From: an uncultured Allomuricauda sp. | GTDB taxonomy: Bacteria; Bacteroidota; Bacteroidia; Flavobacteriales; Flavobacteriaceae | Reading direction: 5' to 3' | Assembly: GCF_947495325.1 (NCBI RefSeq) | Contig: NZ_CANLYK010000002.1 | Coordinates: 930,001-994,000 of the forward strand | Length of the DNA: 64,000 nucleotides | In this document: positions 1-64,000 of the stretch, one piece after another | Numbering within the stretch: the stretch's first letter is position 1 | Layout of the letters: the number at the start of each line of letters is the position of its first letter | Notes under the pieces: model-generated | Databases searched by the model: none | What the model was told of the DNA's origin: nothing | What the model saw: only the letters and a program-made list of their open reading frames with translations | Translations under genes and position numbers: made by a program

Positions 1-230
1 GTTTTGATGCCAAGGAAGCCCAAGAGTTGGCCATGCACACTTGTAATGGAGCTGCCAGTTTGCTGATTGATTCCGGTAGCCATCCTGAAGAAGAAATTGA
101 TCGTGTTACAACACCCAAGGGCTGTACCATTGAAGGATTGAATGAGATGGAACATCAAGGGTTGAGCTCTTCCTTGATTCAGGGAATTGTCGCTTCGTTT
201 GAAAAGATAAGTGCGATTCGAAAAGGATAA
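1..230 (+). CDS. proC: Pyrroline-5-carboxylate reductase, C-terminal part (cut by window edge)
   Basis: Last step of proline synthesis: NAD(P)H-dependent reduction of pyrroline-5-carboxylate, in the cytoplasm. Only about the last 75 codons are present; the frame is open from base 3, so the TTG start in the ORF track at 27 is not a real start. The tail carries the ProC dimer-domain signature, with VTTPKGCTIEGLNEME matching the family's T-[ST]-P-x-G-x-T-x-x-G-L-x-x-[LM]-E pattern. argD follows 7 bases after the stop codon, so this is the upstream part of the arginine/proline operon. The call is secure; the length and start cannot be judged. Confidence 0.9.
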   Translation, partial: FDAKEAQELAMHTCNGAASLLIDSGSHPEEEIDRVTTPKGCTIEGLNEMEHQGLSSSLIQGIVASFEKISAIRKG

Positions 231-237
231 AAAAATT

Positions 238-1365
238 ATGAAACTATTTGATGTGTATCCATTATACGACGTTACACCAGTCTCGGCCAAGGGCATAGAG
301 GTTTTGGATGATAAAGGTGAAAAATACCTCGATTTTTATGGGGGCCATGCCGTTATTTCGATTGGTCATTCGCACCCACATTATGTAAATCGACTTAAAA
401 ATCAGTTGGAGCAAATTGGATTTTATAGCAACTCCGTTCAAAATCCCTTGCAACACCAACTGGCCAAGAAATTGAGCACTCTTTCGGATTGCCCCGATTA
501 CAATCTTTTTCTCTGTAATTCCGGGGCCGAAGCCAATGAAAATGCCTTGAAGATGGCATCCTTTCATACAGGAAAATCTAAAGTTATAGCATTCAGCAAC
601 GGATTTCATGGGCGTACATCCGCTGCCGTGGCTACAACGGACAATCCAAAGATCAATGCCCCCATCAACAAGCAACAGGAGGTAAACTTTTTGCCCTTAA
701 ACGATCTTGAAGCTTTTGAAAAAACCATCAGTTCAGATGACTATTGTGCCGTTATTTTAGAGAGCATTCAAGGAGTAGGTGGTTTGGATGAACCCGCCAC
801 CGAATTTTACCAATTTGTTGCTGAAAAATGCAAGTTGAATAAGGTGGTATTGATTGCGGATGAGGTGCAATGCGGTTTTGGTAGAAGTGGTAAATTCTTT
901 GCTTTCCAGCACCATGGCATTCAGCCGGATATCATTTCAATAGCAAAGGGAATGGGCAATGGTTTTCCAGTAGGCGGAATTTTAATCCACGAATCCATAA
1001 AGGCTTCCTTCGGACTTTTGGGCACCACCTTTGGTGGCAATCATTTGGCCTGTGTGGCCACCTTGGCTGTTTTGGAGGTTATAGAAAAGGAAAATCTAAT
1101 TCAAAATGCAGATGAACTTGGTGTTTATTTCAAAGCAAAAGCAGCTGAGATTCCACAAGTGAAAAAAATTAAGGGAAGAGGCTTAATGCTGGGATTGGAA
1201 TTTGATTTTGAAGTTGCCGAATTGCGAAAAAAAATGATTTTCAACCAGAAATTGTTTACAGGCGGAGCAAAGGATAAATATGTCCTTCGGATTTTACCTG
1301 CCTTGAACATTACGAAAGATCATATTGATCTATTTTTTGAAGCACTAAAAGCGGAATTGGAATGA
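238..1365 (+). CDS. argD: Acetylornithine (or succinylornithine) aminotransferase, class III PLP
   Basis: Converts N-acyl-glutamate semialdehyde and glutamate to N-acylornithine and 2-oxoglutarate. The 375-residue protein has the class-III aminotransferase layout: the phosphate loop NSGAEAN at about 94-100, the cofactor aspartate in ADEVQ (D208) and the Schiff-base lysine in SIAKGMGNG (K237). The start is ATG 238; the ORF track extends upstream to 211, which would overlap proC and add nine non-family residues. The stop overlaps proA by four bases (ATGA), so translation is probably coupled. Because the carbamoyltransferase in this operon looks succinyl-specific, the natural substrate may be the N-succinyl form; this is inference. 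Confidence 0.95.
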   Translation: MKLFDVYPLYDVTPVSAKGIEVLDDKGEKYLDFYGGHAVISIGHSHPHYVNRLKNQLEQIGFYSNSVQNPLQHQLAKKLSTLSDCPDYNLFLCNSGAEANENALKMASFHTGKSKVIAFSNGFHGRTSAAVATTDNPKINAPINKQQEVNFLPLNDLEAFEKTISSDDYCAVILESIQGVGGLDEPATEFYQFVAEKCKLNKVVLIADEVQCGFGRSGKFFAFQHHGIQPDIISIAKGMGNGFPVGGILIHESIKASFGLLGTTFGGNHLACVATLAVLEVIEKENLIQNADELGVYFKAKAAEIPQVKKIKGRGLMLGLEFDFEVAELRKKMIFNQKLFTGGAKDKYVLRILPALNITKDHIDLFFEALKAELE

Positions 1366-2558
1366 GTTTGGTATTATCTACAGAAAAAAGAAATGCGGTT
1401 TTGGCTACCATGTCTCAATTGGTAAAGTTGGAACAATCCAAGATTCTTGAAGCCAACCAAAAAGATTTGGAAGCATACAATGGAGAGGATTTGGCCATGC
1501 GTGATCGCTTAAAAGTTGATGTTTCCAAAATTGAGGGGATGATACTTTCCCTAAATCAACTTGAAGCGGAGCAAGACCCTTTAGGTATTGAGCGATTTCA
1601 ATTTACCCATGACAATGGCATCAAGGTCAGCAATAAGACAGCTCCTTTTGGCACGATCCTGATTATTTATGAATCCAGACCCGATGTGACCATTGAAGCG
1701 GCCGGAATCGCATTCAAATCAGGAAACAAGATTTTATTAAAAGGCGGGAAAGAATCCTTGAACAGCAATCTCATATTGGTTGATTTGTGGCATCAAGCTT
1801 TGGAAACTCATGACTGCTCAAAGGATTGGGTAACCTATTTACAATTTGATAGGATGCAAACCCAAAACTTTTTGGAAAACCCAACCCAAAAAATTGATTT
1901 GATAGTTCCCAGAGGTGGTGAAAAACTAATTGCTTTTGTAAAACAACATGCTACCTGTCCGGTAATTGTAAGCGGTAGGGGCAATAATTTTGTGTATGTG
2001 GATACCGAAGCGGATTTGGAAATGGCCTTGGCGATCATCAACAACGCCAAAACAACAAAAATATCGGCCTGCAATGCCTTAGACAAGGTGTTGATTGCAG
2101 CAGATTTGCCAAGAAAACAGCAATTTCTTCAACAGTTGATCCAAGAACTTCAAAAAAGTAAGGTTGAAATCCTTACGGACACATCGCTTTCCAGTTTGGA
2201 GAAAACCTCTGAAATTAGGGATGAATCAGTTTGGTATGAAGAGTTTTTGGATTATAAAATCGTTCTTGGGCAGGTTACTGATCTGACCGAGGCCATAACC
2301 AAAATAAACAAATACAGCGGAGGGCATTCGGCAGCAATAATCACCTCAAGTGATGAAAAGGCATCAACCTTTATGCAATCGGTGGATTCTGCTGCAGTGT
2401 ATCACAATGCCTCAACCCGATTTACAGATGGAGGTCAATTTGGGCTTGGTGGTGAGCTCGCCATAAGCACGGACAAATTACACCAAAGAGGGCCCATTGG
2501 GTTGCAGCATTTGGTGAGCAATAAATGGTACGTAATGGGTAATGGCCAAACTAGATGA
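1362..2558 (+). CDS. proA: Glutamate-5-semialdehyde dehydrogenase (gamma-glutamyl phosphate reductase)
   Basis: Reduces gamma-glutamyl phosphate to glutamate semialdehyde with NADPH, the second step of proline synthesis. The 398 residues show the ALDH-superfamily fold of ProA: IIYESRPDVT (about 101-110), VPRGGEKLI (about 182-190) and the catalytic cysteine in KISACNALD (C237). Near the C-terminus the family-typical segment HNASTRFTDGGQFGLG is present. Length is slightly below the usual 410-420. It overlaps argD at its start and runs to one base before the preferred proB start. proA precedes proB here, the reverse of the enterobacterial proBA order. Confidence 0.95.
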   Translation: MSLVLSTEKRNAVLATMSQLVKLEQSKILEANQKDLEAYNGEDLAMRDRLKVDVSKIEGMILSLNQLEAEQDPLGIERFQFTHDNGIKVSNKTAPFGTILIIYESRPDVTIEAAGIAFKSGNKILLKGGKESLNSNLILVDLWHQALETHDCSKDWVTYLQFDRMQTQNFLENPTQKIDLIVPRGGEKLIAFVKQHATCPVIVSGRGNNFVYVDTEADLEMALAIINNAKTTKISACNALDKVLIAADLPRKQQFLQQLIQELQKSKVEILTDTSLSSLEKTSEIRDESVWYEEFLDYKIVLGQVTDLTEAITKINKYSGGHSAAIITSSDEKASTFMQSVDSAAVYHNASTRFTDGGQFGLGGELAISTDKLHQRGPIGLQHLVSNKWYVMGNGQTR

Positions 2559-2559
2559 T

Positions 2560-3321
2560 ATGAAAAAGAAACGAATCTTATTAAAAATCGGTTCCAATAC
2601 CCTTACCAAAGAGACCAATCATATTTCAAGGGGAAAGGTTGAGGATATCGGTAGGCAGATTGCCCACCTGTCCTCTGACTATGAGTTTATCATTGTAAGT
2701 TCTGGGGCTATTGCCGCTGCCAAACAGTTTGTAAAACTGGAACATCCCGGTCCAGAAATCAATGTAAAACAGGCATTGGCCGCAATTGGTCAACCCCACC
2801 TTATGCGCATTTTCCAGGAAAATTTTAGGGAACTGGGCTTACTTACGTCCCAATGTTTGTTGTCGTATTCCGATTTTGAGAATTCCGACGCCAAAGCGAA
2901 TATCAAGAATACCATCAATGTGCTTGTGGCGAATGATTTCATTCCCATAATCAATGAAAATGATACGGTGGCCACCGATGAAATCCAGTTTGGCGATAAC
3001 GATAAATTAGCGGCTTTGACCGCGGCGCTTTTAGAGGTTGATCTACTTTTGATTGCCACCAATACCAATGGAATCTATACCAAGGAATCATTGCTTAAAA
3101 ATCAACCTGAGACGATTGACTCTGTAGATGATTTAAAAAATCTATCCAGCGAAATAAGCAATGGCAAATCTTCACATGGAACAGGTGGAATGCAATCAAA
3201 AATAGAGGCTGCCACTATTGCCAAGGCGGCAGGTATTGAGACCTGGATTGTAAATGGACTAAAGGAAAACTTTATCCAGGACGCCCTGCAAAATTCCGTA
3301 AACTACACCAAAATCAAATAA
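2560..3321 (+). CDS. proB: Glutamate 5-kinase, short form without PUA domain
   Basis: ATP-dependent phosphorylation of glutamate, the committed and usually proline-inhibited step. The amino-acid-kinase fold is visible: KIGSNTL at the N-terminus, the VSSGAIAAA loop, INENDTVA and FGDNDKLAAL around the glutamate site, and GTGGMQSKI for ATP binding. It ends at about 253 residues, so the C-terminal PUA domain of the E. coli enzyme (about 367 aa) is missing, as in other short-form ProBs. I prefer ATG 2560, one base after the proA stop, giving MKKKRILLKIG; the track's ATG 2542 lies inside proA. The stop overlaps the argF' start (TAATG). Confidence 0.93.
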   Translation: MKKKRILLKIGSNTLTKETNHISRGKVEDIGRQIAHLSSDYEFIIVSSGAIAAAKQFVKLEHPGPEINVKQALAAIGQPHLMRIFQENFRELGLLTSQCLLSYSDFENSDAKANIKNTINVLVANDFIPIINENDTVATDEIQFGDNDKLAALTAALLEVDLLLIATNTNGIYTKESLLKNQPETIDSVDDLKNLSSEISNGKSSHGTGGMQSKIEAATIAKAAGIETWIVNGLKENFIQDALQNSVNYTKIK

Positions 3322-4262
3322 TGAAACACTATCTCTCCATATACGATGCCGATGATTTGACCCAATGGGTAGATGAGGCAATAGCCTTGAAGAAAGAACC
3401 AAAAAAATACAAATCCTTGGGAGCTGACAGAACCATATGTTTGTTCTTCTTCAATAACTCCCTTAGGACCCGTTTAAGTACCCAAAAGGCGGCCATGAAT
3501 TTGGGAATGGATGTTATGGTCATGAATTTCGGGAACGAAGGCTGGGCCTTGGAATATGGTGATGGAACCATTATGGGTGAGGGAAAATCGGAACATATCA
3601 AGGAAGCGGCACAGGTAGTTTCCCAATATTGCGATATTGTGGCCATCAGGGCATTCGCCAAATTGCAAGACAAAATAAAGGATGAAGCCGAGGAAGTACT
3701 GGAAGGATTTACCCAATATGCATCCATCCCTGTTGTGAATATGGAAAGTTCCGTTGCACATCCACTTCAGGCTCTTGCAGATGCCATCACATTGGAAGAA
3801 AACAATACTAAACCAAAACCAAAGGTTGTGCTGTCTTGGGCGCCACATCCAAAAGCTTTGCCACATGCTGTTGCCAATTCCTTTGTGAAAATGATGAAGC
3901 TCCAAAATGCGGAATTTGTCATTACCCACCCAGAGGGCTATGAGCTTGATTCACGAATCACAGAAGGTTGTACCATTGAACACAATCAGAAAAAAGCATT
4001 GGAAAATGCCGATTTTGTTTATGTGAAAAACTGGAGCAGTTATTCGGATTATGGGGAAGTGATACATCAGAATACGGATTGGATGATGACGGCGGAAAAA
4101 TTGGACAAGGCCAAGTTTATGCATTGTCTGCCCGTACGAAGAAATATGGTGGTGGAAGATGCCGTTCTGGATGGAAACCAGTCCTTGGTTATAGAACAAG
4201 CCAATAACAGGACGTTTTCGGCGCAAATTGTATTGAAAAAAATATTGGAGACTATTAAATAA
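3321..4262 (+). CDS. argF': N-succinylornithine (N-acylornithine) carbamoyltransferase
   Basis: Transfers the carbamoyl group from carbamoyl phosphate to an N-acylated ornithine, giving N-acylcitrulline. The 313 residues carry the carbamoyl-phosphate loop FNNSLRTRLS (about 44-53), HPLQALAD (about 149-156) and the C-terminal HCLPVRR. The sequence resembles the Bacteroides fragilis ArgF' type, not canonical OTCase, which would have STRTR and a DxxxSMG ornithine loop. At the position equivalent to Glu92 of the Xanthomonas acetyl-specific enzyme and Pro90 of the B. fragilis succinyl-specific enzyme, it has Ser90 (GKSEH). Serine there is compatible with succinyl specificity. The ATG overlaps the proB stop by one base. 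Confidence 0.92.
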   Translation: MKHYLSIYDADDLTQWVDEAIALKKEPKKYKSLGADRTICLFFFNNSLRTRLSTQKAAMNLGMDVMVMNFGNEGWALEYGDGTIMGEGKSEHIKEAAQVVSQYCDIVAIRAFAKLQDKIKDEAEEVLEGFTQYASIPVVNMESSVAHPLQALADAITLEENNTKPKPKVVLSWAPHPKALPHAVANSFVKMMKLQNAEFVITHPEGYELDSRITEGCTIEHNQKKALENADFVYVKNWSSYSDYGEVIHQNTDWMMTAEKLDKAKFMHCLPVRRNMVVEDAVLDGNQSLVIEQANNRTFSAQIVLKKILETIK

Positions 4263-4265
4263 TTA

Positions 4266-4317
4266 TGTCATATCGAACGTAGGTGAGATATCTCATCCAT
4301 GCAGATTCGAAATGATC
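4266..4317. repeat. Imperfect palindromic element between argF' and argB
   Basis: The short argF'-argB spacer is almost entirely a nested palindrome. The outer arms are TCATATCGAA (4268-4277) and TTCGAAATGA (4306-4315), with one mismatch; inside lies the perfect 12-mer TGAGATATCTCA (4284-4295). The wording (gtcat-tcgaac...gag-tctcatccatgcagattcgaaatga) resembles the dispersed intergenic repeats common in Flavobacteriia. That family assignment is from memory, and there is only one copy in this window. The element swallows the upstream argB ATG at 4312. Confidence 0.6.
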
Positions 4318-4326
4318 ACACACAAA

Positions 4327-5106
4327 ATGAAACAGAGATTATCCATAGTAAAAATTGGAGGAAACATCATAGAGGATGAACAGCAGCTTTCCCATATGAT
4401 GGAATTATTCTCAAAGGTGGAAGGGCATAAACTATTGGTGCACGGAGGTGGTAAAAAAGCCACGGAATTCAGCAAAAAATTAGGCATAGAAGCCAAGATG
4501 ACCAATGGGCGAAGAATTACAGATGCTGAAAGTCTGGATGTGGCCATAATGGTTTACGGTGGACTGGTGAACAAAAACATTGTGGCCAAACTTCAATCCT
4601 TTGATTGCAACGCGATAGGGATGAGCGGAGCCGATGGCAATGCCATAAAAGCGTACAAAAGACCCGTAAAAGAGGTTGATTTTGGTTTTGTTGGTGATGT
4701 TGAAGCTGTAAACGCAAAAAATATTTCAAACCTGCTAAATGCCCATTTCACTCCAGTTTTTTGCTCCTTGACGCATGATGGAAAAGGACAGTTGTTCAAT
4801 ACCAATGCAGATACCATTGCTGCTGAATTGGCAATTGGCATGTCAACTGAATTTGAGACCACCCTCTATTATTGTTTTGAAAAGAAAGGAGTCTTGCGGA
4901 GTGTAGCAGATGAAAACTCGGTTATTCCACATATCGATTCCAAAAAATACAATCAGCTTTTAGAGCAAGGCGTTATTGCTGATGGAATGCTTCCGAAAAT
5001 GCACAATTGCTTCCATGCACTTAACAACAATGTAAGACAAGTATGTATTGGAGACAGTACCATGCTTGAAAATGCATCATCAAATTTTACCACCCTGACG
5101 CTATGA
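4327..5106 (+). CDS. argB: Acetylglutamate (or succinylglutamate) kinase
   Basis: Phosphorylates N-acylglutamate, the second arginine-pathway step. About 259 residues with the amino-acid-kinase motifs KIGGNIIED near the N-terminus and LVHGGGKKATEF around 37-48, a substrate loop NGRRITDAESLDVA, and FNTNADTIAAELA. There is no N-terminal extension of the kind found in arginine-inhibited hexameric NAGKs, so feedback control by that route is not expected. I choose ATG 4327 (MKQRLSIVKIGG) because the earlier ATG 4312 lies inside the palindromic repeat arm. The stop overlaps the following argE-like start (ATGAC). Confidence 0.93.
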   Translation: MKQRLSIVKIGGNIIEDEQQLSHMMELFSKVEGHKLLVHGGGKKATEFSKKLGIEAKMTNGRRITDAESLDVAIMVYGGLVNKNIVAKLQSFDCNAIGMSGADGNAIKAYKRPVKEVDFGFVGDVEAVNAKNISNLLNAHFTPVFCSLTHDGKGQLFNTNADTIAAELAIGMSTEFETTLYYCFEKKGVLRSVADENSVIPHIDSKKYNQLLEQGVIADGMLPKMHNCFHALNNNVRQVCIGDSTMLENASSNFTTLTL

Positions 5107-6176
5107 CAATACATCAAGATATATTGACCCAAAAAGCGATTGAACTGCTGCAACAATTGATTTCGATTCCATCTTTTTCCGGGGAAGAAGACAAAACAGG
5201 AGATGCAATCCAAAAATGGCTAAATGATTTTGGCGTAAAAACAGAAAGGCAATACAACAACATTTACGCCTTCAACAAATATTTTGATGAAAGTAAGCCA
5301 ACATTACTGTTAAACTCTCATCATGACACGGTAAAACCAAATTCGGCCTACACCAAAGACCCTTTTAATCCACATATTGAAGATGGAAAGCTATATGGCT
5401 TGGGCAGCAACGATGCAGGAGGCTGTTTGGTTTCCCTTTTGGCAACTTTTGTCCATTTTTACGAGCGAGAAGACCTAAACCATAATATTATTATGGCCGC
5501 TACCGCCGAAGAAGAAGACGCCGGAGAAAAAAGTATACGGGCACTCTTACCCATTCTCCCTAATATTGATGTGGCGATTGTAGGCGAACCCACGCTATTG
5601 GATTTAGCCATTGCAGAAAAAGGCTTGGTGGTTTTTGATGCCGTTGTGGAGGGAACCCCTTCGCATGCCGCGCATCCAAATAATAACAACTCCATTTATA
5701 ATAGTATTGAAGTACTGAACTGGTTTAAAGATTATTCTTTTGAAAAGGTTTCAGATGCTTTGGGTGAGGTAAAATTGACGGTAACCCAAATTTCTGCCGG
5801 AAATCAGCATAATGTGGTTCCCGCACAGGTAGATCTAGTTGTGGATGTTCGGGTGAACGATTGCTATTCCAATCAGGAAATTGCGGATATTTTGCAAAAG
5901 GAAGCACCTTGTAAACTAACACCACGTTCCTTGCGGTTAAATTCGTCATCCATTGATCCAAATCATGATTTGGTAAAAAGTGGACTAGTATTGGGTCGAA
6001 AAACATACGGTTCCCCAACACTTTCGGATCAGGCGGCATTAAGCTGTCAATCCGTAAAATTGGGGCCAGGTGACAGTACCCGTTCCCATTCTGCCAATGA
6101 ATTTATTCATGTACATGAAATAGAGGAAGGAATTGATTTATACACAAAAATTTTAAAAGGATTTTTAACGCGTTAA
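5103..6176 (+). CDS. argE: M20-family N-acylornithine/N-acylcitrulline deacylase (ArgE type)
   Basis: Zinc hydrolase that removes the N-acyl group; with an ArgF' pathway the likely substrate is N-acylcitrulline, giving citrulline for argininosuccinate synthase. Zinc-ligand motifs are all present: SHHDTV (H74, with D75 two residues before V), GSNDAGG (D104), the catalytic AEEED (E136-E138), GEPT (E162) and a C-terminal HSANEFIHV. The 357 residues match the short bacteroidotal form. It overlaps argB by four bases, and the ACT gene follows one base after its stop. Specificity (acetyl or succinyl, ornithine or citrulline) is inferred from context. Confidence 0.9.
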   Translation: MTIHQDILTQKAIELLQQLISIPSFSGEEDKTGDAIQKWLNDFGVKTERQYNNIYAFNKYFDESKPTLLLNSHHDTVKPNSAYTKDPFNPHIEDGKLYGLGSNDAGGCLVSLLATFVHFYEREDLNHNIIMAATAEEEDAGEKSIRALLPILPNIDVAIVGEPTLLDLAIAEKGLVVFDAVVEGTPSHAAHPNNNNSIYNSIEVLNWFKDYSFEKVSDALGEVKLTVTQISAGNQHNVVPAQVDLVVDVRVNDCYSNQEIADILQKEAPCKLTPRSLRLNSSSIDPNHDLVKSGLVLGRKTYGSPTLSDQAALSCQSVKLGPGDSTRSHSANEFIHVHEIEEGIDLYTKILKGFLTR

Positions 6177-6177
6177 A

Positions 6178-6576
6178 ATGTCTGGAAAAACGAACTTATC
6201 GGAACTGCTCTCAGAAATGAATCCGCAATTACATGAAGGCGATTATGTTTTTGTTTCTGTAAGTGATTCATTTTCCATCAATTTGCATGATGTGTTGGCA
6301 AGTTTTAGGGAACAGGAAGGTGTTACACTTGTGTTGGAAAAGCAAAAGGCAGATGAATTGTCCTTGAAGTACCATTATGTTGCCTCGTGGATAACCCTTA
6401 ACGTACATTCGTCATTGGAAGCTGTGGGGCTTACCGCTGCCGTTTCAAAGGTGTTGGCGGAAAATAAAATTAGCTGCAATGTTGTGGCGGCTTATTATCA
6501 CGACCATATTTTTGTGGATAAACAAAATGATAAAAGGGCGATTGAGGTATTAGAACAATTGTCAAGAACGAATTAA
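6178..6576 (+). CDS. Small tandem-ACT domain protein inside the arginine operon
   Basis: A 132-residue soluble protein with no catalytic domain. Residues about 10-65 (HEGDYVFVSVSD...) and 70-130 (SWITLNVHSSLEAVGLTAAVSKVLAEN) look like two ACT-like beta-alpha-beta units of the DUF2241/ACT_7 type. The second half has the typical ligand-interface helix and ends in HDHIFVDKQNDKRAIEVLEQL. ACT domains usually bind amino acids, so a sensor or allosteric partner for arginine or proline enzymes is plausible, but no ligand can be read from sequence. It starts one base after argE and ends nine bases before argH, so it is surely cotranscribed with them. Confidence 0.8.
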   Translation: MSGKTNLSELLSEMNPQLHEGDYVFVSVSDSFSINLHDVLASFREQEGVTLVLEKQKADELSLKYHYVASWITLNVHSSLEAVGLTAAVSKVLAENKISCNVVAAYYHDHIFVDKQNDKRAIEVLEQLSRTN

Positions 6577-6585
6577 TATAGACTT

Positions 6586-7872
6586 ATGAAACTCTGGGAC
6601 AAAGGCTTCAGCACAGATAAAAAAATAGACCATTTTACCGTTGGCAATGACAGGGAATTGGATTTGCTCTTGGCTAAATATGATGTAATTGCCTCCAAAG
6701 CACATGCAAAAATGCTGGGCAAGGTTGGGTTGATCAGCGCGGACGAATCGGATGTTTTGGTAAAGGAGTTAGATGCTATCACCGAAACCATAGAAGCTGG
6801 AAATTTTACCATTGAAGACGCTTTTGAGGACATGCACTCAAAAATTGAATTTCTGCTTATTGAAAAGTTGGGTGATATTGGAAAGAAAATCCATACGGCC
6901 AGATCCCGAAATGATCAGGTGTTAGTGGCCATGCAGCTGTACCTTAAAAATGAGCTTTCAGAAATTAAAAGCGAGGTTAAAACGCTATTTGATTTGTTGT
7001 TGAATTTAGCGGAAAAACACCAGGCCGTTCTACTTCCAGGGTATACACATTTGCAGATTGCCATGCCCTCTTCATTTGGTCTCTGGTTTTCTGCTTATGC
7101 CGAAAGTTTGATAGATGATCTTTATTTTGTGGATGCCGCTTATAAAATAGCTGACCAAAATCCGTTGGGGAGTGCCGCTGGTTACGGTAGTTCTTTCCCT
7201 GTAGATCGAAGTTTTACCACAAAGGAAATGGGTTTTGAAACCTTAAAGTACAATGTGGTGGCTGCCCAAATGGGTAGGGGAAAGGTTGAAAAAGCTACGG
7301 CATTTGGAATTTCGAGTGTTGCTGGGACACTTTCTAAATTGGCCATGGATATTTGCTTGTATATGAGCCAAAATTTTGATTTTATCTCATTTCCTGATGA
7401 ATTGACCACGGGCAGTAGTATTATGCCCCACAAGAAAAACCCTGATGTTTTTGAACTGATACGGGGAAAATGCAATAAGATTCAAGCCGTACCCAACCAA
7501 TTGACTTTGATTACCACCAATCTGCCCAGCGGCTATCACCGGGATTTACAATTGGTGAAGGAAGTTATTGTTCCAGCTATTCAAGATATAAAGGCTTGTT
7601 TGGAGTTAATGCATTTCAGTCTTAAGGAAATCAAGGTAAATACTACGATTCTGGATGACCCCAAATACGATTATCTGTTTAGTGTGGATACCTTAAATGA
7701 GCTGGTCAAAAACGGAATGCCCTTTAGGGATGCCTATAAAAAAATGGGAACGGAAATTGAAGCAGGCACCTTTACACCCAAACGGGATATTGAACATACC
7801 CATGAAGGAAGTTTGGGGAATTTATGTTTGGAACAGATACAAAAGAAAATGAATCGGGGATTGGATTCATAA
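6586..7872 (+). CDS. argH: Argininosuccinate lyase
   Basis: Cleaves argininosuccinate to arginine and fumarate, the last step of the pathway. The fumarase/aspartase superfamily signature GSSIMPHKKNPD is intact (about residues 282-293), preceded by HTARSRNDQV and the TxxxxxH motif in GYTHLQIAMPSS. N-terminal KLWDKGFSTDKKIDHFTVGNDR is family-typical. At 428 residues it is shorter than the usual 450-460, mostly at the C-terminus, as expected for Bacteroidota. It is the last gene of the operon. argG and argC are not visible and may lie to the left of the window. Confidence 0.95.
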   Translation: MKLWDKGFSTDKKIDHFTVGNDRELDLLLAKYDVIASKAHAKMLGKVGLISADESDVLVKELDAITETIEAGNFTIEDAFEDMHSKIEFLLIEKLGDIGKKIHTARSRNDQVLVAMQLYLKNELSEIKSEVKTLFDLLLNLAEKHQAVLLPGYTHLQIAMPSSFGLWFSAYAESLIDDLYFVDAAYKIADQNPLGSAAGYGSSFPVDRSFTTKEMGFETLKYNVVAAQMGRGKVEKATAFGISSVAGTLSKLAMDICLYMSQNFDFISFPDELTTGSSIMPHKKNPDVFELIRGKCNKIQAVPNQLTLITTNLPSGYHRDLQLVKEVIVPAIQDIKACLELMHFSLKEIKVNTTILDDPKYDYLFSVDTLNELVKNGMPFRDAYKKMGTEIEAGTFTPKRDIEHTHEGSLGNLCLEQIQKKMNRGLDS

Positions 7873-7992
7873 AAAATGTACTCCGCAAACTCATCAGATA
7901 ATTCCATCAATTAGGAGTGGATTTTTTGGGTGAAATTTCCGAACTTCACTTATCGGACGATATAGTTCATTAAAACGAACGATATCTTAAAC

Positions 7993-8637
7993 GTTAGCAA
8001 AAATTTCATTCAACTCTATGATAAGAATTCTCTCTACCCTAGTTTTATTTTTAATTTCGGTCAGTGTCTGTTCTCAAAATTTTGAAATCGGTGGTAGGAC
8101 CGGAGCAAACATTACCAAACTAAATTACGCTTCTTCCAACACGACAAGTTTGGTAAGACCAATAATAGCTATGAACGCTGAATACCATTTATCTCCACGC
8201 TGGTCATTAGATGGGACACTCGGCTTTGCCGGAAAGGGAGGTGGGGATTTTGAAGAAGGAGATAAACTCTATACAGGAATTGATGACTTCAAAACCACTT
8301 TAGACTATGCGACTATTACTATCTTAATTCGGTATTATTTAAAAAAGGAAAGTAACCTGAAACCATTTCTCACTTTCGGCCCAGGCATTAGTTATATCAT
8401 TTCAGCAAAGCAATTGGAATTTGACATAATAAATGACTTAAGAAGCAGATTTGAAATAAGTTCAATTTTTGGAATTGGACTAAATCAGGAATTCAACAAC
8501 AATTTTTCCATCGAACTTCTTGGTGGAGTGGATAGGGGATGGAGTAAAATAATAAGAGCTCAAAACGAAAGTCTATTTAACCTCTCTTTCTGGATTGCAA
8601 TCGGAATAAAAAAACGTTTGTAAAAACTTTTGCTAAC
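7993..8637. repeat. 10-bp inverted repeat bracketing one accessory gene
   Basis: GTTAGCAAAA at 7993-8002 and its exact reverse complement TTTTGCTAAC at 8628-8637 sit 15 bp before the start and 4 bp after the stop of the barrel gene 8018-8623. The match stops exactly at ten bases at both ends. GTTAGC/GCTAAC ends are reminiscent of recombination core sites and of flavobacterial cassette-like repeats. No integrase or transposase is present in the window, so mobility is only a suspicion. Confidence 0.5.
8018..8623 (+). CDS. PorT-like outer-membrane beta-barrel protein
   Basis: A 201-residue exported protein. An N-terminal signal peptide (about 1-19, ending VCSQ) is followed by alternating beta-strand segments typical of the small OMP_b-brl_2 family: FEIGGRTGANITKL, WSLDGTLGFAGKGG, PFLTFGPGISYI, and a last strand ending in a basic KKRL. 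No catalytic motif is seen. It stands alone between the arginine operon and a regulator, and is bracketed by a 10-bp inverted repeat. It therefore looks like an accessory insertion. Its function is unknown; such barrels are abundant in Bacteroidota. Confidence 0.75.
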   Translation: MIRILSTLVLFLISVSVCSQNFEIGGRTGANITKLNYASSNTTSLVRPIIAMNAEYHLSPRWSLDGTLGFAGKGGGDFEEGDKLYTGIDDFKTTLDYATITILIRYYLKKESNLKPFLTFGPGISYIISAKQLEFDIINDLRSRFEISSIFGIGLNQEFNNNFSIELLGGVDRGWSKIIRAQNESLFNLSFWIAIGIKKRL

Positions 8638-8760
8638 ACGGTGTATAACTAATTGCGGGCGGATTTCCCAAAATGGAAATCCTTGTAATTAACTATCTTC
8701 GGAACAGGCGGACATTTTCCACCGGAAAAGTCCGTAACAAATCATATACAAGACCGATAA
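8638..8760. repeat. Hairpin-rich non-coding tail behind the accessory barrel gene
   Basis: Directly after TTTTGCTAAC lie a perfect 8-bp stem (GGATTTCC-caaaat-GGAAATCC, 8661-8682) and an 11-bp stem with one bulged base (CGGACATTTTCC-acc-GGAAAAGTCCG, 8709-8734). They are enclosed by gtgTATAac near 8641 and aTATACaa near 8745. The opening 'aacacggtgtataactaattgcggg' is of the kind I associate with repeated elements around single accessory genes in flavobacteria; this is recollection, not a search. No ORF is present from 8638 to 8904. Confidence 0.5.
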
Positions 8761-8904
8761 GTGCCATTGTATTTTTCTTTAACCACTTAGTAACTTTAAT
8801 TTAGGATGAGACATACCGCCATATATTTATTTTATGTGCTGTATTAGGCGAGTTTTAGACTTCCGCAAATTTAGGGCTTTGGATGAGTGTATCTCTGGGA
8901 TATT

Positions 8905-9600
8905 CTAATGGTCTCTCTCGTAAGATTTATAATATTCTTCCAAGGTCATGTTGTGGGATTCAAAATGTTTCGATGTTGCGGTTATTTTTTGGATATGATC
9001 TATTCTAAATACCCTAAAAGCTTTTCGAAGACGGCAGTAGGCAATCAATAACCAGTTTTCCTGGGTACTGTACAATGCAAAGGGCTCTATATTTCTTATA
9101 CTATGTTTATTGTCGATAGATAGGTACTCCATATGCAAAACCTCAAAATTGGTAATGGCAGCTTGGATACGCATGAGGTAATTACTGGTCTTTTGATTGG
9201 AATAGTTGTTACTAAAGTAGATGCGTTCCGTAAGCAAACTGGCTTTTTCTTTTTGTGAACCTTTTAAAAGTGCCTTTATTTTTACGATGGCTTCAGAATA
9301 GTTCTGTACAAAAGAGGCATCCTTGTTTTTAAGAATCAATTGTTCTGCTGTGATCAGCGCATTGGCTTCATCTTCCGTAAACATTACGGGGGGTAGTTTG
9401 TAACCTTCCATCATGGAATATCCCTTGCCTTCTTCCGTAACGATTGGGACCCCGGATTTTTCAAGCGTGCGAATATCCCTGTATATGGTTCTTATGCTTA
9501 CACTATGTTTGTTTGCAAGTTGTGTGGCCGTTACAATTCTCGAGGATTGTAATTGGGTAAGGATGGCGGTAAGTCTTGCAAGTCGTGGTTTTTCCTCCAT
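8905..9600 (-). CDS. YafY-type HTH-WYL transcriptional regulator
   Basis: A 231-residue DNA-binding protein. Residues about 7-60 form a DeoR-like helix-turn-helix (TATQLANKHSVSIRTIYRDIRTLEKSG), followed by the linker EEGKGYSMMEGYKLPPVMFTEDEA typical of YafY/YobV regulators. The C-terminal WYL-type ligand domain is at about 135-215 (EYLSIDNKHSIRNIEPFALYSTQENWLLIAYCRLRKA), with the WYL triad here read as NWLLIAY. Such regulators sense small molecules or nucleic-acid ligands, but no target can be assigned. It faces away from the barrel gene and lies 67 bp downstream of the CslA-like gene end on the same strand; it could have its own promoter. Confidence 0.85.
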   Translation of the reverse strand: MEEKPRLARLTAILTQLQSSRIVTATQLANKHSVSIRTIYRDIRTLEKSGVPIVTEEGKGYSMMEGYKLPPVMFTEDEANALITAEQLILKNKDASFVQNYSEAIVKIKALLKGSQKEKASLLTERIYFSNNYSNQKTSNYLMRIQAAITNFEVLHMEYLSIDNKHSIRNIEPFALYSTQENWLLIAYCRLRKAFRVFRIDHIQKITATSKHFESHNMTLEEYYKSYERDH

Positions 9601-9667
9601 AAGGAATGTTTTACTCCAAAAATCCGAGCGTTTTAAAAAACAAAACTAATAAAAGGAGAAAATAGAA

Positions 9668-11152
9668 TTAGGCTTTTGCCGTCAAGGATTTAAAGAATAC
9701 AAATCCAAAGCCCAAGAATAACATCAAATGAAAAGGAAAAAGCCCATAATCATTTAAAGGCACTGCACTGTACATTCCAAACAAGAAATAGACCATAAGT
9801 GCAAATTCCAAAATCATATTTGGAGATAGTTTTTTGGCCAGGTATTTATTGCCCTTCCAACTATCTGTAAGATTGTTGATGTTGAATTTAGGTGTACGTA
9901 CAAACTCACTTCTTTTACCCATATGGCCTTCCAATACAGCAACCGTATTATGAAGTGAAAATCCTAGGGCAACGGAGAAAAAGGTAAAAAAGAGTTTGAT
10001 GTAATCCACAAAATTATCAAAACCACTACCCTGTATGCTTTTATAGGTGAACCAGTAACAAACAAAGAGAATAATGGTACTGACTATAAAGAAACTGGTA
10101 ACCTCAAAAATCCAACCTAAATGGCCGTACATATTCTTAATATATAGCATGGGAATACTAAGTAGCGCAACAATAAAAACACATAAGAACATTGAACTGT
10201 TCAACAAATGCATTACGCCATGAAATTTTGTTTTGAATGGAATGTTTTTTGCAGTGATTACACTCCAAACGGTTTTCCGAAAGTTTTCCGCACCGCCCTT
10301 ATTCCAACGGAATTGCTGTGAACGTGCAGCACTGATTACTACAGGAAGTTCTGCAGGAGTTTCTACATCTTCCAAATATTTGAATTTCCAATTTTTCAAT
10401 TGAGCCCTATAGCTTAAATCCAAATCTTCGGTAAGTGTGTCACCTTCCCAGTTGCCTGCATCCAGAATACATTCTTTTCTCCAGATACCTGCAGTACCAT
10501 TAAAGTTGATAAAGTGACCCTTTGAGTTTCTTCCTACCTGTTCCAAGGTAAAATGCGCATCCAAAGCGAATGCTTGAATTCTTGTAAGTGTGGAGTAATC
10601 TCTATTAATATGTCCCCATCGGGTTTGGACAACACCTATTTCTTGATCCTTGAAATATGGAACCGTCTTTTTTAACCAATCGCTTTCAGGAAGGAAATCT
10701 GCATCAAAAATGGCTACAAATTCTCCTTTTGCTATTTCCAGGCCTTCTTTAAGAGCACCGGCTTTATATCCTTGTCTGTTTTCCCGTCGGATATGCGTTA
10801 TATCCAGTCCGGTTTTTTGAAGTTCTTTTATCCTTTCCGCTGTTTCAATAACAGTATCGTCCGTGGAATCGTCCAAAACCTGAATTTCCAGTTTACTTTT
10901 GGGATATTCTATCTTGGAAATATTTTCCAAAAGGCGTTCCATTACATATTCCTCATTGTAAATGGGAAGTTGAATAGTGACGAAAGGGATTTCTTTGGGA
11001 TCTAATAGATTGAACTTTGGAGCTTCTTCATTTCGTTTTTTGTAGCCCAGATAATTTATCAAAAGATTTAATTGGGCCAAGCTATAGCAGAATATTAAAA
11101 TTAAGGCTGTAGTGTAAATAGCGATGATGATAAAAGCAATAGTTAGTCCCAT
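9668..11152 (-). CDS. CslA-like processive family-2 glycosyltransferase (membrane beta-glycan synthase)
   Basis: Membrane GT2 of 494 residues. An N-terminal TM helix (about 4-33) is followed by a cytosolic GT-A domain and a C-terminal bundle of about five TM helices. All four processive-synthase signatures are present: VLDDSTDD (D94/D95), FDADF (DxD, 150-152), TEDLDL (T241-D243) and QQFRW (279-283). The strings NRQGYKAGALKEG and FNGTAGIWR are strikingly like plant CslA (glucomannan synthase) enzymes. There is no PilZ domain. It is the last gene of a tightly packed five-gene operon, one base behind a DPM-like GT2. Substrate and linkage are inferred only; a glucosyl or mixed product is possible. 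Confidence 0.88.
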   Translation of the reverse strand: MGLTIAFIIIAIYTTALILIFCYSLAQLNLLINYLGYKKRNEEAPKFNLLDPKEIPFVTIQLPIYNEEYVMERLLENISKIEYPKSKLEIQVLDDSTDDTVIETAERIKELQKTGLDITHIRRENRQGYKAGALKEGLEIAKGEFVAIFDADFLPESDWLKKTVPYFKDQEIGVVQTRWGHINRDYSTLTRIQAFALDAHFTLEQVGRNSKGHFINFNGTAGIWRKECILDAGNWEGDTLTEDLDLSYRAQLKNWKFKYLEDVETPAELPVVISAARSQQFRWNKGGAENFRKTVWSVITAKNIPFKTKFHGVMHLLNSSMFLCVFIVALLSIPMLYIKNMYGHLGWIFEVTSFFIVSTIILFVCYWFTYKSIQGSGFDNFVDYIKLFFTFFSVALGFSLHNTVAVLEGHMGKRSEFVRTPKFNINNLTDSWKGNKYLAKKLSPNMILEFALMVYFLFGMYSAVPLNDYGLFPFHLMLFLGFGFVFFKSLTAKA

Positions 11153-11153
11153 A

Positions 11154-11849
11154 TTATTTTATACTGTATTTAAAAATCCAACCTAAGATTTTTATGCCTG
11201 CAAATATAGTACCTTTTAGTGTACCAGAGACTTTTGAAATGCCAATTCGCCTTTTATAACGTACTGGTACTTCGGCATATGTCATTTTTTTTCGCAAAAC
11301 TTTAAGCTGCATTTCCACAGTCCATCCATAAGTTTTATCCTGCATTTCCAATTCTTTGAGCTTTTCGTATTTAATGGCCCTAAAAGGACCTAAATCCGTA
11401 AATTTTGCCCTAAAAAATAAACGCATTAAAAATGTTGCCAATTGGTTTCCAAAAACTTGTTGTGGAGTCATGGAACCGGGTTCTCGAAACGATTTTTTTC
11501 GTGCTCCGACCACAAAATCAATGTCATTTTCTAAAATTGGGGCTACTATCTTATCCAATTCCTCTGGATAGTCTGAATAGTCTCCGTCAATAAATACGAT
11601 AATATCCGGTGCTTTGGATTGTTTGGCCACATAATCTATTCCCTTGAGGCAGGCAAACCCATAGCCACGTTGATTTTCGGTTAAAACTGTTGCGCCAGCT
11701 TTTTCTGCATTCTCTAAAGTATTGTCTGTTGACCCATTGTTGACCACAATAATTTCTGAAACAGACTTGGGGAGTTCCGATACCACTTTTCCAATGGAAT
11801 CTGCTTCATTTACTGCGGGAATGATGACTTTAATATCTGGCATTGGCAT
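11154..11849 (-). CDS. DPM/DPG-like family-2 glycosyltransferase
   Basis: A 231-residue GT2 with the GT-A fold of polyprenyl-phosphate sugar transferases: VIIPAVNEADSIGKVV at the N-terminus, VVNNGSTDNT, the donor motif DGDYSDYPEEL (about residues 89-99), and a late GWTVEMQLKVLRKKMTYAEVPV segment. No extended TM region is seen, so it would work at the membrane surface, probably moving a hexose from a nucleotide sugar to a lipid carrier. Its ATG overlaps the MORN gene stop by one base (TAATG), and the CslA-like gene follows after one base. The pairing with a processive GT2 suggests one glycan or glycolipid pathway. The sugar is unknown. Confidence 0.85.
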   Translation of the reverse strand: MPMPDIKVIIPAVNEADSIGKVVSELPKSVSEIIVVNNGSTDNTLENAEKAGATVLTENQRGYGFACLKGIDYVAKQSKAPDIIVFIDGDYSDYPEELDKIVAPILENDIDFVVGARKKSFREPGSMTPQQVFGNQLATFLMRLFFRAKFTDLGPFRAIKYEKLKELEMQDKTYGWTVEMQLKVLRKKMTYAEVPVRYKRRIGISKVSGTLKGTIFAGIKILGWIFKYSIK

Positions 11850-12319
11850 TATTTCAAATCGGACAGTTTGTTTTCCTTTTTAAAACCGCTAAAGCTAAAC
11901 CATTCTTTTATTTTTTTCCCATTTTTATATTTTTCGGCAGATGTTAACTCTTCATCCATGTATTTAAGGCAATACCCATTTTTTACGCCATTCTCCAATT
12001 GACATTTGTGGTTTATTTTTTCATTTTCATCGTAGAAAAGCCACCAGTTTACTTTTTTTCCGTTTTCAAAATGACCTTCCATTTTCAACTTTCCTGTTTC
12101 CGTATGAAAATACCAATACCCCGTACGATTATTCATTTTATAATGCCCTTGTTCCTTAATATTTTTATTTGGGAAGTAATATTTCCAGAACTCTTCCTTG
12201 GAATCGCCCACCTTCCAGCCTTGGGCTTTTAAGGCGCCACCATCATAATATTCTCGATGATATGTTTTATCGGTATCAACAAGAAAAAGTAGCAGAAACA
12301 ATAGGCAGAAACGAAGCAT
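11849..12319 (-). CDS. MORN-variant repeat protein (YwqK-like), exported
   Basis: A 156-residue protein with an N-terminal hydrophobic leader (MLRFCLLFLLLFLVD) and then five or so repeats of about 22 residues of the MORN_2 type: YYDGGALKAQGWKVGD, YYFPNKNIKEQGHYKMN, HTETGKLKMEGHFENGKK, FYDENEKINHKCQLENGVK. Databases often label such proteins 'YwqK family antitoxin', but nothing here supports a toxin-antitoxin role. It sits between the polyferredoxin gene (1-bp gap) and the DPM-like GT gene (1-bp overlap), so it belongs to the glycan/redox operon. A periplasmic binding or scaffold role is possible but unproven. Confidence 0.75.
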   Translation of the reverse strand: MLRFCLLFLLLFLVDTDKTYHREYYDGGALKAQGWKVGDSKEEFWKYYFPNKNIKEQGHYKMNNRTGYWYFHTETGKLKMEGHFENGKKVNWWLFYDENEKINHKCQLENGVKNGYCLKYMDEELTSAEKYKNGKKIKEWFSFSGFKKENKLSDLK

Positions 12320-12320
12320 A

Positions 12321-13925
12321 TTATTTTTTGTTCACTAAGGTCATTAAATCCACATCATTGCCCAACAGTACTTGATTGCTATCTATTCTACCTTGTAGTG
12401 GGCCATTTTCCAGTTTCAATACTCCTCTTGGGCATACAGCAGAACAAATACCGCAACCAACACAGCTGGAACGAACTATGTTCTCGCCTTTTTGGGCATA
12501 TGCACGAACATCAATACCCATTTCACAATATGTGGAGCAGTTACCGCATGAGATACATTGCCCTCCGTTTGTGGTAATCCTGAATTTTGAAAACAAGCGT
12601 TGTTGAAAACCTAAAATAGCCGCCATTGGACAACCAAAACGGCACCAAACACGGTTTCCAAAAATGGGATAGAAACCTGTGCCTATAACACCTGAGAAAA
12701 TACTTCCGATTAAAAAAGAATATGATTTGCGAAGTGTTTCTGATTTGAACAAAAATACTTGGCCTTCACCACTAAAAAAATGGAAACTAATTAAAGCAAG
12801 GATAATAACCAAATAACCAATGGCTCCATATTTTGCATCTTTTTGAAACTGTTCTCTTTTAAAAATCATTACCAGGGCAAAAACGGAGGTCAATAGAACG
12901 CCTACCCCAATTAAGAAAGTGCTCTTGGTCAACCAATATTTACTGGTATCATTGCCTAAATAGGAATAAATTACCGCGGTGGTCATCAAGGTTACAAAGA
13001 CTACAACACTATGAACCACCCAACGTTCAATTTTCCATGCTTTTACCGTTTTATCGCTAAGTTGTCTAAAAGAATCGCCCGCAGTTTCAGCCAAGCCACC
13101 ACAACCACAAACCCAAGAACAGTACCAGCGTTTACCGTATTTGTACGTTAAGATTGGACTGATTACAAAAACGGAAAGAATTCCAAAAATCAATAGAGCA
13201 AAGCCAATATCTCCAGAGCTTAAAAAGCCTTTAATGCGGTATCCTTCAAAATTGTAATAATTCAAAGGCCACATATTTTTAAGGTCATAATAAGGCAAGC
13301 TACCACCATTTAAGACTGAACTTCCATTCAATCTGGCCATGAGTTCGGGGATTATAAATGCAAACGCGGTTTGAAAAAACATCACACTCATGGTGCGTAT
13401 TCTTTCATATCTATTATGACGATACTTCCAGATAAACTTAATCCCAAAAGCAAGTATAGCAACCGTATAAAGCGTTCCATAAACAAACCATTGGCTGGCA
13501 GGATTTCCACTTAAAGCCCTACTCAAAGGGTCAAAAAGCCCAATAACTCCAGTGTTGTTCCCTTTTTGAACAAGTCCCAGATATTCTGGGAAAAAATAAA
13601 GGATAATATAAAATGAAGTAAGCGAAATACCGGCTATCCATCCCCAAAAACCTTTACTTGAAATAGATTTAAACCAAACACCATCGTTTTTAATTCCCGG
13701 CTCTTTTTGTGAATACATATCCCAAGAAAACCACAGAATTCCTATTGTTATGGAAGCCAGTGAAATGCTTAGCCACAGTGATTTGTTTGGAAAGTCGACG
13801 TTGAAAGCTGTTAACAAGATTATTGCTAGACCGAACAAACCAATTAGGGTTGCTATTTTCTGATTTCTACTTAATTCCTTTGGTGGCTGACCCGTTAAGG
13901 CCATGCTTCTATCGTAAGTGCTCAT
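12321..13925 (-). CDS. Membrane polyferredoxin (NapH/CcoG-like 4Fe-4S protein)
   Basis: A 534-residue integral-membrane iron-sulfur protein. About eight to ten TM segments are interrupted by NapH-like cysteine pairs CSWVCGCGG and CRFGCPMA. The C-terminus holds two ferredoxin clusters, CISCGNCSTYCEMG and CVGCGICSAVCPRG, enough ligands for two [4Fe-4S] centres. Such proteins pass electrons between a soluble donor and membrane or periplasmic partners. The FAD oxidoreductase gene ends 6 bp upstream in the same operon and is the obvious NAD(P)H-linked donor. No haem CxxCH motif and no obvious terminal reductase lie nearby. This is unlikely to be CcoG itself because no cbb3 oxidase genes are adjacent. 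Confidence 0.85.
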   Translation of the reverse strand: MSTYDRSMALTGQPPKELSRNQKIATLIGLFGLAIILLTAFNVDFPNKSLWLSISLASITIGILWFSWDMYSQKEPGIKNDGVWFKSISSKGFWGWIAGISLTSFYIILYFFPEYLGLVQKGNNTGVIGLFDPLSRALSGNPASQWFVYGTLYTVAILAFGIKFIWKYRHNRYERIRTMSVMFFQTAFAFIIPELMARLNGSSVLNGGSLPYYDLKNMWPLNYYNFEGYRIKGFLSSGDIGFALLIFGILSVFVISPILTYKYGKRWYCSWVCGCGGLAETAGDSFRQLSDKTVKAWKIERWVVHSVVVFVTLMTTAVIYSYLGNDTSKYWLTKSTFLIGVGVLLTSVFALVMIFKREQFQKDAKYGAIGYLVIILALISFHFFSGEGQVFLFKSETLRKSYSFLIGSIFSGVIGTGFYPIFGNRVWCRFGCPMAAILGFQQRLFSKFRITTNGGQCISCGNCSTYCEMGIDVRAYAQKGENIVRSSCVGCGICSAVCPRGVLKLENGPLQGRIDSNQVLLGNDVDLMTLVNKK

Positions 13926-13931
13926 TTTGGT

Positions 13932-15281
13932 CTAGTTAATTTGAAAGATTCTTTTTAAACTTTTCTTTTTCAGTGCAATGGATTTACCAAAGTCCGAATT
14001 GTATTTTGAGACAACCTCTTGCTCATAATGCTTATAGAATTCGGGGTCAAAATTTGCATCTGATAGATGTTCAATAACATAATCAACGTCGCGTTCTTCG
14101 GTCAGCCATCTATCAAAAATTTCATGGCGCATCCGAATACCAAAAGTGTTAATGCCCAAGAATCGATTGTTTTCTTTGTTGAACGCTACAGTGATGCATA
14201 TTTTTTCACTGGAATGCCTCCAGTGAAAATGCTCCTCGTAGTCTTTTTTCCCTCTTTCTGAAAATACCCAACCATAGGTTTGGTATTCTATATCCAAGAA
14301 TTTTGCCGAATTGAACCAGTGACCTGGTTTGTATTCTAGTTTGTTTCCACAAATGGTTTGAGCTACTGTTTCGCCCATCATTCGTCCGGTATACCAAACG
14401 GCTTCAATGGGTCTTCTATTTCCAATGGCCTCATGCTGTTCTGCACAATCGCCAATGGCATAGATGTCTTTGATGTTTGTTTCTAAAAATCGGTTCACCT
14501 TAACACCACGGCCCAACTCAATCCCAGAATCCTTAAGGAAATCAATATTGGGAGTTACACCCGCGGTTAGTCCAACCATATCACAAGGAAGTTCTTCCCC
14601 AGTTTCGGCAATGATAACCGATTTAACACTACCGTTTTCATCAGAGACAATTTCTTTTAAATTGGTTCCCAGACGTAAATCAATATGGTGCTCTAAAATA
14701 TGTTCATTGATCATTTTTGATTCTCCGCTTGGAAGAACCCCGTTCCAAAAACTATTTTCTCTAACCAAAAATGTTACTGGAATATCCCTGCTTCGTAACA
14801 TTTCTGCCAGCTCTATGCCAATAAGCCCACCTCCAACAATTACAGCTCTTTTACAAACATCTTTATTGGGTGCATTAACTTCCAATAAATCTAGATCTTG
14901 CTTTGAGTATAGTCCTTGTACTCCATGTAAATCTTGACCGGGCCATCCAAATTTGTTAGGCTTTGATCCTGTAGCTAATATCAATTTATCATATTGTAGT
15001 GCCCTAGATCCATCTAAAAGAAGTTGCTTTTTTTCGGTATCCACATGGTTTACATAGGCTCGCACAAGTTCAATATTGTTTTTCTCCCAAAACCAATTTT
15101 CATAGGGTTGAATATGGTCAAATTTCATATGCCCCATATATACATACATGAGAGCAGTACGTGAAAAGAAATAATCAGTTTCTGCGGAAACAATAATGAT
15201 TCTTTTGTCGGAAAGTTTTCGAATATGTCTTGCTGCCGAGATGCCTGCAATTCCATTTCCGATAATTACAATGTTTTCCAT
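13932..15281 (-). CDS. NAD(P)/FAD-dependent pyridine-nucleotide-disulfide-type oxidoreductase
   Basis: A 449-residue flavoprotein with two Rossmann motifs: IGNGIAGISAARHI at the N-terminus (FAD) and VGGGLIGIELAEMLRS at about 148 (NAD(P)H), plus the second FAD contact DIYAIGDCAEQ near 284. There is no CxxxxC redox disulfide, so it resembles ferredoxin/rubredoxin/nitrite-reductase reductases more than thioredoxin or glutathione reductases. The C-terminal 130 residues (WFNSAKFLDIEYQTYGW..., FHWRHSSEKI) are unusual and rich in aromatics and histidines. It is first in the five-gene leftward operon and 237 bp from the divergent DUF547 gene. It probably feeds the neighbouring polyferredoxin. Confidence 0.88.
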   Translation of the reverse strand: MENIVIIGNGIAGISAARHIRKLSDKRIIIVSAETDYFFSRTALMYVYMGHMKFDHIQPYENWFWEKNNIELVRAYVNHVDTEKKQLLLDGSRALQYDKLILATGSKPNKFGWPGQDLHGVQGLYSKQDLDLLEVNAPNKDVCKRAVIVGGGLIGIELAEMLRSRDIPVTFLVRENSFWNGVLPSGESKMINEHILEHHIDLRLGTNLKEIVSDENGSVKSVIIAETGEELPCDMVGLTAGVTPNIDFLKDSGIELGRGVKVNRFLETNIKDIYAIGDCAEQHEAIGNRRPIEAVWYTGRMMGETVAQTICGNKLEYKPGHWFNSAKFLDIEYQTYGWVFSERGKKDYEEHFHWRHSSEKICITVAFNKENNRFLGINTFGIRMRHEIFDRWLTEERDVDYVIEHLSDANFDPEFYKHYEQEVVSKYNSDFGKSIALKKKSLKRIFQIN

Positions 15282-15518
15282 AGAATTTTATTGGTTGTTA
15301 GAGGTGTGTCGTCCTTAAATATAAGAACTTAACGGTGACCCATAATTTAGAAAGAATTTAAATTCCCAAGACTCTGTAAGGTATTGGGCTGAAACTCGAA
15401 CCGCTAATGCATTGATTTTTAAAATCTTAAATAAATCATAAAAAAACACAAAGCGTGTATGTTGTTAAAATTGACTTCGACATAAGTTCCAGTTTTAATC
15501 AACTTAAAGATTCAAAAC

Positions 15519-16241
15519 ATGAATTATAGAAAAACACTGATCACATTTTTATGCCTTAGCATTTCTGGTTTAGGATTTGCGCAAAGCGTTTCAACATTTT
15601 TTGCCAAAACAGATACATTCCTTTCTACCTATGTTAAGGATGGCAGAGTGGTGTATAAGGATATTAAGAATAATCCAGCAAGCTTAAATGAGCTATTGGA
15701 AATGGCAAAAGGAATTTCAGTCTCTGTTAACGATGCCAAAACCTATCAGGCATTTTGGATCAATGGTTACAATTTGTCGGTCATCAAGGGAATTATTGAA
15801 AGCTATCCCATAAAATCCCCATTGGATAAAGCCGGTTTTTTTGACAAGATCACATATGAAATTGGTGGCAAAAAAATTACCCTAAACGATATTGAAAACA
15901 AATTACTAAGAGCAAACTTTCCCGAAGAAGCTAGATTTCATTTTGTTTTGGTTTGCGCAGGTCTTGGCTGTCCCCCCATAATCGATAATGCTTATCTGCC
16001 AGACACTTTGGAGTCGCAATTACAGAGGCAGACGGAATTAGCCCTTAACGATACCAATTTTATTCAGATTAAGGGAAAAAGAGTAAACCTATCCCAAATT
16101 TTTGAGTGGTATACGAATGATTTCACGCAAGGTGGAAAGAGTTTAGTGGATTTTGTGAACCAATACAGGACAGAAAAAATTGATGTTAAAACTAAGGTTG
16201 GGTTTTACCCATACGATTGGACTTTAAACGAAACCAAATAA
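15519..16241 (+). CDS. Secreted DUF547 protein
   Basis: A 240-residue protein with a cleavable-looking signal peptide (about 1-21, ending GFAQ) and a full DUF547 domain: YQAFWINGYNLSVIKGIIESYPIKS (about 79-103), ITLNDIENKLLR and the conserved HFVLVCAGLGCPP with two cysteines, then a C-terminal YDWTLNE. DUF547 has no established biochemical role. A second DUF547 gene lies at 22202-22981 with the same landmarks. This gene opens the rightward operon of exported proteins, 28 bp before the next gene and divergent from the redox/GT operon. I see no clear TAnnTTTG box in the divergent spacer. Confidence 0.85.
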   Translation: MNYRKTLITFLCLSISGLGFAQSVSTFFAKTDTFLSTYVKDGRVVYKDIKNNPASLNELLEMAKGISVSVNDAKTYQAFWINGYNLSVIKGIIESYPIKSPLDKAGFFDKITYEIGGKKITLNDIENKLLRANFPEEARFHFVLVCAGLGCPPIIDNAYLPDTLESQLQRQTELALNDTNFIQIKGKRVNLSQIFEWYTNDFTQGGKSLVDFVNQYRTEKIDVKTKVGFYPYDWTLNETK

Positions 16242-16269
16242 AAATATTTTAAGAAACAACTCAACTATC

Positions 16270-17136
16270 ATGAAACAATTTATGAATACCATAGTAATTG
16301 CAACTTTATTCTTTACTTCAATTACTTTATACGCACAAGATGACGACCAAGGAGGAAGTAATATCCAGAATCTAACACCTTCTAAATTAATTGGTAAGGG
16401 CCAATGGGATGTTAAATTATTTAATAACCTGTATACCCAAGATGATAGTACTTTTGAGTCTGATAAAGGGATTCGACAAAATTTCTTTACGTCAACTTTG
16501 GAGGTTTTTACGGGAGTATCGGATACACGAAGAGTTAATGTGGGCCTAATCGCAGAGTATCGGGCAAACGGCAGGGATTTTCTTCAGGATGATGGAAGCT
16601 TTGAACGAAGAAACACTTCAGGACTAACTTCAATTGCACCATCCATTAAATTTGTTCCCTTTGAGAATGTAGGTAATTTTTCAATCTTAAGTTCTCTATC
16701 CATTCCCTTGGTCAGTAATGAAAATGATGAAGATACAGGAGTATTCTTGGACCAAAAAGGATTCACCTGGCAAAATCGTTTCTTTTATGATTATACTTTT
16801 CCGGGTAAAAAATGGCAATTATTTACTGAACTAAATACAGAATTGAATTTTGGGGATAAGGAAGAAAGTTTTGCCAATAATAGTTTAAATCTTGTTCCAG
16901 GAGTGTTCCTGAGTTATTTTCCAAGTTCAAAATTTACAGTTTTAGTTTTGGCGCAACATAACCAACGGTTAGATTTAGGGAACAATTTTACGCAAAACTT
17001 CACGGCATTGGGTGGCGGTGCCAAATATCAACTTACCAATGAATTGAACGTGGAAGTGCTTTACACAAACTTCGTTAGGGGTGATAATACGGGACTTGGT
17101 GAAACTTTTAACATAGGATTGCGGGCGGTATTGTAG
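16270..17136 (+). CDS. Outer-membrane beta-barrel protein of unknown function (transporter-like)
   Basis: A 288-residue exported protein. The signal peptide is at 1-22 (ends LYAQ), followed by an acidic linker and repeated amphipathic strands (GQWDVKLFNNLYTQ, RRVNVGLIAEYRANG, KWQLFTELNTELNFG, KFTVLVLAQHNQRLDLG, FNIGLRAVL). The overall look is of barrels annotated as 'transporter' or MetA-pathway-like. No enzyme motif is present. It lies between DUF547 and the GH113-like gene with short spacers, so it is presumably cotranscribed. It could be the outer-membrane pore of this locus, but that is context only. Confidence 0.7.
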   Translation: MKQFMNTIVIATLFFTSITLYAQDDDQGGSNIQNLTPSKLIGKGQWDVKLFNNLYTQDDSTFESDKGIRQNFFTSTLEVFTGVSDTRRVNVGLIAEYRANGRDFLQDDGSFERRNTSGLTSIAPSIKFVPFENVGNFSILSSLSIPLVSNENDEDTGVFLDQKGFTWQNRFFYDYTFPGKKWQLFTELNTELNFGDKEESFANNSLNLVPGVFLSYFPSSKFTVLVLAQHNQRLDLGNNFTQNFTALGGGAKYQLTNELNVEVLYTNFVRGDNTGLGETFNIGLRAVL

Positions 17137-17182
17137 TTCTAACAACATAAAAAACTATTTTAGGAGTCTTAATTTTTTAACT

Positions 17183-18199
17183 ATGAAAGGATTAGGGCTC
17201 TTTTTTTTATGTCTACTCCAGATTTCGTGCAACAGCCAAAAGGCTGAAAAAATAAATGGGGTGAGCTTTGTTGGCTCACGAGAAGAGGTGACCCAGGCCC
17301 ATGTAGATCCCGTTTTGAATGTTGCGGCAAATTATGCTGCCGTAATGCCCTTCGGATTTGCTAGAACATTGAATTCGCCTAACGTTATTTTCAATACCGA
17401 TAGGCAATGGTATGGAGAAACTAGACGTGGTGCCAAACAATACATTGAACTTTTACAAAAGAATGGGGTTAAAATCATGTTGAAACCCCAAATTTGGATT
17501 TGGAAAGGAGAGTTTACCGGTGATATGACCATGGAATCTGAAGAAGATTGGAAAACTTTGGAGGAAACTTACAGTGATTTCATTTTAACCTACGCAAAAC
17601 TTGCGGAGGAAACCAAGGTCGATATCTATTGTATTGGCACTGAACTGGAGGAGTTTGTAAAGAACAGACCGCAGTATTGGCAAGATTTGGTAGATAAAGT
17701 GAGGAATGTTTTTAGCGGAAAGCTTACATATGCGGCAAATTGGGACGAATACACAAGAACCCCTTTTTGGGAAAAATTGGATTATATAGGGGTTGATGCC
17801 TATTTTCCTTTGTCTGAAGAAAGCCATCCATCCTTGGAGCAAATGAAGTTGGGTTGGCAGCCCTGGAAATCAAAGTTGTTGGCACTTTCTGAGGCTAAGG
17901 ACAAACCCATTCTTTTTACTGAGTTTGGCTACAGAAGTATGGATTATACGGCAAAAAAACCATGGCTGGTAGACCGTAATGAGATGGATGTAAATCTTGA
18001 AGCGCAAGCAAATGCAACACAAGCTATATTTGATGAATTTTGGAAAGAAAAATGGTTCGCGGGAGGCTTTGTTTGGAAGTGGTTTATACACCATACCAAG
18101 TCAGGAGGTGAAAAAGACAATAGGTTTACGCCCCAAAATAAGCCTGCAGAATCTATAATTCAAAAACATTTCGTAAGCTTTAAGTACCCTAAACCATAA
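17183..18199 (+). CDS. GH113-like glycoside hydrolase lipoprotein (beta-mannanase-like)
   Basis: A 338-residue predicted lipoprotein (lipobox LQISC, Cys16) with a TIM-barrel glycosidase of clan GH-A appearance. The proton donor would be E154 in CIGTELEEF at the end of one strand, and the nucleophile E247 in LFTEFGYRS. MLKPQIWIW (about 99-107) and GVDAYFPLSEE (about 203-213) fit GH113 and related 'GTA TIM-barrel-like' proteins. GH113 members are endo-beta-mannanases, but paralogues act on other glycans. It follows the barrel gene by 46 bp and precedes the Omp85 gene by 15 bp. It parallels the periplasmic glycanase found in synthase-dependent polysaccharide loci such as bcsZ. Confidence 0.78.
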   Translation: MKGLGLFFLCLLQISCNSQKAEKINGVSFVGSREEVTQAHVDPVLNVAANYAAVMPFGFARTLNSPNVIFNTDRQWYGETRRGAKQYIELLQKNGVKIMLKPQIWIWKGEFTGDMTMESEEDWKTLEETYSDFILTYAKLAEETKVDIYCIGTELEEFVKNRPQYWQDLVDKVRNVFSGKLTYAANWDEYTRTPFWEKLDYIGVDAYFPLSEESHPSLEQMKLGWQPWKSKLLALSEAKDKPILFTEFGYRSMDYTAKKPWLVDRNEMDVNLEAQANATQAIFDEFWKEKWFAGGFVWKWFIHHTKSGGEKDNRFTPQNKPAESIIQKHFVSFKYPKP

Positions 18200-18214
18200 T
18201 CTAGCGCACAACTA

Positions 18215-19480
18215 ATGATTCGCATTGCCCTTGCTTGTTTTCTTTCGGTACTATTGAGCAAAGCAGCGTACGGGCAAAACACGGTTGTTGATATCAAGGT
18301 TCAAGGAAATAAAAGGACCAAAACAAATTTCATAAAGAAAATCACCAAGCTAAAAGCGGGTATGGAATTGGATTCCGTCCTAATTGAAGAAGATATTTAT
18401 AGGCTAAAACGATTACCTTCTGTAACCCATGCTTACTTTCAGGTGTCTCCTTCAGTCGGAGAAGGGGAGTATACTGTCGTTTATGGAATTGAGGAAAACT
18501 TTACATTGATTCCGTTTGTAAATGTATACACCTCCAACAATGATGAGTTTGCGTTCAGGATTGGGTTGCAGGAATTTAATTTTTTGGGGAGCAATATTAC
18601 CCTTGGTGGATTTTACCAAAAGGACATTTTCAATTCCATCGGAGCCCAGATGAGAGCTCCATATCTATTTGGAAAGAAATTGGGGCTTGCCCTAAGTTAT
18701 CAAGATCTTACCACCCAAGAACCTGTTTTTCTTGACTCTGGAACGGCAGATTATAAATACAATAACGAATCCTTCGAGATCTTGGGGCTTTATGAAATAA
18801 ACTATAAACACAGATTTGAGCTCGGAATCAATTTTTTTACTGAAGATTATGAATATCTATTTGGAACTACTGATCCAAATGTTCCTCAATCGCTTAATGT
18901 AGATAAGTATCTGTATAAACTGATCTACAATTATGATGCAATTCAATATTATTATCAATATTTATCTGGATTTAAGAGTACGCTCAACTTTCAGTATGTA
19001 AATAGCTCAAATACTCAACTCCCGGAATTTTTAATTGGGTTTAATGATTTTGTGTACTATACAAGGATTAGTGAACGGGGAAACTGGGCAAGTAGACTGC
19101 GTTTGGGCCTTTCCAGTAATTTAGATACACCATTTGCTCCCTTTGCAGTAGACAATAATCTGAATATTAGAGGTGTGGGAAATACCATAGATCGAGGGAC
19201 CGGAGCTATTGTTTTTAATACCGAATACAGACACACCTTGATAGACAAAAATTGGTTTGTACTCCAGAGCAATATTTTTGTTGATGGTGGGACATGGCGA
19301 AACCCTGGGGGTGATTTTAGCGACTTTGGAGACGATCAAAATATAAGAATTTACCCAGGTGTGGGTTTGAGGTTGATTCACAAAAGGATTTTTAATGCTA
19401 TCTTTAGAATTGACTATGGACATGGCATTACCAATGATGCATCAAAAGGAATAGTTTTTGGTATAGGACAATATTTTTAA
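18215..19480 (+). CDS. Short Omp85/BamA-TamA-like outer-membrane protein with one POTRA
   Basis: A 421-residue exported protein: signal peptide to about residue 21 (ending AYGQ), a single POTRA-like domain (about 22-95, VVDIKVQGNKRTKTNFIKKI...), then about 320 residues of beta strands ending in an aromatic residue (GIVFGIGQYF), as expected for a BAM-inserted barrel. The late segment FVDGGTWRNPGGDF and RIYPGVGLRL look like the Omp85 'bacterial surface antigen' domain. Canonical BamA has five POTRAs and about 800 residues, so this is a specialised member, perhaps for a protein or glycan export partner in this locus. It closes the rightward operon. Confidence 0.8.
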   Translation: MIRIALACFLSVLLSKAAYGQNTVVDIKVQGNKRTKTNFIKKITKLKAGMELDSVLIEEDIYRLKRLPSVTHAYFQVSPSVGEGEYTVVYGIEENFTLIPFVNVYTSNNDEFAFRIGLQEFNFLGSNITLGGFYQKDIFNSIGAQMRAPYLFGKKLGLALSYQDLTTQEPVFLDSGTADYKYNNESFEILGLYEINYKHRFELGINFFTEDYEYLFGTTDPNVPQSLNVDKYLYKLIYNYDAIQYYYQYLSGFKSTLNFQYVNSSNTQLPEFLIGFNDFVYYTRISERGNWASRLRLGLSSNLDTPFAPFAVDNNLNIRGVGNTIDRGTGAIVFNTEYRHTLIDKNWFVLQSNIFVDGGTWRNPGGDFSDFGDDQNIRIYPGVGLRLIHKRIFNAIFRIDYGHGITNDASKGIVFGIGQYF

Positions 19481-19483
19481 AGT

Positions 19484-19529
19484 ATTTCATCGATGATTTT
19501 TGCATTTCATCGAATTTTTACCATATTTG
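19484..19529 (+). promoter_or_regulatory. Bacteroidota-type promoter with a 10-bp direct repeat
   Basis: TTTG at 19499-19502 is followed by exactly 19 bases and then CATATTTG at 19522-19529, a one-mismatch match to the TAnnTTTG -7 box. Transcription would start near 19534-19536, about 23 bases before the ATG at 19558. The 10-mer ATTTCATCGA occurs at 19484-19493 and again at 19504-19513, 20 bp apart. The two copies flank the -33 box on the same face of the helix and could be an operator. This gives the amidase pair its own regulation. Confidence 0.6.
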
Positions 19530-19557
19530 TAGCGCATCCCAGCAACAAAATATAAAA

Positions 19558-20490
19558 ATGAAATTAATACCAACCCTTTTGTTGTGGGTAGGCATGTCTA
19601 CCATGCTTCTTGCACAGGAAAATGAGCATAAGGTCATTGCAGAACAAGGAGATGGAATCTTTTCCATACTTAGAAAGCAAGGACTTGACCCTGCAAAGTA
19701 CTACGAAAAGTTTATCACCCTAAACATAGAAAACATCAAGGATGGCAGTATGCTTCATGTGGGTAGGGAATACATAATTCCAAAGGCCAAAGATTCATTC
19801 AAGGAAACCGGGGTTAGGGTACAAATGTCCAATGGAACTGTGAACCCTATTTTTGATGCTGAACTTGCTACTATGTCTCGCAAGAGCAATTCCCTCAAGA
19901 ATGCGGTTTATTATCTGATAGCTGAAAATAAGATTGAGGCGGAAAATAAATTTACAGACGATATTATAAAGAGTCTTGCAGCGGAGCTTATGGTGCATGG
20001 AGCCACGGTTTTTGTAATTGAAAGTGGTGATGAAAAAGTAGTAGAGGGAAAACCCCTGTCAGAGGTTGAAAAAATGGGCGCTTATGTTGAGACCATTAAT
20101 AAGCGCTACCTTCAAAACAATGGAAAATATCAAAGATTATTGATTATAAGAGCGAATGGATTGATTAAAAATGGTAATATGGATGTGGCGGTATACCATC
20201 ATAATAAAAGTGAAAAAGGACAGCGTTTCGCAGAGAATATCCAAAGTGTCTTCAAAAGAAACAGTATCTCAAACCGATCTTATAAAGACATAAACACAAT
20301 TTTTCAAGATAAGAACAGCTTATATTTGGCAAAGAACACATTGCCAGCCATTACTCTTTTAACGATTGATAGCGGTTCAAAAATTTCAAAAAAAGATGGG
20401 ATTCCTGTGCGTTCTGATAAAAAATCCTTTACCAATTGGGTTACAAGTGGTATTTTAAAGGATTATGCAGACCTTTCAATCGAAGAATAA
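19558..20490 (+). CDS. Degenerate N-acetylmuramoyl-L-alanine amidase paralogue (pseudo-enzyme)
   Basis: A 310-residue exported protein (signal to about residue 20, LLAQ). It has a LysM-like N-terminal domain (EQGDGIFSILRKQGLDPAKYYEKF) and then a domain clearly homologous to the downstream amidase. The zinc and catalytic positions of that neighbour are all altered: the HGGPDPGA loop is deleted (text runs YYLIAENKIEAENKF), E155 aligns with K131, H239 with R198 (LIIRANG) and E310 with T269. Fold-defining segments such as YHHNKSEKGQRFAENI and SLYLAKNTLPAI remain, and the frame is intact, so this looks like a maintained inactive paralogue, not a pseudogene. A regulator or peptidoglycan-binding role is inferred. 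Confidence 0.82.
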   Translation: MKLIPTLLLWVGMSTMLLAQENEHKVIAEQGDGIFSILRKQGLDPAKYYEKFITLNIENIKDGSMLHVGREYIIPKAKDSFKETGVRVQMSNGTVNPIFDAELATMSRKSNSLKNAVYYLIAENKIEAENKFTDDIIKSLAAELMVHGATVFVIESGDEKVVEGKPLSEVEKMGAYVETINKRYLQNNGKYQRLLIIRANGLIKNGNMDVAVYHHNKSEKGQRFAENIQSVFKRNSISNRSYKDINTIFQDKNSLYLAKNTLPAITLLTIDSGSKISKKDGIPVRSDKKSFTNWVTSGILKDYADLSIEE

Positions 20491-21514
20491 TTTCACAAAC
20501 CATTTTATAGGCGCTTTTAGCCTAATTATTTTCTGTTGTAACACCAATATTATTGCCCAAGATTCTATCTTGAAAGTTGAGGCTATTGAAGGTGATGGGG
20601 TCTATTCGTTATTGAGAAGAAATGGGCTGGATCCGGTTGAGTACTATCAGTCCTTTATCAATATGAACAAAGAAAACTTGACAGAAGGTGATAAGCTTTT
20701 TGTGGGAAGTATGTATCAAATACCGGATACCATTGTACTTAAGGATAAAAAGATTAAAATTGAATCGATTCCCCGAACAGAATATCCCATTTTTGGAGCT
20801 GACTTTTCTGTTGTTGATTCGCTTAGCAATAGGTTAAAGAATACAGTGTATTACTTGATTTCTGGACATGGAGGCCCTGATCCCGGGGCAGTGGCCAATT
20901 ACAATGGTAAAATGATTGCGGAAGATGAATATGCCTACGATGTAACCTTGCGTTTGGCCCATGAACTTATATCCCATGGTGCCGAAGTTCATATTATAAT
21001 ACGCGATGAGAATGACGGAATTAGACAAGCACGAACCCTAGAGTTGGATACGGATGAGGTAGCCTACCCCAATAAGACAATTCCATTGGGACAATTAAAG
21101 CGTTTGGAACAACGGGTGAAAATTGTGAACGACCTATACTTGAAGAATACTGGAAAATATCAAAGACTAATTGTTACCCATGTAGATAGCCGGAGTAAAG
21201 GAACTAATATAGATGTATTCTTTTACCATCACCATAAAAGTAAAAACGGAAAACGCCTTGCTGAAAGTATTCATAAGACCTTTGAGAAAAAATACAAAGA
21301 ATTTCAACCCAACAGAAAATATACCGGCACCTTTATGGATAGAAGCAGTCTTTATTTGATTAAAAACACTTTACCAGCGATTGCCTATATAGAGATTGGA
21401 AATATTAAAAGTAAAAAAGACCAGCGTAGAATTTTAGACCCGGATAATCGGCAAGCTTTGGCAAAATGGATTTCCGAAGGCATTTTATTGGATTATGAGA
21501 CCAAATCCAATTAG
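20465..21514 (+). CDS. N-acetylmuramoyl-L-alanine amidase (Amidase_3) with N-terminal LysM-like domain
   Basis: A periplasmic zinc amidase that cuts the bond between MurNAc and the stem peptide. The 349 residues comprise a signal/anchor (about 10-31), a LysM-like domain (about 38-88) and an Amidase_3 domain (about 125-345). Zinc ligands are H135 (SGHGGPDPGA), E155 (EDEYAYD) and H239 (VTHVDSR); E310 in YIEIGNI is the catalytic glutamate. Its start overlaps the end of the degenerate paralogue by 26 bases, so the two are translationally linked tandem duplicates. It converges on the TIGR04283 gene with a 4-bp overlap. The exact start is uncertain because the first residues (MQTFQSKNN) are coded within the upstream gene. 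Confidence 0.88.
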   Translation: MQTFQSKNNFTNHFIGAFSLIIFCCNTNIIAQDSILKVEAIEGDGVYSLLRRNGLDPVEYYQSFINMNKENLTEGDKLFVGSMYQIPDTIVLKDKKIKIESIPRTEYPIFGADFSVVDSLSNRLKNTVYYLISGHGGPDPGAVANYNGKMIAEDEYAYDVTLRLAHELISHGAEVHIIIRDENDGIRQARTLELDTDEVAYPNKTIPLGQLKRLEQRVKIVNDLYLKNTGKYQRLIVTHVDSRSKGTNIDVFFYHHHKSKNGKRLAESIHKTFEKKYKEFQPNRKYTGTFMDRSSLYLIKNTLPAIAYIEIGNIKSKKDQRRILDPDNRQALAKWISEGILLDYETKSN

Positions 21515-22215
21515 TTAAGAATGTTTTTTGAATAGTATTGGTAGAGTTCATCTGGCCCGGCACCTAAATAGTTTTTTAGATGAATCATACCAAAATGGTA
21601 CTGAACCTTAAACCACCCTTTCTCCCGGTACTTTCGTGCAGAGGTAATCACATAGTCTGGAAGAACTTTGAATTTTGTATGCTGGTATAATCTTCGAATG
21701 AATTCGGTGTCCTCATAAATTAAGTACCCTTCATTGAAACCCTTGTTCTTCTCAAAAAGTTCTTTTTTTATAAAAAGCGATTGATCTCCTCCTCTACATA
21801 AGCTGTGGTTTATTCTTGAAAGCCAGGCAAAAAAACGCAAAATAGGGTTATTGGTATCAAACCTCATTCTAAAACATCCAGATTCATATCCCTGAGCAAC
21901 CGATTCTAAAATCATTTGATCAAATCCTTTAGGGGGAAGGGTATCTGCATGCAGAAAATAGAGAAGATCTCCACTAGCATGTCTTGCTCCCGTATTCATC
22001 TGTCTGGCCCTGCCTTTTTTTGACTGTATTACTTCAGCTTTATGTGCTGTTGCAATTACAACAGTTTTATCCATACTGCCACCATCAATACAAATGATTT
22101 CTTGAATTGAACTTGAAACACTGTTATTGTTTATATGGGAAAGTAGGTCCCCAATACAATTTTCCTCATTTAAGACCGGAATAAGGATGCTTATTTTTAA
22201 TTTATTCTGACTCAT
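21511..22215 (-). CDS. TIGR04283-family glycosyltransferase (arsenosugar-associated)
   Basis: A 234-residue GT2 with ILIPVLNEENCIGDLL, CIDGGSMDKT, the family-specific SKKGRARQMNTGARHASGD and LHADTLPP, and GGDQSLFIKKELF. These are hallmarks of TIGR04283, a family named for its co-occurrence with ArsM/ArsS in arsenosugar synthesis. No TM segment is present. It overlaps the start region of the next operon gene (DUF547, 22202) by 14 bases. The sister TIGR04282 gene is 1.7 kb upstream on the same strand. Whether arsenic is involved here is open, since neither arsM nor arsS is in the window. Confidence 0.85.
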   Translation of the reverse strand: MSQNKLKISILIPVLNEENCIGDLLSHINNNSVSSSIQEIICIDGGSMDKTVVIATAHKAEVIQSKKGRARQMNTGARHASGDLLYFLHADTLPPKGFDQMILESVAQGYESGCFRMRFDTNNPILRFFAWLSRINHSLCRGGDQSLFIKKELFEKNKGFNEGYLIYEDTEFIRRLYQHTKFKVLPDYVITSARKYREKGWFKVQYHFGMIHLKNYLGAGPDELYQYYSKNILN

Positions 22216-22981
22216 TTAATCTCCAATCATACTCCAAATATTCTATTTTGGCATTTTTAGAAACTGGATTATCCAAATACATATTGATATATTCCAAGAG
22301 TGAAGTTTGCTCGGTGAAATCACTTTTATACCATTTAAATATTCTGGAAAGTTCTGCTTTGTTTTTTTGAAATCGATTCTGTTTTTTATCATTTATGAAA
22401 TCGACAGTTGCCTTGGAAAGCAACCGTTCCATGTTTTTGGAAGTAAAAGCCGTATTGAGCAGTTTTGGACATGAATATGATGCGCAATTTATAGCAAAGT
22501 GAATTCGAGGTTCGTTCATTTTACGCAGAACCTCATGCTCAATATCATTCAAGGAGGTTACATTTTTCCCAATTGAAATCCATTTTTTCTTCCATCGGTT
22601 TGGAATATCCTTTATGCTTTTTGTTGGATAATTGTCCACGATCAATTTAACCGTGGCGGCATTGTATAGATTGATATAAAAAGCCATTTTTTCATTGTTG
22701 TCCCAAGAATCTTTAGGTGAATTTTCAGAAAGATGATTCAGGTACTCTTGTAAGGAGTCACTATCATTATTAAAACCCAAATAGTTCACATTACCTTCAC
22801 TGTCCACATGTTTTTTGAGCAAATCATTCCATGGTGTATGATCGGGTATGGAATTTTGTGGTTTTAAAACTTCAGTCTGGGCCGCATTTACTGTTTTATC
22901 TCCTTTTTTTTCATCAGGATTTACATTTCCATTACAGGTGGCTAGTAGTGTTCCAAAAAAGAAATACAGGATAAAATTCAT
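22202..22981 (-). CDS. DUF547 lipoprotein
   Basis: A 259-residue predicted lipoprotein (lipobox LLATC near residue 16), a polar linker (about 20-45) and a DUF547 domain: MAFYINLYNAATVKLIVDNYPTKS, SLNDIEHEVLRKM, HFAINCASYSCPKLL and the C-terminal YDWRLNES. It is a distant paralogue of the protein at 15519-16241, keeping the paired cysteines of the C-A-x-x-x-C-P motif. It overlaps the TIGR04283 GT and lies 120 bp downstream of the PNP gene on the same strand. DUF547 genes recur near TIGR04282/TIGR04283 genes, but their chemistry is unknown. Confidence 0.85.
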   Translation of the reverse strand: MNFILYFFFGTLLATCNGNVNPDEKKGDKTVNAAQTEVLKPQNSIPDHTPWNDLLKKHVDSEGNVNYLGFNNDSDSLQEYLNHLSENSPKDSWDNNEKMAFYINLYNAATVKLIVDNYPTKSIKDIPNRWKKKWISIGKNVTSLNDIEHEVLRKMNEPRIHFAINCASYSCPKLLNTAFTSKNMERLLSKATVDFINDKKQNRFQKNKAELSRIFKWYKSDFTEQTSLLEYINMYLDNPVSKNAKIEYLEYDWRLNESE

Positions 22982-23101
22982 AAATAGGTAAAATAGAAGC
23001 TAATTATATTACTGGTATAACAGTCATAAAAACGACGCTAACCTTTCAAAGCCTGAAATTTTTTTTGGCAAAAAAGTGCTATGGAAAATTTTGGTTGTAG
23101 T

Positions 23102-23917
23102 TTAAATAACCTTGATTAGTTCTTTAAACAATTGTATCATTTTTGGCTCGGTGTTGCCTGCAATTTCAATAATTTCCTGAATATTAACAGGTTGCAGGTT
23201 GTCAGGGTCACATTCATCTGTTAAGACCGAAACTGCCAAGATTGGGAGTCGTAAATGATTGGCAACAATAACTTCAGGAACGGTGCTCATACCCACAGCA
23301 TCTGCCCCTAAAATTTTTAACATTCGGTACTCCGCTTTCGTTTCCAGTTGTGGTCCAACAACCGAGACATACACACCTTTTTGTAATGAGATGTCCTCTT
23401 TTTGGGCAATAGCTTCAATTTTGGTGCGCATATCCAAATCATAGGGTTCACTCATATCCGCAAAACGATCTCCAAATTCAGCAACATTTTTAAAAGCCAA
23501 AGGCGACCCCCCTTGCAGATTGATATGATCTTCAATAAGCATAATATCCCCTTTTTTATAGCTGAGGTTAATAGCGCCCGCGGCATTGGAGACAAATAGT
23601 TTTTTAATTCCCAATTGGTGCATTACCCTTATGGGATAGGTTATATCCAAAAAGTCGTACCCTTCGTACAGATGAAATCGCCCTTGCATAACTACCACCT
23701 TCTTACCGGCAATGGTTCCATAAATTAGTTTCCCGGTATGAAACTCCACCGTTGCTAAGGGAAAGTAGGGAATATGATTGTAGTGCGCTTCAATAGGGTC
23801 CTGAATCTCATCGACCAGTTGCCCTAATCCAGTACCCAAAACAATCCCAATTTCAGGATTGTCAAACCCTTTCTTTTTTAAGTAATCTACAGATTCGTCA
23901 AGTTGTTTTTTGGTCAT
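23102..23917 (-). CDS. Purine-nucleoside phosphorylase, trimeric class I
   Basis: Phosphorolysis of purine nucleosides to base and (deoxy)ribose-1-phosphate. The 271 residues match the PNP/MTAP class: IVLGTGLGQLVDEI (phosphate loop), MQGRFHLYEGYD, VSNAAGAINLSYKKGD, VGPQLETKAEYRMLKILGADAVGMSTVPE and the base-pocket segment SVLTDECDPDNLQP. In arsenosugar routes a PNP-like enzyme could remove adenine from an arsenic-containing deoxyadenosine derivative. Here ordinary purine salvage is equally possible. Its ATG overlaps the TIGR04282 stop by four bases, so the two are cotranslated, which supports a joint pathway. Confidence 0.92.
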   Translation of the reverse strand: MTKKQLDESVDYLKKKGFDNPEIGIVLGTGLGQLVDEIQDPIEAHYNHIPYFPLATVEFHTGKLIYGTIAGKKVVVMQGRFHLYEGYDFLDITYPIRVMHQLGIKKLFVSNAAGAINLSYKKGDIMLIEDHINLQGGSPLAFKNVAEFGDRFADMSEPYDLDMRTKIEAIAQKEDISLQKGVYVSVVGPQLETKAEYRMLKILGADAVGMSTVPEVIVANHLRLPILAVSVLTDECDPDNLQPVNIQEIIEIAGNTEPKMIQLFKELIKVI

Positions 23918-24537
23918 TCTTTTATATGTTTTAAGTAGGGACTGAAAGCTTTGATTTCCTTAATGTCCTCATAGTGGTCAATATCATTTTTTAGAGGAAG
24001 TTCAAAAAGATTTTCTCCTTTCAAATTATCCAATGTTGAAGGTAGTACAGCTTCTGTCCCCCATAACTTATCTTGAAAAAGTTCTTCTTTTAAGGATGTC
24101 ATTCCCAAGAGGTAATAACCACCATCTTCAGCTGGGCCAAGAACATAATCATGGTTGTCTAGCTTTAAAAAAGCAGTTTCCAAATCTCTTTGGGATAAAT
24201 CGTACATATCACTGCCAATAATAATGATTTTTTCATAACCAGATTTAAAACCATCTTGAAAAGCATCTAGCATGCGCAATCCTAAATCTCCGCCTTTTTG
24301 GAGTTTTTTTTGATAAATAGTATTGCCCCAAATATCAGTATCCCAAACTTCCTCAGAATAGTATAAACGTTTTTGAACGTTAAGGTTTTGGGTTATGGAA
24401 ACCGTATGTTTCAATAAAAATATATAGATTTTCAATGCAGCCTCATCACCAATTTTAGAAGCCAATCTAGTCTTACATTTTCCCAGTTCTGGATTTCTTG
24501 TAAATATTATTAGGAGTAGGTTCTTTTTTGCGTTCAA
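23914..24537 (-). CDS. TIGR04282-family glycosyltransferase (DUF2064, CobY/MobA-like fold)
   Basis: A 207-residue nucleotidyl/glycosyltransferase-A-fold protein. The N-terminal loop IFTRNPELGKCKTRLA is typical of the family, followed by GSDMYDLSQRDLETAF and LGPAEDGGYYLLGM, the donor and metal-site region. It is named for association with arsenosugar synthesis. The start is a TTG (TTGAACGCAAAA, 24537 down) because no ATG lies in a sensible place; this codon choice is an inference. It heads a four-gene leftward group (TIGR04282, PNP, DUF547, TIGR04283). The 172 bp upstream, to the divergent GH32 gene, contain no gene. Confidence 0.85.
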   Translation of the reverse strand: MNAKKNLLLIIFTRNPELGKCKTRLASKIGDEAALKIYIFLLKHTVSITQNLNVQKRLYYSEEVWDTDIWGNTIYQKKLQKGGDLGLRMLDAFQDGFKSGYEKIIIIGSDMYDLSQRDLETAFLKLDNHDYVLGPAEDGGYYLLGMTSLKEELFQDKLWGTEAVLPSTLDNLKGENLFELPLKNDIDHYEDIKEIKAFSPYLKHIKE

Positions 24538-24709
24538 TAGTATCCGATTTGGTCAACAATTATTTAAATATATTGGTCAGCTAGTGATATCAACACTTAC
24601 AAAAAAATGAAAATATTTCAGCCTAAGAAAATAGAGGTTAAAGATACCGTTTTAGAAATTTTGAATGTAATAATCACTATATTAATACCTTGATTTGATT
24701 AGAAATTGA

Positions 24710-26251
24710 ATGAAGAAAAAAACCTTTTCTTATTTAATAGTAATATTGCTGTTTGCCTGCAAGGGAAAGACGGAAAAAGCCATTGAAAAAACAGAACCAA
24801 GAATGTATACAGAAGACTATAGACCCCAATTTCATTTTTCGCCATCGGAAAAGTGGATGAACGACCCCAACGGATTAGTCTATAATGGGGGTATATATCA
24901 TTTGTTCTATCAATATTATCCTGAAGATATTGTGTGGGGGCCCATGCATTGGGGACATGCCATTAGCAAAGATATGGTGCGCTGGGAGCATAAACCCATA
25001 GCACTATATCCAGATGAACATGGATTGATTTTTTCGGGGAGCGCAGTCGTGGATAAGAAGAATACATCAGGATTTGGTACTGATGGAAAAATTCCCTTAG
25101 TGGCTATTTTCACCTATCATTCCGAGGAAGGTGAGAAAGCTGGAAGAAATGATTTTCAGACCCAGGGAATTGCGTATAGTTTGGATAATGGCGATACATG
25201 GGAAAAATTTGAAGGGAATCCAGTAATCGGGAATAATGGAATCAAAGATTTTAGAGACCCAAAAGTTTTTTGGCATGACGATTCTGAAAGTTGGATTTTG
25301 GCCTTGGTCGCGGGAGATCATGCAAAGTTTTATACCTCTAAAAATCTCAAGGATTGGGATTATTTGAGCGATTTTGGAAAAACAATGGGGGCACACGGTG
25401 GTGTATGGGAATGCCCTGACCTTTTTTCGTTAAAAGTTGAAGGAACCGATGAAGAAAAATGGGTTTTGATTATAAGTATTAATCCAGGTGCTCCAAATGG
25501 GGGTAGCGGAACGCAATACTTTATAGGTGATTTTGATGGTGTTCAATTTACATCGGACCAAAAAGAGCCAAAATGGTTAGATTGGGGTACTGATAATTAT
25601 GCCGGTGTCACCTACAACAACATACCTAGCAATGAACGGATTTTTATTGGATGGATGAGCAATTGGGACTATGCCAGAGATACACCGACAAAGAAATGGC
25701 GTAGCGCAATGACGACACCTAGAAACTTATCTTTGAGAAAAATAGGCGAAGAAGTTTTTTTAACGAATTACCCGTTAAAACAAGTTTTTGAACTAACAAA
25801 GTCAAGTACACCTAAGGAAATAATCGTTCCACCCAGTACTTCGGAAACTTTTTATTTTGATGGTTTGAATCAATCTCAAATTTGCTTTAAAACTTCTTCC
25901 AAAGATTTTAAGATTACTTTTAAAAATAGCTTAAACGAAACTTTGGAACTTGCTTTGGATTCAGAGAGTAATATGTTCTTATTAGACCGAACACATTCAG
26001 GTAAAGTTGATTTTCAATCTGATTCTGGGCATAAAAAACACATCATGCCCATTGGCGGCCTAAACGAAGAGTTTGAAGTTACTATACTTTTGGATTGGTC
26101 CTCCATAGAACTATTTATAGGTCATGGATTGTACGTGATGACCGAACAAATCTTCCCTACAGAACCTTACGATCGATTGATTATTGAAAATTATGATGCC
26201 CAATCTCAGATTTCAGATGGGTTTATTAAAAAAGTGGAATCGGTCTGGTGA
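24710..26251 (+). CDS. GH32 beta-fructosidase lipoprotein (levanase/invertase type)
   Basis: A 513-residue predicted lipoprotein (lipobox LFACK, Cys17) that hydrolyses terminal fructose from sucrose, inulin or levan. The five-bladed propeller carries the GH32 triad: the nucleophile in WMNDPNG (D52), the transition-state aspartate in FRDP (D183) and the acid/base glutamate in ECPDL (E234). QYFIGDFDG and the C-terminal beta-sandwich (about 370-510, ending ELFIGHGLYVMTEQIFP) complete the family architecture. No SusC/SusD, fructokinase or transporter gene is adjacent, so it is an orphan rather than part of a PUL. Exo-acting levanase is the best guess. Confidence 0.93.
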   Translation: MKKKTFSYLIVILLFACKGKTEKAIEKTEPRMYTEDYRPQFHFSPSEKWMNDPNGLVYNGGIYHLFYQYYPEDIVWGPMHWGHAISKDMVRWEHKPIALYPDEHGLIFSGSAVVDKKNTSGFGTDGKIPLVAIFTYHSEEGEKAGRNDFQTQGIAYSLDNGDTWEKFEGNPVIGNNGIKDFRDPKVFWHDDSESWILALVAGDHAKFYTSKNLKDWDYLSDFGKTMGAHGGVWECPDLFSLKVEGTDEEKWVLIISINPGAPNGGSGTQYFIGDFDGVQFTSDQKEPKWLDWGTDNYAGVTYNNIPSNERIFIGWMSNWDYARDTPTKKWRSAMTTPRNLSLRKIGEEVFLTNYPLKQVFELTKSSTPKEIIVPPSTSETFYFDGLNQSQICFKTSSKDFKITFKNSLNETLELALDSESNMFLLDRTHSGKVDFQSDSGHKKHIMPIGGLNEEFEVTILLDWSSIELFIGHGLYVMTEQIFPTEPYDRLIIENYDAQSQISDGFIKKVESVW

Positions 26252-26716
26252 ACATTTTTTTAGAACTTTGATTCGGACCAGGAATGATTGATTGCAATTG
26301 ATGTTATCAATCAAATAATAGAAGAATTCCTGTTTTAAAAATAATTAGAAGGAATTGTTTTTTTAATTGATATAGTGATAAAGGCTGTTTATAAGGGAAC
26401 ATATGGAACACATAATTACAAAGTACCAGAATATGTAGCCTAATTTTTCTTCTACAGCGTTCATTTTAGTGTGTTTTTTAGTTGAGATTTTTGATTTACA
26501 TTTCGAAAGTACTGAAATGAATCACACAAAATTTTACATATATACCACTTGCATTCAAAAAGATATAATTGGTTGAAAATATATTATGAATTGCAAATTG
26601 AGATATAAACGGATTATATACTCCAAGTCGGATTAAAATTTAGAAACCATCTAAATCTGCTATTTTAAAGGAGTGTGTCCGTATTTGATATTAACTTAGT
26701 CGTAATCTAAGGTTTG
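26252..26716. other. 465-bp AT-rich gene-free stretch
   Basis: No ORF, tRNA or clear promoter is seen here. Just after GH32 there is a nested inverted repeat: outer AGGAAT (26280-26285) with ATTCCT (26326-26331) and inner TTGATTG (26288-26294) with CAATCAA (26308-26314), followed by TGTTTTAAAA. This could be a weak terminator. The remainder is AT-rich with scattered homopolymers and no coding bias. Possibly a decayed gene; nothing recognisable remains. Confidence 0.6.
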
Positions 26717-27166
26717 ATGGACTATAACAGGATTGATCAACAGATATCAGGAAGAATGCGAAAATGGGGAATTCCTGCCGTTAGAGTCTCTTTTGCCATT
26801 ATCTTTTTCTGGTTCGGAATTCTAAAACCTTTTGGTCTTTCTGCCGCAACCGGTCTTTTAAAGTCCACAGTGGCTTGGTTGCCATTTGGAAGTCCAGATA
26901 CTTGGTTAATTGTTATTGGTTGGTGGGAAGTGGTAATAGGACTTACATTCCTATTTAAACGAACTACAAGAATTGCTATAGCACTCTTGTTCCTTCAAAT
27001 GGTTGGGACCTTTATGCCTTTGGTATTTTTACCAGAGGTAACATTTCAAAATGGAAATTATTTATTGCCCACACTAGAGGGGCAATACATTATAAAGAAT
27101 GTATTGGTTATCTCGGCGGCTCTTATTGTTGGAGGGACATTTTATAAATCTAAAAAACACGAATAA
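26717..27166 (+). CDS. DoxX/DUF417-like four-helix membrane protein
   Basis: A 149-residue inner-membrane protein with about four TM helices (PAVRVSFAIIFFWFGILKPFGL, TWLIVIGWWEVVIGLTFLF, IAIALLFLQMVGTFMPLVFL, IIKNVLVISAALIVGG) and the RVSFAIIFFWFGxLK motif of the DoxX/DUF417 (YkgB/RclC-like) superfamily. These proteins are loosely linked to redox stress, but no reaction is established. The start is ATG 26717; the track begins at an adjacent TTG three bases earlier. It converges on a small leftward gene 27 bp away. The upstream sequence ...CTAAGGTTTG abuts the start codon. Confidence 0.7.
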   Translation: MDYNRIDQQISGRMRKWGIPAVRVSFAIIFFWFGILKPFGLSAATGLLKSTVAWLPFGSPDTWLIVIGWWEVVIGLTFLFKRTTRIAIALLFLQMVGTFMPLVFLPEVTFQNGNYLLPTLEGQYIIKNVLVISAALIVGGTFYKSKKHE

Positions 27167-27193
27167 TGTGCTTGGTCACAAACAAAGATATCT

Positions 27194-27421
27194 TTAAACT
27201 AGTGGAGTACCCTTTAAACGCTTTTCTATCTTCTTTTTCTTTTCCGTTAGACGTTTCATTACGTCCATTAAGTTAGAATCTTGGGTTTCTTTATATATTT
27301 CGTTGATGGAAAGTATAAGCTGTTTAGCCTCTCTTGAAGCTGCAACACGGTCGCTGGTGGACATATGACTCAAAGTTCTGTTCTGAAACTCTTCTGCCTT
27401 TTCTAATAAGTCTTCAGTCAT
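27194..27421 (-). CDS. Small conserved-looking hypothetical protein, helical
   Basis: A 75-residue soluble protein, highly charged and predicted almost entirely helical (MTEDLLEKAEEFQNRTLSHM..., LTEKKKKIEKRLKG). The pattern of leucines and charged residues suggests a coiled coil. No known motif. It has an ATG start and clean stop, lies between DoxX and the tRNA terminator, and is the only sensible ORF there. I believe similar short proteins occur in other flavobacteria, but this was not checked. Confidence 0.55.
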   Translation of the reverse strand: MTEDLLEKAEEFQNRTLSHMSTSDRVAASREAKQLILSINEIYKETQDSNLMDVMKRLTEKKKKIEKRLKGTPLV

Positions 27422-27550
27422 TTTTATTTAAAATTAATCTAGATCGGCTAAATATAAGGGTTAGTTTGATATTTTATATCTATCTGGGTATTCTATTTTC
27501 ATATTTATGAAATTATTAAGATACCAAACTAAGCATGCTGTACAAAAAAA

Positions 27551-27573
27551 CCGGCAAATTTGCCGGTTTTTTT
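27551..27573 (-). terminator. Intrinsic terminator of tRNA-Phe (works in both directions)
   Basis: The perfect palindrome CCGGCAAATTTGCCGG (27551-27566) is flanked by A7 on the left and T7 on the right. On the minus strand it follows the tRNA 3' end within a few bases and is succeeded by a U-run, so it ends the tRNA transcript. The symmetric tracts would also stop plus-strand transcription. Confidence 0.85.
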
Positions 27574-27574
27574 G

Positions 27575-27647
<73 letters not shown>

Positions 27648-27673
27648 TTTGTTACCTTTTACAAAGGCGGGTG

Positions 27674-27704
27674 CAAATATAATTTCAAAAATAGGATATA
27701 CAAA
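27674..27704 (-). promoter_or_regulatory. Consensus Bacteroidota promoter for tRNA-Phe
   Basis: Read on the minus strand: TTTG (27704-27701), exactly 19 bases, then TATATTTG (27681-27674), a perfect match to TTTG-N19-TAnnTTTG. Transcription would start about 21 bases upstream of the tRNA 5' end. It is the clearest promoter in the window and lies divergent to coaX. Confidence 0.85.
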
Positions 27705-27755
27705 CAAAAACGTAAAAAAAGGTATTGGTTTTTTATAATTCTCCATCTTTGTAGT

Positions 27756-28484
27756 ATGAACTTGGTGGTCGATATTGGCAATACGCTTATTAAATACGCA
27801 GTTTTTGAAAATAGGAGTATTATTTATACCCAAACTTCGGAATCAGGACTTTTTTTATCAAAGGTCAAGGAGCTTTTTGAAGTTTATCCAAAAATTGAAT
27901 ACGCCCTTATTTCATCGGTTGGTGTTTTAGAAAGAAAAGAACAAGATATTATTTCACTTTTTTGTAAGGTGGATGTGCTTAGCAGTTCCTCCAAAGTCCC
28001 ATTTAAAAATAGTTACGCTAGTCCGCAAACATTGGGAATGGATCGTGTGGCTTTGGCAACAGCTGCATTTTATAACAACCCAAGAGGAAACACGCTTGTC
28101 ATTGATGTTGGAACCTGTATTACCTATGATATGGTCAATAATGCGGGGGAGTATATTGGAGGGGCAATTTCACCGGGTATTCCAATGCGCTATAAGGCAA
28201 TGCATAATCAAACGGCCAATTTACCACTCCTTGAGCCCAAGGACATTTTAGATGTTATTGGGAACTCAACACAGGCCTGCATGCATAGTGGGGTTATCAA
28301 CGGGGTTTGTCAAGAAGTAGATGGGATAATAAGCCAGTACCATGATCGCTTTCAAGATTTAACAGTTATTTTAACAGGCGGTGACTCCCATTTTTTTGCC
28401 AAACGACTAAAAAATACCATATTTGCCAATTCTAAATTTCTCTTGGAGGGGCTAAATTACTTGCTGGAATACAATAAACGCTAG
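27756..28484 (+). CDS. coaX: Type III pantothenate kinase
   Basis: First step of coenzyme A synthesis: ATP-dependent phosphorylation of pantothenate. The ASKHA-fold protein of 242 residues has the type III motifs VVDIGNTLIKYAVF at the N-terminus, SPQTLGMDRVALATAA (about 87-102), VIDVGTCITYDMV and GGAISPGIPMRYKAMH, ending in TGGDSHFFAKRL. Type III kinases need a monovalent cation and are not inhibited by CoA. The gene abuts the following outer-membrane protein gene with no spacer (stop 28484, start 28485). It heads the rightward envelope operon, a gene order seen in many flavobacteria. Confidence 0.95.
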   Translation: MNLVVDIGNTLIKYAVFENRSIIYTQTSESGLFLSKVKELFEVYPKIEYALISSVGVLERKEQDIISLFCKVDVLSSSSKVPFKNSYASPQTLGMDRVALATAAFYNNPRGNTLVIDVGTCITYDMVNNAGEYIGGAISPGIPMRYKAMHNQTANLPLLEPKDILDVIGNSTQACMHSGVINGVCQEVDGIISQYHDRFQDLTVILTGGDSHFFAKRLKNTIFANSKFLLEGLNYLLEYNKR

Positions 28485-29753
28485 ATGGTTAAGAAATTTT
28501 TGATTGCTTTTTTTTGCGTAGCTGCACATGGTATTTTTGCGCAAAACGGTACCGTATCACCATATTCATATTTTGGTATAGGAGACTTTAGAGATAAGGG
28601 TACAGTGGATAACAGGATGATGGGAGGCATTAGTATGTATGGAGATAGCATCCATATTAATTTAAGCAATCCAGCGGCCTATTCAAAATTAAAATTGACG
28701 ACCTACACCGCAGGTATTTCCCATTCGGAGTTAACTCTAAAAGATTTTACCGAAACACAGAAGACATCGGTAACCAATTTGGAATACCTATCCATAGGCT
28801 TTCCAATCGCTAAAAACGCTGGGATTGGTTTTGGAATAATGCCTTTTTCTTCGGTTGGATACAATTTGACCGATGAACAGGTCCCTTCCAATGGTGATCC
28901 AACCATTACTAATGTATTTGCAGGGGAGGGAGGTTTAAATAGGGTCTATCTTTCTGCAGGTTTTGAGCCCATAAAAAACCTGAGCATTGGTGCCACGGTA
29001 AATTTTAATTTTGGAACTCTGGAATACCAAAGGATTCAAAGTGTTGAGGATGTGCAATTTGGTACGGTTGATAGACGTGAATCGCGAATAAGCGGATATG
29101 ACATCAATTACGCTTTAAATTATAATCCAATATTAAAAGATAAATATACCCTGTACACATCAGTTCTAATAAATACGCAAGGAAATCTAACCTCGACCAA
29201 TACTCAAAACATAGGGTCTTTTTCTTTGGTGAATGGACAGGATATTGAAGTCATAGAAGTTAATTTGGATGCGGTAAACCTAAAACGTACTGAGCTTAAA
29301 ATACCTACCACAACTACACTTGGATTAGGATTTGGAGAAAATAGAAAATGGTTTTTGGGAGGCGAATATAGCTTTCAGAAATTTAGCGATTTCCAAAATG
29401 ACTTTTTAGGACTGGATAATGTAACCTATGGAGATGCAACTAGCTTCGCATTTGGCGGGTATTTTATACCAGACTATAGCTCGCTTTCTGGATATTATAA
29501 AAGGATAACATATAGAGCAGGATTACGCTATGATGTGACAGGTCTTGAGGTAAACAATAAAGAAATAAACGACTTTGGCATAACTTTTGGATTTGGACTA
29601 CCGTTGGGCAACTCGTTCTCCAATCTAAATCTAGGGTTTGAGTTGGGAAGAAGAGGAACAACAGACCAAAATCTTATAGAAGAAAACTATTTTAATATAA
29701 ATATAGGTCTCTCATTAAATGATAGATGGTTTCAGAAAAGAAAAATAAATTAA
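28485..29753 (+). CDS. Outer-membrane barrel protein downstream of coaX
   Basis: A 422-residue exported protein with signal peptide MVKKFLIAFFCVAAHGIFAQ. The mature part starts NGTVSPYSYFGIGDF, a recurrent start of Bacteroidota barrels related to FadL/OmpP1-like proteins: it has NLSNPAAYSKL and later long beta-hairpins. The end LGLSLNDRWFQKRKIN has the expected aromatic and basic close. It probably sits in the outer membrane; cargo unknown. It begins at the base after the coaX stop, so it is cotranscribed. A T8 run within the signal peptide codons is a possible slippage site but is not frame-breaking here. Confidence 0.78.
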   Translation: MVKKFLIAFFCVAAHGIFAQNGTVSPYSYFGIGDFRDKGTVDNRMMGGISMYGDSIHINLSNPAAYSKLKLTTYTAGISHSELTLKDFTETQKTSVTNLEYLSIGFPIAKNAGIGFGIMPFSSVGYNLTDEQVPSNGDPTITNVFAGEGGLNRVYLSAGFEPIKNLSIGATVNFNFGTLEYQRIQSVEDVQFGTVDRRESRISGYDINYALNYNPILKDKYTLYTSVLINTQGNLTSTNTQNIGSFSLVNGQDIEVIEVNLDAVNLKRTELKIPTTTTLGLGFGENRKWFLGGEYSFQKFSDFQNDFLGLDNVTYGDATSFAFGGYFIPDYSSLSGYYKRITYRAGLRYDVTGLEVNNKEINDFGITFGFGLPLGNSFSNLNLGFELGRRGTTDQNLIEENYFNINIGLSLNDRWFQKRKIN

Positions 29754-29853
29754 TAGATTTTTTTAAGAATCAATAAATAACCACCGATATCTGTACCATT
29801 AAGATGATTTTTTTCATTAAAATTTGTACATTAACCACTTTAAAATTAGTAAG

Positions 29854-31224
29854 ATGAAGACGAAATGCTACTTAACGATGATAGCGATTATTATGTCGAT
29901 GGGATTAAGTATGGCTCAAGCACAAAACCCAGAGTGCATGACCAATCTTTCCATTTACGCAGAACACGCCAAAGTTAGAAATTATGATGCGGCTTATGAG
30001 CCATGGAAAATGGTTTATGAAAGTTGTCCGGACATTAACAAGGCCAATTTTTCATATGGAGAAAAAATTCTATCACACAAAATTAAAAATTCTTCTGGCG
30101 CAGATAAAGATGGATACATACAAGACTTAATGTCTTTGTTTGATAACAGTTTGAAATATTTTCCAGCAAAATTTAGTATGGCGGGAGTTGCCATTGATAA
30201 AGCCCTTTTGCTATATGACAATAAAATGGCGTCGGATGAAGAATTATACGGTATGTTGGATGCTGCCTTTAAAGGTGACAAGAAAAACTTTAAGAATCCA
30301 AAGGCACTTTATTTGTATTTCTCCGCGCTGGTAGATTTACACGGAGCGGGTAAAAAAGAATTGCAAGAGGTATTCGACGTTTATGATGACGTTACGGAAA
30401 AAATAGAGGATGAGAATAAAAAGTTGACCGCCATCATAACAAAGTTGTTGCCAAAAGAAGAAGCGGGGACACTTACATCCAAAGAAAAGAAACAACTCAG
30501 TGCAGCTACAACAAATTCAAAATCTTATGGTAAGGTAGCCACGAGTGTTGATGCCAAACTAGGTGCACTGGCAGAGTGTGATAACTTGATTCCTTTATAT
30601 GAGAAAAGCTACGAGTCTAAAAAAGGTGATGTAAATTGGGTAAAGCGTGCAGTGGGAAGAATGTTCTCTAAAGAATGTACGGACGATCCAATGTTCAGAA
30701 AGTTGTTTGAAGCACAATTGGCTTTAGATCCTTCTGCGGATGCCTATCTTTATGGAGGAACCCTTAAGCAAAAATCTGGGGATAGCAAAGGTGCTATCGC
30801 TGACTTTAACAAGGCAGTTGAACTGGAAACGGATAACTTTAGAAAATCAAATATCCTATATAAGATTGCTACAACTGTAAGAAGAAGCAGCAAATCACAG
30901 GCAAGAAGCTATGCCTTAAAGGCAATAGACGCCAATTCGGCAAACGGAAAAGCATATTTATTGATTGCCAATTTGTATGCAAGTAGTGCAAATCAGTGTG
31001 GAAGTACGGCATTTGAGAAGAGAGCCATTTACTGGAAAGCTGCAGATATGGCGAGAAAAGCAGGTAGGGTTGATCCATCTTTAAGTGGAAGAGCAAGCAA
31101 ATCAGCAGCTAGTTATGCTGCCAAGGCGCCTACCAAAGAGATGATATTTAGTGCCGCTATGGCAGGAAAAACCGTTACCTTCAGTTGTTGGGTTGGTGGT
31201 AGCGTTAAGGTGCCCAATCTCTAG
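29854..31224 (+). CDS. Secreted TPR-repeat protein
   Basis: A 456-residue protein with signal peptide MKTKCYLTMIAIIMSMGLSMAQAQ. It is rich in helix pairs. TPR-like units are visible near the N-terminus (NYDAAYEPWKMVYESCP) and between about 290 and 400 (DAYLYGGTLKQKSGDSKGAIADFNKAVEL; GKAYLLIANLYASSA). The middle holds a charged coiled-coil-like stretch (KKQLSAATTNSKSYGK). The start is ATG 29854; the track's TTG 29824 would add ten residues before an obvious signal peptide. It lies between the coaX-linked barrel and lptC, whose GTG follows one base after its stop. Probably a periplasmic or outer-membrane assembly factor; role unknown. Confidence 0.82.
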   Translation: MKTKCYLTMIAIIMSMGLSMAQAQNPECMTNLSIYAEHAKVRNYDAAYEPWKMVYESCPDINKANFSYGEKILSHKIKNSSGADKDGYIQDLMSLFDNSLKYFPAKFSMAGVAIDKALLLYDNKMASDEELYGMLDAAFKGDKKNFKNPKALYLYFSALVDLHGAGKKELQEVFDVYDDVTEKIEDENKKLTAIITKLLPKEEAGTLTSKEKKQLSAATTNSKSYGKVATSVDAKLGALAECDNLIPLYEKSYESKKGDVNWVKRAVGRMFSKECTDDPMFRKLFEAQLALDPSADAYLYGGTLKQKSGDSKGAIADFNKAVELETDNFRKSNILYKIATTVRRSSKSQARSYALKAIDANSANGKAYLLIANLYASSANQCGSTAFEKRAIYWKAADMARKAGRVDPSLSGRASKSAASYAAKAPTKEMIFSAAMAGKTVTFSCWVGGSVKVPNL

Positions 31225-31225
31225 T

Positions 31226-31828
31226 GTGAAACAGAATATAAAAAATAATTTAAAGTGTGTTGCCACGGTTTTTACCGTGGCAATCCTTTTTATATCCTGT
31301 AAGGATAACTATGAGCGGGTAGGTGAAGAAGCGGTAAAACCTGTTTTTCCACAAGGGGTAGCCCAGAATTTTGTTCTGACCTACACGGAGACCATAGAGG
31401 AGATGAGTACAGAAGATTCATCCAATACCAAAGTGATTGCCATACTGACCAGCCCAATTACAGAGGATTTTGACAATCAAAATTTTAAGTATCGCACGTT
31501 TCCCAAAGGACTTAAAGTGGATTTTTTTGATGAGAAAAACCAGAAGAGTGTTATAGTTGCAGATTATGGAATCGTATATTCCCAGACAAACTTAATTGAC
31601 CTTCAGGGAAATGTGGTTATAGAGAGTCATGATGGCAAAAAGCTGGAAACCCCGCAATTGTTTTACGATAGATCAAACAATTGGATATTTACCGAGGAAG
31701 TTTTTACGTATACAAATCCGGAAGATGGCACTGTAATGGATGGCGAGGGAATGGATTTTAATAGAGATTTCAGTCTTTTTAAAGCGCACAAAACCTTTGG
31801 TCTAATGACCATAAAAGAAACAGAATAG
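31226..31828 (+). CDS. lptC: LptC-like LPS export protein, lipoprotein form
   Basis: Bridges LPS from the inner-membrane LptBFG transporter toward LptA. The 200-residue product starts at GTG 31226, one base after the TPR gene stop. The track's longer ORF overlaps that gene in another frame and lacks a signal. The N-terminus MKQNIKNNLKCVATVFTVAILFISC has a lipobox-like cysteine. The body (VKVDFFDEKNQKSVIVADYGIVYSQTNLIDLQGNVVIES, then KKLETPQLFYDRSNNWIFTEEVFTY) is the LptC/OstA beta-jellyroll pattern. In Bacteroidota such LptC genes lie in this same coaX-to-ppiD string. E. coli LptC is a TM-anchored protein, so the lipid anchor here is a difference. Confidence 0.85.
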   Translation: MKQNIKNNLKCVATVFTVAILFISCKDNYERVGEEAVKPVFPQGVAQNFVLTYTETIEEMSTEDSSNTKVIAILTSPITEDFDNQNFKYRTFPKGLKVDFFDEKNQKSVIVADYGIVYSQTNLIDLQGNVVIESHDGKKLETPQLFYDRSNNWIFTEEVFTYTNPEDGTVMDGEGMDFNRDFSLFKAHKTFGLMTIKETE

Positions 31829-31829
31829 T

Positions 31830-32033
31830 ATGATCAAGTTTTTAAGATATACAGAGTATTTGTATCTGGCCGTTGCCATAATCTCCATATATAAAATTGC
31901 GGTTTTATGGAGTGTTGACCCAAAGGAAACCTATATCTTTATTTTCTTTGCAGTGGTCTCAGTAGGTATGTTCCTCTTTAGAAGGAGGTATCGTAAACGT
32001 TTTGAAGAACGTAAAAAAGATAATCAACAGTAA
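31830..32033 (+). CDS. Small two-helix membrane protein
   Basis: A 67-residue protein with two TM segments (YLYLAVAIISIYKIAVLW and YIFIFFAVVSVGMFLF) and a strongly basic tail RRRYRKRFEERKKDNQQ that should stay in the cytoplasm. Found between lptC (1-bp gap) and the CNNM-type gene (2-bp gap), so it is coupled to both. No recognised family motif; possibly an accessory subunit for either neighbour. Confidence 0.7.
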   Translation: MIKFLRYTEYLYLAVAIISIYKIAVLWSVDPKETYIFIFFAVVSVGMFLFRRRYRKRFEERKKDNQQ

Positions 32034-32035
32034 AA

Positions 32036-33325
32036 TTGGACACTTCGTTAATCATTATTATCCTTTCCTTGCTGTTCTCAGCTTTTTTCTCAGGAATGGA
32101 AATCGCTTTTGTTTCTGCAAATAGAATTCACATTGAAATAGAAAAGAAACAAGAGGGCTTTTTTGCTAAGGTCCTTACATGGCTTACAGAAAAACCATCC
32201 AAGTTTATTGCGACCATGCTCATTGGAAACAATATTGCATTAGTCATTTATGGGTTTTTCATGGGAGATGTGCTAATGGATTGGTTCCAGAACCTAGTTC
32301 CCACATCTTCAGAATTTTTAAATTCATTGCTTACCGATTTCAGCCTCCTTTCCCAAACAATTATTTCAACCTTAATAATCCTGATGACAGCGGAGTTTTT
32401 GCCCAAAGTGCTGTTCCAGATATATTCCAATACACTTTTAAAGGTTTTTGCCATTCCCGCTTACTTTTTTTACATCCTGTTCTCCTTTATTTCATGGTTC
32501 GTGATCAAAGTATCAGATTTTATACTGCGTGTTTTTTTTAAGACCGAAGGGGATGAAGTACAATTGGCGTTTACAAAATTGGAGCTTGGCGACTATATTA
32601 CGGAGCAAATGGAAACAGTAGAAGAAGAAGATGAGGTAGATTCAGAAATTCAAATATTCCAGAATGCATTGGAATTTTCCGCTCAAAAGGCACGAGAGGT
32701 AATGGTTCCCAGAACGGAGATTATGGCCGTAGAAATTGATGAGACCCCTAAAAACCTTACCAAATTATTTACGGAAACAGGCTATTCCAAAATATTGGTT
32801 TATAAGGAAAGCGTTGATGAGATTATTGGTTATGTGCATTCCTATGAACTCTTCAAAAAGCCGAAAACCATTAAAAGTATTTTATTACCGGTTGAATTTG
32901 TTCCGGAGACAATGCTCATTCAAGACATTCTGAATGTTTTGACCAAAAAAAGAAAGAGCATGGCAGTGGTTTTGGACGAGTACGGTGGTACTTCTGGGAT
33001 TATGACCGTAGAGGATATTATTGAAGAGTTATTTGGAGAAATAGAAGACGAGCACGATTCCACTGATTTGGTTGAAGAACAATTAAGTGAAAATGTATAC
33101 AAGTTTTCTGCCCGTTTAGAAGTGGACTATATCAATGAAAACTATAAATTGGAACTTCCAGAAAGCGATGAATATGAAACTTTGGGAGGATTGATCATGA
33201 ATGATATTGGGGAAATCCCCGAGCAGGACACAGAAATAAAAATAGATAATTTCTTATTTCAGATTTTAGAAGTATCCAACACAAAAATAGATTTGGTCAG
33301 CGTGCACGTTCTAGCTGAAGATTAA
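32036..33325 (+). CDS. CNNM/CorC-type transporter-like protein (hemolysin C family)
   Basis: A 429-residue membrane protein: a DUF21/CNNM domain with about four TM segments (about 1-165, SAFFSGMEIAFVSANRIHIE, SKFIATMLIGNNIALVIYG), two CBS repeats (about 200-325, AREVMVPRTEIMAVEI; KSMAVVLDEYGGTSGIMTVEDIIEELFGEIEDEHD) and a C-terminal CorC_HlyC domain (about 340-425). This family handles Mg2+ or other divalent ions. The start appears to be TTG 32036 (TTGGACACTTCG), since the next in-frame ATG is within TM1. It is unlikely to be gliding protein GldE because gldD/ssb/mutY are absent. Confidence 0.88.
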   Translation: MDTSLIIIILSLLFSAFFSGMEIAFVSANRIHIEIEKKQEGFFAKVLTWLTEKPSKFIATMLIGNNIALVIYGFFMGDVLMDWFQNLVPTSSEFLNSLLTDFSLLSQTIISTLIILMTAEFLPKVLFQIYSNTLLKVFAIPAYFFYILFSFISWFVIKVSDFILRVFFKTEGDEVQLAFTKLELGDYITEQMETVEEEDEVDSEIQIFQNALEFSAQKAREVMVPRTEIMAVEIDETPKNLTKLFTETGYSKILVYKESVDEIIGYVHSYELFKKPKTIKSILLPVEFVPETMLIQDILNVLTKKRKSMAVVLDEYGGTSGIMTVEDIIEELFGEIEDEHDSTDLVEEQLSENVYKFSARLEVDYINENYKLELPESDEYETLGGLIMNDIGEIPEQDTEIKIDNFLFQILEVSNTKIDLVSVHVLAED

Positions 33326-33409
33326 CAATTTCCACAATGTTTTGGGCTTTCTTAATTGAAAAGAAAATGGTATTTTCGCCCACTGAAATTAAAGTAAACC
33401 AGCACTAAA

Positions 33410-35539
33410 ATGGCAATATTAGAGAATATTAGAAAACGAACAACCGTACTGATTTTGATTATTGGTTTGGCATTGTTCGCATTTGTAATATCAGGAGTGT
33501 TTAGCAGCAATGATTTTGCAGGCACAAAAGTAAGCTCCTCTGTGGCAGAAGTAAATGGAGAAAATATTTCCATTGATGACTTTAGAAAAGAGGTAGAAAA
33601 TGCATCCAGAAGATTTGGCTCAAGTCTTTCTTCAACCCAATTGGTAAACCGTGTTTACGATCAAGAAGTGAGAAAATCCATTTTGGGACAACAGTTTCAA
33701 GATTTGGGTATTGATGTGGAAAGTGATCAAATAATAGAATTTGTAAAAACTTCGGGGTACGCGCAAATTCCAGATTTTCAAGATGAAAACGGAATTTTTA
33801 ATCCAGAAGTCTTCAAAAGTGCCATTGCTGATTGGAAGGTAAATGATCCTCTGCGATACGATGCTTGGTTGCAAGATGAACAATCCATTATACAAGCTGC
33901 CAAAGAACGTTTGTACTTTAATTTGATTAAAGGTGGAGTTGGCGCTACGCTTTCCGAAGGGGAATTTGATTATAAAATGGCCAACGAAAAAGTGGATATA
34001 CAGTATGTGAGAGTTCCTTATGCTTCAATAGCGGATAGTAGTATTCAGGTTTCCAAAAAAGAGATTCAAACGTATATCGATGATCACAAAGATGATTTTC
34101 AGCAAGAAGAAGCCCGTGATATCCGATTTGTTTATTTTGAAGAAAAGGCTTCTGCGGATGATGAGAAATCAGTAAAAGATGCAATTACTGCACTTCTTAA
34201 TGATACGGTTGAATATTCAGAAGAAAGAGATGCTACCGATACTATTGCCGGTTTCAGTACTACCACTGATATGGCCGCTTTTCTTGATAGAAATTCAGAT
34301 ACCAAGTTTGATACCATCTATAAGGCCAAAAAGGATTTGCCAGCTGTTGCGGCAGATACTTTAATGACACTAAAAATCGGTGAAACTTATGGACCTTATC
34401 GTGATGGCGATTTCTTTAAAATTTCTAGAATAATGGATGTAAAACCTGAAGGCTCGGTTAAATCAAGTCATATTCTTTATGCTTACGCAGGTTCCGAAAG
34501 AGCTAACCCTGATATCACAAGAACAAAGGAAGAAGCAGAGGAAGAAGCAAAAAAGATGTTGGTTGAGGCCAAAAAGGCGGATGCTAATTTTGCTAACCTT
34601 GCAAGGGAAAATTCCGACGATCCCACTGCAACTCAACGCTCAGGTGATATCGGATATTTCCAGGAGTCCAACCTAGGTTTGGCCGAAGCATATAGAAATT
34701 ACTTATTTTCGCACGATTTAGGAGAAATTGGCCTAGTAGAAACCCCTTTTGGTTTCCATATCATAAAGGTTGACGATAAACAAGACATTCTTCAAATAGC
34801 GACCCTATCCAGAGAGATTGAACCATCAGAGGAAACCATCAATACATTGTTTACCGATGCAACCAAGTTTGAGATGGCCACTATAGATGGAGAAGCTGAA
34901 TCTTTTTCAGATATCGCTAAGGAAAGTAGTTATTCGGTAAGACCCGTAAACAAAATAAAAGAGATGGATGAGAATCTTCCAGGTCTTTCAGCCCAAAGAA
35001 GTATAGTTCAGTGGGCATTTAATGATGATACCAAGGTAGGGGAGATTAAACGTTTTAGTATAAACAATGGATATGCCGTTGTACAATTGACTAAAAAACA
35101 TGAAGAAGGTCTAATGTCTCCCGAAGATGCTTCTGCAACCGCATTGCCTAAAATCAGAAAAGAACGTAAAGCAGAACAAATCATCGCTGCCAATCAGGGA
35201 AAGGCCATGGATGTTCTTGCAAAAGATAACAATGTAACAACTTCCAATGCCACTGCAGTTACAATGAAATCACCCACTATTCCAGGTGCTGGTAGAGAAC
35301 CATTGGTGATAGGTACTGCTTTTGGTTTAGCGCAAGATGCTACATCTAAACTTATTAAGGGTGAAACAGGAGTATTTTTAGTGAAGGTGACGAAGAAAGA
35401 AGAGGCACCTACTTTAGAAAACTTTAGCACGTATGCCAATACCTTAAAAACCAATGCATCCAATCGCGTAAATAGTGCAGTGTACAATGCGCTAAAAGAA
35501 GGAGCGGAGATTGAAGATAAACGAGCAATCTTTTATTAG
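33410..35539 (+). CDS. PpiD/SurA-like periplasmic peptidyl-prolyl isomerase
   Basis: A 709-residue foldase anchored by one N-terminal TM helix (LILIIGLALFAFVISGVF), with a SurA-N-like chaperone region (about 30-200, VAEVNGENISIDDFRKEVE) and a parvulin domain at about 345-455 (VKSSHILYAYAG ... DPTATQRSGDIGYF ... FGFHIIKVDD). A C-terminal region (about 550-705) resembles another inactive rotamase module. PpiD-type proteins help outer-membrane and periplasmic proteins fold after Sec export. It has an 84-bp upstream spacer containing GTATTTTCG, a poor -7 box, and ends at a strong terminator. It closes the coaX-lptC string. Confidence 0.9.
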   Translation: MAILENIRKRTTVLILIIGLALFAFVISGVFSSNDFAGTKVSSSVAEVNGENISIDDFRKEVENASRRFGSSLSSTQLVNRVYDQEVRKSILGQQFQDLGIDVESDQIIEFVKTSGYAQIPDFQDENGIFNPEVFKSAIADWKVNDPLRYDAWLQDEQSIIQAAKERLYFNLIKGGVGATLSEGEFDYKMANEKVDIQYVRVPYASIADSSIQVSKKEIQTYIDDHKDDFQQEEARDIRFVYFEEKASADDEKSVKDAITALLNDTVEYSEERDATDTIAGFSTTTDMAAFLDRNSDTKFDTIYKAKKDLPAVAADTLMTLKIGETYGPYRDGDFFKISRIMDVKPEGSVKSSHILYAYAGSERANPDITRTKEEAEEEAKKMLVEAKKADANFANLARENSDDPTATQRSGDIGYFQESNLGLAEAYRNYLFSHDLGEIGLVETPFGFHIIKVDDKQDILQIATLSREIEPSEETINTLFTDATKFEMATIDGEAESFSDIAKESSYSVRPVNKIKEMDENLPGLSAQRSIVQWAFNDDTKVGEIKRFSINNGYAVVQLTKKHEEGLMSPEDASATALPKIRKERKAEQIIAANQGKAMDVLAKDNNVTTSNATAVTMKSPTIPGAGREPLVIGTAFGLAQDATSKLIKGETGVFLVKVTKKEEAPTLENFSTYANTLKTNASNRVNSAVYNALKEGAEIEDKRAIFY

Positions 35540-35565
35540 GAAGAAAATATAATTTGATTTTAAAA

Positions 35566-35588
35566 GCCTCCAACTTGGAGGCTTTTTT
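35566..35588 (+). terminator. Intrinsic terminator after the PpiD-like gene
   Basis: GCCTCCAACTTGGAGGC (35566-35582) forms a 7-bp GC-rich stem with a 3-base loop, followed by T6 on the plus strand. The opposite strand has TTTTA, so it may also serve the convergent GDYXXLXY gene. Confidence 0.85.
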
Positions 35589-35591
35589 AGT

Positions 35592-36167
35592 TTATTTCTG
35601 CTGTTTGGCTTTTACAATCTCTCTTATGGACTGCCCATCAATCAAAACATCCTTAAGTACAGCATCACCATTTTTTATATTGACCAAAGCATAGGTAACA
35701 CTGGTAGTATCCAACTGGGATTCAGTATACGTTAATTCCGCATCATGCGCTTTGGATTCCTCCATATAGAATCGGTCAAAAGGATAATCAATTATTAATT
35801 CTGTAGTGGTATAAGAAGTAATATAGCCAACTTCAGCTTTTACAAAACCCTCTTTTTCACTCAATTTTTCTTTTGAAACTGATTTGATTTTCGCAAAGCC
35901 ATCATCGTCTTCGGTTAGGGAAATAAAAATATCATCACCTCGTACCCAATCATGTTCTTTTGGAATTTCTATTGTATTTTCATCATAACGTAGCGTAATA
36001 TACTTCCCTCTAAATGGGTCATTGGGGTCTACAGGTGCAGTTTTGAATTTGTATTCTTTCCCACTGGCCAATACATCTTCTTTATCCAATATCATTTTAG
36101 CAGGGACTGATAGTTGCATTAAGCACACAAGAACAAATACGGGTAGCACAAATTTTTTAATGTTCAT
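35592..36167 (-). CDS. GDYXXLXY-domain protein, partner of DUF2157
   Basis: A 191-residue protein with an N-terminal hydrophobic segment (VLPVFVLVCLMQLSVPA) and a periplasmic beta-rich domain. The family's name-giving motif is altered here: FRGKYITLRYD instead of GDYxxLxY. VKAEVGYITSYTTTELIIDYPFDRFYMEES continues the usual pattern of this family. Start ATG 36167 overlaps the end of the DUF2157 gene by 11 bases. The track's extension to 36206 lies entirely inside that gene. GDYXXLXY and DUF2157 genes regularly occur together, but their function is unknown. Confidence 0.82.
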   Translation of the reverse strand: MNIKKFVLPVFVLVCLMQLSVPAKMILDKEDVLASGKEYKFKTAPVDPNDPFRGKYITLRYDENTIEIPKEHDWVRGDDIFISLTEDDDGFAKIKSVSKEKLSEKEGFVKAEVGYITSYTTTELIIDYPFDRFYMEESKAHDAELTYTESQLDTTSVTYALVNIKNGDAVLKDVLIDGQSIREIVKAKQQK

Positions 36168-37443
36168 TTTTCTTTCTTTTTCTGAGCATCCAATAGTTTG
36201 TGGCAAAAAAACCGACTCCTACCAATACAAATAGAATTCCTCTTACAACAAAGCTCAGGTCAGTGTCAAAGAACCTACATGTTATTAATATGGTAATTAT
36301 GGCCAAACCATAGTTCAATATCCCCAAATGATTTTTTTCGGCACCATTTCTAATGGTAAGGATACCTATTGCCAAAACCAATAGATTGATTAGGACTACT
36401 GCAAATGAAAAGTAGTGTCCAATAATGAAAGTAATGGCAAATACTATAAACATGGGTGCAAGTGGCTTTATATCTTCGATAGATTTATTCTTTTGATATA
36501 CATAAAACATCCAGCTCGCCAATGCGGTTAAAATTACAGACACTATAAATTCAGGTGTTATTATCAGCTCTTCGAATACGTATTCATGTTTTCTTAAATC
36601 CTCCCAAATCTCAGAAAAACTTAATGTTAGTAGCAAAATGATTATACCAAGGCTGCCAAAAAAACCATAACCATTGCTCCTTGCTTTTTGTTTCGTAAAA
36701 AAGTCTAGATTTCCGATTAGGTAGAAAAGCCCAAAAAGACTGAAATAGGCCACCATCATAAGTTCTCCTTCTTTGTCGGCAAGAGTGCCTAATACAATAA
36801 GAACGGATAAGGGAACAAACCAATTATGTAGCACCATAAAATTGCTCTTCGGTCTTTTCTTGAATAATTGATAATAATGGGGAAGTATACTCAAAAGCAG
36901 CGGCCAATAGAGATATGATTCTTTTGAAGGGCTTGACCAATAGCTTGTTTCAGTTGCATAATAGGTTATTCCAACAATAAAGAATAGGGAAGTCAATGAA
37001 GAATTCATTACATATACTATTGGAAGACAGATTAACATCCATGTTAATATAAATGTGCTTAAATTGCCAGGGATGTTATAAACTTGACTTACCAGGGATA
37101 TACTTGCACCAACGCCAAAAAACAGGAATGAGGAAGCACTCTCCTTCCAAGCTATACTTTCATTTTTTTTGATTAACGTGTAACCGCAGAGCAGCTGTCC
37201 TATTACAAGAGGTAAAAAGGCAAAAATGGTTTTTATGGTTTTTGAAAGTTCATCCCAATTATGTGCTATGATCAAAATAATTCCAAGCCCTACTAAAATA
37301 GCTCCCAAGATTCCGAATACTACAAAAAGGCGATTTATGGAAGAATCTCCTTTGTCTTTGTAGTGATTCTTGATTTTCTCTGCAGTTTCCTGTGTAATGA
37401 CATCGGCCTCGATAAGGTCTTGTAAATCCTTGAGAATACTCAT
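36157..37443 (-). CDS. DUF2157 polytopic membrane protein
   Basis: A 428-residue inner-membrane protein. The N-terminal cytoplasmic part (LQDLIEADVITQETAEKIKNHYKD) is the typical DUF2157 start, then about 10-12 TM helices, beginning FVVFGILGAILVGLGIILIIAHNWDEL. The NWDEL motif just after the first TM pair is characteristic. It ends in a basic tail (MLRKRKKNEH). It is translationally coupled to the downstream GDYXXLXY gene. A weak promoter (TTTG-N17-TCAATTTG) can be read just upstream on the minus strand. Physiological role not known. Confidence 0.85.
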   Translation of the reverse strand: MSILKDLQDLIEADVITQETAEKIKNHYKDKGDSSINRLFVVFGILGAILVGLGIILIIAHNWDELSKTIKTIFAFLPLVIGQLLCGYTLIKKNESIAWKESASSFLFFGVGASISLVSQVYNIPGNLSTFILTWMLICLPIVYVMNSSLTSLFFIVGITYYATETSYWSSPSKESYLYWPLLLSILPHYYQLFKKRPKSNFMVLHNWFVPLSVLIVLGTLADKEGELMMVAYFSLFGLFYLIGNLDFFTKQKARSNGYGFFGSLGIIILLLTLSFSEIWEDLRKHEYVFEELIITPEFIVSVILTALASWMFYVYQKNKSIEDIKPLAPMFIVFAITFIIGHYFSFAVVLINLLVLAIGILTIRNGAEKNHLGILNYGLAIITILITCRFFDTDLSFVVRGILFVLVGVGFFATNYWMLRKRKKNEH

Positions 37444-37596
37444 TTTTTCATTTCAAATTGACGTAATGATGGGTCAAACAAAACCCATAACAATTTTGAT
37501 TCTAGATGAATATAGCAAAAATCATTGGAGTTATAGTTTGATGATTGATAACTCTCTTTTTTGAATTGATACGTTGATACATCAATCTTGGTTCAG

Positions 37597-38508
37597 TTAC
37601 AAAACCATTTCACGAAATGGATAACAGGTGTTAAATCCTTTGGATGAAAAATAGGATGGAACATTTTCGTCTCCAGTAACCATGACAAAGTCTCCGCCCC
37701 ATGCGCCAAGACTTTTTACAGCTCCGGAAAAATCTTTAAAAAGCTTGGATTTTATGGTTGGTAAGCCCAATACTTTGGATAACGTTTCTTCATGTTCTTG
37801 AATTAAGGTTTCAAATTCTGAAAGTGAAGAGGAGGCAATCACTTTTTTGGTAATTGAAGAGACTTTGGAAATTAAACTGTTCTTACTAAATCGTTGTTTT
37901 CGATAGTTGGTAATCGCTTCTTTACTGCTTTGTTTTTGGTTGAGATGGACAAAGTAAATAGAATCTTTAAAGGAAGGACTAAAAGCCACTTCCTCAACTT
38001 TAGGACTGCCATTTTCCAATCGATATAAAATAGGACTATCATGTTGCGCACAGGCAATATCATAACCGCTCCCACCAAACGCGTTCCAAAGCAATTTATA
38101 GGGATCAATTTTTGCCCATTGGGCAATGTTATTTATTAATGTTGATGAAGTACCTAAGCCCCAATTTCGCGGAAAATTAAGATAGGTTTCAACAGTAAGT
38201 CCAGCTGAATTTTGTAAAAATTCCGGGTTTTGTGATTTGGCTTCGGACAGTAAATCTATCAATGTTTTTGAAATTGATCTATCCGTTGTGGAAACTATGC
38301 TCAAACCATCCAGGTCAAAGCTTCCGTTAAACCATATGCTTTTTTTTTCGTCAAAACTTTTCCATTCCAACAAGCCCATGGATGTGGTCTGGGTCACGTT
38401 TAAAGATTGTCCATATTTGGTCGGTACGGCCAACCCAAGGGCTCCATCCAAAATGGCATACTCTCCAGAGAGCAATAATTTACCGTTGCTATAAAACTCC
38501 TTTTGCAT
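37597..38508 (-). CDS. GYDIA-family GHMP kinase
   Basis: A 303-residue small-molecule kinase of the GHMP superfamily: YSNGKLLLSGEYAILDGALGLAVPT at the N-terminus as in mevalonate and phosphomevalonate kinases, the ATP loop NWGLGTSSTLINN (about 115-127), and the name-giving FGGSGYDIACA. Located directly downstream of HMG-CoA reductase with a one-base overlap (TAATG), so it most likely acts in the mevalonate route to isoprenoids. Whether it phosphorylates mevalonate, phosphomevalonate or another alcohol cannot be told. The remaining mevalonate genes are not in the window. Confidence 0.87.
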   Translation of the reverse strand: MQKEFYSNGKLLLSGEYAILDGALGLAVPTKYGQSLNVTQTTSMGLLEWKSFDEKKSIWFNGSFDLDGLSIVSTTDRSISKTLIDLLSEAKSQNPEFLQNSAGLTVETYLNFPRNWGLGTSSTLINNIAQWAKIDPYKLLWNAFGGSGYDIACAQHDSPILYRLENGSPKVEEVAFSPSFKDSIYFVHLNQKQSSKEAITNYRKQRFSKNSLISKVSSITKKVIASSSLSEFETLIQEHEETLSKVLGLPTIKSKLFKDFSGAVKSLGAWGGDFVMVTGDENVPSYFSSKGFNTCYPFREMVL

Positions 38509-39824
38509 TAGTTAGATCTAATCTTTTCCAAAGCTTCTTTTACAGAGGCATTGGTAACGGCATGGTCTTTAAAATAATCCACAAGTTGCAGTTTTTCGCT
38601 TTCGGTAGCTCCTATTTGGTTCAGCATGTTCAGCAAATGCATTTTCATATGCCCTTTTTGAATTCCCGTAGTTACCAAAGAACGGACCGCTGCAAAATTT
38701 TGTGCCAATCCGGCTACGGCAACAATCTGCATCAATTCTTTTGCGTTCGGATTTTGAAGGATCTCCATCGCCAGTTTTACCAAGGGGTGAAGCGAAGTCA
38801 ATCCACCCACAGTGCCTAGAGCTAGTGGAACTTCAATCCAGAACTTAAAGATATCGCCTTCAATGCTTGCATGGGTTAGACTTGAGTAACTACCATTTTT
38901 GGACGCATAAGCATGAACCCCTGCTTCAACGGCCCTAAAATCATTCCCTGTTGCCAAAACCACTGAGTCAATACCGTTCATTATGCCCTTATTGTGGGTT
39001 ACGGCTCTATACGGTTCTGCCTTGGCAATAGAAATTGCCTGTATTATTTTTTTAGCAAATTCTTCTGGTGGAATATTGTCTTCATTTAGTTCATGAACTG
39101 GACAGTTCACTTCTGCCTTCACCAAACAATTGGGCACATAATTGGATAGGATACTCATTATAATTTCTATCTCCTTCTCGGCATCCGTAAAATTGTGATA
39201 TCCATTTGCCTTTTCCTGCAATGTTTTGGCAAATTGTTCCAAACATGAATTGATAAAATTGGCCCCCATCGCATCCAGTGTTTCAAAAGTGCAGTGCAAT
39301 TGGTAATACCCATCAATCTTATCACTTAAATTCCGAAGTTGTATAGTACTGATTCCACCACCACGTTTTTCCATATTTTTGGTGATAGCAGCGGTATCTT
39401 TGTAAAAATCAGGTTTTATCTCCTCAAAAAAAGTATTTAATTTTTCGGAACTTCCTTTAAATATAAAATGAACCTGCCCTACTTTTTCAGTTCCTAGAAT
39501 CTCAGTTTTAAACCCACCACGATTTAACCAAAATTTGGCGGCCTTACTTGCGGCGGCCACCACGGAACTTTCTTCAATGGCCATAGGAATGGCATAGAGC
39601 GTATCATTTATCAGAAAATTAGGGGCAATCGCAAAAGGGAGGTAATAGTTGGTAACCGTATTTTCTATAAACTCGTCATGCAGTTTTTGTAGTTCTATAT
39701 CGTCGTTCCAATAACGCTTCAATAGTTGCTTGGTTTCCTCTGGATTTTTGGTAAAGTTGGAGGCGACCCAATTAATTTTTTCGCTTTTGGATAGTTTGGA
39801 AAATCCTTCAACAGGAGTGGTCAT
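38508..39824 (-). CDS. Hydroxymethylglutaryl-CoA reductase, class II ('degradative' type)
   Basis: Interconverts HMG-CoA and mevalonate using NAD(P)H. The 438 residues fit the class II bacterial form: an N-terminal ENTVTNYYLPFAIAPNFLIN, the catalytic glutamate region MAIEESSVVAAASKAAKFW, the substrate lysine in HNKGIMNGIDSV, and LALGTVGGLTSLHPLVKLAMEIL late in the chain. Databases call this type 'degradative', but in Bacteroidota it supplies mevalonate for isoprenoids, which fits the GYDIA kinase next door. A -7-like TATATTTG (minus strand, 39851-39844) lies 20 bases upstream, with no convincing -33 box. Confidence 0.93.
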   Translation of the reverse strand: MTTPVEGFSKLSKSEKINWVASNFTKNPEETKQLLKRYWNDDIELQKLHDEFIENTVTNYYLPFAIAPNFLINDTLYAIPMAIEESSVVAAASKAAKFWLNRGGFKTEILGTEKVGQVHFIFKGSSEKLNTFFEEIKPDFYKDTAAITKNMEKRGGGISTIQLRNLSDKIDGYYQLHCTFETLDAMGANFINSCLEQFAKTLQEKANGYHNFTDAEKEIEIIMSILSNYVPNCLVKAEVNCPVHELNEDNIPPEEFAKKIIQAISIAKAEPYRAVTHNKGIMNGIDSVVLATGNDFRAVEAGVHAYASKNGSYSSLTHASIEGDIFKFWIEVPLALGTVGGLTSLHPLVKLAMEILQNPNAKELMQIVAVAGLAQNFAAVRSLVTTGIQKGHMKMHLLNMLNQIGATESEKLQLVDYFKDHAVTNASVKEALEKIRSN

Positions 39825-39992
39825 AGAGCTTGGTTAAAGGGTTCAAATATAAAGATAATGCTGTTTTTCATTGTATTTAAGTCATTTTTCAATAGTGTTG
39901 GGATGTGTTTTCTGTTGCAATTGTAACATTAAAGTTTAGATTTTCGATAAATATTAGTAAACTTGGTAGATTTTAATCAATTTATAACTTCA

Positions 39993-42152
39993 ATGCGAAA
40001 ACAGCTTCCCTTATTCCTGATTGTTTTAGGATTTTTAACCACATCAATAGCCCAAAAGAAAAAAATAACCCTTGAAGAAATTTGGGGAGGCACATTTAGA
40101 ACTGAAAACATGGATGTGCTACGTTCCATGAAAAATGGAAAGCAATATACCATTCTGAATTTTAATCGATCACCACGTTCCAGTAGTTTGGATAAATACA
40201 ATTATGAAACTTTGGAAAAAGTGGAAACCCTTGTGGCCTCCTCAGATGAGATTCCTTTTTTCAGTTCCTATGCCTTTAGTGATGATGAGTCAAAAATAGT
40301 ACTGGCTACGGAAATTGAGCCCATTTTTAGGCGTTCACGTTTAGGCATTTACTATGTATATGATGTTGCAACCAAGAATATTGTTAAGGTTTCTGATGCT
40401 AAAATTCAGGAACCTTTGTTATCTCCGGATGGTTCAAAAGTTGCCTACGTAATGGAGAATAACATTTATATAATGAACATGGCTTCCGGGACAACCAAAC
40501 AGATTACTACGGATGGTGTTAAGGGAAGTATCATAAATGGTATAACCGATTGGGTATATGAGGAGGAATTTGCCTTTGTACGTGCATTTGAGTGGAATAG
40601 CAATGGAACCAAAATTGCTTTTCTAAAGTTTAATGAGACCAATGTGCCACTTTACGCAATGGATGTCTATGGACAGAATTTATATCCGTTTCAATATGAA
40701 TTTAAATACCCGAAAGCAGGAGAGGAAAATGCAATGGTATCCTTGCACATGTATGATGTGACATCCGACAAGACATCAAAAGTGGATTTGGGCAAGGTAG
40801 AATACATCCCTCGAATACAATGGATGAACAATCCTGATTTTTTGAGTGTACAAACCATAAACCGACATCAAAATCATTTGAAACTACATTCTGTAAATGC
40901 GAAGGATAATACAGTTTCAGTATTGCTCGAAGAAAAGGATGATGCTTATGTGGATATTACGGACAACCTGACCTTTTTGGCTGATGACAGTTTTATATGG
41001 ACAAGTGAAAGGGATGGTTATAATCACATTTATTTATATGACAAAGGAGGTAAACTGAAAAACCAAGTTACCAAGGGAGAGTGGGAAGTGACCAATTACT
41101 ATGGTTATGACGAAAAAGGGGATAAGATATATTACCAGTCCGTGGAGAATGGCTCTATCAATCGAGATGTATATAGTATTGGAAGTTCCGGAAAGAACAA
41201 AAAACGGTTGACTGAAAAAGAAGGAACCAATTCTGCCGATTTTAGCGCAGATTACAGCTATTTTATCAATACCTATTCAAGTGCCGTGATGCCTTATGAA
41301 TTTACATTGCACAAAGCATCCAACGGGAAAAAACTGAAGGATATAAAAAACAATGCTATTCTGGATAGTGCATTGGAAGGTTATGAATTGACTCCAAAAG
41401 AGTTTTCGACCATAAATATCAATGGGAATGATTTGAACATGTACATGATCAAACCCGTAGACTTTGATGAAAGCAAAAAATACCCGCTCCTCATGTTCCA
41501 ATACAGCGGGCCAGGCTCCCAACAAGTTGCGAACAGATGGTTTGGGAGCAATGATTATTGGCATCAAATGCTCGCATCTGAAGGATATATTGTGGCCTGT
41601 GTGGATGGAAGGGGAACCGGTTTAAAAGGGCGCGATTTCAAGAAAGTCACGTATATGAATCTTGTAAAGTATGAGACCGAGGATCAAATTGCAGCAGCCA
41701 AAAAGCTGAGCGAACTTCCTTATATTGATGAAAACCGCACAGGTATTTGGGGATGGAGTTATGGAGGCCATATGAGCACAAATTGCCTTTTAAGGGGGAA
41801 CGATACTTTTGAAATGGCCATTGCCGTTGCTCCGGTAACCTCTTGGCGTTTTTACGATACCATCTATACCGAACGCTTTATGCGAACACCGCAGGAAAAC
41901 CCTGGGGGGTATGATGATAATTCACCGTTTAACTATCCCGAGCTTTTAAAGGGAAAATATCTTTTGGTGCACGGTTCTGGTGATGATAATGTACATGTGC
42001 AGAATTCTATGCGTATGATTGAGGCTCTAGTGCAAGCGAACAAAGATTTTGAATGGGCCATTTACCCAGACAAAAACCACGGAATTTATGGAGGTAATAC
42101 TAGACTTCACCTGTTCACCAAAATGACCAATTTCATTAAAGAAAATTTATAA
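39993..42152 (+). CDS. Secreted dipeptidyl peptidase IV-like S9B serine peptidase
   Basis: A 719-residue exported exopeptidase: signal peptide about 1-21 (FLTTSIAQ), an N-terminal eight-bladed propeller with the DWVYEEEF segment characteristic of DPP-IV (substrate-anchoring glutamates), and a C-terminal alpha/beta hydrolase. The triad reads Ser589 (GWSYGGH), Asp664/665 (SGDDNVH) and His696 (DKNHGI). It removes X-Pro or X-Ala dipeptides from oligopeptides. The start is ATG 39993; the track's TTG 39963 adds ten residues before the signal. A POT-family peptide transporter follows 16 bp downstream, a clear functional pair. Confidence 0.94.
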   Translation: MRKQLPLFLIVLGFLTTSIAQKKKITLEEIWGGTFRTENMDVLRSMKNGKQYTILNFNRSPRSSSLDKYNYETLEKVETLVASSDEIPFFSSYAFSDDESKIVLATEIEPIFRRSRLGIYYVYDVATKNIVKVSDAKIQEPLLSPDGSKVAYVMENNIYIMNMASGTTKQITTDGVKGSIINGITDWVYEEEFAFVRAFEWNSNGTKIAFLKFNETNVPLYAMDVYGQNLYPFQYEFKYPKAGEENAMVSLHMYDVTSDKTSKVDLGKVEYIPRIQWMNNPDFLSVQTINRHQNHLKLHSVNAKDNTVSVLLEEKDDAYVDITDNLTFLADDSFIWTSERDGYNHIYLYDKGGKLKNQVTKGEWEVTNYYGYDEKGDKIYYQSVENGSINRDVYSIGSSGKNKKRLTEKEGTNSADFSADYSYFINTYSSAVMPYEFTLHKASNGKKLKDIKNNAILDSALEGYELTPKEFSTININGNDLNMYMIKPVDFDESKKYPLLMFQYSGPGSQQVANRWFGSNDYWHQMLASEGYIVACVDGRGTGLKGRDFKKVTYMNLVKYETEDQIAAAKKLSELPYIDENRTGIWGWSYGGHMSTNCLLRGNDTFEMAIAVAPVTSWRFYDTIYTERFMRTPQENPGGYDDNSPFNYPELLKGKYLLVHGSGDDNVHVQNSMRMIEALVQANKDFEWAIYPDKNHGIYGGNTRLHLFTKMTNFIKENL

Positions 42153-42168
42153 TCAAACCACCTAATAT

Positions 42169-43701
42169 ATGTCAGATATTGTAAAACCAGCCAGTGAAAA
42201 GGAGCTTTTTGGGCATCCACAAGGTCTTTTCTATTTGTTCTTTGCCGAATTATGGGAGCGTTTCAGTTTCTATGGGATGCGGGCCTTGCTCACCCTGTAT
42301 ATGGTCAATGTTATATTCGAGGCCTTATCAACAAGAGATTATGCTGCAGCTGCAGTATATGCTTCTTATGGTTCTTTGGTCTATGCATCAACAGTAATTG
42401 GAGGAAAAATATCGGATTCTATTCTAGGTATGCGTTCTTCAATTTTTTTGGGTGGTATTTTAATGGCGTTGGGGCATTTTGTATTGGCCATTGAACATAA
42501 TACGGCATTCTTTTTGGCCTTGGCATTTATTATAGTTGGGAATGGATTTTTTAAACCTAACATATCAACATTTGTAGGAACCTTGTACAAAGATGGGGAT
42601 ACCAGAAAAGATTCTGGATTCACCATTTTTTATATGGGCATCAATATTGGTGGCTTCATATCACCTCTACTCTGCGGATGGCTGGGAGAAACGTATGGAT
42701 GGCATTATGGTTTTGGTTTGGCGGGAATAGGAATGCTTACAGGATTACTTTTCTTTTGGAGCGGGATAAAAAAGAACGTTTTTGGTGAAGGGGGCAAACC
42801 ACCAAGTGTTGAGGTGTATGAGAAAAAAGTGATAGGAATTCCTCAAAAACACCTTATTCCAATTTTAGCATTTTTATCAGCTCCTTTGATTGCGTATTTA
42901 TTGCATTCCTATAAATCTTTAGGAGGTGAAGGAAGTTTTTTTGAGGATCAAAACATTGTAAATGTATTGTTCAAATTGATTGGAGTGGCAATTTTAGTTT
43001 ACATGGGTATGATAATGATTAAATCTACCTTAGATGAGCGAAAAAAGCTCTTTATGGCTTTATTGATTACCTTTTTCATGACCATATTTTGGGGTTTTCA
43101 TGAGTTACATGGTAGTGTAATTACACTTTTTGCAGCCAGAAATGTGAACTTGTCCCTCATTAATGCAAGTCAGACCAACGCCTTGAATTCCATGTTCATC
43201 TTTATTTTGGCGATTCCAATTTCATTGGTTTGGACGTATTTAGCGAAAAAGAAATTAAATCCAAGAACACCCTATAAATTTGGTTTGGGTCTGGTTTTGG
43301 CTGGGTTAAGTTTTTACGTGGTTTCCCTAAGCGGCGGAGCGGCGGATGAAAATGGAATGGTGCCATTTTCTTATTTACTCTGGCTATATTTTATATTATC
43401 AGTCGGAGAATTATTTATGTCACCTGTGGGACTTTCAAAAATTACTGATTTATCACCAAAAAGAATTGTGGCATTTATGATGGGAGTTTGGTTTCTTTCC
43501 TCTGCTTTTGCTTTTCAAGTGGTTGGTTTTATTTCGAAACAACTGGCTATTGAAAGCACAGATAGCAATGTGGGTGGTTTGGATACGCTTGATGTATATT
43601 TAGACGGTTTCCGCTTAATTGCAATATATGCCTTGGTTGCAGGAATTGTGGTATTGGTGTTTGGTCCGCTCATGAAAAAGTTAATGGGCAACGTTCACTG
43701 A
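42169..43701 (+). CDS. POT/PTR2-family proton-coupled oligopeptide transporter
   Basis: A 510-residue MFS transporter with about 12-14 TM helices. The N-terminus FYLFFAELWERFSFYGMRALLTLYM contains the POT ExxER motif that couples protons. GNGFFKPNISTFVGTLY and GxFYMGINIGGFISPLLCGWLGE match PTR2 signature 1 and 2. It takes up di- and tripeptides, presumably including those released by the upstream DPP-IV. The stop ends at 43701 and the convergent comEC stop begins at the next base, so the two genes meet with no spacer. Confidence 0.94.
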   Translation: MSDIVKPASEKELFGHPQGLFYLFFAELWERFSFYGMRALLTLYMVNVIFEALSTRDYAAAAVYASYGSLVYASTVIGGKISDSILGMRSSIFLGGILMALGHFVLAIEHNTAFFLALAFIIVGNGFFKPNISTFVGTLYKDGDTRKDSGFTIFYMGINIGGFISPLLCGWLGETYGWHYGFGLAGIGMLTGLLFFWSGIKKNVFGEGGKPPSVEVYEKKVIGIPQKHLIPILAFLSAPLIAYLLHSYKSLGGEGSFFEDQNIVNVLFKLIGVAILVYMGMIMIKSTLDERKKLFMALLITFFMTIFWGFHELHGSVITLFAARNVNLSLINASQTNALNSMFIFILAIPISLVWTYLAKKKLNPRTPYKFGLGLVLAGLSFYVVSLSGGAADENGMVPFSYLLWLYFILSVGELFMSPVGLSKITDLSPKRIVAFMMGVWFLSSAFAFQVVGFISKQLAIESTDSNVGGLDTLDVYLDGFRLIAIYALVAGIVVLVFGPLMKKLMGNVH

Positions 43702-45720
43702 TTAATCCAAATCAAAAACATAAAATCCCTTTTCACCAGTACTGTGGAAGGGGATACTTTTTTTATTACACGTCCGCTTCCAACGTTCCATATAGCTTGG
43801 GTAGTTACTGCCATCTGCAATAACAATTTTTGGTTGGATTGAATCGATTACGCGTTCCAGATTTACCTTTGGGGATTGAGTGAGCAACAAAAAATCTTGG
43901 GCCTCCATTTTTGGATAAACACCTATACTATCCATCACATAAATACTTTTCCCATTACTATCGTAACTATTTTTTAGTTCATGAAAAAAAATGGATTGAA
44001 TTCGTTCCGCAATTTTATAATCATTTATGGAGCTGTTTATATTGATGGTATCATGCGCATAAATTATAAGGATTCTTCCGGTTTGATGCAGCAGTATTGT
44101 ATTCTTGGATTTATGCAATAGGATAAAAGCTTCCTTGTTCTGCACTTTTACCTGAGTCCAAATAGTCCAGCCCTGTAATGCTACAATTCCAAGTAAAAGT
44201 GCAATGGCGTTTTTAAATCTTGGTTTGGAAAGAAATACGATCAAGGCAATGATGATCAGATACGCTAAAACCATTTGTACGTTATCAAAAGGAATATCCT
44301 TAATTATAAACCCTTCTTGTTGGGCAACCCAGTCTACTATAGCATTCATGGATTTGATCACTTGGTTGTAAGCGTAAACCATAACATTGGGTAGACTATT
44401 AAAAATGGATAACAGAATAACCAAAACGCCCATCCCAAGAATAAAACCTAAAAATGGAATGATCAGAAGATTGGATACAAAGAACAAAGCCGGAAATTGA
44501 TGGAAGTAAAAAAGACTGATGGGTAAAACACCCAATTGTGCCGCAACGCTTACGGAAAACAATTGCCATATTTTTTGAATTAGATAATTTTCAGGAAACC
44601 AGAATTGCTGGAGTTTCGGATAAATCCAAACAATGGCAAAAACTGCCGCGTAGCTCATTTGAAACCCTACCTGGAATAAAAACAAGGGTTTTATTAGCAA
44701 GATGAAGAACATGGATAAGGCAATACTATTAAAAGCATTGGTGGGTCTATTCAGATACATTGCATATGCTAAAAAGGAGAACATGGTCACAGCTCTCACA
44801 ATGGAAGGGGAAAGTCCTGCTATAAAAGCGTAAGCCCAAAGTAAAAAGACAATCAACACCAATTTTATGCCTTTCCCTTTAGGGAATCGCTCTATGGGAT
44901 TTAGCAAAAATTGAAGTAACAACAGGAGAATACCAACGTGAAGCCCGGAAACGGCCAAAATATGAACGGCTCCGGCATTTTTGTAGTTATTATAGGTACT
45001 TTCCGAAATGTCGCTACGTTGGCCCAGTAATAAAGCTTGAATTACGGCTAGTTCATCTTTTCCAAAGTCTTTGGTTTTTAATTTTGATATGATGTGCTCC
45101 CGGAAATTGGAGGCTAGTCCATAAATTGTTGTGGAAGCACTTTCTTTGAAAACATAGTCTTTTGAATTGACCCTGATCTGATGGTAAATCCCCAGTTTTT
45201 TCAAATAATCCTTATAATCAAACTGGTGCGGATTTAAAGACGGTTTGATGGTTTCTGCTTTTGAAAACAGAATTATCTCATCATCAACTTTAAGTTTTTT
45301 TACCATGGAATCTATCGGAAAACTCAAAATCAAGTTTCCGGAACTATGTTCATTTTCCAGGGAAATTACATTCGCCACATAGCGCTGGGTAAATGGATTG
45401 GGTTTAAGAACTTCCCTAACCTTAAGTTCCCACAGTTTTTGTTCAGCTAAGTTTTTCTTTGAATAATGAGTTGGAAGACTTTTGGATTGAGCTATGGTAA
45501 CAATGAAAATTCCCAAAAGTGATGTGGCAAAAACAAAAATTAATTCGAAATAAGGAAATCCGTTACGAGTTTGTTTCCTTTTGGCCCAAAACAATAACAG
45601 AAGCAGGGTTAAAATACAATAGGCAGAAACTTGCCAATCAACCTGAATATTAAAACCTATGACAATGCCTATAATTAGACATAACGTCAATTTTATAGAT
45701 ACAAAATTAAAAAGTTGCAT
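43702..45720 (-). CDS. comEC: ComEC/Rec2 competence channel protein lacking the metallo-hydrolase motif
   Basis: A 672-residue polytopic protein: N-terminal TM helices plus a DUF4131 OB-like domain (about 90-190, ELKVREVLKPNPFTQRYVANVISLEN), then the Competence domain (about 220-490) with QALLLGQRSDISESTYNNYKNAGAVHILAVSGLHVGILL, the signature of this family. The C-terminal 150 residues (HKSKNTILLHQ ... VIADGSNYPSYMERWKRTC) show no HxHxDH zinc motif. The DNA-processing nuclease activity suggested for B. subtilis-type ComEC is therefore probably absent. The start is set at ATG 45720, overlapping the NlpC/P60 stop by one base. Confidence 0.88.
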   Translation of the reverse strand: MQLFNFVSIKLTLCLIIGIVIGFNIQVDWQVSAYCILTLLLLLFWAKRKQTRNGFPYFELIFVFATSLLGIFIVTIAQSKSLPTHYSKKNLAEQKLWELKVREVLKPNPFTQRYVANVISLENEHSSGNLILSFPIDSMVKKLKVDDEIILFSKAETIKPSLNPHQFDYKDYLKKLGIYHQIRVNSKDYVFKESASTTIYGLASNFREHIISKLKTKDFGKDELAVIQALLLGQRSDISESTYNNYKNAGAVHILAVSGLHVGILLLLLQFLLNPIERFPKGKGIKLVLIVFLLWAYAFIAGLSPSIVRAVTMFSFLAYAMYLNRPTNAFNSIALSMFFILLIKPLFLFQVGFQMSYAAVFAIVWIYPKLQQFWFPENYLIQKIWQLFSVSVAAQLGVLPISLFYFHQFPALFFVSNLLIIPFLGFILGMGVLVILLSIFNSLPNVMVYAYNQVIKSMNAIVDWVAQQEGFIIKDIPFDNVQMVLAYLIIIALIVFLSKPRFKNAIALLLGIVALQGWTIWTQVKVQNKEAFILLHKSKNTILLHQTGRILIIYAHDTININSSINDYKIAERIQSIFFHELKNSYDSNGKSIYVMDSIGVYPKMEAQDFLLLTQSPKVNLERVIDSIQPKIVIADGSNYPSYMERWKRTCNKKSIPFHSTGEKGFYVFDLD

Positions 45721-46265
45721 TATAGAATTCGCATGGCCTTTACAAAAGCATAATTCCAATAGCCTTCCCGTAAGGAAGATACGATTACACCTCTCGAGGT
45801 TGAGGCGTGAATAAATTTTATGTCGTTTCCTTTAACATCAACAACTAAACCTACATGGTTTATACGTTTTCCGCTTTTACTGGTTTTAAAGAAAAGAAGG
45901 TCCCCCTTCTGTACTTGACCTACTTTTATGCGTTTTCCCTCCTCTGCCATTTGGTAGGAAACCCGAGGAAAAACAATATTATTTTCTTTTAAGGCAACAT
46001 AGACTAAACCAGAACAATCCATTCCCTTTCGTGTAGTGCCTCCAAATTTGTATCGTGTGCCGGAAAAGGTCATCGCCGTAGCGATAATATTTTCGGCTTT
46101 TTTGTCCTTTCGTTCTTCTTTTTTGCTTTTTTCGGGGAGCGTGGTGTTTTCAGCAGTACCCTCAACAGTAACGGTTCGGGGAGTGCTGTAGGTTCTTTTT
46201 TTCTTGGCCGACCCACAGCCAATAATGGTTAAAAGAGCTAGAAAATAGAGTGTTTTCCGTAACAT
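45720..46265 (-). CDS. NlpC/P60 (C40) peptidoglycan endopeptidase lipoprotein
   Basis: A 181-residue lipoprotein (lipobox LTIIGC, Cys17), a basic/charged linker (about 20-58) and a C-terminal NlpC/P60 domain. The catalytic residues are Cys84 in GMDCSGLVYVAL, His137 in INHVGLVVD and the polar third residue His153 in FIHAST. It would cut D-gamma-glutamyl-diaminopimelate bonds in cell-wall peptides. Placed between lpxB and comEC, a common flavobacterial order. Its stop overlaps the comEC start, so it is cotranscribed. Confidence 0.93.
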   Translation of the reverse strand: MLRKTLYFLALLTIIGCGSAKKKRTYSTPRTVTVEGTAENTTLPEKSKKEERKDKKAENIIATAMTFSGTRYKFGGTTRKGMDCSGLVYVALKENNIVFPRVSYQMAEEGKRIKVGQVQKGDLLFFKTSKSGKRINHVGLVVDVKGNDIKFIHASTSRGVIVSSLREGYWNYAFVKAMRIL

Positions 46266-46297
46266 CCAAGATACTATTTCATTCTTGGTTGCTAAAT

Positions 46298-47410
46298 CTA
46301 AGCATTTTCGATGATTAATTTGGCCGCCAATTGACTCGCACCTTTTCCGCCCAATTTGTTTTTCAGCAATTTATAGTCTTCCAAAATACGGTCTCTATCT
46401 TTCCCTTCTATAATTTTTGAAAGCTCAGCTTTGAGTTTAGCAGTAGTTAAATCGCTTTGAATCAGTTCTTTGACAACTTCTCTATCCATAATCAGATTCA
46501 CCAGCGAAATAAAATCCAAGGTGATGATTCGTTTTGCAATTTGATAGGAAATCCAATTTCCTTTATAGCACACCACTTGAGGAATGCCAAAAAGAGCGGT
46601 TTCCAGGGTCGCGGTGCCGCTGGTAACCAATGCGGCATGGGAATGATTTAATAGGGAATAGGTTTGATTGGAGACGTAACCTATATCATTTTCTTTTAGA
46701 AAGGAGGCGTAAAAGTCATTTGGTAAGCTGGGGGCACCGGCTATAACAAATTGATAATTTGGAAAATCGTCGCAAATAGATAGCATTATATGCAACATCT
46801 TTTGAACTTCTTGTTTTCTACTTCCAGGTAATAGTGCAATAAGGGGTTTTTTGAAATCCAGCCCGTGTTCTTTTCTGAAAGTGGGTTCATCAACAATTTT
46901 GGTATTTTCAATGGCATCAATCAATGGGTGACCAACAAAGTGTACAGGATAATTATGTTTTTTTTCGTAAAACTCCTTTTCAAACGGAAGTATCACATAC
47001 ATAGCATCAATATCCCGTTTAATTTTTTCAATTCTCCCTTCCCGTGAAGCCCAAATTTGTGGTGAAATGTAATAGTTGGTAGTAAAATTATTTTTCTTCG
47101 CCCATTTTGCGATACGCAGGTTAAAACCGGAAAAATCGATAAAAATAATGAGGTCAGGTGCAAATTTCTGAATGTCTTCCTTGCAAAAAGCAATGTTCTT
47201 GAAGATGGTGGGGATATTTTTAAGAACTTCCAGAAACCCCATAAAGGCCATGTCCTTGTAATGTTTGGCCAATTCCCCGCCTGCCTTTTGCATTAAATCG
47301 CCACCCCAACAACGGATTTGAGCCTTCTCATCCTCTATTTTAAGGGCCTTGATAAGATTGGAGCCGTGAAGGTCTCCAGAAGCTTCACCTGCTATAATGT
47401 AGTACTTCAT
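46298..47410 (-). CDS. lpxB: Lipid-A-disaccharide synthase
   Basis: Joins UDP-2,3-diacylglucosamine and lipid X to make the lipid A disaccharide; GT family 19, peripheral at the inner membrane. The 370 residues include YIIAGEASGDLHGSNLIKAL at the N-terminus, FIDFSGFNLRIAKWAK, YYISPQIWAS, VGHPLIDAI, LLPGSRKQEV (about 193-202) and SGTATLETALFGIPQVVCYK in the donor site. Length is normal for the family. It lies between a small membrane gene (33-bp gap) and NlpC/P60. Confidence 0.95.
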   Translation of the reverse strand: MKYYIIAGEASGDLHGSNLIKALKIEDEKAQIRCWGGDLMQKAGGELAKHYKDMAFMGFLEVLKNIPTIFKNIAFCKEDIQKFAPDLIIFIDFSGFNLRIAKWAKKNNFTTNYYISPQIWASREGRIEKIKRDIDAMYVILPFEKEFYEKKHNYPVHFVGHPLIDAIENTKIVDEPTFRKEHGLDFKKPLIALLPGSRKQEVQKMLHIMLSICDDFPNYQFVIAGAPSLPNDFYASFLKENDIGYVSNQTYSLLNHSHAALVTSGTATLETALFGIPQVVCYKGNWISYQIAKRIITLDFISLVNLIMDREVVKELIQSDLTTAKLKAELSKIIEGKDRDRILEDYKLLKNKLGGKGASQLAAKLIIENA

Positions 47411-47443
47411 TAAAAAAGTTCAAATTCAAAACATCACCTTTAA

Positions 47444-47731
47444 TCAACTAAAAAACTTATAGTATAAAATTACCAAAGCTGTTAGCAAGGTGGCAATCAT
47501 AACTCCTCGTGCTCTGTAATCCCGTTTTAAGCGCAGAAAACCAAAAAAAGCAACTAGGTTCAATATGGCACCAAGTGCCAACAGGCTTCCTATATGTCCT
47601 TGAACTATTGCTGCATCAAAGGTTTCAGCGATTCCTAAATCAGAAAAAATCAAGATATAAAGCAAAGTGCCAATGGTATTTGCAATTACCCCTACGACAA
47701 AACCTATTATAATTTCTTTCCTAGTGTTCAT
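47444..47731 (-). CDS. Small three-helix membrane protein between surE and lpxB
   Basis: A 95-residue inner-membrane protein with three TM helices (IIIGFVVGVIANTIGTLLYILIF, GSLLALGAILNLVAFFGFL, GVMIATLLTALVILYYKFF) and the basic loop RLKRDYRARG. It overlaps the end of surE by 11 bases, hence cotranslated. No known family motif; it travels with surE-lpxB in the gene orders I recall from flavobacteria. Possibly linked to lipid A or envelope, by context only. Confidence 0.72.
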   Translation of the reverse strand: MNTRKEIIIGFVVGVIANTIGTLLYILIFSDLGIAETFDAAIVQGHIGSLLALGAILNLVAFFGFLRLKRDYRARGVMIATLLTALVILYYKFFS

Positions 47732-48500
47732 TTAAGTTCCAATTGTTTACTTGGGAAATAACATGATGTGCGGTAAGGTCAAATTGGGTGGGGACAACAG
47801 AAACATAGCCTTGCCCCAGTGCCCAAATATCGGTATCCTCACCTTTGTCAAGCAGTTCAAATTCACCTGTTAACCAATAATAGTCTTTTCCCGTAGGGCT
47901 GGTTCGTTTATCAAATTGTTCTTTCCAGTTGGCCTTGGCCTGTCTGCAAACCTTTATTCCCTTGGGTTCAGCATCGGTTTTTGGAATATTGACATTGAGG
48001 ACAGTACCTTTTGGGATTCCGTGTGCCAATGCTTCAGAAACAATACTTTTTATCGATTTTCCCACAAAGCTAAAATCCGCTTCCCAAGAATAGTCACATA
48101 AGGAAAAACCAATGGCGGGAATGCCTTCAATACCAGCCTCAATGGCGGCACTCATGGTTCCCGAGTAAATTACGTTTATTGAAGCATTTGAGCCATGATT
48201 GATTCCGCTTACGCAGATATCCGGTTTTCTGTCCAATATTTCCTGCAGTGCCAACTTTACACAATCGGCAGGCGTACCACTGCAACTATATTCATGGGGA
48301 GCACCATCTTCTTGATCAATGGTCACTTTCTTTGAATACAGTGTACTGTCTATGGTTATGGCGTGTCCCATACCAGATTGGGGACTGTCTGGGGCTACAA
48401 CAATAACCTCGCCTATCTCCTTCATTAACCGGATTAAAGTTCTAAGACCTGGGGCAGTAATTCCATCATCATTGGTAACTAAGATGAGTGGTTTTCTCAT
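47721..48500 (-). CDS. surE: 5'/3'-nucleotidase SurE
   Basis: Metal-dependent nucleoside-monophosphate phosphatase (surE family), 259 residues. The metal site is in LVTNDDGITAPGL at the N-terminus; VVAPDSPQSGMGHAIT and CVSGINHGSNASINVIYSGTMSAAIEAGIEGIPAIGFS are the family-specific loops, with the conserved SGxNxGxN metal-binding segment. It probably takes part in nucleotide housekeeping and stress survival. It starts the leftward surE-(95aa)-lpxB-NlpC-comEC operon, divergent from prc. Confidence 0.95.
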   Translation of the reverse strand: MRKPLILVTNDDGITAPGLRTLIRLMKEIGEVIVVAPDSPQSGMGHAITIDSTLYSKKVTIDQEDGAPHEYSCSGTPADCVKLALQEILDRKPDICVSGINHGSNASINVIYSGTMSAAIEAGIEGIPAIGFSLCDYSWEADFSFVGKSIKSIVSEALAHGIPKGTVLNVNIPKTDAEPKGIKVCRQAKANWKEQFDKRTSPTGKDYYWLTGEFELLDKGEDTDIWALGQGYVSVVPTQFDLTAHHVISQVNNWNLNEH

Positions 48501-48654
48501 TTTGTATAATTAATGCTGTAAAAATACGTTTTTCATAAGTATATGATGTCCCAAGTGTTTAACAAAAAATTACAGTCCCTGCTCTAAACTGGCACGGTTT
48601 TTTCAGTATCTTAGGGAATTCATACGAATAGAAACGGAGAATGATGTAATGTGG

Positions 48655-48676
48655 ATTTGACAATAAAAAGTCAAAT
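48655..48676. promoter_or_regulatory. Inverted repeat upstream of the Prc protease gene
   Basis: ATTTGAC (48655-48661) and GTCAAAT (48670-48676) form a perfect 7-bp stem around an A/T-rich 8-base loop, 28 bp before the prc start. It could be an operator or an mRNA hairpin. No matching -33/-7 pair was found around it, so its role is open. Confidence 0.4.
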
Positions 48677-48703
48677 AATCTAGCTCCCAATAAAACCATA
48701 TTT

Positions 48704-50902
48704 ATGAAGAAGAATTTCGCCTTTGCGCTTTTAGTAATTCTTGTTGCAGTAGCTTCCTGCAGTTTTACAAATAAATCATTTGAGAATGATGACAAGGATA
48801 AGTTGCTGTTGGACTTGATTACCTACGTATTGGAACGGGGACATTATGAGCCCAAAGACTTGAACGATAATTTTTCATCAAATGTCTTTGATGATTTTGT
48901 CGATATTCTAGATCCTACAAAAAGGTATTTTTTAGCCAGCGATATCAAAGAATTTGAAAAATATAGGTTTCAAATTGATGATGAAATACGAAATACAGAT
49001 ATCACTTTTTTCAATGTAGTGTACCAGCGTTTAATGAAACGTATGGATGAAGCAAAGGGAATTTATGCAGAGGTACTTTCCAACCCGTTTGATTATACAA
49101 TGGAGGAAGATATCAATATTGATTATCGTGATCAAGAATTCGCATCAAACAAAAAACAACTTAAAGAACGTTGGAGAAAACAGCTTAAATATAATACCCT
49201 TGGCGTTTTTGACAATAAGGTGGATAACAAGATAGCAGAGATGAAGGGTGGTATGGCAGGCGAAGGAGGAGACATTGCCTATGCAAGTACCGTTGTAAAC
49301 TTAAAAGAGGCCAATTCAGTTTTAAAGGATGTTACCATTACTGAAATTGAAATTGCTTCCAGAGAGAATACCAAGAACACTTTGGATGAATTCTTTGATT
49401 TTATAGAAGACTTGGAGCGTAAGGATTGGTTTGTTCAATACATCAATACTATTGTTGACGAATTTGATCCACATACCTTTTATTTTGCTCCGGATGATAA
49501 GGAGAAATTTGATATTGGAATGTCCGGTAAGTTTGAAGGAATAGGAGCCAGACTGCAAAAGAAACCAGAAGGAGCCCGGATTATGGAAATTATTTCCGGA
49601 GGCCCGGTATGGAGGGAACAAAGTTTGGAAGTTGGTGATGAAATTTTGAAAGTAGGACAAGATGGCGAAGAACCTATTGACATTGTTGGAATGCGTTTGG
49701 ATGATGCCATCAAATTGATAAAAGGACAAAAAGGAACCGTTGTTGACCTTACCGTTAGAAGAGTAGATGGTACTATTGAAGAAGTTTCCATAACCAGGGA
49801 TGTGGTCATGTTGGAGGAATCCTATGCAAAGTCCGCTACCGTAAAAGGGGATGATCATAAATATGGCCTTATCAATTTACCTAAGTTTTATGTGGATTTT
49901 GAAGATTATACCGAAAGAAACGCGGCTTCAGATGTTGCCAAAGAAGTTGAGCGACTAAAGGAAGAAGGCGTTGAAGGGATTGTTCTGGATTTAAGGGACA
50001 ATGGAGGCGGTTCGTTAAAAACTGTTGTGGAAATGGCAGGTCTTTTCATTAAAGATGGCCCAATTGTACAGGTACGCTCTTCAGGACAGCGAAAAGAAGT
50101 GCATGAAGATAAGGATGAGCGCATTCAGTGGGATGGCCCATTGGTTATTTTGGTGAACGAGTTATCCGCTTCGGCTTCCGAAATTTTGGCAGCTGCCATG
50201 CAGGACTATAAAAGAGCGGTTGTTATTGGAAGCAAGCAAACCTTTGGAAAAGGGACTGTTCAGAATGTAATTCCTTTGGATAATATAGTACGAAGCAATG
50301 AACACGGGGATTTGGGTGCTATTAAACTTACCACCCAAAAATTCTATAGGATCAATGGAGGCTCTACACAGTTGGAAGGAGTTAAAAGTGATATTGTGGT
50401 ACCAGACCGATATAGTTACATAGATCTTGGAGAACGAGATCAAGAAAACCCATTGGGTTGGGATAAAATCACACCTGCCGATTATGAGATATGGGATGGT
50501 TATATCGATTTTGAAACTACCATTGCCAATAGTAAAAAACGAATGGAAGGCAACCAACAGTTAAAGTTGATTGAGGACAATGCCAAATGGTTAAAAGAGC
50601 AGCAAGATGAAACTATTGTTTCCTTAAGCTATGATTCCTATAAAAGCAAGGAGCAACAGGCTAAAAAACGCGCAGAACAATTTAAGAGTTTAAGGGAGTA
50701 TGATTCCAAACTTACGTTTGGATCATTAAAATATGAAACGGAATTGTTTACCAAAGACTCTGTGCTGCGGGAAAAAAGAAACCGCTGGCACAAAAATTTG
50801 GCAAAAGACATTTATGTTGAAGAAGCAGTAAATGTGCTAAAAGACTTGAAATTGAACAACATTAAAGGAGCCGAAAGAAAATTGGCCAGTGTAAAAGGTT
50901 AA
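48704..50902 (+). CDS. Carboxy-terminal processing protease (Prc/Tsp, S41A)
   Basis: A 732-residue periplasmic tail-specific protease, apparently lipid-anchored (VAVASCSF lipobox at about Cys19). Domains in order: N-terminal helical region (about 30-230), PDZ (about 250-350, SGKFEGIGARLQKKPEGARIMEIISGGPVWR), S41 catalytic core (about 360-560) with nucleophile in NELSASASEILAAAMQD and lysine in SKQTFGKGTVQ, and a C-terminal DUF3340-like tail (about 590-725) rich in charged helices. It degrades or trims envelope proteins, including peptidoglycan hydrolases in other bacteria. Ends at a strong bidirectional terminator. Confidence 0.93.
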   Translation: MKKNFAFALLVILVAVASCSFTNKSFENDDKDKLLLDLITYVLERGHYEPKDLNDNFSSNVFDDFVDILDPTKRYFLASDIKEFEKYRFQIDDEIRNTDITFFNVVYQRLMKRMDEAKGIYAEVLSNPFDYTMEEDINIDYRDQEFASNKKQLKERWRKQLKYNTLGVFDNKVDNKIAEMKGGMAGEGGDIAYASTVVNLKEANSVLKDVTITEIEIASRENTKNTLDEFFDFIEDLERKDWFVQYINTIVDEFDPHTFYFAPDDKEKFDIGMSGKFEGIGARLQKKPEGARIMEIISGGPVWREQSLEVGDEILKVGQDGEEPIDIVGMRLDDAIKLIKGQKGTVVDLTVRRVDGTIEEVSITRDVVMLEESYAKSATVKGDDHKYGLINLPKFYVDFEDYTERNAASDVAKEVERLKEEGVEGIVLDLRDNGGGSLKTVVEMAGLFIKDGPIVQVRSSGQRKEVHEDKDERIQWDGPLVILVNELSASASEILAAAMQDYKRAVVIGSKQTFGKGTVQNVIPLDNIVRSNEHGDLGAIKLTTQKFYRINGGSTQLEGVKSDIVVPDRYSYIDLGERDQENPLGWDKITPADYEIWDGYIDFETTIANSKKRMEGNQQLKLIEDNAKWLKEQQDETIVSLSYDSYKSKEQQAKKRAEQFKSLREYDSKLTFGSLKYETELFTKDSVLREKRNRWHKNLAKDIYVEEAVNVLKDLKLNNIKGAERKLASVKG

Positions 50903-50929
50903 AACCTGTCACGAAAAATTATAAAAAAA

Positions 50930-50958
50930 ACCGACTTCAACCAAGTCGGTTTTTTTTA
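50930..50958. terminator. Bidirectional intrinsic terminator between prc and a lipoprotein gene
   Basis: ACCGACTT-caacc-AAGTCGGT (50930-50950) is flanked by A8 to the left and T8 to the right, ideal for both the rightward prc and the leftward small lipoprotein gene at 50993-51433. Confidence 0.9.
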
Positions 50959-50992
50959 TTGCTGTGATTCACCCAAAGGACAAACCAACCGG

Positions 50993-51433
50993 CTAGTTTT
51001 TATATTTTATTTTTTTGGTTCCTCCAGAAATTGCCATTCCTTGGTTGTCGTATGCTGTTATTGCCACCTCTATTTCGCATTGGTCCAATAAGAAGTTGGA
51101 ATCTACCCATTTGGTTTTAGAAACACAATCAATTAAAAGAGAATCTATCTCATTGTCCCTAATTGCCAATATCCACAAAAAGCGTTCAGATTTTTGTAGG
51201 TCCAACATTGTTTTATATTCAGTTGAATCGGTTTTAACTGACTCTAATTCAATAATTGTGTCTCGATAGATAGAAGTGTACTTTGTAATTTCATTTTTGT
51301 AATTAGTTGTTTTCCTGAGGTTTTTAAGAATACAGCTTACCTCTAAAGGTTTGCTGATTGTATCCTCTACAACAGTTTTTTGTGTTTTGCAACACACTAG
51401 TGTAATTGCGATTAGAATGAGTCGAATTTTCAT
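50993..51433 (-). CDS. Hypothetical lipoprotein
   Basis: A 146-residue protein with a short signal and lipobox (LIAITLVCCK, Cys14/15). The mature part is polar, with predicted helices (about 50-90, NYKNEITKYTSIYRDTIIELESVKTD) and a C-terminal beta segment (EIEVAITAYDNQGMAISGGTKKIKY). No recognised motif. It stands alone between the prc terminator and the DEAD-box helicase gene (52 bp apart). Start ATG 51433 is the only good one. Confidence 0.6.
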   Translation of the reverse strand: MKIRLILIAITLVCCKTQKTVVEDTISKPLEVSCILKNLRKTTNYKNEITKYTSIYRDTIIELESVKTDSTEYKTMLDLQKSERFLWILAIRDNEIDSLLIDCVSKTKWVDSNFLLDQCEIEVAITAYDNQGMAISGGTKKIKYKN

Positions 51434-51485
51434 AAGGATGCCATTTAAATTAGTTATAACGCCCTACTAAATGTAGTTTTTGCAA

Positions 51486-52754
51486 TTATCTTTTCTTTCT
51501 TTTAAACCCAGGATTTTGTGAACCTCTTTTTTTATTACGATTGGCAAAAAACTCCTGTTTTTTCCGCTGTTTTTCCTTTTCCATTGCCTTTTTTTCTGTA
51601 GTATTCATGGGTCTGTCGGTCTGCGGAAATGGATTTTCACTTACAACTTCAATCTTTTGCTTAATAAGTCTTTCAATATCCCTTATGTACACGCTCTCCT
51701 CCGGTTCGCATATTGAAATGGAAGTGCCCTCTTCACCGGCACGCCCACAACGGCCAATTCTATGCACATACGTTTCAGGCTCATTGGGGATTTCATAATT
51801 AATTACATAGCGAAGTCTGTCAATGTCTATACCGCGTGCAGCAATATCCGTAGCCACCAATACTCTAATGTTTTCGGCTTTAAACCCTTTTAGTGCCTTT
51901 TGTCGCTGATTTTGAGACTTGTCACCATGAATGGCCGCACATTCAATTTTTTTCTTTTGGAGATTGCGCACAATACGATTTGCTCCATGTTTTGTCCTTG
52001 AAAAAAGTAGCACTTGCTTAAGTTCAGGGTTCTCTAAAATATGTAAAAGCAGTTTGCCTTTGTCTTGTTTGTTGGTGGTATATAAAAACTGTTGAATTGT
52101 TTCTGCCGTGGAAGAAACAGGATTTACAGCTACCTTTTTTGGATTGATTAAAATTTGTTGGGACAGGGCCAAAATATTTTTTGGCATTGTTGCGGAGAAA
52201 AACAAGGACTGTCTTTTTTTGGGCAATTTGGAAAGAATCTTCTTTATATCATGAATAAAACCCATATCCAACATACGATCTGCCTCATCCAATACAAAAT
52301 AGTCAACATCCCATAAGGAAATATACCTTTGATTCATCAAATCCAACAAACGTCCGGGAGTGGCAATTAAAACATCAATACCTTTCTTCAATATATTTAC
52401 TTGGGGCCTTTGATTTACACCTCCGAAAATTACCGTATTTGTGATAGTAGTGTATTTCCCATAAGCTGCAAAGTTTTCCCCAATTTGGATGGCAAGCTCC
52501 CGCGTTGGAGTTATCACCAGTGCCGAAATCCTTCGCTTACCACTTTGTTTTTGTTTGTCATTCGCCAAATGTTGAATAATGGGAATGGCAAAGGCCGCAC
52601 TTTTTCCTGTTCCAGTCTGTGCGCTGCCCAAAACATCTTCCCTATTTAAAATCAATGGAATTGATTTAGCCTGAATAGAAGTTGGCTCCGTATAGTTTTT
52701 ATCCTTCAAGGCTTTGAGGATGGAGGGAATCAATTTTAAATCTTCGAATGTCAT
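51486..52754 (-). CDS. DEAD-box RNA helicase, RhlE type
   Basis: ATP-dependent RNA helicase of 422 residues with the full motif set: Q motif (YTEPTSIQAKSIP), motif I AQTGTGKS, Ia PTRELAIQ, Ib TPGRLLDL, II DEAD, III SAT, V RGIDID and VI HRIGRCGRAG. The basic C-terminal tail (KKQEFFANRNKKRGSQNPGFKRKKR) suits RNA binding. Such RhlE proteins act in ribosome assembly and RNA turnover, often in the cold. The start is ATG 52754 (MTFEDLKLIP); the track's 26 extra residues have no family resemblance. Confidence 0.95.
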   Translation of the reverse strand: MTFEDLKLIPSILKALKDKNYTEPTSIQAKSIPLILNREDVLGSAQTGTGKSAAFAIPIIQHLANDKQKQSGKRRISALVITPTRELAIQIGENFAAYGKYTTITNTVIFGGVNQRPQVNILKKGIDVLIATPGRLLDLMNQRYISLWDVDYFVLDEADRMLDMGFIHDIKKILSKLPKKRQSLFFSATMPKNILALSQQILINPKKVAVNPVSSTAETIQQFLYTTNKQDKGKLLLHILENPELKQVLLFSRTKHGANRIVRNLQKKKIECAAIHGDKSQNQRQKALKGFKAENIRVLVATDIAARGIDIDRLRYVINYEIPNEPETYVHRIGRCGRAGEEGTSISICEPEESVYIRDIERLIKQKIEVVSENPFPQTDRPMNTTEKKAMEKEKQRKKQEFFANRNKKRGSQNPGFKRKKR

Positions 52755-52860
52755 TTTGTTCAACGGATTATAAAAAGTTTGAGAGGCTTCTTTGAAAGCT
52801 GCAAACTTAAGGCTAAGCATACAAAGGAGCACTAACTATGCTAGCTGGTCCCAATAATTT

Positions 52861-53313
52861 TCATTCGAACTTTTCAATAACTTCAATGGTCTGTTTTAAA
52901 TGCTCAGGACTTTTAATCCGGATATTTATGGTTTTGTAAACCCACTCATCACCATTTCTATCTGCAGAAATATCCATTTTGCTCTTTATTTTCTTTTCTG
53001 AACCAGTAACCCTAACGGTAATGTCCAGTGTGTTGTAATCGTTTGAATAGTTGTGTGCGCCCTCTAGGATTGCCAATTTGTCCAGCGGTTGCAATTCTCC
53101 CAGGAGCTGTATTACTTTTTCGTTCTTTTTAGCAATTTCCAGTGCATTTTCGCAAACCGATGATTCCGAATAGACTTTGGCCATTCCCATAATATTCCCG
53201 CCCAGTTTAGTAGAAAACAGTAGACCTAATACCAAGAATAAAACGATTATTGATGGAAGAAACCATTTCCAATTTCGCTTAAACCAACTTTTATGTTCAA
53301 TTAGGGTATTCAC
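52861..53313 (-). CDS. Coa1-like single-TM membrane protein
   Basis: A 150-residue protein: a short cytoplasmic N-terminus with WFKRNWKWFLP, one TM helix (about 18-36, SIIVLFLVLGLLFSTKL) and a periplasmic domain of about 110 residues (AKKNEKVIQLLGELQPL ... YSNDYNTLDITVRVTGSEKKIKSKMDISADR). The layout matches proteins labelled 'cytochrome c oxidase assembly factor Coa1 family' (PF08695 type). The bacterial members have no proven link to oxidase assembly. It begins 15 bp after the alpha/beta hydrolase gene on the same strand. Confidence 0.75.
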   Translation of the reverse strand: MNTLIEHKSWFKRNWKWFLPSIIVLFLVLGLLFSTKLGGNIMGMAKVYSESSVCENALEIAKKNEKVIQLLGELQPLDKLAILEGAHNYSNDYNTLDITVRVTGSEKKIKSKMDISADRNGDEWVYKTINIRIKSPEHLKQTIEVIEKFE

Positions 53314-53328
53314 AATGGTTATTTTATA

Positions 53329-54117
53329 TCATCTAATCTCCTCAAGAAATGTTGTGACCACTTCCCAAGTTTCACTAACGTCATTTCCAACGCGCTCACT
53401 TACAAGCATGGAAGAACCATGCACTCCATATTTTGCGGCATAAGTTTGATGTCCATTCACCTTGGCCAATTCAAATTGGGCTTGCACATTTTCATTTTCC
53501 ATTTCATTTGGTGGCCTTAACAGCAACAATGGAACTTTTAAAGTTTCAAAGTAAGGGTCTGGCAAGCAATTTTTCATAGAACCTCCGGAAGCTGGGGAAA
53601 AAGCCAATACGGCATTTATTTTATCCTGATTTTGACTGGCTAGCTGAATAGCCAAAGAAGCACTGTAACTGCTTCCCCAAACAATTTTATTTCCAGTGAA
53701 CTCTGAACCGATAATGAAATCCAATGCGCTTTCAAGATTGTTGTATGCATCACAATACGTATATGGATTACCAAAACTATGGTCAGAAATAGTGGTGAGG
53801 GTTCTATTGTAATTACCATAGATTTGTCCACCCATTCTTTGGTCAATTGCTAAGATATTGAACCCTTTGTCAACAAGTTTTGGAATAATGGACCCATATT
53901 CGGCCCTTGCATTTGACCCACCTTGATGGAAGAGTAAAATAACTGTGCTGGTTTTATCTATTTCATACAAGTCGCCATATATCTTAATGCCATCTGAGGT
54001 AACAAAGCTGATTTCTTCCACTGAATCACTTGTAGTAGTATCCTCAATTTTGCTTTTTTTTTGGCAAGCACTAAATAGGAATAGTATACAAATTGATAGT
54101 GCGATAATTTTTTTCAT
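53329..54117 (-). CDS. Alpha/beta-hydrolase lipoprotein
   Basis: A 262-residue predicted lipoprotein (ILFLFSACQKK, Cys18) with an alpha/beta-hydrolase fold: the oxyanion strand VILLFHQGGSNARAEY (about 58-73), the nucleophile elbow WGSSYSASLA (serine in G-S-S-Y-S), and a late histidine in YGVHGSSML. It resembles dienelactone-hydrolase-like esterases; the natural ester or peptide substrate is unknown. Cotranscribed with the Coa1-like gene downstream (15 bp gap). The Cox1-like mini-protein gene lies 128 bp upstream on the same strand. Confidence 0.8.
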   Translation of the reverse strand: MKKIIALSICILFLFSACQKKSKIEDTTTSDSVEEISFVTSDGIKIYGDLYEIDKTSTVILLFHQGGSNARAEYGSIIPKLVDKGFNILAIDQRMGGQIYGNYNRTLTTISDHSFGNPYTYCDAYNNLESALDFIIGSEFTGNKIVWGSSYSASLAIQLASQNQDKINAVLAFSPASGGSMKNCLPDPYFETLKVPLLLLRPPNEMENENVQAQFELAKVNGHQTYAAKYGVHGSSMLVSERVGNDVSETWEVVTTFLEEIR

Positions 54118-54245
54118 GGTTCATAGAATGATGCACCCTCAAATTATGACAATAAGTAGGTGCGAATCGTTAAAAGGAGGTTAAAGTTGGGGAAGAGTAA
54201 ATTTAGGAGAACCCGGAATTATAGCCTTTATTGTGAGTAGTTTTT

Positions 54246-54773
54246 TTATTCAGTTCGTTTGTAATTCAGTCCGGTTTTAAATCCACAAAAAGTTAGGAAA
54301 ATCAATAGTAATATTTGCATGTAAAAAAGAATGCTTGATAAAATTCCAAAATTATTATCCTTTGATTCTATTTCCTGTTCAATTTGCTCTAATCCTTCGC
54401 CAGCACTCAATGGTGGATAAATAGTCCAACCAGAAGTTTGTTGAACAAAGTTCTCCACAATTGTACTAATTCCATTCAGGATTATTATCAGTAAAGTTGT
54501 TGAAATTATTAAAATCAGATTAGCAGTCAGATTTTTAAAATTCCCGCGTAATGTTCGGATAAGGTAAATTCCAAAAAATACTAAAACTCCGAGCAAAATG
54601 ATAAAGTGAAAATTGGCAATCACAAAATAAGTGTCGTGAACATTTATGTCAAGAGTTGAGTCAGATTTCAGCCCATCAATTCCAAAAATCAGCGTATTCA
54701 AAATCAATACAAGCATTATCGTTCCAATCAGCCAAAATATTTCTTTTTTTTTCGGATTTTGTTTTTTAGACAT
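54246..54773 (-). CDS. Cox1-like mini-protein (two oxidase subunit I signatures, permuted)
   Basis: A 175-residue protein with about four TM helices (about 12-31, 50-72, 84-104, 144-166). Residues 46-57 read HDTYFVIANFHF, close to the haem-copper oxidase subunit I segment HDTY[YF]VVAHFHY. The histidine that would ligate the high-spin haem is replaced by N54, while H46, D47 and H56 remain. Residues 115-123 read GWTIYPPLS, which in real subunit I lies well before the HDTY segment, so the order is reversed. At one third of the family length and without other copper or haem ligands it cannot be a working oxidase. Start taken at ATG 54773. Function unknown. Confidence 0.72.
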   Translation of the reverse strand: MSKKQNPKKKEIFWLIGTIMLVLILNTLIFGIDGLKSDSTLDINVHDTYFVIANFHFIILLGVLVFFGIYLIRTLRGNFKNLTANLILIISTTLLIIILNGISTIVENFVQQTSGWTIYPPLSAGEGLEQIEQEIESKDNNFGILSSILFYMQILLLIFLTFCGFKTGLNYKRTE

Positions 54774-54827
54774 TATGCACAACAAGTATATATAGTTACC
54801 AACCAATATAAGAATATATGAACAATG

Positions 54828-54846
54828 ATCCTATATTCCATAGGAT
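54828..54846. promoter_or_regulatory. Inverted repeat in the divergent spacer before the nuclease gene
   Basis: ATCCTAT (54828-54834) and ATAGGAT (54840-54846) form a perfect 7-bp inverted repeat around ATTCC, 32 bp before the nuclease start and 54 bp before the Cox1-like start. Possible operator; no regulator can be named. Confidence 0.35.
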
Positions 54847-54878
54847 TTCCCTAAACTTGAAAAAGAAAGTAGCGACCA

Positions 54879-55679
54879 ATGAAAAACAGAACCATCTATA
54901 CCTTACTTTTTATTGTTTGTGTGATAGGCTTTTGGGTGTTCGAAAATTTTTATACCCCAGATACGTATTCAAATCCTGATGGTACAGCAGTTTCAGCATT
55001 ACAGGATTCAGGTTTGTTACCAAACTCAACCACCGGAGCTATTGTTCAGCATGAACATTTTGTGCTTTCGTACAATGAGCCTTACGAACAAGCAGAGTGG
55101 GTGGCCTATGAGTTAAAGAAGAGTCATTTAACCCAAGACGATAGAAAACGCCCCTATTTTATTGAAGACCCCAAGGTAAAGACCAAATCTGCGGATTGGA
55201 GAAATTATAGAGGCTCCGGGTATGATAGGGGGCATTTGTGCCCCGCAGGTGATCGCCGGTTTTCGGAGTATGCCTACAATGAAACATTTTATACCAGCAA
55301 TATTAGTCCCCAAGACCGTGATTTTAACGCTGGTGTTTGGAACCGATTGGAACAACAAGTGCGTCAATGGTGCAAAAGATATGGGGATTTGGTTGTGATT
55401 ACCGGAGGGGTTTTGGAAGATGGATTGGAAGAAATAGGGGAGGAAGATGTGGATGTTCCCAACGCATTTTACAAAATTGTATTTCGAAAAAATGAAGCTA
55501 CCGTTGATTTGCTTTGTTTTTTGATACCCGGTAAGGAAAGCCAAGCGAAGTTGGAGAGTTTTCTAATTTCTGTTGATGAATTGGAGGCATTGACCAACAT
55601 CAACTTTTTTGAAGGGCAATCCCAAGAATGGCAAGAAAAAGTAGAGCGAAAAGTAAATGCTTCGGGCTGGAAATTTTAG
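54879..55679 (+). CDS. Exported DNA/RNA non-specific endonuclease
   Basis: A 266-residue nuclease of the Serratia/NucA (beta-beta-alpha-metal) class. An N-terminal signal or anchor (about 5-22) precedes the catalytic domain. The hallmark DRGH is at 116-119 (SGYDRGHLCPAGDRR, His119 as general base), with the Mg2+-binding asparagine in DFNAGVWNRLEQ (N150). It probably scavenges extracellular DNA as a nutrient or protects against it. It converges on rodA with a 4-bp overlap of the stop codons. Confidence 0.92.
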   Translation: MKNRTIYTLLFIVCVIGFWVFENFYTPDTYSNPDGTAVSALQDSGLLPNSTTGAIVQHEHFVLSYNEPYEQAEWVAYELKKSHLTQDDRKRPYFIEDPKVKTKSADWRNYRGSGYDRGHLCPAGDRRFSEYAYNETFYTSNISPQDRDFNAGVWNRLEQQVRQWCKRYGDLVVITGGVLEDGLEEIGEEDVDVPNAFYKIVFRKNEATVDLLCFLIPGKESQAKLESFLISVDELEALTNINFFEGQSQEWQEKVERKVNASGWKF

Positions 55680-56965
55680 ATACCATCCTTTAGACGGTTG
55701 GAATCCAGCTTTAGAAAAATAAAAAGCAACATGGTAAAGAAAATCAATCCAGAGCCTCCATAACTAAAAAACGGAAGTGGAACCCCAATGGTCGGTAACA
55801 GTCCAATCACCATACCAATATTTACAAAATAATGGATAAGCAGGATGGAGATTACCCCATAACCATACATTCGGCTAAAATCGTTCTTCTGTCTTTCAGC
55901 AATAAAAATCAACCGTAAAAACAAAAAAGAAAAGAGGAGAATTACAGTAAATGTTCCCATAAAACCCCATTCTTCACCAACAGAGCTAAAAATATAATCA
56001 GTGTGTTGTTCCGGCACAAAATCTCCCTTGGTACGGGTGCCCTCTAAAAACCCTTTGCCAAAAAAACCACCTGACTCAATGGCTTTTTCAGATTGATAGG
56101 TATTATAACCAATGGTTTTTCTAATTCCCTCCAGCTTTTTCTCATCTTTTTCCAAACTCAACCATAGGGCAAAACGGTCGCGATGCCTTTGTTCAAAAAC
56201 ATTCTCATAGACAAAGCCAACGGATAGGGAAAAAAGAATGGATAAAGTAATTGTAATACCTAAAGGTAGTAATGGAACTTTTGTTGATTTTCGTTTAAAG
56301 GTAAAGATGAGAACAGTCAAGACACCGAGTCCTATTGCAATCCAAACTGTGCCGAACATCAAGGTGGTTGCGAACAGAACAACAATAAACAATAAAATTC
56401 CAAGATAATATATAGGAAAACCTTCCCTAAAGAGTACAAAGAAAAGTGAAAAGTAAATCAACGAACTACCTGGGTCTGGTTGAGGAAGTATAAGAAGTGC
56501 TGGCAATAGAATGATGATCAAAGCATATAGTTGGTGCTTTCTATTTTTAATGTCCGTTTGAATATCACTTAAATATTTTGCCAATGCCAGTGCGGTTGCA
56601 ACCTTTGCCAATTCTGATGGTTGTAGGTTAAAGAAGCCCAAATCATACCAAGATGTTGCTCCGGCAATGGTCTTTCCAAAGAGAAAAAGTCCTAGCAATA
56701 ATACTAAGGAAGCAATGTAAAACACCGATGCAAATCGTTCAAAAAAACTTGTCTCGATAAAGAGGACCAAAATGATTCCTGCAAAGGCCAGACCAATGAA
56801 AAACAACTGTTTTCCGTAGAGGGTGGAAAAGTCAAAAATTGAGGCATTTTGATCACTCAAGGTTGTAGAATAGATGTTGATCCATCCAATAAAAACCAAA
56901 AAAGCGTAAAGAAATACGGTAAGCCAGTCTATTCTTCCAAAAAGTCCTTTACCAGACATATTCAT
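55676..56965 (-). CDS. rodA: Rod-shape SEDS peptidoglycan glycosyltransferase
   Basis: Polymerises lipid II into glycan strands for cell elongation, working with PBP2. The 429 residues have about 10 TM helices and the SEDS landmarks LQPSELAKVATALALAKYLSD, LPQPDPGSSLIYF, GTRTKGDFVPEQHTDYIFSSVGEEWGF and PLPFFSYGGSGLIF. It overlaps the mrdA 3' end by 17 bases; either the first Met (56965) or the Met two codons later is the start. Last gene of the elongasome operon. Confidence 0.95.
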   Translation of the reverse strand: MNMSGKGLFGRIDWLTVFLYAFLVFIGWINIYSTTLSDQNASIFDFSTLYGKQLFFIGLAFAGIILVLFIETSFFERFASVFYIASLVLLLGLFLFGKTIAGATSWYDLGFFNLQPSELAKVATALALAKYLSDIQTDIKNRKHQLYALIIILLPALLILPQPDPGSSLIYFSLFFVLFREGFPIYYLGILLFIVVLFATTLMFGTVWIAIGLGVLTVLIFTFKRKSTKVPLLPLGITITLSILFSLSVGFVYENVFEQRHRDRFALWLSLEKDEKKLEGIRKTIGYNTYQSEKAIESGGFFGKGFLEGTRTKGDFVPEQHTDYIFSSVGEEWGFMGTFTVILLFSFLFLRLIFIAERQKNDFSRMYGYGVISILLIHYFVNIGMVIGLLPTIGVPLPFFSYGGSGLIFFTMLLFIFLKLDSNRLKDGI

Positions 56966-58820
56966 TTATCTTGAAAGGTTCTCCGCTATAGGGTTTGGCG
57001 TATTCATGCTCCAATGTTTTTTCCAACATACGCTTTTCCAAATCCTTTCTTGTGATTTCTCCTTTTATATATTTCTCAATCAACAACGAAGCAATATGCC
57101 CAGCATAGCGTGAGCCATAATAACCATTTTCTATATAAACAGCCAAGGCAATCTTAGGATTTTCAACTGGGGCAAAAGCCACAAAAACGGAGTGGTCCGT
57201 GAGCTGCATGCGTTCTCCATTGACCCTAACAAAATTTTCAACAGTTCCGGTTTTCCCTGCAATATTAATTTCTGGAATTTGAACCCATCTTCCGGTGCCG
57301 TATTTATATACATTTGCCATTCCTTCAATTACAGGCTCAAAATGTTCTCTGTCAATGGTAGTATATCGTGGCTCTGTGTATTTTGGGTCTATTGCTCCGG
57401 TATTCCTACCAATACGTTTTATAATATGGGGTGTGTAGAAGTAGCCTCTATTGGCAATGGCTGCCGTCATATTGGCAAGCTGCAAGGGTGTGGCGGCAAC
57501 TTCTCCCTGCCCGATCGAGTTTGAAATAATAAAGGAAGATGCCCATCTATTGTCACCATATGCTCTGTCATAATATGCTCTGTTTGGAATTCTACCTGGG
57601 CTTCCTGTGGGTAAATCAGTACCTAAATATTGACCCAGACCAAAACTTTTCATATGCTTTTCCCAAGCATCCATTCCCTCGTCCGTGGTTGGATATTTTC
57701 CATATATTTTTCTGAAAGTTCCGGCAAAGTAAGCATTACATGATTGATAAATACCTGAATTCATATCCCGAACTCCACCACCACAATGGCAGCCCCTTTT
57801 TGTGTTTCCCACATAAAAACCATTATAACATCTAAACTTTGTGCTAGGGTCTATTACTCCTTCTTGAAGGGCAACAAGTGCATTTAATGTTTTAAACGGT
57901 GACCCTGGCGAAGGTTGCGCCAAAATAGATCTATCCCAGGTAGGTTTGGAAATAGTGTCATAATGCAATTTGCTATAGTTTTTTGAGCGATCTCTACCTA
58001 CCAAAAGGGCAGGGTCGTATGTAGGCCCTGAAATCATGGCCAAAATCTCACCAGATTTAGGATCAATTGCTACAATGCCACCTCTTTTTCCATGCATTAA
58101 TTTTTCACCATATTCCTGTAGCTTTTTGTCAATGGTTATATGTATTTCTTTTCCCTGCTCAGGAAGTGTGTCAAGTTTTCCATTTTTATAGGGTCCAATA
58201 TCCCTGTTAAAACGGTCTTTTTGAATATGTAATACTCCTTTACGCCCCCGAAGCACTTCTTCATATTGTTTTTCAATGCCGGTACGGCCTTTTAATTCTC
58301 CCGCAACATAATATGGATTGTTTTGAAGGTCTCTTTCGTTTACCTCACTAATATATCCCAACACGTTGGCAGCGCTATTGGTGGTATAGTAGCGCAGTGA
58401 CCTTTTTTGTATATAAAATCCTGTATAATGCCTCATCTTTTCTTGAAGGCGGGCATAATCCTCTTTGGATAGTTGTGGCACTAAAACCGAAGGTAGCCTT
58501 GGGGAGTACCTTCTTGCTCTTGCCATTTTGTTGATAAAAGACGTTTTATCTATACTTAACAGTTGACAAAACTCTAAAGTGTCCAAAGGTTTTACGTCTC
58601 TGGGGATAACCATAACATCATATGCAGGCTGGTTACCTACCATAAGCTCTCCATGCCTATCGTATACATAACCCCTCTCCGGATAATCATAGATTTTTTT
58701 AATGGCTGGATCGTCCAAGATTTGATCAGGTGAAAAACGAAAAAGCTGTAAATAAGAAAGCCTTCCTATGAAGGTAAATCCAATGATAACAATTATAGAT
58801 GATAACAACAGTTTTTTCAT
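56949..58820 (-). CDS. mrdA: Penicillin-binding protein 2, elongasome transpeptidase
   Basis: Cross-links new peptidoglycan during elongation. The 623 residues have one TM helix (about 4-24), a pedestal/dimerisation domain (about 45-215) and a transpeptidase domain (about 245-600). Active-site motifs: SxxK as S307-P-F-K310, SxN as S360-C-N362 and KTG in AGKTGTVEN. Between the first two lies a cysteine-rich loop, C331...RGCHCGGG (C344, H345, C346), roughly where E. coli-type PBP2 binds zinc with a different ligand set. Overlaps rodA; mreD ends 55 bp upstream. Confidence 0.95.
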   Translation of the reverse strand: MKKLLLSSIIVIIGFTFIGRLSYLQLFRFSPDQILDDPAIKKIYDYPERGYVYDRHGELMVGNQPAYDVMVIPRDVKPLDTLEFCQLLSIDKTSFINKMARARRYSPRLPSVLVPQLSKEDYARLQEKMRHYTGFYIQKRSLRYYTTNSAANVLGYISEVNERDLQNNPYYVAGELKGRTGIEKQYEEVLRGRKGVLHIQKDRFNRDIGPYKNGKLDTLPEQGKEIHITIDKKLQEYGEKLMHGKRGGIVAIDPKSGEILAMISGPTYDPALLVGRDRSKNYSKLHYDTISKPTWDRSILAQPSPGSPFKTLNALVALQEGVIDPSTKFRCYNGFYVGNTKRGCHCGGGVRDMNSGIYQSCNAYFAGTFRKIYGKYPTTDEGMDAWEKHMKSFGLGQYLGTDLPTGSPGRIPNRAYYDRAYGDNRWASSFIISNSIGQGEVAATPLQLANMTAAIANRGYFYTPHIIKRIGRNTGAIDPKYTEPRYTTIDREHFEPVIEGMANVYKYGTGRWVQIPEINIAGKTGTVENFVRVNGERMQLTDHSVFVAFAPVENPKIALAVYIENGYYGSRYAGHIASLLIEKYIKGEITRKDLEKRMLEKTLEHEYAKPYSGEPFKINEYVW

Positions 58821-58875
58821 GGCGAATCAAAATTTGTCAGTCCAGCATATTTACTTCAACGAAATAGTAACTTTT

Positions 58876-59382
58876 TTATTCGCTATGCGGACTAAAAAGT
58901 GAACTAAAGAGTGCACATAAAATCAAAGTTACAATACCTGTAGCTAAAACCCTTTTAAAAATTAAAAGCACATGGGATAGACTTATAATTTCCAGAGAAA
59001 AGAAAACAATCTGATGGATTAAAATTAAAAGGCCCAAAAAAGTCAAGCGTTGTACTTTGGTGGTATTCTTAAAGCTGAAATTTTGAAATTCATAGTTCAC
59101 CCCAAAGCAAAACCGCATAAGTACGGGTCTAATGTAGGCCACGGTAAGCGTAGCGGTGGCGTGCAGTGCCATTGTGTCCGAAAAAATATCAATAATGAAT
59201 CCTAGGAAAAAAGAGGTGACCATAAACAGAGCCCTATTTCCTTTAATCGGATACCAGTATAAAAATATGACGTAAACCAGTGGATTTATAAATCCAAGAA
59301 AGTTTAGGGTGTTAAATATCAGAACCTGTATTAGGATGAGCAATATGAATCGTAAACCGTTTAAAATTAAAGTGCTATTCAT
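58876..59382 (-). CDS. mreD: Rod-shape-determining membrane protein MreD
   Basis: A 168-residue polytopic protein with about five TM helices and almost no soluble part, fitting MreD of the elongation complex. VYVIFLYWYPIKGNRALFMVTSFFLGFIIDIFSDTMALHA shows the family's short-loop pattern and the acidic residue near the centre. MreD sequences are poorly conserved, so the call leans on position: it overlaps mreC by 8 bases and precedes mrdA in the standard order. Confidence 0.85.
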   Translation of the reverse strand: MNSTLILNGLRFILLILIQVLIFNTLNFLGFINPLVYVIFLYWYPIKGNRALFMVTSFFLGFIIDIFSDTMALHATATLTVAYIRPVLMRFCFGVNYEFQNFSFKNTTKVQRLTFLGLLILIHQIVFFSLEIISLSHVLLIFKRVLATGIVTLILCALFSSLFSPHSE

Positions 59383-60190
59383 CCGTTGTCCTTGTCTCTA
59401 GAGCTTCAATTTCTTCTTTGTTTTTGTTTTGTATTATGTAAATGTTTTTAACATTGGCCATATCATTGAACAATTCAACATCGATATTGTAAAAGCTCCT
59501 TGATGCGTTAAGGTCGTATTTCTTAATAACCCCTATTGGAATATCTTCCGGAAAAATACTTGACATTGCTCCGGTAACGATGGTGTCTCCCACAACCAAG
59601 GGAACGAGTCTTGGTATATCTATGAGCTGCACAACATTATAATCTTCAACATTCCAAGTAAGTGAGCCAAAATAGTTGGTATTCTTTATTTTGGCATTAA
59701 TGTTTGACTTTGTGTTCAAGACACTTTGTACGGTTGCAAAATTTGAAGAGGTGTTTTCCACAATTCCCAGAATACCTTTGGTTGTGATTACACCCATGTC
59801 TTGTGTAATACCTTGATTTTCTCCCTTATCAATAGTAATATAGTTTCGTGGGGAAGCAAAGCTATTTTTGATAATACTGCCGCTTATTATTTCATAATTT
59901 ATCGAGGTAGTATCAAATTGCTGGATAGCATTCGTATTGGGATTGAAAAGTAGTTTGCGCAATTCCTCATTTTCCCTTACCAACCTTTTGTTTTCATCTT
60001 TGAGCTCAAAATAAGATGAAATATTTGCGGCCGATCCATAAACATTTCCTGTTAGCCATTTAGAGGAATTAAAAAATTTGGATTGATGATATGAATGTGA
60101 TCTTACGGTAAGTGTCAAGCAAACGACCATAAGAAACCCATAGAGAAATGCATTTCTATAATTTAAAATAAAATTGATGATGCGCTGCAT
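59375..60190 (-). CDS. mreC: Rod-shape-determining protein MreC
   Basis: A 271-residue periplasmic protein anchored by one TM helix (about 11-28), followed by a coiled coil (about 55-82, SYFELKDENKRLVRENEELRKLLF) and a double beta-barrel domain (about 100-260, NYITIDKGENQGITQDMGVITTKGILGIVENTS; VGDTIVTGAMSSIFPEDIPIGVI). MreC links MreB filaments to PBP2 and activates it. The C-terminal tail is acidic. It follows mreB by 62 bp and overlaps mreD. Confidence 0.93.
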   Translation of the reverse strand: MQRIINFILNYRNAFLYGFLMVVCLTLTVRSHSYHQSKFFNSSKWLTGNVYGSAANISSYFELKDENKRLVRENEELRKLLFNPNTNAIQQFDTTSINYEIISGSIIKNSFASPRNYITIDKGENQGITQDMGVITTKGILGIVENTSSNFATVQSVLNTKSNINAKIKNTNYFGSLTWNVEDYNVVQLIDIPRLVPLVVGDTIVTGAMSSIFPEDIPIGVIKKYDLNASRSFYNIDVELFNDMANVKNIYIIQNKNKEEIEALETRTTDE

Positions 60191-60252
60191 GCAATCGTAT
60201 CATTAGGAAAGTTTTAAAACTTTCGAACGGTTCCAATAATTAGGTCACCGAA

Positions 60253-61281
60253 TTATTTTATCAATATACTTTTATAGCGCTCCAAATTTTTAAGAGCAAT
60301 ACCCGTACCTCGCACAACCGCTCTCAATGGATCTTCGGCAATGTAAACGGGTAAATCCGTTTTTTGGGAAAGCCTTCTGTCCAGTCCTCTTAGCATTGAA
60401 CCTCCTCCGGCTAAATAGATACCGGTATTATATATATCAGCTGCCAATTCTGGTGGGGTTTGGGAAAGGGTTTCCATTACGGCATCTTCTACCCTTAGAA
60501 TACTTTTATCAAGTGCTTTTGCTATTTCTCTATAGGAAACTTGAACTTGTTTTGGTTTTCCAGTCAATAAATCCCTTCCTTGAATTGACTTATCATCCGG
60601 AGGGGATTTTAAATCTTCGGTAGCGGAACCTATTTCAATCTTTATCGCCTCTGCCGTACTTTCCCCAACATAAAGGTTGTGTTGCGTGCGCATGTAATAA
60701 ATAATATCATTGGTAAATACATCACCTGCAATCTTGACGGATTTATCACAAACAATTCCGCCCAGCGCTATCACAGCAATCTCTGTTGTTCCACCACCTA
60801 TATCAACAATCATATTTCCTTTGGGCTGCATAATATCCAAACCGATACCAATTGCAGCAGCCATAGGTTCATGAATCAAATACACTTCTTTACCATTAAC
60901 ACGTTCTGCGGATTCACGTACCGCACGCATCTCAACTTCAGTAATCCCGGAAGGAATACAGATGACCATTCGTAATGCTGGTGGAAACCATTTTTTCTTT
61001 AAAGCAGGTATGTTCTTGATGAACATATTGATCATCTTTTCAGAAGCATCAAAATCTGCAATTACACCATCCTTCAAAGGTCGTATGGTCTTAATATTTT
61101 CGTGGGTTTTTCCCTGCATCATGTTGGCTTCCCTGCCTACAGCAATTATTTTTCCAGAGATGCGATCCCTAGCAACAATTGACGGACTGTCAACTACTAC
61201 TTTATCTAAATGAATGATCAGGGTGTTTGCAGTACCAAGGTCAATTGCAATTTCCTCAGTCATGAAATCAAAAAATCCCAT
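60253..61281 (-). CDS. mreB: Actin-like cell-shape protein MreB
   Basis: A 342-residue actin homologue that forms membrane-associated filaments guiding sidewall synthesis. ATP-site motifs are intact: EIAIDLGTANTLIIHLDK at the N-terminus (phosphate 1), GNMIVDIGGGTTEIAVIALGG (phosphate 2, about 154-174) and GIYLAGGGSMLRGLDRRLS (adenosine motif). Length and the IHEPMAAAIGIGLDI segment are standard. It starts the mre gene group, 55 bp downstream of purH on the same strand. Confidence 0.97.
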   Translation of the reverse strand: MGFFDFMTEEIAIDLGTANTLIIHLDKVVVDSPSIVARDRISGKIIAVGREANMMQGKTHENIKTIRPLKDGVIADFDASEKMINMFIKNIPALKKKWFPPALRMVICIPSGITEVEMRAVRESAERVNGKEVYLIHEPMAAAIGIGLDIMQPKGNMIVDIGGGTTEIAVIALGGIVCDKSVKIAGDVFTNDIIYYMRTQHNLYVGESTAEAIKIEIGSATEDLKSPPDDKSIQGRDLLTGKPKQVQVSYREIAKALDKSILRVEDAVMETLSQTPPELAADIYNTGIYLAGGGSMLRGLDRRLSQKTDLPVYIAEDPLRAVVRGTGIALKNLERYKSILIK

Positions 61282-61336
61282 AAAAAGTATTGGTTTTTCG
61301 GATTAACGGTAAATTTTATCGGCTAATGTACTAAAA

Positions 61337-62869
61337 TTAATGTTTAAAATGTCGAGTCCCCGTCATTACCATTGACAGCCCATTTTCATTGCAATAATCT
61401 ATGCTCAACTGATCTTTTATAGATCCTCCAGGTTGAATAACACTTTTTATTCCTGCTTTATCCGCAATCTCAACACAATCGGGGAATGGGAAAAAGGCAT
61501 CACTAGCCATAACTGCGCCTTCCAACTCAAAATTGAAGGAATTCGCTTTATGTATCGCTTGGTTTAGAGCATCAACTCTTGAAGTTTGACCAGTTCCACT
61601 AGCGCAAAGTTGTTTGTTCTTAGCCAAAACTATGGTATTACTCTTGGTATGCTTACATAATTTGGAAGCAAAAATCAAATCTTCGATTTCCTCCGAAGAT
61701 GGTTTTTTATCCGTTGCCGGTTGCAATTCTTCGGCGGTATCCGTTTTAAAATCTTTATCCTGGACCAAAACACCATTCAAGCATGTTCTAAGCAAAGTTT
61801 CCGGAAGCGCTACTTCATTTTGAATAAGGATAATTCGGTTCTTTTTGCCTTTTAGAATTTCCAAAGCTTCATCGGAATAGGATGGGGCAATGACCACTTC
61901 GCAGAACAGTTTGTGTATTTCCTCCGCTGTTGGTGCATCGATTTCAACGTTGGAAATCAAAATTCCACCAAAAGCAGAAACTGGGTCTCCAGCCAAGGCA
62001 TCCACATAAGCTTGGTGTATAGTTTTACGCTGGGCCAAGCCACAAGCATTGTTGTGTTTTAGAATGGCAAAAGTGGGGTCGTCATTTTTAAACTCCCCCA
62101 TAAGATTTACAGCGGCGTCAACATCTAATAGGTTGTTATAAGAAAGTTCTTTTCCATGTAATTTGGAGAACATGGCTTCAAAATCACCATAGAAATACCC
62201 TTTTTGATGCGGATTTTCACCATAACGAAGCACTTTTCCATTTTGCTCACTGATTTTAAGCGCAGTTTCTTCACCATTTGCATTGAAATAGTTGAAAATG
62301 GCCGAATCGTAATGTGAGGAAATATTAAAAGCTTTGGAGGCAAACCGCTTGCGATCTTCCATCGTAGTTGAACCGTTTCCTTCAGAAATCACATTTAGAA
62401 AGTCTTCGTAATCTTCCATTGATGAAACACAAAGCACATCTTTGAAGTTCTTTGCAGCTGCCCGAATTAAAGAGATTCCACCAATATCGATTTTTTCAAT
62501 AATATCCTGTTCCGAAGCTCCACTTGCCACAGTTTTTTCAAAAGGATACAGATCCACAATAACAATGTCCAACTGCGGAATTTCAAATTCAGCCATTTGC
62601 GCAACATCACTATCGTTGTCCTGACGGTTAAGAATTCCGCCAAAAACTTTCGGGTGCAATGTTTTTACGCGTCCGCCCAAAATGGAAGGATAACTGGTTA
62701 CATCTTCAACAGGAACAACATTGATTCCCAAATCGCGAATAAATTTCTCGGTTCCTCCTGTAGAGTATAGGGTTACGCCAAGTTCATCCAATTTTTTAAC
62801 AATGGGTTCCAATCCATCTTTGTGAAATACCGATATAAGTGCAGCGGAAGCTTTTTTGGTGGTGCTCAT
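61337..62869 (-). CDS. purH: Bifunctional AICAR transformylase / IMP cyclohydrolase
   Basis: Catalyses the last two steps of de novo IMP synthesis. The 510 residues hold an N-terminal IMP cyclohydrolase (about 1-190, ALISVFHKDGLEPIVKKLDELGVTLYSTGGT, an MGS-like fold) and a C-terminal AICAR transformylase with LRYGENPHQKGYFYG, the catalytic KHNNACGLA (lysine-histidine pair) and DAFFPFPDCVEIADKAGIKSVIQPGGSIKD. A -7-like TACTTTTG lies about 33 bases upstream. The purH-mreB order is usual in Bacteroidota. Length is near normal. Confidence 0.97.
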   Translation of the reverse strand: MSTTKKASAALISVFHKDGLEPIVKKLDELGVTLYSTGGTEKFIRDLGINVVPVEDVTSYPSILGGRVKTLHPKVFGGILNRQDNDSDVAQMAEFEIPQLDIVIVDLYPFEKTVASGASEQDIIEKIDIGGISLIRAAAKNFKDVLCVSSMEDYEDFLNVISEGNGSTTMEDRKRFASKAFNISSHYDSAIFNYFNANGEETALKISEQNGKVLRYGENPHQKGYFYGDFEAMFSKLHGKELSYNNLLDVDAAVNLMGEFKNDDPTFAILKHNNACGLAQRKTIHQAYVDALAGDPVSAFGGILISNVEIDAPTAEEIHKLFCEVVIAPSYSDEALEILKGKKNRIILIQNEVALPETLLRTCLNGVLVQDKDFKTDTAEELQPATDKKPSSEEIEDLIFASKLCKHTKSNTIVLAKNKQLCASGTGQTSRVDALNQAIHKANSFNFELEGAVMASDAFFPFPDCVEIADKAGIKSVIQPGGSIKDQLSIDYCNENGLSMVMTGTRHFKH

Positions 62870-62901
62870 TTTTTGTCTTAAAAATCAATTTATTAAGCAC
62901 A

Positions 62902-62909
62902 CAAAAGTA
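62902..62909 (-). promoter_or_regulatory. Candidate -7 box of the purH-mre operon
   Basis: On the minus strand the sequence reads TACTTTTG, a perfect TAnnTTTG, 33 bases before the purH ATG. The -33 region is T-rich but has no clear TTTG at the right distance, so this is only a half-supported promoter. Confidence 0.4.
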
Positions 62910-62961
62910 ATTTTTTTGCTACTAAAAAAAATGATGGGTTATCAACAATATGGAACTAGTT

Positions 62962-63414
62962 TTAAAGAATTTGTGATACTTCTTGGTTTACAAATTCTAA
63001 AAAGCGTTCATCTGCTTCCGTAAAGGGGTCTGGGGTATTGGAATCTATATCAATTTGACCGATGTTCTCGCCATTTTTAAACAAGGGAACCACAATTTCC
63101 GACTTCACTGTAATACTGCATGCAATGTAATTGTCTTGAGCGGCAACATCTGGAACTACAAAGTTTTCATTGCTTACGGCGACCTGTCCGCAGATACCTT
63201 TCCCAAAGGGAATAATGGTATGATCAGTGGGCTCACCAACATAAGGCCCCAATTTTAGCTCTTCTTTATCCCCATTTTTAAAATAAAAACCAACCCAATC
63301 ATAATGCTCCACAGAATCACTAAGCAGTTTGCAAATCTTGGTTAGACGATTTTCCACACTTTCCACGTTATTAGATAGAATGGTGGTTACCTTTGGTTTT
63401 AGAGATGTAAACAT
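62962..63414 (-). CDS. GAF-domain free methionine-(R)-sulfoxide reductase
   Basis: Repairs free Met-R-sulfoxide with thioredoxin as reductant. The 150-residue single GAF domain has the fRMsr wording HYDWVGFYFKNGDKEELKLGPYVGEP, IPFGKGICGQVA (C75) and DNYIACSITVKSEIVVPLFKNG (C99, matching the catalytic cysteine in IACD of the E. coli enzyme), then IGQIDIDS. The first of the three family cysteines is replaced (DHTIIP region), leaving one resolving cysteine. A perfect -7 box, TACATTTG, lies 15 bases upstream of the ATG. Confidence 0.88.
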   Translation of the reverse strand: MFTSLKPKVTTILSNNVESVENRLTKICKLLSDSVEHYDWVGFYFKNGDKEELKLGPYVGEPTDHTIIPFGKGICGQVAVSNENFVVPDVAAQDNYIACSITVKSEIVVPLFKNGENIGQIDIDSNTPDPFTEADERFLEFVNQEVSQIL

Positions 63415-63428
63415 TGAATTGTTTTTTG

Positions 63429-63436
63429 CAAATGTA
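63429..63436 (-). promoter_or_regulatory. Candidate -7 box of the fRMsr gene
   Basis: Minus-strand TACATTTG matches TAnnTTTG exactly, 15 bases before the ATG at 63414. No good -33 TTTG is found 19 bases further upstream. Confidence 0.4.
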
Positions 63437-63557
63437 TTTTAAAATGGACTTTTTAGTCTATGCGAAAGAAGAAAAATTACTACTCTGATAGCCTAAAATT
63501 TAGTTAAGGAATCATCTGGAAATAACGACAAAGACAAATAAATTGTAATTTTGTGGC

Positions 63558-63968
63558 GTGAAAGAGATTTTTCGCAATATCGGTTCTATTTTCTTGGCAC
63601 TTATGGTGTTACTGTCTACGGTTTCGTGGACGGTAGATAAACATTTGTGCATGGGAAGAGTAATGGACGTTTCGTTCTTTGCCCATGCTGATGACTGTGG
63701 CATGGAAGAGGCAATGAAGGCCATGGGAACGGATGCTGGTGAAAACCATTGTTGCGATGATGAAACTTTTACAGTGAAAGGACAGGATGACCTAAAACTT
63801 TCTTGGAATGATTTGGAATTGGAGCACCAAACCTTTTTGGTGGCCTTTGCCCAGTCTTATCTTGATTTGTTCATCCCTGTTGCGGAACTACCTGTTCCCC
63901 ACGAAAAATACCCACCCCCCATTTTGGTCAAGGACATTCAAGTGCTGGACCAAGTCTTCTTGATTTGA
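63558..63968 (+). CDS. HYC_CC_PP-family small exported protein
   Basis: A 136-residue protein with a hydrophobic leader (about 8-24) and the three family landmarks in order: the H-x-C pair KHLC (H29, C31), the CC pair NHCCDD (C65, C66) with a further C47 in DDCGME, and the proline run YPPP near the C-terminus. The family is often found just upstream of TonB-dependent receptors and is suspected of metal handling, but no activity is known. The start is GTG 63558. A possible next ORF opens with ATG at 63983 but is cut by the window edge. Confidence 0.82.
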   Translation: MKEIFRNIGSIFLALMVLLSTVSWTVDKHLCMGRVMDVSFFAHADDCGMEEAMKAMGTDAGENHCCDDETFTVKGQDDLKLSWNDLELEHQTFLVAFAQSYLDLFIPVAELPVPHEKYPPPILVKDIQVLDQVFLI

Positions 63969-64000
63969 TGTATTGAATAGCAATGAGTTTTCCGTTTCAT

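Follow-up and report, generated by a model that had tools for sequence, protein, structure and literature searches.

A short gene in an uncultured Allomuricauda genome encodes a membrane protein with four predicted helices that descends from cytochrome oxidase subunit I (COX1), keeps COX1 loops on the periplasmic side and has lost most COX1 haem ligands. It belongs to a previously undescribed family whose members lie, at many loci, in integron-like cassette arrays, and whose best-kept loop tracks the COX1 of the host. We tentatively propose, with what we judge to be close to an even chance of being right, that these proteins are mobile mimics of a COX1 interface which dock on a COX1 partner and modulate the aa3 oxidase; we infer the partner, the binding and the respiratory effect from the features set out below. 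The literature searched contained no matching description of the family and nothing on short proteins with these motifs, most subscription papers lying outside the reach of the search.

The open reading frame (P0001, 175 aa; ATG start, TAA stop) occupies positions 54246-54773 on the minus strand of the window, the 64-kb stretch of DNA that was analysed; all features of the gene given below are on the same strand. Hydropathy predicts four transmembrane helices. The N-terminus is inside, with five Lys or Arg residues ahead of helix 1 (residues 12-30; 54684-54740), whose counterpart in a low-confidence AF2 model of P0001 spans residues 7-30. The loop LDINVHDTYFV (residues 41-51; 54621-54653) corresponds to the periplasmic loop between COX1 helices IX and X, with its Mg-site motif, and is identical to the host COX1. 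It leads into helix 2 (residues 51-69; 54567-54623), which hydropathy and comparison with COX1 identify at its start with COX1 helix X. A positively charged cytoplasmic loop, IRTLRGNFKNLTA (residues 72-84; 54522-54560; hydropathy and charge), precedes helix 3 (residues 87-105; 54459-54515), and R73, F79 and N85 are near-invariant within the P0001 subfamily. Between helices 3 and 4 lies GWTIYPPLSA (residues 115-124; 54402-54431), the periplasmic motif of COX1 loop III-IV, which is again identical to the host COX1 and is optional within the P0001 subfamily. Helix 4 (residues 142-160; 54294-54350) contains a conserved Q153, as in COX1 helix XII, and is followed by FKTG. By hydropathy and the positive-inside rule, the charges place both termini and the loop at 72-84 inside and both motif loops outside, the same side as in COX1. 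The AF2 model of P0001 (run on five sequences) was poor, with a pLDDT of 52.8, and the fold is only predicted.

A preliminary description of this DNA had read the protein as two COX1 signatures in reversed order, and both signatures are located where it placed them, HDTYFVIANFHF at residues 46-57 and GWTIYPPLS at residues 115-123; the strand, which it left out, is the minus one. The host COX1 (615 aa; L194) does have them the other way round, with GWTIYPPLSA at 171 and HDTYFVVAHFH at 426 (DSTLDINVHDTYFVVAHFH at about 418-436), but the mini-protein is not a rearranged COX1 domain. It is letter-for-letter identical to the local COX1 over DSTLDINVHDTYFV (14/14) and over GWTIYPPLSA (10/10). Across all fetched loci, which hold 3,634 distinct ORFs of >=80 aa, the pattern W[TS]xYPPLS is confined to COX1 (128 full-size sequences plus a partial one) and to six short ORFs that belong to the mini family, and is absent from the other ORFs, about 3,500 in number; this restriction excludes chance as the source of the motif. 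Profile-profile comparison with COX1 matched the first motif block at E 1.4e-11 and the second, of 11 residues, at E 5.5e-7. Once that 11-residue motif was taken away, neither helix 3 nor helix 4 by itself matched helix III or IV of COX1 in the same comparison. Since the helix adjoining GWTIYPPLSA is without a match to COX1 helix III, the reversed order points to a short transplanted or convergent motif. A whole-domain rearrangement joining helix X to helices II-IV, suggested by phmmer and hhalign, was dropped for the lack of a match in helices 3 and 4. The Pfam COX1 model matches P0001 over residues 19-69 only (E 3.3e-7; 29.9 bits against a gathering cut-off of 34.8), and TIGR02891 scores it at 30.5 against a cut-off of 670.75.

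Whole-genome searches recovered a family of short ORFs in Bacteroidia (~140-190 aa, four helices) that are separate from each genome's real COX1 (~600 aa). Two subfamilies were aligned: A1, comprising P0001 and its relatives (33 sequences, so far only from Flavobacteriaceae), and its sister A2 (29 sequences), present in Flavobacteriaceae and, through further members, in seven or more additional families of Bacteroidia. The spread is patchy; among the matches listed, from surveys that sampled subsets of genomes, members occur in roughly a quarter of congeners, Winogradskyella-like genomes being among these congeners, and in about 40 of 301 Flavobacteriaceae genomes. Pfam COX1 matched all 11 of the scanned A2 members and 6 of 10 A1 members. 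A2 is colinear from end to end with COX1 391-547, that is with helices IX-XII (E 2.4e-21, 145 columns), and the alignment extends through the F-P-x-F-D loop to two helix XII residues, Gln and Asn. A2 is therefore a free-standing C-terminal third of COX1. The two subfamilies have helix 1, the loop and helix 2 in common (E 9.4e-16), as well as the Gln of helix 4, and helices 3-4 of A1 have diverged past detection. The preliminary description's four-helix protein with a relation to COX1 is upheld. The F-P-x-F-D motif of the COX1 helix XI-XII loop, predicted to be periplasmic, is also kept by sister minis (L114 compared with L194).

WTxYPPLS is scattered over the A1 tree, including the distant Flavobacterium rakeshii, although this tree is poorly resolved; the scatter suggests that the motif is probably ancestral in A1 and was often lost, and it rules out a trait of a single clade. 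None of the 54 loci compared revealed a conserved operon partner or neighbour gene, or a link to the COX operon. One locus (L181) has two divergent mini-COX1 genes in tandem (5489-5968 and 5977-6465), and another, from one Winogradskyella-like genome (L116), has both subfamilies within ~10 kb (3731-4174 and 14018-14500).

Values of dN/dS among relatives range from 0.11 to 0.39, in pairs of up to 92% identity, which indicates purifying selection and hence that the mini-COX1 are working genes. Such values, found in pairs that close, and a motif conserved across many families sit badly with an inert relic, that is a decaying, functionless COX1 fragment hitch-hiking in cassette arrays. We consider a relic very unlikely, even though some copies are truncated, stop-bearing or uncertain in their starts (L143, L182, L161) and many of the genes in cassette arrays have no known use. 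In L002 and L161 the ATG homologous to the P0001 start is followed by an in-frame stop, and TTG or another start would be needed.

Across the family, haem ligands drift while the Mg-site loop, the periplasmic D-I-N-x-H-D-T-Y, stays. In A1, Y49 is present in 33/33 sequences, T48 in 31 (Ser in the other 2), D47 in 30, N44 in 30, D42 in 26 and H46 in 23. In A2, by its own numbering, D32, D37 and Y39 are present in 29/29 and H36 in 26. The preliminary description's point that the Mg-site HD pair remains is borne out in most relatives (H46 23/33 and D47 30/33 in A1; 26/29 and 29/29 in A2), and its assignment of the haem-ligand positions also holds: Asn54 (54612-54614) replaces the high-spin haem ligand (bovine COX1 His376), and His56 (54606-54608) stands in place of the low-spin haem ligand (bovine COX1 His378). 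Neither residue is fixed among relatives. Position 54 is Asn in 17/33 A1 sequences, with Asn, Tyr, Ser or Lys found there, and position 56 is His in 12/33, Tyr in 10 and Gln in 4, with Asp, Arg, Pro and others in the remainder; the low-spin-position His is present in 19/29 A2 sequences. The CuB helices are absent altogether, and P0001 does not carry the full set of CuB and haem ligands of COX1.

These counts bear directly on the suggestion that the protein is a haem-binding sensor or a haem-handling protein, in which H56, or two H56 in a dimer, would bind haem. P0001 does have H56, and His is the commonest residue at this position in both subfamilies. However, this sole remaining haem-ligand position is occupied by Tyr, Gln, Asp, Arg, Pro or others in most of A1, Asn, Tyr, Ser or Lys takes the place of the second ligand, and the residue survey of both subfamilies found no conserved axial haem ligand. 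The preliminary description had looked to the invariance of H46, D47 and H56 in homologues and would have counted loss of both H56 and the HD pair against itself; half of this was found, because no more than 12/33 A1 and 19/29 A2 relatives have His at position 56, and the HD pair is largely kept. As H56 is not conserved, we reject the haem sensor as the best reading and regard it as highly improbable.

The haem-propionate/Mg region beneath the CuA domain of COX2 is lined, in the bovine and Rhodobacter oxidases, by three elements of COX1: loop IX-X (D364, H368, D369), the GWT-motif residue Trp126 and, in loop XI-XII, Arg438/439. The mini-protein therefore displays pieces of one COX1 face.

The residue that follows D-I in the loop (P0001 position 44) varies in COX1 between Bacteroidia families. 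Mini and host COX1 agree at it in 8 of the 9 genomes, sharing N, Q, H, P or A, against 2.1 matches expected (exact permutation p 2.0e-4; p 6e-4 with one pair per family), a co-variation measured in A2, mainly in one column and over nine informative pairs, the hosts of A1 having a constant N in COX1. The matching pairs are N/N in Flavobacteriaceae, G843 and G785, Q/Q in G458 and G546, H/H in G637, P/P in G1085 and A/A in G961, and the mismatch is H vs Q in G1103. The column next to position 44 gives p 0.02. All 88 variable columns together yield 160 host matches vs 148 expected, which argues that the minis are not recent copies of the host COX1.

Phylogenetic trees place all minis on one side and all COX1 on the other (support 99/98 and 100/97). 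Forcing a mini to group with its own COX1 was rejected for f19 (p 0.0016), G961 (p 0.028) and G1085 (p 2.4e-5) and was not rejected for G637 (p 0.2). Most simply, the minis are a single old family, in which the loop has to suit some host component that suits COX1 too. COX1 fragments might instead be reborn repeatedly, by duplication and truncation in each lineage, in which case the loop match would reflect ancestry rather than co-evolution and the protein may do something unconnected with the oxidase, such as forming a divalent-metal site. The identity of residue 44 with that of the host COX1 and the grouping allowed for G637 are compatible with such repeated birth, and the long mini branches limit the tree tests and leave room for an origin from the local COX1. 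Nevertheless, there is no host-specific likeness outside the loop over the 88 columns, the minis fall on one side of the tree and grouping with the own host was rejected in three tests; we consider repeated birth unlikely.

Both the tracking of host COX1 and the retention of its periplasmic loops speak for a protein that acts on COX1 partners rather than for a haem sensor. The mini-COX1 is a small inner-membrane protein of four predicted helices that descends from COX1 helices IX-XII, the C-terminal third; most haem and copper ligands have been lost and the periplasmic surface loops retained. As an interface mimic, it would present the loop D-I-(host residue)-x-H-D-T-Y to the periplasm, and members of the P0001 subfamily may present the GWTIYPPLS loop as well. 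It could thereby bind the protein that normally recognises this COX1 surface, most likely COX2 (the CuA subunit) or a COX1-maturation factor, and might compete with, buffer or regulate the assembly or activity of the aa3 oxidase. Family members are carried between Bacteroidia as cassettes of integron-like arrays.

The same loops could also serve a decoy or immunity protein, displayed to absorb an outside agent that targets COX1, such as a bacteriocin, a secreted effector or a phage protein. This would account for the cassette mobility and for the exact copying of the host loop, and it agrees with the patchy distribution of this mobile cargo and with a residue 44 that tracks the host. We know of no agent that attacks this COX1 surface, however, and searches of plasmid, phage and viral-contig collections gave no mini-COX1 matches. 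Moreover, the conserved buried-type residues D42, T48 and Y49 would be needed equally by a structural Mg-site-like fold. We hold a decoy to be distinctly unlikely. Phage or plasmid cargo was rejected on the same null result in the collections searched.

At many loci the mini gene lies among small same-strand genes spaced by repeats of ~90-190 bases. The downstream flank is repeated within the locus for 14 of 54 minis; among control genes this holds for 5 of 224, and for 0 of 75 when the controls are small genes. Folded as DNA, the repeats form hairpins (z -2.5 to -5.6). In the arrays of L188, L264, L190 and L266, genes are accompanied by an attC-like hairpin repeat that recurs between unrelated genes of one array. 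The core that starts a cassette is complementary to the core after its own gene, with the pair GTTGTGCAT/ATGCACAAC in L001, L002 and L161 and a second pair, GTTAGCCAC/GTGGCTAAC, in L188 and L190. The cores read GTTGTGC and GTTAGCC and do not fit the attC core GTTRRRY.

The window's own mini gene keeps the 5' core GTTGTGCAT just ahead of its ATG (54775-54783), the same as in the cassette-borne relatives L001, L002 and L161, and has a decayed inverse core, CTCACAAT, just past its stop (54230-54237; TGCACAAC in relatives). No complete flanking repeat of this gene was found in the 64-kb window, and this copy does not itself qualify as a cassette. It is a lone copy away from a smaller array on contig 1 of the same genome (L265; G000:C1:1420500-1439500), which has small genes and stretches that match the same cassette repeats at 74-93%. 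A tyrosine recombinase of 355 aa (L265 3407-4471, minus strand) lies beside small genes there.

G139 contains at least 40 copies of the repeats, most of them in one ~68 kb run that has a tyrosine recombinase at its head and the mini near its far end (L264, G139:C1:3126500-3140500, and L188; more repeats at G139:C1:3130980-3198603 and 1554565-1566239). The recombinase heading L264 is XerA/IntI-like, co-directional with the array and has an N-terminal extension. G260 contains three sets of recombinase and array; a second recombinase type, of 305 aa and without the N-terminal extension, heads the mini-COX1-bearing array (L266/L161, G260:C1:3085525-3113587), and two further arrays are present in that genome. 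The mini of L001 and that of L167 come directly after a recombinase ORF that shares its N-terminus with an array-heading recombinase. In four loci the recombinase is adjoined by a small gene that begins like a zinc finger (CLNCRKKLKGRSDKKFC; L264 1492-1884, L266 7743-8144, L001 and L167), possibly an accessory part of the array platform. The array recombinases are IntI/Xer-like, lack the IntI-specific insert and score 206-210 bits vs a TIGR02249 cut-off of 265; one of them reaches NF040815 ('tyrosine recombinase/integron integrase'). None of 15 genomes has an IntI above the TIGR02249 cut-off, and a canonical IntI was rejected as the carrier integrase.

With IntegronFinder 2.0, a single complete integron was reported for Bacteroidetes proper, that of Salinibacter ruber (PMC9024848). 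Our loci suggest that Flavobacteriaceae commonly harbour integron-like cassette systems, against almost none in that published survey (PMC9024848), and the papers listed by our literature searches contained nothing on such arrays in Flavobacteriaceae. The full picture, in which mobile cassette-borne COX1 mimics would co-evolve with the host oxidase, occupy the COX1-COX2 (CuA/Mg-site) interface, reprogramme or protect respiration and owe their spread to an integron-like system of Bacteroidia that has not been described before, is possible but in our view doubtful. If the minis do act as interface mimics, small imitations of one face of the terminal oxidase pass between cells on cassettes. Aerobic respiration would then be regulated or guarded in a new way, and a natural four-helix piece of COX1 would be open to separate study. 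The co-variation at position 44 gives direct access to the question of which surface is engaged.

Among known systems, the mini family is like COX1/CtaD (PF00115, TIGR02891) in having the loop IX-X motif, the start of helix X and the loop III-IV motif GWTIYPPLSA, and A2, being colinear with helices IX-XII, is homologous to part of the COX1 fold. It differs in its size (175 aa and 4 helices, vs 12 in COX1), in lacking the CuB ligands, in having the haem a3 ligand replaced and the haem a ligand not conserved, and in carrying GWTIYPPLSA after helix X, whereas in COX1 this motif precedes helix X; P0001 also scores under the Pfam and NCBIfam cut-offs and does not contain the full domain of ~450-500 aa. 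The carriers of the minis resemble integron cassettes (attC, CALIN arrays) in consisting of single small same-strand genes with hairpin-forming repeats of ~90-190 bases, in the matching cores at both cassette ends (GTTGTGCAT/ATGCACAAC) and in the tyrosine recombinase that heads the array. Unlike those of integrons, their cores depart from GTTRRRY, their recombinase is without the IntI-specific insert and falls below the TIGR02249 cut-off, and in G139 and G260 it is co-directional with the array.
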